Source of the DNA: a virus
Strand: one strand, 5' to 3'
IMG/VR virus record: IMGVR_UViG_3300005613_000503
Location: 1-20,259 of that record
Length of the DNA: 20,259 nucleotides
In this document: positions 1 to 20,259 of the stretch, piece after piece
How positions within the stretch are numbered: position 1 is the stretch's first letter
How the letters are laid out: every line of letters starts with the position of its first letter
Program-made: the position numbers and the translations under genes
The notes under the pieces: model-generated
Seen by the model: only the letters and a program-made list of their open reading frames with translations
What the model was told of the DNA's origin: nothing
The model's database searches: none

Positions 1-122
1 AGCTTCATTTGGAATTGGGTAATATCTCCGTATTCAGCCAATACATTTAGACCGCTATCTTCTAACCAACAGTCAGCAGATTGGTCAAACATTATAGGTT
101 GATTTGGTAGTATTTCAGCCAT
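1..122 (-). CDS. Partial tail-module protein, N-terminus only
   Basis: An open frame starts at ATG 122-120 and runs off the left edge, giving 40 residues that begin MAEILPNQPIMFDQSADCWL. Its start overlaps the stop of the upstream 626-aa gene by 8 nt, which indicates translational coupling in the tail operon. I do not recognise the family. The position downstream of the tape measure and one large tail protein suggests a tail-tip, baseplate or receptor-binding component. That is inference from gene order alone. The C-terminus lies outside the window. Confidence 0.6.
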   Translation of the reverse strand, partial: MAEILPNQPIMFDQSADCWLEDSGLNVLAEYGDITQFQMK

Positions 123-1995
123 TTACTTCTCCTTTTCTTTGATATAGTTTAAAATCAGCCGCACCCGTTGTAATGTTTCTTGTTATGTCTATCGGGTATC
201 CACTAAGTAAGCCCCCGTTAAAAGTTCCATTAACTCTTTTAAATGGTTCAGCTTTTATACTTGCCCACGATTCAACGTCTGACGGGTACTTAAAAGACGT
301 TCTTGATATAAATGCGTCATTCTCATTTATAACCTTATAAACCCCACCATAAGCGCCAGTTTGTATAGCTTCTAAAACACCTCCGCTATGTACAACACCA
401 TCTGAAGACATATCAATTCTAACATACATTCTAGTACCTGATGGCATGTAAAGAGTAGTTCCACCAACAACATTTCTATAATTGAAAAACGAGTATTGGT
501 TGGTGATTGATACAAACGGATTTATATCTATCAATGTTGATGGCGTTTGAACCTCACCACTTGAATCAACATGCCAAATAGTAGTTTTCCAATAAGCCCC
601 CGTTATATGAAAGTCAACAGAAAAAGTGACAACCATATCAGAAGGTGCTTCAAAATAACCTATGTTTTCAGAAAATATAGGAGTAACAAGAATTGACCCT
701 ATTTGGTAATCATTACCACTATCAAAGTTTGGTAAAATCGAATCGTTGTCTGGACTAAAATTAGTTTGATTAGGACTTGTTGATAGTGTTTGGTCAGCCG
801 TTAAAGTTGCTCTTAATAGTGGGTTTTCAGTCTCTAATAATTGAAGTATTGAAAATGGATATGTTGAAGCCCAACGCTCAGAAACATATCTATTTGTGTA
901 ATATTCATTATAGAAATAGTCTGTACTTAATGGACTTATAGTAACAACAGCAATATCACCAACCTTACAATGAATGATAACTATGTCATCATCATAATCA
1001 GAGTTATTCGTTCCGCCCTGACTAACTGGTTGTATGTCTTGAATGATATTGGTATCGGTTATAAGTGTTTGCAACTGGAGGTCTAACTCATTATCAAGGT
1101 TGCAATTGCCACTAAGAAAAAACTGTTCTTTCTGAAACCCATTATAGCTAAGTCTAATCAAATAAGCAAACCCGTCAGCAACCTTAGAAGACCCCATTTT
1201 AATAGAGGCATAAAACTGCTCTCTATTGCTTTCTTGCTGAACATCGTTAATATTCTCGATGGTTGTTGATGTTCCTGATTGTCTAAAGTATTCTTTTGGT
1301 TCAATTCTAAAGTTATCACCTTCAATAACACCAGCTAAATTATGTAGCTTGTTCATGTCATTGAAAAAGTCAGTATAGCTTAGTAGTGGCGTAGTATCAT
1401 TCGCGCCTAATCTAACCTCTTCTCCTGTCATTATAACGTCATAAGAAGCTTCACCACCATTTGACGGGTCGAAGTAATCCGAAACAAATGTCAGTTCATC
1501 GTTTGTCATAAAAGAAACCAACTCAGAAAAAACATCAAAGACCCTAAACCCAACTCTTGATACGTCTGTTGTTCCAGTAACATCAGGAAGCGTTACGGTT
1601 GTTGTCGTTGACTGTATTGATTCAAGGTCTTTAGCTAAAGCAACTCCAAGTTGAACCTTTATTCCTTTGTTGTTGTCTATTGATTGAATGTACTTATCCG
1701 ATACAATTTTACATTCAGCCAATCTTTTACTCAAATTCCACTTAATGTCATTTGCAAATATTACACCATCATAACTCAGCCCGTTTGAATCGGTAATCAA
1801 CACCTCAATCAATGAGCATGTATTGCTATTGAAAGAAGACCTTAGATAGTTGTACCCATCGCCAACAAAGATAACATCACCCTCTAATTTATTCAGGTAC
1901 ATTGACAACTCAGCATTGAAGTATATCCTTTCTGATAAGTCTTTTAAGCCTATCGGATTCTCATACAAAGTTCCATCTAAATAAGTACTAAGCAT
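115..1995 (-). CDS. Putative tail or baseplate protein, directly downstream of the tape measure
   Basis: This 626-aa protein has no signal peptide or membrane segment. Its composition is rich in Ser, Thr, Asn, Asp and aromatic residues, with many short beta-strand-like stretches, as is usual for virion tail proteins. It begins MLSTYLDGTLYENPIGLKDL. The ATG overlaps the tape-measure stop by 8 nt, and its own end overlaps the next gene by 8 nt, so all three are coupled in one operon. In long-tailed phages the genes following the tape measure encode the distal tail and tail-associated (hub) proteins. Its size and place fit such a role, but I see no diagnostic motif. The function is inferred from synteny. 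Confidence 0.6.
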   Translation of the reverse strand: MLSTYLDGTLYENPIGLKDLSERIYFNAELSMYLNKLEGDVIFVGDGYNYLRSSFNSNTCSLIEVLITDSNGLSYDGVIFANDIKWNLSKRLAECKIVSDKYIQSIDNNKGIKVQLGVALAKDLESIQSTTTTVTLPDVTGTTDVSRVGFRVFDVFSELVSFMTNDELTFVSDYFDPSNGGEASYDVIMTGEEVRLGANDTTPLLSYTDFFNDMNKLHNLAGVIEGDNFRIEPKEYFRQSGTSTTIENINDVQQESNREQFYASIKMGSSKVADGFAYLIRLSYNGFQKEQFFLSGNCNLDNELDLQLQTLITDTNIIQDIQPVSQGGTNNSDYDDDIVIIHCKVGDIAVVTISPLSTDYFYNEYYTNRYVSERWASTYPFSILQLLETENPLLRATLTADQTLSTSPNQTNFSPDNDSILPNFDSGNDYQIGSILVTPIFSENIGYFEAPSDMVVTFSVDFHITGAYWKTTIWHVDSSGEVQTPSTLIDINPFVSITNQYSFFNYRNVVGGTTLYMPSGTRMYVRIDMSSDGVVHSGGVLEAIQTGAYGGVYKVINENDAFISRTSFKYPSDVESWASIKAEPFKRVNGTFNGGLLSGYPIDITRNITTGAADFKLYQRKGEVNG

Positions 1996-4324
1996 ATCTA
2001 TCGTTTGAACGTGATAATAAAGCCCTTTCCATTCTATCGCCTAAATAAATAAACCCGTCTTTTTCAGATTGTCTATTTCTATCTAACCCCCTTAGTATAT
2101 TCCTATCGTTAAAGTTGTTTTGCAGCATGTACGATGCACCCATATTTTCAAATCCACCAGACAACACTTGCTCAATAGCTGGGGTTATGATGTTCTCCAT
2201 TTTGTAGCGTTCCCAATTACCAGTATTAATTGCCTCCAATATGTCAGCATTTGGTTTAGCGTACTTTCCTTTGGTTATGTACTCGTTACCTTCAGCCTCT
2301 ATTTTAACACCGCCTTGACGGTGCGAACGACCATGAATAAGACCTTTAGAATCAACCCAGCCACCCTCTGCAAATTGCGGTAATGGTTGGCTTGATATGG
2401 TTGCTATTTCAGCAGCACCAGCAGCCGCAACAACAGCAGCCAAAACAGCACCGAGTATAATATTAGGCGCAGTTGCGAAAGCATTTGTAACACCAAGAGC
2501 CGTATTAATAACGGCTTGAACAATTGCAAATTCTTTTTGCTTCTTAGCTTGTTCCCTTCCTAATTGCGACTTCCTTTTATCGTACTGTTCCCTAGTTATT
2601 TGTTCTTTTTTCAAAGATTGGTCTAGTGCATTGAACTGTCTTTGATATTGAGCCTCTACAAGCGTGGCAACAGTATTTGTAAGTGACTGCCATGCTGTTA
2701 GCGTTGTCTCGAAAAAGTCCCTATTGTCTTGTCTTCTGAGTTCTTCTAACTCCATCAACCTTTTAGTTCTTTCCTCGGTTGTCTCTAAAGCATCTAAAGA
2801 GTTTTGTAAGAACGTATCCCAATAAGCCTCAACCATAGCAGAACCAGCACCGCCAAAAATATCAGTAACCGTTGCATTTAGACTATCACTAGCACTTATG
2901 ACTTGCCCAAAAGCCTCAATTGAATCTTCTGTATCAACCTTTAAAGCGTCATCTAATTTGGTTAGTGCAATGGCATCATTTAGCTCTTTTGTTTTCTTTG
3001 TTACTTGGTCAAGAATCCTAAAGAATGACGAAGAACCAACCTCAGCGTTGGCAAGTTCTTTCTTTAGGTCAGAAAGCTGTTTATTAAGAAGCTCTATTGA
3101 CCTAACCGATTCAGTTGTCTCTTCACCACTTATATCCTTTTGTAGTCCTAATATTTTAATTAGAGCCGATATTTGAGAGTTCAAAACTCCCTCTTTAATT
3201 ACGTTGGCTTTTATTTCTTCTTTAGCCTCTTTTATTCTCTCCTTAGCAGCCCCTCTTTGAAAAACATCAAGACCAACAGCGTTTTCAAGTGCTTTTTCGG
3301 CAAACAACAACTTTAAATTCTCCGCTTTTCTAGTCTCCGTTGACGTTATCTTTGCAAGTTCAGTTTCTAATCCTTTTAGGAGGTTTATTCTGTCCTCTTT
3401 TAGTTTCTGAATAGCAGCATCCTTGTCATTTACTTGTTCTAATGCCCTTATTTCACTTTCCCTATCTTTTTTTATTTCAGTTGCCGCATTTCTAACCGCT
3501 GTGGCATACTCCATAGTTAGTTCTATTTGCTTTCTAAATGGCGTATCTGATTCAATTATACCTTGTTTTTCACCTAACTTAACTAATTGATTGGCTACAT
3601 CATTAATTGCCTTTCCAGCCTTTACTTGCATATTCTCGAAAGCAACCCCTATCTGAGCAATTTTGTCAGCAGATGTGTCGGCTTGGTCGCCCATCTTTTC
3701 CAACTCCTCAGACGCAATATCCCCAACTATCTTCGCAATGTCAGCCACACTAGTAGCCTCAACACCTACACCCTTTAATCTTTCCCTAAGTTCAACCGCA
3801 CTAATACCTAAGTTGTCAAGTATCAATGGAGATTTACGTCCGATACCCAATACAATCGAGTTAACCAAATAATCAACGTCTTCACCCGTTTCACGCGCTC
3901 TAGCACTTGCAAACTTTAAAAGTCCAGCTAATTGTTCTAATGGCAACTTGAAGTTTGAAGCCTGAACAGCCCTTTGCATCAACTGTAAATCACTTACAGT
4001 GCCTCTAGTTGCAGCACGTAGGTCGTTTAATAATCCTTGTGAGCCTATACGCTTAAATGCACGCTCAACACCTTCTGCCTTTGCCGCTAATTTAACAGCC
4101 TCTTTACCAAAATCAACAATCTGTTGTGTTCCGAATGCAATGCCAATAGCCGCGCCAACCTTAGAGAATGACGAAGCCAGCGAACTGGACATATCTTTGA
4201 ATCCAGCTTGCGTTTTCTTGCGCTCGTCATCAATCTTATTAACCTTATTAGCTAACTTATCAAGATTCTTTAAAGCCTCGTCAACCTTTACGGTGTATTC
4301 AGCAACGATTTTATCAGTAGCCAT
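1988..4324 (-). CDS. Tail tape measure protein
   Basis: This 778-aa protein should set tail length and occupy the tail tube before DNA ejection. The N-terminal 45 residues form a charged heptad-like helix, and long Lys/Glu-rich coiled-coil stretches follow (about residues 270-350, 410-460 and 520-600). A strongly hydrophobic Ala/Val/Ile segment lies at about 600-645, as in many tape measures. The C-terminal part begins FAEGGWVDSKGLIHGRSHRQ, and glycine-rich segments of this sort are common in Bacteroidota phage tape measures. It lies directly after the tail-chaperone-like pair, the canonical place. The start ATG is 23 nt past the preceding stop. At 778 aa it predicts a long, non-contractile or contractile tail, not a podovirus tail. 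Confidence 0.88.
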   Translation of the reverse strand: MATDKIVAEYTVKVDEALKNLDKLANKVNKIDDERKKTQAGFKDMSSSLASSFSKVGAAIGIAFGTQQIVDFGKEAVKLAAKAEGVERAFKRIGSQGLLNDLRAATRGTVSDLQLMQRAVQASNFKLPLEQLAGLLKFASARARETGEDVDYLVNSIVLGIGRKSPLILDNLGISAVELRERLKGVGVEATSVADIAKIVGDIASEELEKMGDQADTSADKIAQIGVAFENMQVKAGKAINDVANQLVKLGEKQGIIESDTPFRKQIELTMEYATAVRNAATEIKKDRESEIRALEQVNDKDAAIQKLKEDRINLLKGLETELAKITSTETRKAENLKLLFAEKALENAVGLDVFQRGAAKERIKEAKEEIKANVIKEGVLNSQISALIKILGLQKDISGEETTESVRSIELLNKQLSDLKKELANAEVGSSSFFRILDQVTKKTKELNDAIALTKLDDALKVDTEDSIEAFGQVISASDSLNATVTDIFGGAGSAMVEAYWDTFLQNSLDALETTEERTKRLMELEELRRQDNRDFFETTLTAWQSLTNTVATLVEAQYQRQFNALDQSLKKEQITREQYDKRKSQLGREQAKKQKEFAIVQAVINTALGVTNAFATAPNIILGAVLAAVVAAAGAAEIATISSQPLPQFAEGGWVDSKGLIHGRSHRQGGVKIEAEGNEYITKGKYAKPNADILEAINTGNWERYKMENIITPAIEQVLSGGFENMGASYMLQNNFNDRNILRGLDRNRQSEKDGFIYLGDRMERALLSRSNDRYA

Positions 4325-4347
4325 TCCATATCACAGAATGTTTAGGG

Positions 4348-4614
4348 TTATTTAGCCGCCCTTTTATCGCGCTCGTTTCGCGCCTTCTCAGCGCGTTCTA
4401 CAAAGATAAGCAATTCAAACAAGAATTCTTTAGCAGATAAAGACATCAACTCAACATATTGAGCGTGACTTTCTGCCATTACATTACGTACAAACTTATT
4501 GAACGTGTACGCGTTAGTACTTATTCCTTTTTGGAGTTCATCGAAAGAAGTATATCCCTTTCTTCCTTTGCCGCCTTTACCGCTTCTTGAAATCCTTTTA
4601 AGATAACCGTCCAT
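4348..4614 (-). CDS. Tail assembly chaperone, downstream frame (GT-like extension)
   Basis: This 88-aa ORF lies in the -1 frame relative to the 208-aa ORF upstream and overlaps it by 94 nt, immediately before the tape measure. This is the layout of lambda G/GT, in which a -1 ribosomal frameshift makes a fusion protein. The first 30 residues are Lys/Arg/Gly-rich and look like out-of-frame translation. The stretch from about FDELQKGISTNAY onward looks like natural helical protein ending in a basic tail. I therefore read this ORF mainly as the C-terminal extension of the upstream protein, giving a fusion of about 266 aa. Independent initiation at ATG 4614-4612 cannot be excluded, but no convincing ribosome binding site precedes it. 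Confidence 0.6.
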   Translation of the reverse strand: MDGYLKRISRSGKGGKGRKGYTSFDELQKGISTNAYTFNKFVRNVMAESHAQYVELMSLSAKEFLFELLIFVERAEKARNERDKRAAK

Positions 4615-5147
4615 GATTCGTTGGAAATCTTGAACCGACTTGATAGGTCTTTCACAACGGCTAACCGAAAAAAAAAGCTATCACCCCTTTCAATTGCAGC
4701 TTTCAGATAGTCGCACTTCTCTTGATGTATGCTCGCGTTGTTGTCCTTTGGGTTTTCATCCTCTCGAACTAAATCAGTAGCTATAAGGTTAATCAATACG
4801 TCAACTGGAATAACCTCATCTTTGAGCGTTTTAAGCCGCGTAAGGATTGCGCCAGCCTCAACAACCTTACCATGCGCTAAAGCCTTGTTAATGTCTTCAC
4901 ATGCAGCATCAAACATATCAGGGGACATTCTAGCCGTTAGATACTCATAGGCTTGGAGATTAGCCGCCATGCGTTTCATTGGGTTGCCTAAACCATCAGG
5001 AAACTCATACCAAGCCTTGCCGTTAGTGTCAACAAAAGCAAGATTCAATTCTTTAAAGTCCAATGGCTTAGACCATCTTTGAGCTATATACTCATCAATG
5101 GTTTGCTTTGATACCTTAGAAAGTAGTTTAAATAGTATCCGCTTCAT
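4521..5147 (-). CDS. Tail assembly chaperone, upstream frame (G-like)
   Basis: This is a 208-aa, mostly helical, charged soluble protein. Its role is inferred from position, immediately upstream of the tape measure, and from the overlapping -1 frame that follows. In lambda-like phages gpG and gpGT bind the tape measure and recruit tail-tube subunits. The sequence encodes FFF at residues 158-160 from nine consecutive T residues on the minus strand (4668-4676), a possible slippery run. A second candidate, C AAA AAG, lies three codons before the stop (4527-4533). The -1 frame is blocked by TGA TAG just before the T run and open from there to 4348. The start overlaps the end of the upstream gene by 20 nt. 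The protein is longer than lambda gpG, so the assignment remains tentative. Confidence 0.6.
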   Translation of the reverse strand: MKRILFKLLSKVSKQTIDEYIAQRWSKPLDFKELNLAFVDTNGKAWYEFPDGLGNPMKRMAANLQAYEYLTARMSPDMFDAACEDINKALAHGKVVEAGAILTRLKTLKDEVIPVDVLINLIATDLVREDENPKDNNASIHQEKCDYLKAAIERGDSFFFRLAVVKDLSSRFKISNESWTVILKGFQEAVKAAKEERDILLSMNSKKE

Positions 5148-5394
5148 TTATCAATTTTGCCACCTCGTCAACAGACAATGGTGTGTGCCAACTCTTTTCT
5201 TCTCCGATGGACACGTAACTACCTTCTCCCATTATATGAGGCTCTATGTAGTTTATTATGTCAGGGTTTAAGTACGCGTCATGCACTTGCATCTCTTCAT
5301 CACTTTCTTCAGGAGTTGGAATGCCAAGAGCATCATAATCAACGTTAGAATGTTCCTTAAAATAGAACGTGAAAGGTATCTTAATCAAGCGCAT
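5128..5394 (-). CDS. Small hypothetical phage protein
   Basis: This 88-aa acidic protein begins MRLIKIPFTFYFKEHSNVDY and has no recognisable domain. I chose ATG 5394-5392. An upstream in-frame TTG at 5409 would add five residues and lengthen the overlap with the preceding gene. It overlaps the upstream membrane-protein gene by 14 nt and the downstream chaperone gene by 20 nt, so it belongs to the structural operon. Proteins at this place in siphoviruses are often tail completion or tail-tube-adjacent factors, but nothing in this sequence proves that. Confidence 0.55.
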   Translation of the reverse strand: MRLIKIPFTFYFKEHSNVDYDALGIPTPEESDEEMQVHDAYLNPDIINYIEPHIMGEGSYVSIGEEKSWHTPLSVDEVAKLINEADTI

Positions 5395-5692
5395 TTTTAA
5401 CCCTTTCAAGTATATGAATCAGAGCAGCCATCGCAAGTATTGACGGTATCCAACCAATAACACCGCCACCGTAAATGAAAGACCACCAAAAGTAAAAGAT
5501 AGTACCCCAAACACTAGGCATGCAATAGACACAAAATATAATAGGCTTTAAGACGTTTCTCCACTTACTACCATAAGCATCTAGAATATCCCAATAAACA
5601 CTAAGGTCTTTACCAGTAAATGAGTAAAGCAATAAATCAACGCTATGATGTAGCCCGATTATTGACAATGCAGAAAGAAGTATTACAATCAT
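5381..5692 (-). CDS. Small membrane protein in the structural operon
   Basis: This 103-aa protein has two or three hydrophobic segments: about residues 1-22, then 50-72 (IIFCVYCMPSVWGTIFYFWW), then 76-93. It should be inserted in the inner membrane. The second segment contains a Cys-x-x-Cys pair followed by Trp, reminiscent of small Cys/Trp membrane proteins, though I cannot assign a family. The start overlaps the previous stop by 4 nt (ATGA), which shows translational coupling. A membrane protein amid tail genes could be a superinfection-exclusion or lysis-related factor. That is speculation. Confidence 0.55.
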   Translation of the reverse strand: MIVILLSALSIIGLHHSVDLLLYSFTGKDLSVYWDILDAYGSKWRNVLKPIIFCVYCMPSVWGTIFYFWWSFIYGGGVIGWIPSILAMAALIHILERVKNALD

Positions 5693-6063
5693 TCCGTTGA
5701 TAGTGTGCTTTCAGTAACTGTTAATGAATCAGAACCACCGTAAGCGCGTTGAAACTCAACCGTAACGCAATCTACTGATGTTGTTGTCCCTGGTAGATAG
5801 AACGCGTCTTTGACCATCATTTTACCAGTATCCTCATTTACCCATACTTCATAAGAAGCACCTTCCATTTTTCCAGTAATATCAACGCTTATCTTACCGT
5901 CTGTTGTGGTGGTTGTTTCAGCGTTTCCAACCCTACCGCTAGCCGTGTTCATCCACCATACTTGAACATCAACGCCTGAACCAGCTATCCAATCACCGAT
6001 ATAGATTGAATCTGAACAGTAAACTATCGGAATTGTCTTAGTGCAAGGGCTACAAATACTCAT
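5689..6063 (-). CDS. Putative small virion protein
   Basis: This 124-aa protein begins MSICSPCTKTIPIVYCSDSI. It is rich in Thr, Val, Gly and aromatic residues, with an alternating pattern that predicts an all-beta fold. It has five Cys in total: four among the first 16 residues if counted with CSPC and YCS, and one near position 99. It has no membrane segment and no canonical signal peptide. Its place between the scaffold-like protein and the tail chaperone, together with its beta-rich character, suggests a tail-tube, head-tail connector or decoration protein. I do not recognise the family. It follows the 58-aa gene by 9 nt. Confidence 0.5.
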   Translation of the reverse strand: MSICSPCTKTIPIVYCSDSIYIGDWIAGSGVDVQVWWMNTASGRVGNAETTTTTDGKISVDITGKMEGASYEVWVNEDTGKMMVKDAFYLPGTTTSVDCVTVEFQRAYGGSDSLTVTESTLSTE

Positions 6064-6072
6064 GGTACAAAG

Positions 6073-6249
6073 TTACGTAATAATCAATGATTTTCTTACC
6101 TCTCCCGTCTTAGGACTAACAATATATCCAATCTTCTGAGCCTCTTTAATAAGGTTGTTCAAATTAGCCTCAACAGCTTTCTTAGCCTCAATCATTGCCT
6201 TTGCGTTTGCAGTAAGATTAGCCTCTTGTTCCTTTGTAAGATGAATCAT
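6073..6249 (-). CDS. 58-aa coiled-coil miniprotein
   Basis: A short frame starts at ATG 6249-6247 and overlaps the stop of the 272-aa gene as ATGA, a strong sign of coupled translation. The product begins MIHLTKEQEANLTANAKAMI and continues as an Ala/Glu/Lys-rich amphipathic helix to about residue 42. It ends in a short tail with the segment SPKTGEVRKSLIIT. It fills an otherwise empty gap between two structural genes and has no stop for 58 codons. The function is unknown. A helical accessory or scaffold-associated peptide would fit its place. Confidence 0.6.
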   Translation of the reverse strand: MIHLTKEQEANLTANAKAMIEAKKAVEANLNNLIKEAQKIGYIVSPKTGEVRKSLIIT

Positions 6250-7064
6250 TTATGACGGATTAATCGGCTGGTTCTAACACCTTCAGGATTGTTAGTAGGC
6301 AGTTGTGGTGGTTGCTGATGTGGCTTTACTTTGCTTGTATCTGTAACCTTTCTTATTTTCAACTTTTCAGCCTCCTGAAGTAGCACATCGGCTGGTGACA
6401 AGAACTCACCATGTTTATTTGGGTTTGGAATCCTTGAACCTTCCTTTGTAGTGATTACAGGAATATCCCCGTCTAACTGAATCTTGTAGCTTTCATTCAT
6501 AGCAGATACAAACCCCCGTCTTTCTAGTTCTGAAGCCGTTTCGCTTAGATTAGAATTTACTTTGCCCCAAATATCTTTGGTTGCTTCTCCTAGCTTGAAA
6601 TTGTGTTGAAACTGCTCAAACTCTTTATCTTTCTCAGTCAACTTAGCCGCCAAATCATTCTTCATCGTATCAATGTCGTTGAATTTGGTTTCAAGCTGAG
6701 AATACTTTGTTTGTAGTGCTTCAAATGCTTCTGACGGCTTCTTTGATGTTGTTTCTAGTTCTTGAATCTTAGAAGTATATACTTCATCTTTCTTAGCCAA
6801 TATAGCACGAGCCAAATCACTAACTGGTAGTTTCGTTTCATCTTCGCTTAATTCAAGACCAGATTCTTTTGCCGCCCTTTTAAGTTCGGTTGCGAACTTC
6901 CTAGTGGTTTCACCAACAATAGGCGTTTTAATATCGTCTAATTCAAGTGCTTGGTCTTTACGGATAAACACCTCATCAAATGATTTTTTAAATGTGTCGG
7001 GGGTTGCATCTTCACCTAGTTCAATGCCAGTATATCCGAGTACGTCTTTTAATTCTATATTCAT
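6246..7064 (-). CDS. Coiled-coil scaffold-like structural protein
   Basis: This 272-aa, highly charged protein has a long central coiled coil (about residues 95-160, rich in Glu, Lys, Leu and Gln). A mixed region follows, then a Pro/Gln-rich basic tail (KPHQQPPQLPTNNPEG near residue 245). This architecture resembles phage capsid scaffolding proteins of the GP20 type, in which a coiled coil dimerises and a basic tail contacts the coat protein. Its place in the virion module agrees, but the expected major capsid gene right after it is not seen. The scaffold call is by architecture only. It starts 1 nt into the upstream gene's stop and is coupled to the 58-aa ORF downstream. Confidence 0.45.
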   Translation of the reverse strand: MNIELKDVLGYTGIELGEDATPDTFKKSFDEVFIRKDQALELDDIKTPIVGETTRKFATELKRAAKESGLELSEDETKLPVSDLARAILAKKDEVYTSKIQELETTSKKPSEAFEALQTKYSQLETKFNDIDTMKNDLAAKLTEKDKEFEQFQHNFKLGEATKDIWGKVNSNLSETASELERRGFVSAMNESYKIQLDGDIPVITTKEGSRIPNPNKHGEFLSPADVLLQEAEKLKIRKVTDTSKVKPHQQPPQLPTNNPEGVRTSRLIRHK

Positions 7065-7513
7065 CAGTTAATTGTTTTTAGTGCTAGTTCCTTAAAGTAT
7101 TCGATTGACTTCTTTCGTTTGTCGTATTTAACTCCCTTTGAATCTAAGAACGACTTAACATCTTCAATGTTATCCATCGCTTGAATGTTCTCAATATCAA
7201 TAAGGTCTGAAATCAATTCATCCCCTTGATTTGTCTCAGTTTCGGTTTCGTCTTCGGTGGTATTATCAAAGTGTACGTCTTCAACGGTTTCATTCAATAC
7301 GGTCTTTAGATAGTTAAACCTTGCAATCAACAACTCTTTAACGGGTCTTCCATTAAACGTTTGACCCTTGATTTTATCGGCTAGGTTGTTGTCTTGAACT
7401 ATGAACGGGTTAGCCTCAAAAGCCCATTGTCCAGCCTGAGACAACAGCCAACTGACAAGAACCTTTTTTCGCTTGCCAGTTTCCTGGAATACTATTTCTA
7501 CCTTTTCAATCAT
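7064..7513 (-). CDS. Hypothetical acidic structural-operon protein
   Basis: This 149-aa protein has a compact N-terminal part (about 1-85) and a run of Asp/Glu/Thr (about 86-100, DNTTEDETETETNQGDE). The C-terminal 45 residues resemble a small helix-loop-helix fold (DNIEDVKSFLDSKGVKYDKR), loosely like the HeH/SAP-type segments found in some phage head proteins. I cannot name a family. It shares single-base stop/start overlaps with both neighbours, so it is a member of the late operon. A head-tail joining or head accessory role is possible but unproven. Confidence 0.5.
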   Translation of the reverse strand: MIEKVEIVFQETGKRKKVLVSWLLSQAGQWAFEANPFIVQDNNLADKIKGQTFNGRPVKELLIARFNYLKTVLNETVEDVHFDNTTEDETETETNQGDELISDLIDIENIQAMDNIEDVKSFLDSKGVKYDKRKKSIEYFKELALKTIN

Positions 7514-8388
7514 TAGTTAATCATTTTGTCTCTCATTATTGAACTGTTCTTGTACTTCAGGTTCATACCATTATCCTTGAACATTCGTATCATGTAACGG
7601 TCATAGAACTCTTTGAAATCTACCTTAACCATCGTTGCAGCACCTCTACCATTTCCGAACATTGAAAGAACGTAGTAACGCTCTTTTAATTCGCTTAGTG
7701 GTAAGTGCCTGTTTGGAAAGAATATAGGCTCATAATCAAACGAAGCATCAAAGTCTCTACGAGCCAAAGCACCACCGATTATAAGTTCATCGGGTAAGCA
7801 TTTACCCCACTTTATCAGTAATGTTGAACGGTCTGTGAATGTTGTTCTATTCAACTTGATAGCATCGTTGAACATTGCGGTATTGCCCTTTGTCTTTTTG
7901 GCAAAGTGCCATGAAGATTGAATGGCTGGATACTTAGCGTCTTCATCTAATTCAAACTGCTCCCAAATATTCTCATTTGAAGCCCAAACAGAATAGTTTA
8001 TAACGTCATTGATACCACCTATACCACGAACATCTGTCACAAACTCTTTGCCGCTATCCTGAGCGTCTTTATACCACGGCTTAATAGACTTTAAAACGAT
8101 GGCATCCACATCAAGAAACATATACTCTTTGAAGTGCTTAGTGGCTATCTTGTAAACATTCAACTTAACGTGGCCAGCATCAAACAAACCTAAAGGGTGT
8201 GTTGTTGCCTCGTCAATTTCGACTTTAATATCAAATATGTCAGCCTCATGCGGAGGTAGCGCATTAATGCCTTTATCGTGAATGAGTAGGATTTTAGCGT
8301 CTTTATCGTAGTGCTTTATAGAAAAAGCTAGATTGTACGCTGAATAAAAATAACCTCTTTTGCCAAATGCGGCTAAAACGATGTTCAT
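7513..8388 (-). CDS. GT-A fold glycosyltransferase-like protein
   Basis: This 291-aa protein begins MNIVLAAFGKRGYFYSAYNL, the typical first strand and helix of a nucleotide-sugar-binding GT-A fold. It has a DxD signature at residues 93-95 (FLDVDAIVLKS), which would coordinate the metal and the sugar-nucleotide phosphate. A later acidic segment (CLPDELIIGGAL) and basic residues fit a GT8 or GT32-like transferase. I start it at ATG 8388. A TTG five codons upstream (8403) is less likely. A candidate Bacteroidota promoter lies just upstream, so it may be transcribed apart from the terminase genes. A glycosyltransferase between terminase and tail genes could modify virion proteins or host surface polysaccharide. 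The substrate is not deducible. Confidence 0.65.
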   Translation of the reverse strand: MNIVLAAFGKRGYFYSAYNLAFSIKHYDKDAKILLIHDKGINALPPHEADIFDIKVEIDEATTHPLGLFDAGHVKLNVYKIATKHFKEYMFLDVDAIVLKSIKPWYKDAQDSGKEFVTDVRGIGGINDVINYSVWASNENIWEQFELDEDAKYPAIQSSWHFAKKTKGNTAMFNDAIKLNRTTFTDRSTLLIKWGKCLPDELIIGGALARRDFDASFDYEPIFFPNRHLPLSELKERYYVLSMFGNGRGAATMVKVDFKEFYDRYMIRMFKDNGMNLKYKNSSIMRDKMIN

Positions 8389-8401
8389 GCCGCTAAAGTA
8401 C

Positions 8402-8439
8402 AACTATTTTTTTAGTTACAAAACTATTTTTTTAGTTAC
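8402..8439. repeat. Two 18-bp direct repeats upstream of the glycosyltransferase
   Basis: The 18-mer AACTATTTTTTTAGTTAC occurs at 8402-8419 and again at 8422-8439, exactly 20 bp apart. Each copy is itself partly palindromic (GTAACT / AGTTAC around the T run). Two helical-turn-spaced copies immediately upstream of a gene and overlapping a candidate -7 element look like a tandem regulator-binding site. They could also be a simple duplication. Confidence 0.7.
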
Positions 8440-8450
8440 TACAATGACAA
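8419..8450 (-). promoter_or_regulatory. Candidate Bacteroidota promoter for the glycosyltransferase gene
   Basis: On the minus strand, TAGTTTTG (8426-8419) matches the Bacteroidota -7 consensus TAnnTTTG exactly. A TTG lies 21 nt upstream (8450-8448) in the -33 position. The downstream ATG at 8388 leaves a short leader. It sits inside the tandem repeat. It is only a motif match. Confidence 0.4.
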
Positions 8451-8500
8451 CCAACGCTATACAACACGCTAAACGCGCGTTTCATAGCGAGCCGTTGGTG
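8449..8500 (-). other. attC-like recombination site B, minus strand
   Basis: Read on the minus strand, the site runs from CACCAAC (8500-8494) to GTTGGTT (8455-8449), which are complementary in six of seven positions. Inside are GCTAT/ATAGC arms and the self-complementary AAACGCGCGTTT. The outer boxes fit the RYYYAAC / GTTRRRY pattern loosely. The stem is irregular, so this is weaker than the sites at the right end of the window. Confidence 0.4.
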
Positions 8501-8531
8501 TTCATTAAAACGCCACTTCGTTAACACCAAC
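8494..8531 (-). repeat. Short inverted repeat resembling an empty cassette
   Basis: GTTGGTGTT (8494-8502) and AACACCAAC (8523-8531) form a perfect 9-bp inverted repeat with a 20-nt loop. Read on the minus strand, this segment starts with GTTGGTG and ends with its complement CACCAAC, and it lies between two attC-like structures. That is how a cassette without a gene would look. A plain hairpin is the alternative. Confidence 0.5.
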
Positions 8532-8631
8532 ATCGCCTATGTATGCATTGCTGTCGTTCTTCGTAGATAGGTCTGTGCTTCATTGCCCGTTTTTATTTTT
8601 TCCCACCGCACATCTGCATACGCAGTTGGGT
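8525..8631 (-). other. attC-like recombination site A, after the 113-aa gene
   Basis: On the minus strand this site starts at ACCCAAC (8631-8625), overlapping the TAA stop of the 113-aa gene, and ends at GTTGGTG (8531-8525). The arms GTATGCA (8541-8547) and TGCATAC (8615-8621) pair near the ends and extend with mismatches to 9 of 11. Length (107 bp) and box arrangement fit an integron attC. The matching GTTGGGT start of a cassette upstream of the gene was not found. Together with site B it accounts for most of the 242-nt gap between genes here. Confidence 0.45.
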
Positions 8632-8972
8632 TAGCGGCTCAATCCATCATTGTTATTGTCTTTAGTTATGGCTTTTGCTGTTGCAACAGCAGCAGAATAT
8701 CTTAGAGTTTCAATTATTTCTTCATAATCTAATGACTGATACTCAAAGGCAAGTTTCACAAAAAACAACTTTCCTTCATCCTTCAATTCTGGAATACGTC
8801 TTTGAAGCCACTTCATAGTTCCGTCTATCGTCTTGTGCCCGTCAATCATTTCATAAATGCTATCACACCCACGAACAAAAGCATCCCGTTCTTCAATTGA
8901 GTAATTATCTAAACCTCCCGCTTCCTCAATCTGTTTGTCGAGTAGCATATTTATTAGTTCGTGCTTTTTCAT
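8631..8972 (-). CDS. Hypothetical helical protein
   Basis: This 113-aa, acidic, mostly helical protein begins MKKHELINMLLDKQIEEAGG. It has no domain I recognise, no signal peptide and no membrane segment. ATGA overlap with the upstream 79-aa gene shows the two are co-translated. It is followed by an attC-like structure whose first box overlaps its stop codon. This pair of small genes between TerL and the glycosyltransferase may therefore be acquired accessory cargo and not core virion genes. That inference rests on the structure, not on the protein. Confidence 0.5.
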   Translation of the reverse strand: MKKHELINMLLDKQIEEAGGLDNYSIEERDAFVRGCDSIYEMIDGHKTIDGTMKWLQRRIPELKDEGKLFFVKLAFEYQSLDYEEIIETLRYSAAVATAKAITKDNNNDGLSR

Positions 8973-9208
8973 TTGAATGTATAAATATGATTAGACGTAA
9001 ACCACGCCATATTAACCTTCATTTGCCTTATAAAAGGACGTTTTTCACTAATCCTTATCAATAAACCAACTGACGTTTCAAAGTCACATCCTGTTTCTGA
9101 CTTACTTAAAAACTCACCCAAAAGAGTTACTTCTTCTTTAATATCAAACACCATTGAGTTCGGGTCTGAACATCTGTGTCTGTAAACTTTTATTTCTTCC
9201 AGTGCCAT
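8969..9208 (-). CDS. Small hypothetical protein
   Basis: This 79-aa protein begins MALEEIKVYRHRCSDPNSMV. It has a mixed alpha/beta pattern and two Cys, and no membrane segment. I cannot assign a family. The ATG is preceded by an A/T-rich leader (GTAACTAAT) and separated from TerL by about 107 nt that contain a possible attC remnant. It is coupled by ATGA to the 113-aa gene. A short accessory gene pair at this place replaces the portal gene one would expect after TerL. Confidence 0.5.
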   Translation of the reverse strand: MALEEIKVYRHRCSDPNSMVFDIKEEVTLLGEFLSKSETGCDFETSVGLLIRISEKRPFIRQMKVNMAWFTSNHIYTFK

Positions 9209-9282
9209 ATTAGTTACAATTTCATTTCACTTAAAAAATCCCTCCCTAAAAAATAAAAACTCTGTTTTTTCTTCGATTGAGG

Positions 9283-9318
9283 TCAGTTGTGCAACGCATC
9301 ATAGCCAGAACGTTGTCA
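9283..9318 (-). other. Possible degenerate attC fragment behind TerL
   Basis: Read on the minus strand directly after the TerL stop, the sequence TGACAACGTTCTGGCTATGA is followed by a second AAC/GTT pair (GCGTTGCACAAC). It resembles the left half of the attC-like site at 19058, which has AACGGTTTGGCTATGCGTT. No convincing right arm follows. It may be a remnant or a coincidence. Confidence 0.25.
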
Positions 9319-10641
9319 AATATACATCTTTTGCCTATACTTCAAATATTGTTGCGCATACGTGTGATTAACCAAATATCTGACGCAATCTAAATGGTCG
9401 GCTAATTGATGTATGTCCTTTCGATTGCTCTTGATAATAGAACCAGTACCATCAGCCTCAACAAAACGCATATCCCTAATGGTATTCTCACACTTTGGGT
9501 CAATCCTGAAGTCAATATCAAACACATTACCCCTAGAATGATAAAGCATGTAGTTCAGGTCATTGCGGCTATTAACATGCTTTGGGTTGGGCGTTGTCTG
9601 TATCTGACTATGCTTCAACCTTAATTCCCTACGTATCTGCTCAAAGTTAGAAGCGTGGTCATTTTGACTAATCTCTTTCTTGTTTCCGTTGTAATCTCCC
9701 GTTATAATGCAGTTCCAAAGGTTCTGAGTAAACTTAGAACGTATTGAGTTGACTGCCTTTATTATCGAACCATCCTTGATAGTTTCTTCCATGAATATAT
9801 GACAATGCCAACCGTCAGCATCTTGCCAAACGTGAGAGTAAATAAACCCGAATGGCTCAATGTTGAAGTCCATTGATATTATCAACTGCTTGTCATCCCG
9901 ATGGATACACGGCTTGATGTGATGTTCATCAGACCATTCATACGCGAATTGATTGCTTATTTCTATTACCTCCCAATCCCCTTCAACGAACCTTTGATAG
10001 TCTAAAGGCATCATGTTAGCCTTTAAGCCATCTAAATAGCTTTTGGGTATGAATGGGTTATCTGTAATCTTTGCTTGAATGTACGCCCATTTTTCAGGTA
10101 GTGTTCCGTTCTTCCATCGGTCGTAAAACTTAGCCTTAACCCAATTGTGTGTAGGGTTACACGTTGCAAGAATAACGCTAGGAACATCACCAGCTTTTAA
10201 CCAAGTGCCTGTTCTTTCAATAAGCTTATTAAACGTTGCTTCTTGGAGTTCGTTTATTTCTTCAGCACCAGCACCGTTGATTTCAAGACCTCTAAATCTG
10301 TTTAACTCTTTGTCGGTATCAAACGACTCAGCCATGAATATTATTTGGCTATCGTTCTTGAATGTAACCGTGAATGTATCCCGATTAAAGTCTCTTACGT
10401 AATTTGAAAGCCCCTCAGAAAGTAACGCCTGAAATGATACTAAAGTGGTTCGTTTTAATGTGGGTAATGATTCACGAACTATTACCCATCTTGAACCAGG
10501 ATACTCACTTGCTAGATAACAAAATGTTGTAAGAAGCCAAACTGTTTTACCGCCTCTGATAGCACCTCCGTATAGTATAATGTCCTTTTCGCCCGAAGTG
10601 GCTAACTCAAATGCCTCACTTTGTTTCGGGCTTAGTTCCAT
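9316..10641 (-). CDS. terL: Terminase large subunit
   Basis: This 441-aa DNA-packaging ATPase/nuclease pumps genomic DNA into the prohead. The Walker A is GGAIRGGKT at residues 25-33. An acidic Walker B region lies near 127-132 (EEINEL), with the coupling motif ILATCNPT at 157-164. The C-terminal RNase H-like nuclease has conserved Asp in ISMDFN (258) and ITGDYNG (316). The length is standard for the PBSX/Terminase_3-6 groups. The start overlaps the TerS gene by 26 nt. The following genes are not portal and capsid as usual but two small unknowns. Confidence 0.93.
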   Translation of the reverse strand: MELSPKQSEAFELATSGEKDIILYGGAIRGGKTVWLLTTFCYLASEYPGSRWVIVRESLPTLKRTTLVSFQALLSEGLSNYVRDFNRDTFTVTFKNDSQIIFMAESFDTDKELNRFRGLEINGAGAEEINELQEATFNKLIERTGTWLKAGDVPSVILATCNPTHNWVKAKFYDRWKNGTLPEKWAYIQAKITDNPFIPKSYLDGLKANMMPLDYQRFVEGDWEVIEISNQFAYEWSDEHHIKPCIHRDDKQLIISMDFNIEPFGFIYSHVWQDADGWHCHIFMEETIKDGSIIKAVNSIRSKFTQNLWNCIITGDYNGNKKEISQNDHASNFEQIRRELRLKHSQIQTTPNPKHVNSRNDLNYMLYHSRGNVFDIDFRIDPKCENTIRDMRFVEADGTGSIIKSNRKDIHQLADHLDCVRYLVNHTYAQQYLKYRQKMYI

Positions 10642-11020
10642 TTAACTTTAGTATGAACGGCTTATTGCCCGTTGTAATATCTGTTTGGGTTTTGTCAGCC
10701 CAACCAAATCTGTTTTTCATGTTCATATACCAAAGGGTCGAATTAAAGCTATCTCCTTGATATTGGTTTACTAATCCAGTTCGCCCCTTTTTACACCACC
10801 ACGCTTCTGAAAGTACCCTTCCCATTTTTATGGTTTCCGAAAAAATAGGCTCTTCTTTCATCCATCTATCCCATAGGTCATTGGAAAAAGAACCGCGCCA
10901 TGAATATATTAACGCCTTTATTTCAACGTCAGACGCGCCATCTTCGTAAAGAGATAAAACTTCATCATACCATTTTTCAGGCAATGAAGATAGGTCTTCT
11001 TTTGGTCTTCCTTGTTTCAA
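10616..11020 (-). CDS. terS: Terminase small subunit-like protein
   Basis: This 134-aa protein lies directly upstream of TerL and overlaps it by 26 nt. The N-terminal part (KQGRPKEDLSSLPEKWYDEV, then LYEDGASDVEIKALIY) has the layout of a small helix-turn-helix that recognises the packaging site. The middle is rich in Trp, and the polar tail could contact TerL. The start appears to be TTG (11020-11018), because an in-frame TAG lies just upstream and no suitable ATG is available. The call rests on synteny, size and the HTH-like N-terminus. Confidence 0.75.
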   Translation of the reverse strand: MKQGRPKEDLSSLPEKWYDEVLSLYEDGASDVEIKALIYSWRGSFSNDLWDRWMKEEPIFSETIKMGRVLSEAWWCKKGRTGLVNQYQGDSFNSTLWYMNMKNRFGWADKTQTDITTGNKPFILKLNGTKPETK

Positions 11021-11051
11021 CTAATTCTTTAGTTTACAAATTTACACAATT

Positions 11052-11180
11052 CTAAACAAACACCACGCTATAAAACATCCCTAGTACCACCATCCACATC
11101 ATGAAGATAAACGGAGTAGCGTACTTATGAAACCTTAGAGTGTTGCGTTTATCCCAACGTCTTACTTGGTATCTTTTCAT
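11052..11180 (-). CDS. 42-aa single-span membrane peptide
   Basis: A short frame begins with ATG 11180-11178. It encodes a basic N-terminus (MKRYQVRRWDKRNTLRFHKY) and one hydrophobic span (PFIFMMWMVVLGMFYSVVFV) that ends at the stop. Positive-inside bias predicts the N-terminus in the cytoplasm. The ATG overlaps the stop of another short frame (ATGA), and TerS follows 31 nt later. The function is unknown. The clear membrane topology and coupling support a real gene. Confidence 0.45.
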   Translation of the reverse strand: MKRYQVRRWDKRNTLRFHKYATPFIFMMWMVVLGMFYSVVFV

Positions 11181-11320
11181 TGTCTTAGATTAAGTTCTTC
11201 TCCAGTTAAAGCGAAGTAAAGATTTTGGAGTTGGTGGACGTAGGTTATTTTTGTAATAAACCAAATAGTTCCATCCACTCTCTTTATCAAAATCGTTGCA
11301 CCAAAATTACAATAATTCAA
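11177..11320 (-). CDS. Short ORF at the head of the minus-strand operon
   Basis: This frame of up to 47 residues ends with TGA 11179-11177, overlapping the ATG of the 42-aa membrane peptide. The product contains VDGTIWFITKITYVHQLQNL and looks like a compact beta-rich miniprotein. No ATG is present. TTG 11320 directly follows an in-frame stop, and another TTG at 11290 would give 37 residues and would fit better if the candidate promoter at 11302-11309 is used. The start is therefore uncertain. It is likely the first gene of the packaging operon. Confidence 0.4.
   Translation of the reverse strand: MNYCNFGATILIKRVDGTIWFITKITYVHQLQNLYFALTGEELNLRQ
11302..11309 (-). promoter_or_regulatory. Candidate minus-strand promoter (-7 element) for the packaging operon
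   Basis: TAATTTTG on the minus strand matches TAnnTTTG exactly. The -33 zone falls just beside the 19-bp palindrome at 11329-11347, and no clear TTG is seen there. A regulator bound to the palindrome would sit over or next to this promoter's upstream element. Confidence 0.35.
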
Positions 11321-11328
11321 TTACTATT

Positions 11329-11347
11329 ATTTAGAATCATTCTAAAT
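11329..11347. promoter_or_regulatory. 19-bp palindromic operator, copy 1
   Basis: ATTTAGAATCATTCTAAAT is a perfect palindrome about C11338, lying between the divergent minus- and plus-strand operons. Two further copies lie at 14667-14685 and 18247-18265. Each precedes a candidate promoter, so this is most simply a repressor or activator binding site acting on both operons. No obvious cognate regulator is identified. Confidence 0.65.
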
Positions 11348-11380
11348 TAACCTCAAATGTCGGGGGTGTTCCTTTCCGTT

Positions 11381-11408
11381 GTATTATTGTAACCGAATTA
11401 ATAATACA
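11381..11408 (+). promoter_or_regulatory. Early promoter repeat, copy 1
   Basis: A 28-nt segment beginning GTATTATTGTAACCGAATTA is repeated at 14730-14757 with 26 of 28 identical bases. TATTATTG (11382-11389) is one base from the Bacteroidota -7 consensus TAnnTTTG. The first gene of the plus-strand operon starts at 11411, so the leader would be very short. The -33 element is not clear in this copy. Confidence 0.5.
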
Positions 11409-11410
11409 TC

Positions 11411-11698
11411 ATGCAATACAATCAAGAGAACTTAGACAAAATCAAACCATTGTTCCCGCGTAACTTTATAAAGCAAGTAGCCGAGAAGGTGTCAACCAAA
11501 CGAAAACGACAACCATACTCAACCGTGTACGATGCTTTGACTGTTTATAGAAGCGGTGAACGAAAGGACGCAAACGGTAATACTCACAAGTTAGTTCGTA
11601 ATCAAGTAGGCGAATCAAAGCCTATTGACAAGGTAAAAATCTTCAATAAAGCGGTTGAAATGTTAACAGAATTAGGTATCTTAAACAACGAAAAATGA
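11411..11698 (+). CDS. First gene of the early operon, unknown basic protein
   Basis: This 95-aa basic protein begins MQYNQENLDKIKPLFPRNFI. Residues 15-50 (FIKQVAEKVSTKRKRQPYST...VYDALTVYR) suggest a small helical DNA-binding fold, but I do not recognise a defined HTH family. As the promoter-proximal early gene downstream of the palindromic operator it is a reasonable candidate for a regulator. That is inference from position and charge. Its stop overlaps the next ATG by 4 nt. Confidence 0.6.
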   Translation: MQYNQENLDKIKPLFPRNFIKQVAEKVSTKRKRQPYSTVYDALTVYRSGERKDANGNTHKLVRNQVGESKPIDKVKIFNKAVEMLTELGILNNEK

Positions 11699-11886
11699 AA
11701 GCATCAGCACTAAGCACCGACCCGATAAAATCCAGGGTAATCAGAAAAATCATTAACAGTAAAACCAAAGAGCAATTTGACAACTCGAAACGCTATGCTG
11801 AATTGGCAGGGCTATTAGAGGACGAACTAGTCAAAGAGTGGATTCAATTCAAGATGGCAATCAGCGCATTTAACTCACCTTTTTAA
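11695..11886 (+). CDS. Small helical hypothetical protein
   Basis: This 63-aa protein begins MKASALSTDPIKSRVIRKII. It is largely helical (SKRYAELAGLLEDELVKEWI), with a basic N-terminus and an acidic centre. ATGA overlap with the preceding gene and a 9-nt gap to the Rad52-like gene place it in the recombination operon. There is no recognised domain. A small accessory factor for the annealing protein is possible but not shown. Confidence 0.55.
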   Translation: MKASALSTDPIKSRVIRKIINSKTKEQFDNSKRYAELAGLLEDELVKEWIQFKMAISAFNSPF

Positions 11887-11895
11887 AACAGAACG

Positions 11896-12588
11896 ATGAA
11901 ACTAGAAAAACTAACAGCTAGAATAAACCCACATGAAATACAATGGAGGGTTCAAAGTGTAAAAAACGGTAAAACAACCGTAGTTCCTTATTTAACAAAC
12001 CGTTGTGTAATGGAAAGATTTGACGAAGAGTTCGGGGCTTTAGGTTGGAAAAATGAATTTGTAGAATGGCGCGGAAAAGGTGTCAAGTGTGGTATATCTG
12101 TTTGGAGCGATGGTCAATGGGTTACAAAGTACGATGGTGCTGATGAAACAAATATCGAATCTACAAAAGGCGGATTCTCTGACAGTATGAAAAGAGCAGC
12201 CGTTCAATGGGGTTTAGGTCGTGATTTGTACGAATACCCAATGATTCAGATTGAAGGTGAAACAAAATATCTTAGTAGAAATCACGAAAAGGCGTTGAAC
12301 GAAATCGCTCAAAGGATTTTAAACGGTGAAAACGTTGGAGACTATATTATGGTTGGTGGTCAAAGTACACCAGTTAAACATCAAACATCAACTGTTGCAA
12401 AATCTGCACCCGTTCCAAAGTCTGAACGCTTGATTGTTTCAGATGGTGACGAAATATACATGAAGATTGTTAAGGCTGTTTCTGAAGGAAAAGGAACTAT
12501 TGAGCAAGCGAAAGCAAAGTTCAACATCTCAGAAGCGGTTGAGAATAGTTTGAAAGAGAAGATTCAAGCACTAAGCGAGGTTGTTTGA
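11896..12588 (+). CDS. Rad52-family single-strand annealing protein
   Basis: This 230-aa phage recombinase should anneal complementary ssDNA during replication and repair. Residues 1-125 carry the Rad52/Rad22-like fold: PYLTNRCVMERFDEEFGALG, a GVKCGISVW strand, and the highly typical KGGFSDSMKRAAVQWGLGRDLYEYP block, in which the SDSMKRAA helix and the G-R-LY motif are conserved. The C-terminal third (about 150-230) is low complexity followed by a helical tail, perhaps for an SSB partner. An SSB-like protein and a RusA resolvase lie downstream, forming a recombination set. An attC-like structure begins exactly at its stop codon. Confidence 0.85.
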   Translation: MKLEKLTARINPHEIQWRVQSVKNGKTTVVPYLTNRCVMERFDEEFGALGWKNEFVEWRGKGVKCGISVWSDGQWVTKYDGADETNIESTKGGFSDSMKRAAVQWGLGRDLYEYPMIQIEGETKYLSRNHEKALNEIAQRILNGENVGDYIMVGGQSTPVKHQTSTVAKSAPVPKSERLIVSDGDEIYMKIVKAVSEGKGTIEQAKAKFNISEAVENSLKEKIQALSEVV

Positions 12589-12711
12589 TTCAACGTTGCA
12601 GCTAAAATAATTGCGTTTTAACGGCTGGCGGTATGGTGTCGGTTTGCCTTGCAGACATTTTCGCCTTACCACAGACCTTAATGGCAAACTGCACTATACC
12701 GCTTGTTGTGT
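12588..12711 (+). other. attC-like site to the left of the TrmH cassette
   Basis: This non-coding structured stretch starts with ATTCAAC (12588-12594), which fits RYYYAAC, and ends with GTTGTGT (12705-12711), which fits the GTT-type core. Imperfect arms GCGGTATGGTGTCGGTTTGC (from 12628) and GGCAAACTGCACTATACCGC (12683-12702) pair with single-base irregularities, including an unpaired base, as in integron attC sites. A second possible left box, TTTTAAC, lies at 12616-12622, nearer the arms. It fills the gap between the recombinase and the methyltransferase gene. Confidence 0.55.
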
Positions 12712-12778
12712 GTCTGGTGCGGACAAATTGCTAAATAGTTAATTAAATGAACAGAAGTAATAATTAAATATTTTAGAG

Positions 12779-13243
12779 ATGGCAAATATTAGAGGATTTT
12801 TTGAAATTGGTATAATTCAAGGTAAAAATAATGATAACCTTGGGACACTTTGGAGAAGTGCAAACATAATGGGGGCAAATGGTATTTTTACAATTGGTGC
12901 AAGATACCCAAAGAAACACAGAACAGATACTATGAACACGCCAAAGCACATACCATTAAGAGAGTATGATGACTTTGAAACATTTATGAAAGCAATACCA
13001 AGGGATACAGAAGTTATTGGTGTGGAGCTTGATGATAGGGCTGAAAACATAACTACATTTAAGCACCCTCAAAGAGCAGTATATATTTTAGGCGCTGAAG
13101 ATACAGGTATTCCAGAAAAATACATGGATAAATGCGACCGTATAATTAAAATACCATTTGATAAAAATAGCTTTAATGTCGCTGTTAGTGGTAGTATTAT
13201 TATTTATGACCGAATTTTAAAAGCGGGTCGGCAAAATATTTAA
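12779..13243 (+). CDS. SpoU/TrmH-family RNA 2'-O-methyltransferase
   Basis: This 154-aa single-domain SPOUT methyltransferase should transfer a methyl group from S-adenosylmethionine to a ribose 2'-OH in tRNA or rRNA. All three family motifs are seen: N20...R26 in NLGTLWRSANIMGA, motif 2 LGAEDTGIPE at 104-113, and motif 3 KIPFDKNSFNVAVSGSI at about 124-140. The last two build the trefoil-knot cofactor site. The length matches the short TrmL-like members without an N-terminal RNA-binding extension. A tiny upstream frame (ATG 12747, six codons) precedes it. The gene sits alone between attC-like ends, unrelated to its replication neighbours, so it looks like acquired cargo. Confidence 0.85.
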   Translation: MANIRGFFEIGIIQGKNNDNLGTLWRSANIMGANGIFTIGARYPKKHRTDTMNTPKHIPLREYDDFETFMKAIPRDTEVIGVELDDRAENITTFKHPQRAVYILGAEDTGIPEKYMDKCDRIIKIPFDKNSFNVAVSGSIIIYDRILKAGRQNI

Positions 13244-13295
13244 TTATGGTCAAGTTCCTACAAATGTTTATTAAATGCACTAATGTAGCACTTGC

Positions 13296-13334
13296 ACACA
13301 ACAATGGCTAAAGAATACGACAAATTTGTCCTAT
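13296..13334 (+). other. Truncated attC-like right junction of the TrmH unit
   Basis: ACACAAC (13296-13302) is followed by AATGGCTAAAG, like the left half of an attC, then ACGACAAATTTGTCCTAT (13317-13334) containing the perfect palindrome GACAAATTTGTC. No GTT box or right arm is present. The same order (AAC box, TGGCTAA, ACGACAAA...GTCCTAT) recurs at 15492-15531. Confidence 0.5.
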
Positions 13335-13348
13335 CTAACTAATTGAAA

Positions 13349-13591
13349 ATGAGCAAAGAACTATTCCACGACCTTAGAGAGATTCAGATAATAGCCGAAA
13401 TGGATGAACGGCTTTACTTGGACATACCTTCGCACTTACGCGAACAGATGAAAGTAAAACGAATCGACCAACCTAACTTCAGGCCTATCTATGAAAAGGA
13501 TAAAGAATGGTCTGAGCGTCACAAATCAGTAATTGAATCGCTAAAGAGTAGGTCAATGCGTGAAGATGAAATAAGAGCAAACTACAAATGA
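13349..13591 (+). CDS. Small hypothetical early protein
   Basis: This 80-aa, highly charged helical protein begins MSKELFHDLREIQIIAEMDE. I place the start at ATG 13349 because the frame's longer form would use TTG 13343. There is no recognised family. Residues 35-75 are rich in Lys, Arg and Glu (KDKEWSERHKSVIESLKSRS). ATGA overlap with the next gene shows coupling. It resumes the phage operon after the inserted methyltransferase unit. Confidence 0.55.
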   Translation: MSKELFHDLREIQIIAEMDERLYLDIPSHLREQMKVKRIDQPNFRPIYEKDKEWSERHKSVIESLKSRSMREDEIRANYK

Positions 13592-13956
13592 GCAAGCTAA
13601 TCACATTGAAAGCGCAAGTTGAAAGCGTTGCTACGAGAAAAGACAGAACAATCAAAATAGCATTTAGTACCCAAGAACTAAAAGGAACAGATGCGGCGCA
13701 ATTGCTCGACCTTCAAAACGAATTGGTAACGCTTGGAATCAATCCGAAAGGTCTTGATGACGATGAGATAAATCTTCTGCTAGAAAGCAAATTCGGCATT
13801 GAAGATATACCAAATCAAAAGTCTAAATCACAAACTTTGAGGTCTGTTTTATTTCTAAACTGGAAGCAAGAACCAAAGGGATTTAGTACCTTTCAAAACT
13901 ATTACGACAACAAGATGGATGCTTTTATTGAGCATTGCAAGAAACCTTTAAACTAG
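13588..13956 (+). CDS. Hypothetical early-region protein
   Basis: This 122-aa protein begins MSKLITLKAQVESVATRKDR. The first half reads as alternating strands and helix (TIKIAFSTQELKGTDAAQLL), and the second half is helical with aromatic residues (STFQNYYDNKMDAFIEHCKK). It has a single Cys and no membrane segment. I do not recognise the family. It is coupled to the previous gene by ATGA and lies just before the SSB-like gene, so a role in replication or recombination is plausible from context only. Confidence 0.6.
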   Translation: MSKLITLKAQVESVATRKDRTIKIAFSTQELKGTDAAQLLDLQNELVTLGINPKGLDDDEINLLLESKFGIEDIPNQKSKSQTLRSVLFLNWKQEPKGFSTFQNYYDNKMDAFIEHCKKPLN

Positions 13957-13960
13957 AACA

Positions 13961-14041
13961 ATGAAAACGACATTTAAAGTGTACGCGTTCTATTTCGTAT
14001 GCGTAATCAAAGCAGTATTAACAACAATTCTAAATAAGTAA
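13961..14041 (+). CDS. 26-aa hydrophobic peptide
   Basis: A short frame lies between two tight genes, 4 nt after the preceding stop and one base before the next ATG. It encodes MKTTFKVYAFYFVCVIKAVL plus six residues: a short basic start and one hydrophobic helix long enough to span a membrane. Spacing that exactly fills the gap suggests a real miniprotein. At this length chance cannot be excluded. Confidence 0.4.
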   Translation: MKTTFKVYAFYFVCVIKAVLTTILNK

Positions 14042-14042
14042 A

Positions 14043-14366
14043 ATGAGCGAAGTAAAAGGTGCAATCAAGGTAATCGAATCGACACAAACGTTTGATTCAG
14101 GATTCCAAAAGCGTGAGTTCGTAGTAACTACTGACGAAACTTACCCCCAAGACATTAAGCTGGAGTTTGTAAAAGACAAGTGTGCTATCTTGGACAAGTA
14201 CAATGTCGGAGATACTGTAGCCGTGTCGTATAATCTAAGGGGGAATGAGTATAACGGAAAGTATTACGTTAACTTACAGGCGTGGAGAATTGAAGCTGGT
14301 GAACAATCAACACAACCAAAACAAGGAAAAGACGAATTGCCCGACTTTGATGAGCCTCCATTTTGA
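14043..14366 (+). CDS. DUF3127-type SSB-like OB-fold protein
   Basis: This 107-aa protein matches the pattern of the DUF3127 family, found mainly in Bacteroidota and their phages. The core contains GFQKREFVVTT, YPQDIKLEFVKDKCAILDKY and a glycine-rich NLRGNEYNGKYYVNLQAWRI block, consistent with an OB-fold. The C-terminus DELPDFDEPPF is an acidic tail ending in Phe, like the protein-interaction tip of bacterial SSB. It should coat ssDNA and recruit partners such as the resolvase or Rad52-like protein. Its end overlaps the RusA start by 4 nt (TTGA). Confidence 0.8.
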   Translation: MSEVKGAIKVIESTQTFDSGFQKREFVVTTDETYPQDIKLEFVKDKCAILDKYNVGDTVAVSYNLRGNEYNGKYYVNLQAWRIEAGEQSTQPKQGKDELPDFDEPPF

Positions 14367-14683
14367 TAGTCAACATTAAACCATTATCCGTTAACCAGGT
14401 TTGGCAAGGCAAGCGGTTCAAAACAAAAGCGTATAAAGACTACGAAAAAGAAGTCTTGCTAACACTTAAACCAATGGACGTAGAAAGGGGCAAACTAAGC
14501 CTCTTTTTGCGTTTTGGGCTATCCAGTAAAAACGCTGACATTGACAACCCCGTCAAACCTTTCGTTGATTGTCTTCAGAAAAAGTACGGTTTCAATGATA
14601 GGCAAATCTACAAGCTGACAGTTGAGAAAGTAGACGTTCCAAAAGGCTCAGAGTTCATTGAGTATTATTTAGAATCATTATAA
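14363..14683 (+). CDS. rusA: RusA-type Holliday junction resolvase
   Basis: This 106-aa nuclease should cut branched recombination intermediates before packaging. The signature ADIDNPVKPFVDCLQKKYGF, followed by NDRQIY, carries the catalytic acidic residues Asp59, Asp61 and Asp79 and the conserved Lys65, matching RusA spacing. Residues 1-20 (VNIKPLSVNQVWQGKRFKT) are the typical first strand and loop. The start is TTG 14363, overlapping the SSB-like stop as TTGA, which implies coupled translation. The length is close to other RusA proteins. The palindromic operator copy 2 overlaps its last codons. Confidence 0.85.
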   Translation: MIVNIKPLSVNQVWQGKRFKTKAYKDYEKEVLLTLKPMDVERGKLSLFLRFGLSSKNADIDNPVKPFVDCLQKKYGFNDRQIYKLTVEKVDVPKGSEFIEYYLESL

Positions 14684-14685
14684 AT
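14667..14685. promoter_or_regulatory. 19-bp palindromic operator, copy 2
   Basis: ATTTAGAATCATTATAAAT differs from copy 1 at one base. It overlaps the end of the RusA gene, and the repeated promoter segment follows about 45 nt later. The retained symmetry despite overlap with coding sequence supports binding-site function. Confidence 0.6.
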
Positions 14686-14695
14686 AAAGATGTTT

Positions 14696-14712
14696 TCAAC
14701 ATTTCTTGTTGA
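14696..14712 (+). other. Small hairpin between operator and promoter
   Basis: TCAACA and TGTTGA form a 6-bp stem around a 5-nt loop, within a larger imperfect inverted repeat (TTTTCAACAT / ATGTGAAAA). It has no T tract, so it is not a convincing terminator. It may be part of the regulatory region. Confidence 0.35.
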
Positions 14713-14757
14713 TATGTGAAAAGCGTTTAGTATTATTGTAATCGAATTAATAACACA
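14709..14757 (+). promoter_or_regulatory. Internal early promoter, copy 2 of the 28-nt repeat
   Basis: TTG (14709-14711) is followed after 19 nt by TATTATTG (14731-14738), the spacing expected for Bacteroidota promoters. The segment 14730-14757 repeats the one at 11381-11408. The following ATG is at 14766. It would start a second transcript covering the DnaA-like and helicase-loader genes. Confidence 0.55.
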
Positions 14758-14765
14758 CTAAGAAA

Positions 14766-14999
14766 ATGAACACTTACACAATCAAATGGCATGGGTACGA
14801 ACTGAAAATTGACGCTAATGTTTTTGACAATCAAGTTGAGATTGAAGACATTGAAGGAATATCTTTAGTTGACTTTTACCACAATTCAAACAACCAAACT
14901 TTACAAGAGATTGCGGATTTAGTTTTAGAGCAGGACTACACGAATAATCAAGAAGCCGCGAGTTATAGAGAGTGGGACACTTTGGAAGAAAGAGATTAA
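14766..14999 (+). CDS. Small acidic hypothetical protein
   Basis: This 77-aa, strongly acidic protein begins MNTYTIKWHGYELKIDANVF. It has a likely beta-hairpin start and a helical second half (NQTLQEIADLVLEQDYTNNQ). There is no known family. It stands directly behind the repeated promoter and is therefore the first product of that transcript. An attC-like site starts at its stop codon. The low pI and size would fit a DNA-mimic or inhibitor-type early protein, but nothing specific supports that. Confidence 0.55.
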   Translation: MNTYTIKWHGYELKIDANVFDNQVEIEDIEGISLVDFYHNSNNQTLQEIADLVLEQDYTNNQEAASYREWDTLEERD

Positions 15000-15058
15000 C
15001 GTTGAGCGTATGTTCCGTATGTAACGCAGTGGAATATGGAACATACGCATTGTTATAA
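14994..15058 (+). other. attC-like site left of the 15-kb cassette
   Basis: A 65-bp structure runs from GATTAAC (14994-15000, overlapping the stop codon) to GTTATAA (15052-15058). The arms GCGTATGTTCC (15006-15016) and GGAACATACGC (15038-15048) are perfectly complementary over 11 bp. Unequal unpaired spacers separate them from the boxes (5 and 3 nt). The architecture matches a short integron attC. A transcription terminator is unlikely because no T tract follows. Confidence 0.6.
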
Positions 15059-15086
15059 TCTGTACCACTGCACAAAACTTAATTAA

Positions 15087-15491
15087 ATGGAAAGAAGTGA
15101 ATTAATACAACTATGTAAAGACGCTGTTGTTCATCATACAAAATGGCAAGACAGAGATAGTTACTCTGCTCAAAAATCTATTCAATCAATACACGAAGGT
15201 TTGACGGCTGGACTAGATTTCAGGGTCGTTACCAAAAAGATTGATAAAGGCTATCACTCAGATGAAAGAACTTTGATAATTGAATTTATACAGCCAATAG
15301 ACCACTCAAAATTAGAAAAAGCTGAACACCTTGAAATAAGTACTAGAGAAGATTACTTCCGAGATTGCGACCCTGATTATGAAACAGAAATGTTTGAAGG
15401 TGAAGGAATAGATTTTTGGAGTAGTTATACGCAAACTTATATGCCAACCAGAAAGCGTCTTGTTGAAAGTAACGGAGGTGACTGGTATTGA
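15087..15491 (+). CDS. Cassette-borne hypothetical protein
   Basis: This 134-aa acidic protein begins MERSELIQLCKDAVVHHTKW. A helical N-terminal third is followed by beta-like segments (LDFRVVTKKIDKGYHSDERT, LIIEFIQPID). The C-terminus is rich in aromatic and acidic residues (EGEGIDFWSSYTQTYMPTRK). It has no membrane segment or catalytic motif I recognise. It is the only gene between the complementary cassette boxes, and its start context (TTAATTAAATGGAAAGAAGT) closely resembles the leader of the TrmH unit. This suggests cargo, possibly a defence or counter-defence factor. The function is unknown. Confidence 0.6.
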   Translation: MERSELIQLCKDAVVHHTKWQDRDSYSAQKSIQSIHEGLTAGLDFRVVTKKIDKGYHSDERTLIIEFIQPIDHSKLEKAEHLEISTREDYFRDCDPDYETEMFEGEGIDFWSSYTQTYMPTRKRLVESNGGDWY

Positions 15492-15531
15492 TTATAACTA
15501 TTGGCTAATGCTAACGACAAAAAAGTCCTAT
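15492..15531 (+). other. Truncated attC-like right junction of the 15-kb unit
   Basis: TTATAAC (15492-15498) follows the stop codon immediately. TATTGGCTAATGCTA and ACGACAAAAAAGTCCTAT (15514-15531) come next, aligning with 13296-13334 in order and spacing. The ATG of the next phage gene lies within the last bases. Confidence 0.5.
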
Positions 15532-16009
15532 GACAGAACAAGAACGAAAAGAGATAATTGATTGCCTCGTATTCCAGGCTAAACAATTCGATGCTGATAG
15601 CGATAGAATGTACCAACTGATTAACGTGATGAAAGCGGTCAATTGTACGAAAGAGTTTAACCACCTCCAACAAATCAAACTCAAAGAGTTAGTGGATACT
15701 TGTTGTGACTTACTAGACTACGACAACAACGAAACAACCAACGCTTCACGCGATATAGTGGAGGTTGAGAAACGAAGGGCTATCTATTACTTCGCCTACG
15801 CTATTAACGAATTTAACCCGCAGATATTCTACGGTTTAGCAAAGGCGTTTGGAAAGCATAGAACCAGCTTAAACCACCACGTTAAGAAAGCTAAAGAGTT
15901 ATTGGATTGCAAAGATAGGTCGTTCATGTTTTACTTTGACAAACTACGCAATCATGAATTTGAAACAACTAAAACAAATAGAGATGAACCACACAGAGAA
16001 TCAGCGTAA
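15530..16009 (+). CDS. Protein with a DnaA domain IV-like DNA-binding region (first copy)
   Basis: In this 159-aa protein the first 70 residues are helical and unassigned. Residues about 78-130 (RDIVEVEKRRAIYYFAYAIN, then a helix, then FGKHRTSLNHHVKKAKELL) fit the C-terminal DnaA helix-turn-helix: the RR..A.Y segment, a G..FG turn, and an RTSLNHHV recognition helix in place of RDHTTVLHA. No AAA+ domain is present. It could bind DnaA-box-like sites in the phage origin or act as a regulator. Its end overlaps the downstream small HTH gene. Confidence 0.6.
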   Translation: MTEQERKEIIDCLVFQAKQFDADSDRMYQLINVMKAVNCTKEFNHLQQIKLKELVDTCCDLLDYDNNETTNASRDIVEVEKRRAIYYFAYAINEFNPQIFYGLAKAFGKHRTSLNHHVKKAKELLDCKDRSFMFYFDKLRNHEFETTKTNRDEPHRESA

Positions 16010-16202
16010 TAGAATTAAGACCATACTTGACGATGGTAGGTCGCTCAATCCATTGGAAGCGTTCAATGAAGTAGGGACGATGAAGTTAGCCAGTCGTATA
16101 TCTGAATTAATTGCGGAGGGTTATCCGATTCAAAAAGAATGGATGAAAGTTACTAATCGCTTCGGTGAAAGTGTTAAGGTTAGAAAGTACAGGAAGGGTT
16201 AG
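15984..16202 (+). CDS. Small winged-helix DNA-binding protein (HTH_39-like)
   Basis: The ORF can start as early as 15936, but ATG 15984 (72 aa) leaves a moderate 26-nt overlap and keeps the full domain. The sequence RIKTILDDGRSLNPLEAFNE, then LASRISELIAEGYPI and GESVKVRKYRKG, has the order of the small phage HTH_39 fold: positioning helix, recognition helix with LA.RISEL, and a wing with a basic end. Such proteins are common in phage early regions and usually regulate or assist replication. An attC-like hairpin begins in its stop codon. Confidence 0.6.
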   Translation: MNHTENQRNRIKTILDDGRSLNPLEAFNEVGTMKLASRISELIAEGYPIQKEWMKVTNRFGESVKVRKYRKG

Positions 16203-16250
16203 CCAACGTCCTGCTAAACAATCGTATCATGTTGTTTAGCTTAGTTGGCG
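16201..16250 (+). other. Compact attC-like hairpin
   Basis: AGCCAAC (16201-16207), a 5-nt spacer, GCTAAACAA (16213-16221), a 10-nt loop, TTGTTTAGC (16232-16240), a 3-nt spacer and GTTGGCG (16244-16250) follow in order. The inner 9-bp arms are perfect and the boxes pair in six positions. The 5/3 spacer asymmetry equals that of the site at 14994. No T tract follows, so a terminator is less likely. The TTG of the last box also serves as the -33 of a candidate promoter. Confidence 0.5.
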
Positions 16251-16274
16251 GTTAATAAATAATTTGTATCTTCG
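16245..16274 (+). promoter_or_regulatory. Candidate promoter for the replication initiation genes
   Basis: TTG (16245-16247), 19 nt, then TATCTTCG (16267-16274), one base from TAnnTTTG and very like the frequent TATCTTTG form. A 7-bp hairpin (ATCGCTA 16278-16284, TAGCGAT 16293-16299) begins about where the RNA would start and could stabilise the 5' end. Confidence 0.55.
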
Positions 16275-16315
16275 TGCATCGCTACGGCAAAATAGCGATT
16301 CTAATAATCTGAAAC

Positions 16316-16414
16316 ATGAAAAAAGATTTCTTACAAGGGGATAAAACTACCTTAGTGCGTGTTCAGAGCCTATGCGTAGGGTGTTGCCGCACCTCCCCGT
16401 TTTTAACTAATTAA
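16316..16414 (+). CDS. Possible 32-aa leader peptide or miniprotein
   Basis: A short frame begins at ATG 16316 and ends just before the next start: MKKDFLQGDKTTLVRVQSLC, then VGCCRTSPFLTN. It lies in the long leader between the candidate promoter and the DUF1376-like gene. Three Cys cluster in the second half. It may be a leader peptide, a tiny protein or chance. The 214-nt gap between genes otherwise holds the attC-like hairpin, promoter and leader stem-loop. Confidence 0.3.
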   Translation: MKKDFLQGDKTTLVRVQSLCVGCCRTSPFLTN

Positions 16415-16416
16415 CA

Positions 16417-17091
16417 ATGGCAAAAGACCCAGCATTTTTATTTTACGCTCAAGATTGGATAACAGGAACGTTAACAATGACTATGGAAGAAAGGGGGCAA
16501 TACATTACAATTCTTGCTGTAATGCATCAGACAGGAAGGATAGACGAAAAAACCATTAGCTTTTTGGTAGGTAACGTTTCTGATAACCTAAAAGATAAGT
16601 TTAGCGTTGATGAAAATGGAAAGTGGTTTAATAAGAGATTAGAAGAGGAGATTGAGAAACGTGCAAAATTTGCTGAATCAAGAAGAAAGAATGGTTCAAA
16701 AGGAGGTAGACCAAAAGCAAGTGTAAAACCTAGTGGTTTACCTAATGTAAAACCTACAAATAACCATACTGAAAATGAAGATGAAGATGATAATTTAACT
16801 GATATTAATAAAGTAAGCGATTTCGATATTTTTTGGATGGCTTACAATAAGAAAGTAGATTTAGTGCCATGTCAAAGAGAATGGTTGAACATAGACGAAC
16901 CTGAAATTGATAAGATAATAGCCCACGTTCCTAAATACGTTGCGGCTACTCCTGATGTTAAATTCAGAAAGTCTCCTTTGAAGTACCTTAAAGACCGTAC
17001 ATGGTTAGATGAAGACCTACCAATGAGCCGCGATAAAGAGACAGGAAAAACAGACATACCAAAAGACTTTTCAAACATTCAGTATCCATGA
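16417..17091 (+). CDS. DUF1376-type phage replication protein
   Basis: In this 224-aa protein residues 1-80 (KDPAFLFYAQDWITGTLTMT, MEERGQYITILAVMHQTGRI) are the hallmark of the DUF1376 N-terminal domain found in phage replication initiators. A basic Arg/Lys/Gly linker (RRKNGSKGGRPKAS), a low-complexity acidic stretch (about 118-130) and a C-terminal FDIFWMAYNKKVD...W domain follow, resembling helicase-loading primosome components. It overlaps the DnaC-like gene by 4 nt, as in many phage O/P-type pairs. It would bind the origin or ssDNA and bring the loader and host DnaB. Confidence 0.75.
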   Translation: MAKDPAFLFYAQDWITGTLTMTMEERGQYITILAVMHQTGRIDEKTISFLVGNVSDNLKDKFSVDENGKWFNKRLEEEIEKRAKFAESRRKNGSKGGRPKASVKPSGLPNVKPTNNHTENEDEDDNLTDINKVSDFDIFWMAYNKKVDLVPCQREWLNIDEPEIDKIIAHVPKYVAATPDVKFRKSPLKYLKDRTWLDEDLPMSRDKETGKTDIPKDFSNIQYP

Positions 17092-17765
17092 ACCACATCC
17101 AGCACTACATACAATCATTAGGCAAATCGGATAAATTTATCCTTAGAGGCAAAAATGAATTTGATTTTGACCATTGCAAACAGGCGTACATTCAAATCAG
17201 TAAATCAATAGTGACTGATTGGATTGATAAAGACCCGAATCTTACAGACCAAATAGTTCATTACTGCATTGGCTCTGAGAAATTCAAAGGAGACTTGAAC
17301 AAGGGAATTATCTTTATGGGTTCAACTGGAACGGGCAAAACGGTAATACTAAAAGCAATGTCAATGTTGCTCGGATACATGGTTAGATTCAGATTCTTGA
17401 TTTATACTGGTTGGGAGATGGAGCGCGTGTATATGATAGCCGACCAAGTGAACAACGAGAAGTACAAACTTGAACAAGCGTTAAACGCTAAGATGTTAGG
17501 GATTGACGATTTAGGTGAGGAGCATACGACCATTAAGGTTTACGGCTCAGATATAAACGTTGGTATTGAATCACTAACAAAGAGGCATTTAGAATACGTG
17601 AACAAAGGGCATTTAACGTTTATAACTACTAACTTGAATGCTGATTTGATAGCTAGTAAGTATGGCGCAAGGATTGAATCAAGGTTGTACGAAATGTGCA
17701 ACATGATAGGCGTGAAAGGTAACGACATGAGAAAAGCAACGGATTTAACGAGTAAAAACTACTGA
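17088..17765 (+). CDS. DnaC-like AAA+ helicase loader
   Basis: This 225-aa ATPase should load the replicative helicase. The Walker A is GSTGTGKT at 78-85, Walker B MLGIDDLG at 136-143, the sensor I-like FITTNL at 178-183, and the box VII-like KYGARIESRL at 191-200 with a probable Arg finger at 199. The N-terminal 70 residues would contact the helicase. The length is slightly below E. coli DnaC. It overlaps the DUF1376-like gene and is separated by one base from a DnaA domain-IV-like gene, so ATPase and DNA-binding parts lie side by side. Confidence 0.82.
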   Translation: MNHIQHYIQSLGKSDKFILRGKNEFDFDHCKQAYIQISKSIVTDWIDKDPNLTDQIVHYCIGSEKFKGDLNKGIIFMGSTGTGKTVILKAMSMLLGYMVRFRFLIYTGWEMERVYMIADQVNNEKYKLEQALNAKMLGIDDLGEEHTTIKVYGSDINVGIESLTKRHLEYVNKGHLTFITTNLNADLIASKYGARIESRLYEMCNMIGVKGNDMRKATDLTSKNY

Positions 17766-17766
17766 A

Positions 17767-18252
17767 ATGGACAGAAAACAAGAACAAATGAAACTGACAG
17801 AACAAGAACTAAACGCAATTGAACTACTCGTTGACCAATTCAGACAACGGTTAATTGAAAATCACAAAGACTTAATCAACTACGCAACGGCTATCAACAG
17901 TAGCGAAGAGAAATTCAAAACATACGTCAAAGTGATAGCTGATTACTTTTGCATCGAACCCGAAAAGATAACGGGCAAACGCTCCAGGTTGACGGAGATT
18001 AAACGCGCTAGACACATTCTTTGGTGGTTGTGTAGAACTGGCGAATCAAACGTTAAATGGTCGCTCTCAAAGATTGGGCAAAAGACCTGCTTGGAAAGAG
18101 CGTTCGACCATGCAACTGTACTTCATGGGGTTAGAACTATTGGCAATGATATTGACTACGACCCAGCCACTAAGCAAGACCTGAAAGCTATTGTGGAGTG
18201 CTTGGGGTTCAGGTTGGTAAAGAACGGTGCTAATTACAAAACTGTAATTTAG
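17767..18252 (+). CDS. DnaA domain IV-like DNA-binding protein (second copy)
   Basis: In this 161-aa protein, residues 1-50 are helical. Residues 52-127 match DnaA domain IV closely: VKVIADYFCIEPEKITGKRS, then a helix with KRARHILWWLCR, then SLSKIG and a DHATVLHGVRTI recognition helix, nearly the DnaA signature DHSTVLHA. An insertion (QKTCLERAF) separates SLSKIG from DHATV. There is no ATPase domain. With the AAA+ loader one base upstream, the pair could work together as a split initiator at the phage origin. Operator copy 3 overlaps its stop codon. Confidence 0.75.
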   Translation: MDRKQEQMKLTEQELNAIELLVDQFRQRLIENHKDLINYATAINSSEEKFKTYVKVIADYFCIEPEKITGKRSRLTEIKRARHILWWLCRTGESNVKWSLSKIGQKTCLERAFDHATVLHGVRTIGNDIDYDPATKQDLKAIVECLGFRLVKNGANYKTVI

Positions 18253-18265
18253 AATGATTCTAAGT
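18247..18265. promoter_or_regulatory. 19-bp palindromic operator, copy 3
   Basis: ATTTAGAATGATTCTAAGT has the same arms as copies 1 and 2, with one arm mismatch and a different centre base. TAAAATTG (18277-18284), a possible -7 element, follows 11 nt later. It overlaps the stop of the DnaA-like gene. Confidence 0.6.
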
Positions 18266-18285
18266 TAATTTATTAGTAAAATTGT

Positions 18286-18413
18286 ATGACAACAATAACT
18301 TTAGATAAGCACCCAAACTGGAGATTAAGTTCAACTGGGTAAATGGTATTCGTGGTGCATATCCGCGAATCGTAGGAGAAAATCGAGAACGAGTAAAACA
18401 AATTGTAAAATGA
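18286..18413 (+). CDS. Short gene read through a possible -1 frameshift
   Basis: ATG 18286 opens an 18-codon frame (MTTITLDKHPNWRLSSTG). In the -1 frame, opened just after TAA 18306-18308, lies a convincing coding stretch, LEIKFNWVNGIRGAYPRIVG and 11 more residues. It ends with TGA 18411-18413, which overlaps the next gene's ATG as ATGA. The heptamer CCCAAAC (18312-18318) lies in the right phase (C CCA AAC) at the start of the overlap. A frameshift there gives a 42-aa protein. Alternatives are a mutated pseudogene, a sequencing error, or a non-ATG start. The family is unknown. Confidence 0.4.
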
Positions 18414-18601
18414 TGAAAATATATGAAGTAGAATTTGAAGGTATGTGGCCTGTTGGAAATTGCTTAATAATTGCGGCACTATCTAAACGTGATGCAACCG
18501 CCATTGCTAAAAGTACCATTACACATACTGATAAATTCGAAGTAAAAGAAGTGAAACTTGATTACCCTAAAGTGATTGTTTATTTAGATGGAAACTACTA
18601 A
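18410..18601 (+). CDS. Small hypothetical protein
   Basis: This 63-aa protein begins MMKIYEVEFEGMWPVGNCLI. Its pattern (strand, helix with ALSKRDATAIAKSTI, strands VKEVKLDYPKVIVYLDGNY) suggests a small alpha/beta fold. There is no known family. The first ATG overlaps the stop of the preceding frame and gives MM; the second ATG at 18413 is equally possible. It lies between the arms of the 15-bp inverted repeat and after operator copy 3, so it may be produced on its own small transcript. Confidence 0.55.
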   Translation: MMKIYEVEFEGMWPVGNCLIIAALSKRDATAIAKSTITHTDKFEVKEVKLDYPKVIVYLDGNY

Positions 18602-18628
18602 TCATTTTACTTTTTGTGAGCGTTCGAC

Positions 18629-18649
18629 CGTAGGCGATTTTCTCCTACG
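18629..18649 (+). terminator. Possible weak terminator hairpin
   Basis: CGTAGG / CCTACG form a 6-bp stem with a 9-nt loop, followed by TTTTGTG. It follows the last clear phage gene and precedes the cassette-like region. The T tract is short, so this is tentative. Confidence 0.3.
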
Positions 18650-18705
18650 TTTTGTGTATGATTTCGGGCGGGATAAAACCCCTAACCTTTAAATAAAGAA
18701 AAAAG

Positions 18706-19050
18706 ATGATTAAAGAAACTAAAGTATCGGACAGCACTACAAAGCCTGAATTATACACTTTGTTAGCTGACTGTGGCGGTTTTTCAAGTGGAGCGTTGGT
18801 TATGTTGCGCCTTTCTACTGATTATGGATATTCTAATACTTGGTGGAGAGTTATGTTTTGCGACAATGACGGAACTTTTATTGGAAGATTAGAAAGGCAT
18901 CATTGGCATGAATACACCGCACATAAAAAGGGAGATGATGTTAGATGGGATGCTGGAAAGGTGCAACATATTTGGAGCGAAGGGGAAGAGTTTTGTTATG
19001 GAGATAACATTACAATATGTAGCTGTGCTGGCTTATGTAGGAATAAGTAG
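18706..19050 (+). CDS. Hypothetical protein, probable first cassette of the right-end array
   Basis: This 114-aa protein begins MIKETKVSDSTTKPELYTLL. It is rich in Trp, His, Cys, Gly and aromatic residues, with mostly beta-like segments (GYSNTWWRVMFCDNDGTFIG). Several Cys and His (HHWHEYTAHK, CYGDNITICSCAGLC) could bind metal, but no defined zinc motif is evident. An attC-like site follows 7 nt after its stop. The expected cassette start (GTTAGCT) is not found upstream, so its left border is unknown. The function is unknown. Confidence 0.55.
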   Translation: MIKETKVSDSTTKPELYTLLADCGGFSSGALVMLRLSTDYGYSNTWWRVMFCDNDGTFIGRLERHHWHEYTAHKKGDDVRWDAGKVQHIWSEGEEFCYGDNITICSCAGLCRNK

Positions 19051-19057
19051 CCATTGC

Positions 19058-19120
19058 AGCTAACGGTTTGGCTATGCGTTCGGCTGACGATAGGAAGCTG
19101 ACGTATAGGTGTTGTTATGT
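19058..19120 (+). other. attC-like site 1 of the array
   Basis: AGCTAAC (19058-19064) and GTTATGT (19114-19120) bound arms TATGCGTTCGGCT and AGCTGACGTATA. These pair with one unpaired T and two G-T oppositions, leaving 8- and 6-nt spacers next to the boxes. Extrahelical bases on one arm are a hallmark of attC folding. Confidence 0.6.
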
Positions 19121-19166
19121 ACTGGCGCATAGCACGAACCTAAGCAACCAAAAGAATTTAGAAAAT

Positions 19167-19697
19167 ATGATATTGAAAAGAGAGTGGGCAATGCCTAACG
19201 GAAACACGTTTGAAATAAAGCCGATTAAGAAGTTTATTCAGCGATACAATTCTGGCAATTTAGAAAGCGCTGACCCTTTTGCAAACCGAAACAGGATTGC
19301 CAAGTTTTTGAACGACCTTGACCCTGATATGGGTACTGAATACAATATGGATGCAATCGAGTTCCTAAAGCAATTTGAAAGCAATAGCCTTGACCTTGTA
19401 TTGTTTGATCCACCATATAGCCCAAGACAGGTAAGCGAATGCTATAAAAAACTTGGTAAGACTGTGAACATGGAAACTACACAGGCTTCTTTTTGGAGTA
19501 ATATGAAAAAGGAAATTGCCAGAATTGTGAAGCCAAACGGGATTGTACTTTGCTTTGGATGGAACTCTCAAGGAATAGGAAAAACAAGAGGCTTTATTAT
19601 GGAGGAAATTCTTTTGGTTGCGCATGGAGGACACCACAATGACACTATATGCACAGCCGAACGGAAAAACACAGACCTTTTTAGCGCTTGTACATAA
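19167..19697 (+). CDS. Cassette-borne DNA adenine methyltransferase-like protein
   Basis: With ATG 19167 the product is 176 aa, beginning MILKREWAMPNGNTFEIKPI. The frame is open back to 19068, but that part is the attC structure, so I reject the longer start. DPPY at residues 81-84 (LDLVLFDPPYSPRQVSECYK) is the catalytic motif of amino-methyltransferases acting on adenine N6 or cytosine N4. KPNGIVLCFGWNS at 122-134 resembles the strand-turn behind it. A clear FxGxG cofactor motif is lacking, so the protein may be a minimal or divergent form. The stop codon lies inside the attC box. A cassette methyltransferase could protect phage DNA from restriction. Confidence 0.7.
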   Translation: MILKREWAMPNGNTFEIKPIKKFIQRYNSGNLESADPFANRNRIAKFLNDLDPDMGTEYNMDAIEFLKQFESNSLDLVLFDPPYSPRQVSECYKKLGKTVNMETTQASFWSNMKKEIARIVKPNGIVLCFGWNSQGIGKTRGFIMEEILLVAHGGHHNDTICTAERKNTDLFSACT

Positions 19698-19784
19698 CGG
19701 TTTGGCTAAAACCAGAAGCGAACTGAATACATACGAATTGAAAGCGAAACTCGCCCTCGCTTTTGGTTTTAGGTTTTGTTGGGC
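19692..19784 (+). other. attC-like site 2 of the array
   Basis: ACATAAC (19692-19698, containing the stop codon) and GTTGGGC (19778-19784) enclose arms CTAAAACCAGAAGCGA and TCGCTTTTGGTTTTAG, complementary over 16 bp except for one G-T opposition. About 30 nt lie between the arms. It is the best-formed site in the window. Confidence 0.7.
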
Positions 19785-19802
19785 GTAGTTAATTGAAATG
19801 AG

Positions 19803-20036
19803 ATGAACCCAGTACCATTAAACACCGAGATTGAGATTGAAGACCCTAACGCAGAAATTGACATTGAGATTGATTATAGGTGCTTTTTTACCCCAAATAA
19901 AGCATTTGCTCCAATGACTGTATTTCGCTCCATTTACGAAGGAGAAACTTTGCAACAAGCAATTGCCAAGGGTAAAAAGAGGTATGAAAAAGATTATCAT
20001 AAAGTTGAAGTAATGGCGGTTAGGGTTGACCAGTAA
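19803..20036 (+). CDS. Cassette-borne hypothetical acidic protein
   Basis: This 77-aa protein begins MNPVPLNTEIEIEDPNAEID. The N-terminal 25 residues are strongly acidic and alternate Ile/Glu. A compact segment follows (YRCFFTPNKAFAPMTVFRSI), then a helix (EGETLQQAIAKGKKRYEKDY) and a last strand. There is no known family. The leader GTAGTTAATTGAAATG between the cassette core and the start is nearly identical to that of the next cassette. The stop is 4 nt before the next attC box. Confidence 0.55.
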   Translation: MNPVPLNTEIEIEDPNAEIDIEIDYRCFFTPNKAFAPMTVFRSIYEGETLQQAIAKGKKRYEKDYHKVEVMAVRVDQ

Positions 20037-20040
20037 TTAC

Positions 20041-20135
20041 GCCCAACGTTGCTGCTAAAAGCTGAACCGCAAGAACAGACATATCAAATTAGAACCGTAC
20101 ACGTCCAGCGGTTTTGATTTTAGCAATTGTTGGGC
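20041..20135 (+). other. attC-like site 3 of the array
   Basis: GCCCAAC (20041-20047) and GTTGGGC (20129-20135) are perfect complements and fit RYYYAAC/GTTRRRY exactly. The arms GCTAAAA....AACCGC and GCGGTT....TTTTAGC pair around a 4-nt internal loop. Length 95 bp, as in site 2. Confidence 0.7.
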
Positions 20136-20153
20136 GTAGTTAATTTGATTGAA

Positions 20154-20259
20154 ATGGAAACGATAGATGAAAAAATTAGACGTCAGAACGGAAATGAATT
20201 GTGGAAATCCGATTACGATTACAGCATACTGAAGCACTTGATACATAGAGCCGTAGCAG
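20154..20259 (+). CDS. Partial gene of the next cassette
   Basis: A frame opens at ATG 20154 with METIDEKIRRQNGNELWKSD and stays open to the right edge (35 codons). It follows the core GTTGGGC and the leader TAGTTAATTTGATTGAAATG, matching the start of the previous cassette. The N-terminus is charged and helical. The family cannot be judged from this fragment. Confidence 0.5.
   Translation, partial: METIDEKIRRQNGNELWKSDYDYSILKHLIHRAVA

Follow-up and report, generated by a model that had tools for sequence, protein, structure and literature searches.

Long cassette arrays are known from the superintegrons of Vibrio, in which the integron integrase IntI stands at the head of a long one-way array of one-gene cassettes, with near-uniform sites of about 120 nt and complementary boxes within each cassette. 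Single cassettes also insert outside arrays, at GTT-containing attG sites. XerA, for its part, serves chromosome dimer resolution. Integrons as defined by IntI have been reported to be nearly absent from Bacteroidetes, where IntegronFinder 2.0 found a complete integron only in Salinibacter (PMC9024848).

Clusters of attC sites without an integrase (CALINs) have been described in phages by Qi et al. (2023; PMC9892861), including P12002L, whose clusters carry methyltransferase (MTase) genes. In that study IntI1 recombined five of six tested phage CALIN sites, one of them P12002L_attC2, whose coordinates are unmatched to the sites of our own model. The array described here resembles the P12002L CALINs, integrase-less attC clusters that include MTase genes and are carried by a virulent phage whose host belongs to Bacteroidota. 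By the published definition (at least two attC sites within 3 kb and no integrase), it is a CALIN with four sites in 1.5 kb, as scored by a site model that differs from that of Qi et al. An earlier note on this DNA had called an array beside phage early genes, without an integrase, unusual, but clusters of this kind were in print in 2023, and being a phage CALIN does not make the array new in kind. What appears to be new is the family to which its sites belong, together with the recombinase linked to that family and a polarity that is reversed. The published account, unlike ours, treats CALINs as integron parts that IntI1 recognises; it connects them with no recombinase of Bacteroidota, and on orientation it mentions "divergent directions" in P12002L and no general reversal.

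The cassette array and its phage fragment

The window, by which we mean the whole stretch of DNA analysed, is a 20,259-base IMG/VR record that carries phage terminase, tail, recombination and replication genes, as judged by family profile matches. We regard the record as phage because it encodes a terminase large subunit at 9316..10641 on the minus strand (PF04466, phrog_979). Adjoining the array is a replication module at 16417..18252 on the plus strand, with genes for a primosomal protein, a DnaC-like loader and a DnaA-C-domain protein. We searched IMG/VR for relatives of the DnaC-like protein and of the 77-aa ORF of cassette B (below) and found none. A tyrosine recombinase (PF00589) was sought across the window and none was found, which bears out the earlier remark that no integrase is present here.

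Four attC-type sites, all on the minus strand, make up the array: S0 at 18639..18771 (E 3.9e-13), S1 at 19055..19123 (E 2.7e-8), S2 at 19689..19787 (E 7.7e-11) and S3 at 20038..20138 (E 1.6e-5). These values come from R1, a covariance model built from 32 diverse sites in Flavobacteriaceae chromosomal arrays and none from the window; it was run on the window with filters off, and its E-values rest on a shortened calibration. The three attC-like structures reported earlier, S1 to S3, are thus real and lie where they had been placed, with the boxes as given, and a covariance model independent of the window finds all of them; the count was short, however, as S0 had been missed and two isolated sites lie further into the fragment. 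In the R1 training set 95% of stem cells are paired, falling to 22-44% when the stem is slid, and there are 92 two-sided changes compared with 29.5 in shuffles. A narrower motif gave one match in 300 Flavobacteriaceae genomes, the same as a reversed-pattern control; it was too specific, and the covariance model was therefore used instead. Folding of the single sequences clearly supported S3 (z -4.3 to -4.9), moderately supported S2 (z -2.0 to -2.4) and gave no support for S1 (z -0.8 to -1.0), so that folding alone could not decide. No Rfam family matched the window.

In our reading, each cassette has a single gene, flanked by an R' box (GTT...) and the exact complement of that box (...AAC), and one attC-type hairpin, which in phages lies upstream of the gene. 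As in attC sites, R'' (..AAC) and R' (GTT..) enclose paired arms whose imperfect stem is conserved, and in five cassettes the R'' at the cassette end is complementary to the R' at its start over 8-10 nt. Cassette 0 (18762..19064, plus strand), with S0 as its hairpin, begins with GTTAGCTG at 18762, which pairs over 8 nt with CAGCTAAC, the box preceding S1 and ending at 19064. Its gene lies within ORF 18706-19050, whose annotated-looking start is overlapped by S0; the true start is likely to be further downstream. Cassette A (19114..19698, plus strand), with hairpin S1, runs from GTTATGTAC at 19114 to GTACATAAC ending at 19698; its ORF, 19167-19697, encodes an orphan DNA methyltransferase of N6-adenine type with a DPPY motif (phrog_11619, E 2.1e-58). 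Cassette B (19778..20047, plus strand), with hairpin S2, has a 77-aa ORF at 19803-20036 between GTTGGGCGTA at 19778 and TACGCCCAAC ending at 20047. Cassette C (20129..20259, plus strand), with hairpin S3, has an open frame behind the box GTTGGGCGTA at 20129 and is truncated by the contig end. The ends of cassettes A and B had been called exact complements, and they are, over 9 and 10 nt; the chance of such complementarity at the next site, beyond the fixed GTT/AAC, is 2.4e-4 and 6e-5, respectively. Set against the canonical RYYYAAC / GTTRRRY, GTTGGGC fits, while GTTATGT and GTTAGCT fit RRRY incompletely.

Just to the left, CGTAGGAGAAAATC at 18371 and GATTTTCTCCTACG ending at 18649 form an inverted repeat, perfect over 14 nt, around a 63-aa ORF (18410-18601), and the right end of the repeat abuts S0. 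This is perhaps a further cassette, whose boxes have GTA/TAC in place of GTT/AAC on both sides.

Two further cassettes, of one gene each, stand singly between phage genes. Isolated cassette a (14991..15498, plus strand) comprises a minus-strand site at 14991-15061 (R1 E 1.7e-6), boxes at 15052 and 15498 that are complementary over 9 nt, and a gene for 134 aa at 15087-15491. Isolated cassette b (12613..13302, plus strand) has a minus-strand site at 12613-12714 (R1 E 8.4e-4), boxes at 12705 and 13302 with 8-nt complementary ends, and a SpoU-family RNA methylase gene at 12779-13243 (PF00588, E 1.3e-24). Their single placement is like that of insertions at attG-type sites, although a clean empty site was not found: in the relatives L133-L135 the slot of the SpoU cassette holds another small gene. 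A weak site at 8442..8503 on the plus strand (R1 E 0.01) lies between minus-strand structural genes; no convincing partner box was found for it, the best being 6 nt.

Sharing and reassortment of cassettes among phages

Other viral contigs carry close relatives of the MTase cassette. One of them, the phage contig L002, has a terminase from a different family; its 93% identity to the window begins at the GTT box and ends at the AAC box. Such box-to-box sharing of the MTase cassette involves L002, L004 and the pair L006/L040. Among MTase homologues both boxes change together (GTTATGT/ACATAAC, GTTATCT/AGATAAC and GTTATAC/GTATAAC). In L040, a contig of an Aequorivita metagenome-assembled genome (MAG), the MTase array has phage-type polarity and lies between terminase and portal genes, which marks it as phage or prophage. 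The isolated virulent Polaribacter phage P12002L has eight R1 sites, and between 29 and 39 kb of its genome five annotated DNA methylase or modification genes are found among such sites.

A third phage contig, L136, contains hairpin S2 together with its right-hand box at 99% identity over 103 nt. There, as in the window, S2 precedes a cassette with the box pair GTTGGGCGTA/TACGCCCAAC; the gene before S2 in L136 is not the MTase. An assignment of S2 to the MTase cassette was dropped on this evidence. Because L136 keeps S2 and the box pair with another gene in front, S2 goes with the cassette that follows it. The hairpins face against the genes, and S2 does not belong to the MTase.

In L136 the hairpin and boxes are kept while the gene is different, with no similarity to the window gene. 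The MTase pairs window/L002 and L006/L040 share gene, leader and boxes at 93% but neither of the hairpins. A chromosomal pair, L121/L125 (87%), has the same end box and different hairpins; as a counterexample, a triplicated cassette in L131 retains its downstream hairpin. From these comparisons hairpin, boxes and gene appear to reassort separately, of which we found no account in the literature searched. One hypothesis is that two folded sites exchanging both strands in full would trade their hairpin tips, with the boxes staying where they are.

Chromosomal arrays behind a XerA-like recombinase

A chain search for hairpin, box, gene, complementary box and hairpin returned many arrays from viral contigs, whereas shuffled sequence gave next to none. 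It also matched one Bacteroidales MAG and one Aequorivita MAG, in both cases beside a tyrosine recombinase. Homologues of the Aequorivita recombinase were found in 62 of 80 Flavobacteriaceae genomes (E<=1e-40), and among 20 recombinase loci most of those with enough downstream sequence hold a cassette array there, with near-constant sites of ~119 nt between boxes. All 147 sites that R1 finds in the 20 loci lie downstream of the recombinase and 146 are on its strand, a count that is not independent of the model, as it includes the 32 training sites, for which position and strand had been used only via array orientation. In G050 the array sites run from 3,130,152 to 3,198,597 (68 kb), the first ~0.5 kb behind the recombinase. 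Sites were present in all 18 genomes picked for the recombinase (12 to 91 each, among the matches listed) and in 9 of 18 genomes with no recombinase match at E<=1e-40 (Fisher p 0.001, genome size uncontrolled). In our sample of the phylum, a site at E<=1e-6 was found in 41 of 118 genomes. The sites, those of the window included, form a Bacteroidota family whose long arrays in Flavobacteriaceae chromosomes run one way, immediately after a XerA-like tyrosine recombinase.

Three such "superintegrons" reach 60-70 kb (G050 C1 3128481-3198597, G078 C1 531359-601475 and G024 C1 2728770-2794770). DNA directly upstream of the recombinase (L112-L124) is about 65-73% identical between genera, which suggests that the array head occupies a conserved position in the chromosome. 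Four contigs (L113, L117, L123 and L124) break off within about 0.2-2.1 kb past the recombinase, which would fit assemblies failing in repeat-rich arrays. One site type, AATGTATAACCGCAATTACGGCGGATTCGAC..., is nearly unchanged across L129, L112, L127, L131 and L116; other sites are genome-specific.

The array-linked recombinases score 176-210 bits against the IntI family, whose cut-off is 265, and the match falls into two stretches with the IntI-specific part left out. Of four tested, three exceed the cut-off of the XerA-type model NF040815 (221-235 bits against 220). Aligned to class 1 IntI1, they lack the whole IntI insert and retain the catalytic residues. The nearest solved structures are XerA-like (4a8e, 5hxy), followed by IntI4 (2a3v). 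At E<=1e-60, 250 Flavobacteriaceae genomes gave no match to the IntI family, but neither did the control, and the claim that these enzymes are not IntI therefore rests on the cut-off score and the missing insert. The chromosomal arrays share with Vibrio superintegrons the head recombinase, the one-way order, the one-gene cassettes, the near-uniform sites and the complementary boxes; a recombinase heading such an array is found in Flavobacteriaceae chromosomes and not in the phage fragment. In contrast to sedentary integrons with IntI, the recombinase here has no IntI insert, falls below the IntI cut-off and reads toward its array. It differs from XerA (NF040815) in heading a cassette array and, in its Flavobacteriaceae forms, in carrying an N-terminal extension of ~100 aa. 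Our search of the open-access literature, with preprints and most subscription papers outside its scope, returned no account of XerA-linked arrays in Bacteroidota or of reversed polarity; the NCBI description of NF040815 includes "integron integrase", and others may therefore have noticed the link.

Cassette polarity and the origin of the phage array

Among chromosomal cassettes whose ORF reaches 60 aa, 72 of 74 point away from the recombinase, in the same direction as the site. At viral loci, flanking ORFs run against the site in 130 cases and with it in 11 (20:2 by contig, with two ties; two-sided sign test about 1e-4, worked by hand). These counts leave out the chromosomal loci L050 and L052; including both gives 133:15, and the contig count with L052 is 21:2. 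In P12002L, all seven R1 sites between 30 and 39 kb are on the plus strand and nearly all genes on the minus strand. An integron attC lies 3' of its gene, as the chromosomal sites do, whereas the phage site lies upstream. Phage sites, at 69-133 nt, are also shorter than most chromosomal ones. As integron mechanics have it, a cassette circle fixes the relation of gene to site, and phage cassettes would therefore not simply be chromosomal cassettes that moved in. In line with this, viral cassette ORFs have no homologue in the 20 chromosomal loci at E<=1e-4. On polarity, the cassettes of phages and those of chromosomes look like two pools.

The array is genuine and phage-borne. Two facts would suit a contig passing from a prophage into a chromosomal array: the array extends to the end of the contig, and this site family does form arrays in chromosomes. 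We nevertheless consider this the least probable reading of the locus: the polarity is of the phage type, and other phages, the isolated P12002L included, show the same layout. The question whether this is phage or host DNA had been left undecided in the earlier note, and the evidence favours phage. Reading the end of the window as an attC-type cassette array in phage DNA is supported because the replication module (12.6-13.3 and 15.0-15.5 kb) contains the same sites and cassettes, because the MTase cassette recurs in L002, a phage with a different terminase family, because hairpin S2 recurs in L136, and because an isolated virulent phage, P12002L, has eight such sites. It is also very improbable that the hairpins act between phage genes as transcription terminators or in some other regulatory role, with no part in recombination. 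They are intergenic and consistently placed relative to genes, as such elements would be; terminators would not be expected, however, to have complementary boxes that are specific to each cassette and change together among homologues, or to mark where identity between unrelated phages ends.

We think it probable that the window ends in the integrase-less array of a Bacteroidota phage, whose cassettes are moved by a host XerA-like recombinase acting in trans. Most likely, the host would supply such a recombinase during infection, and the enzyme would recognise the folded single strand of the site and insert or release cassettes, presumably at G|TT. The phage may thereby gather small accessory genes, for instance MTases that could guard against host restriction. 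Several observations count against this explanation: the fragment carries no recombinase, and we infer the action of the enzyme on phage sites; the phage sites are shorter and reversed; the hairpins of the MTase pairs were not inherited with the gene; and the viral cassette ORFs find no counterpart in the chromosomal loci. It is unlikely, though less so than the two readings above, that the array is an ordinary integron remnant, a classic CALIN whose cassettes were donated by bacterial integrons of the IntI type and which the phage carries passively. Phage CALINs with MTase genes and the recombination of five of six tested sites by IntI1 (PMC9892861) speak for it. Against it, the 250 Flavobacteriaceae genomes yielded no IntI-type enzyme at E<=1e-60 (with the control silent too), and moving a chromosomal cassette would not yield the reversed gene polarity. 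R1 also has no match in class 1 integrons, which is a difference in sequence and says nothing of mechanism.

Beyond the host recombinase acting in trans, we give even chances to a broader proposal, in which Bacteroidota would have an integron type of their own, XerA-like and without the IntI insert, alongside a mirror-image phage pool with its site fixed upstream; there would be no sense-orientation replacement between the pools, and hairpin, boxes and gene would be separately exchangeable. If a XerA-like enzyme serves the long arrays of Bacteroidota, both the definition and the distribution of integrons change, and whether the IntI insert is required for reading folded sites becomes testable. 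How genes gain their attC sites is an old open question, and the reassortment of hairpin and gene offers a handle on it. A separate, reversed phage pool would amount to a mobile store of small accessory genes, such as methyltransferases.
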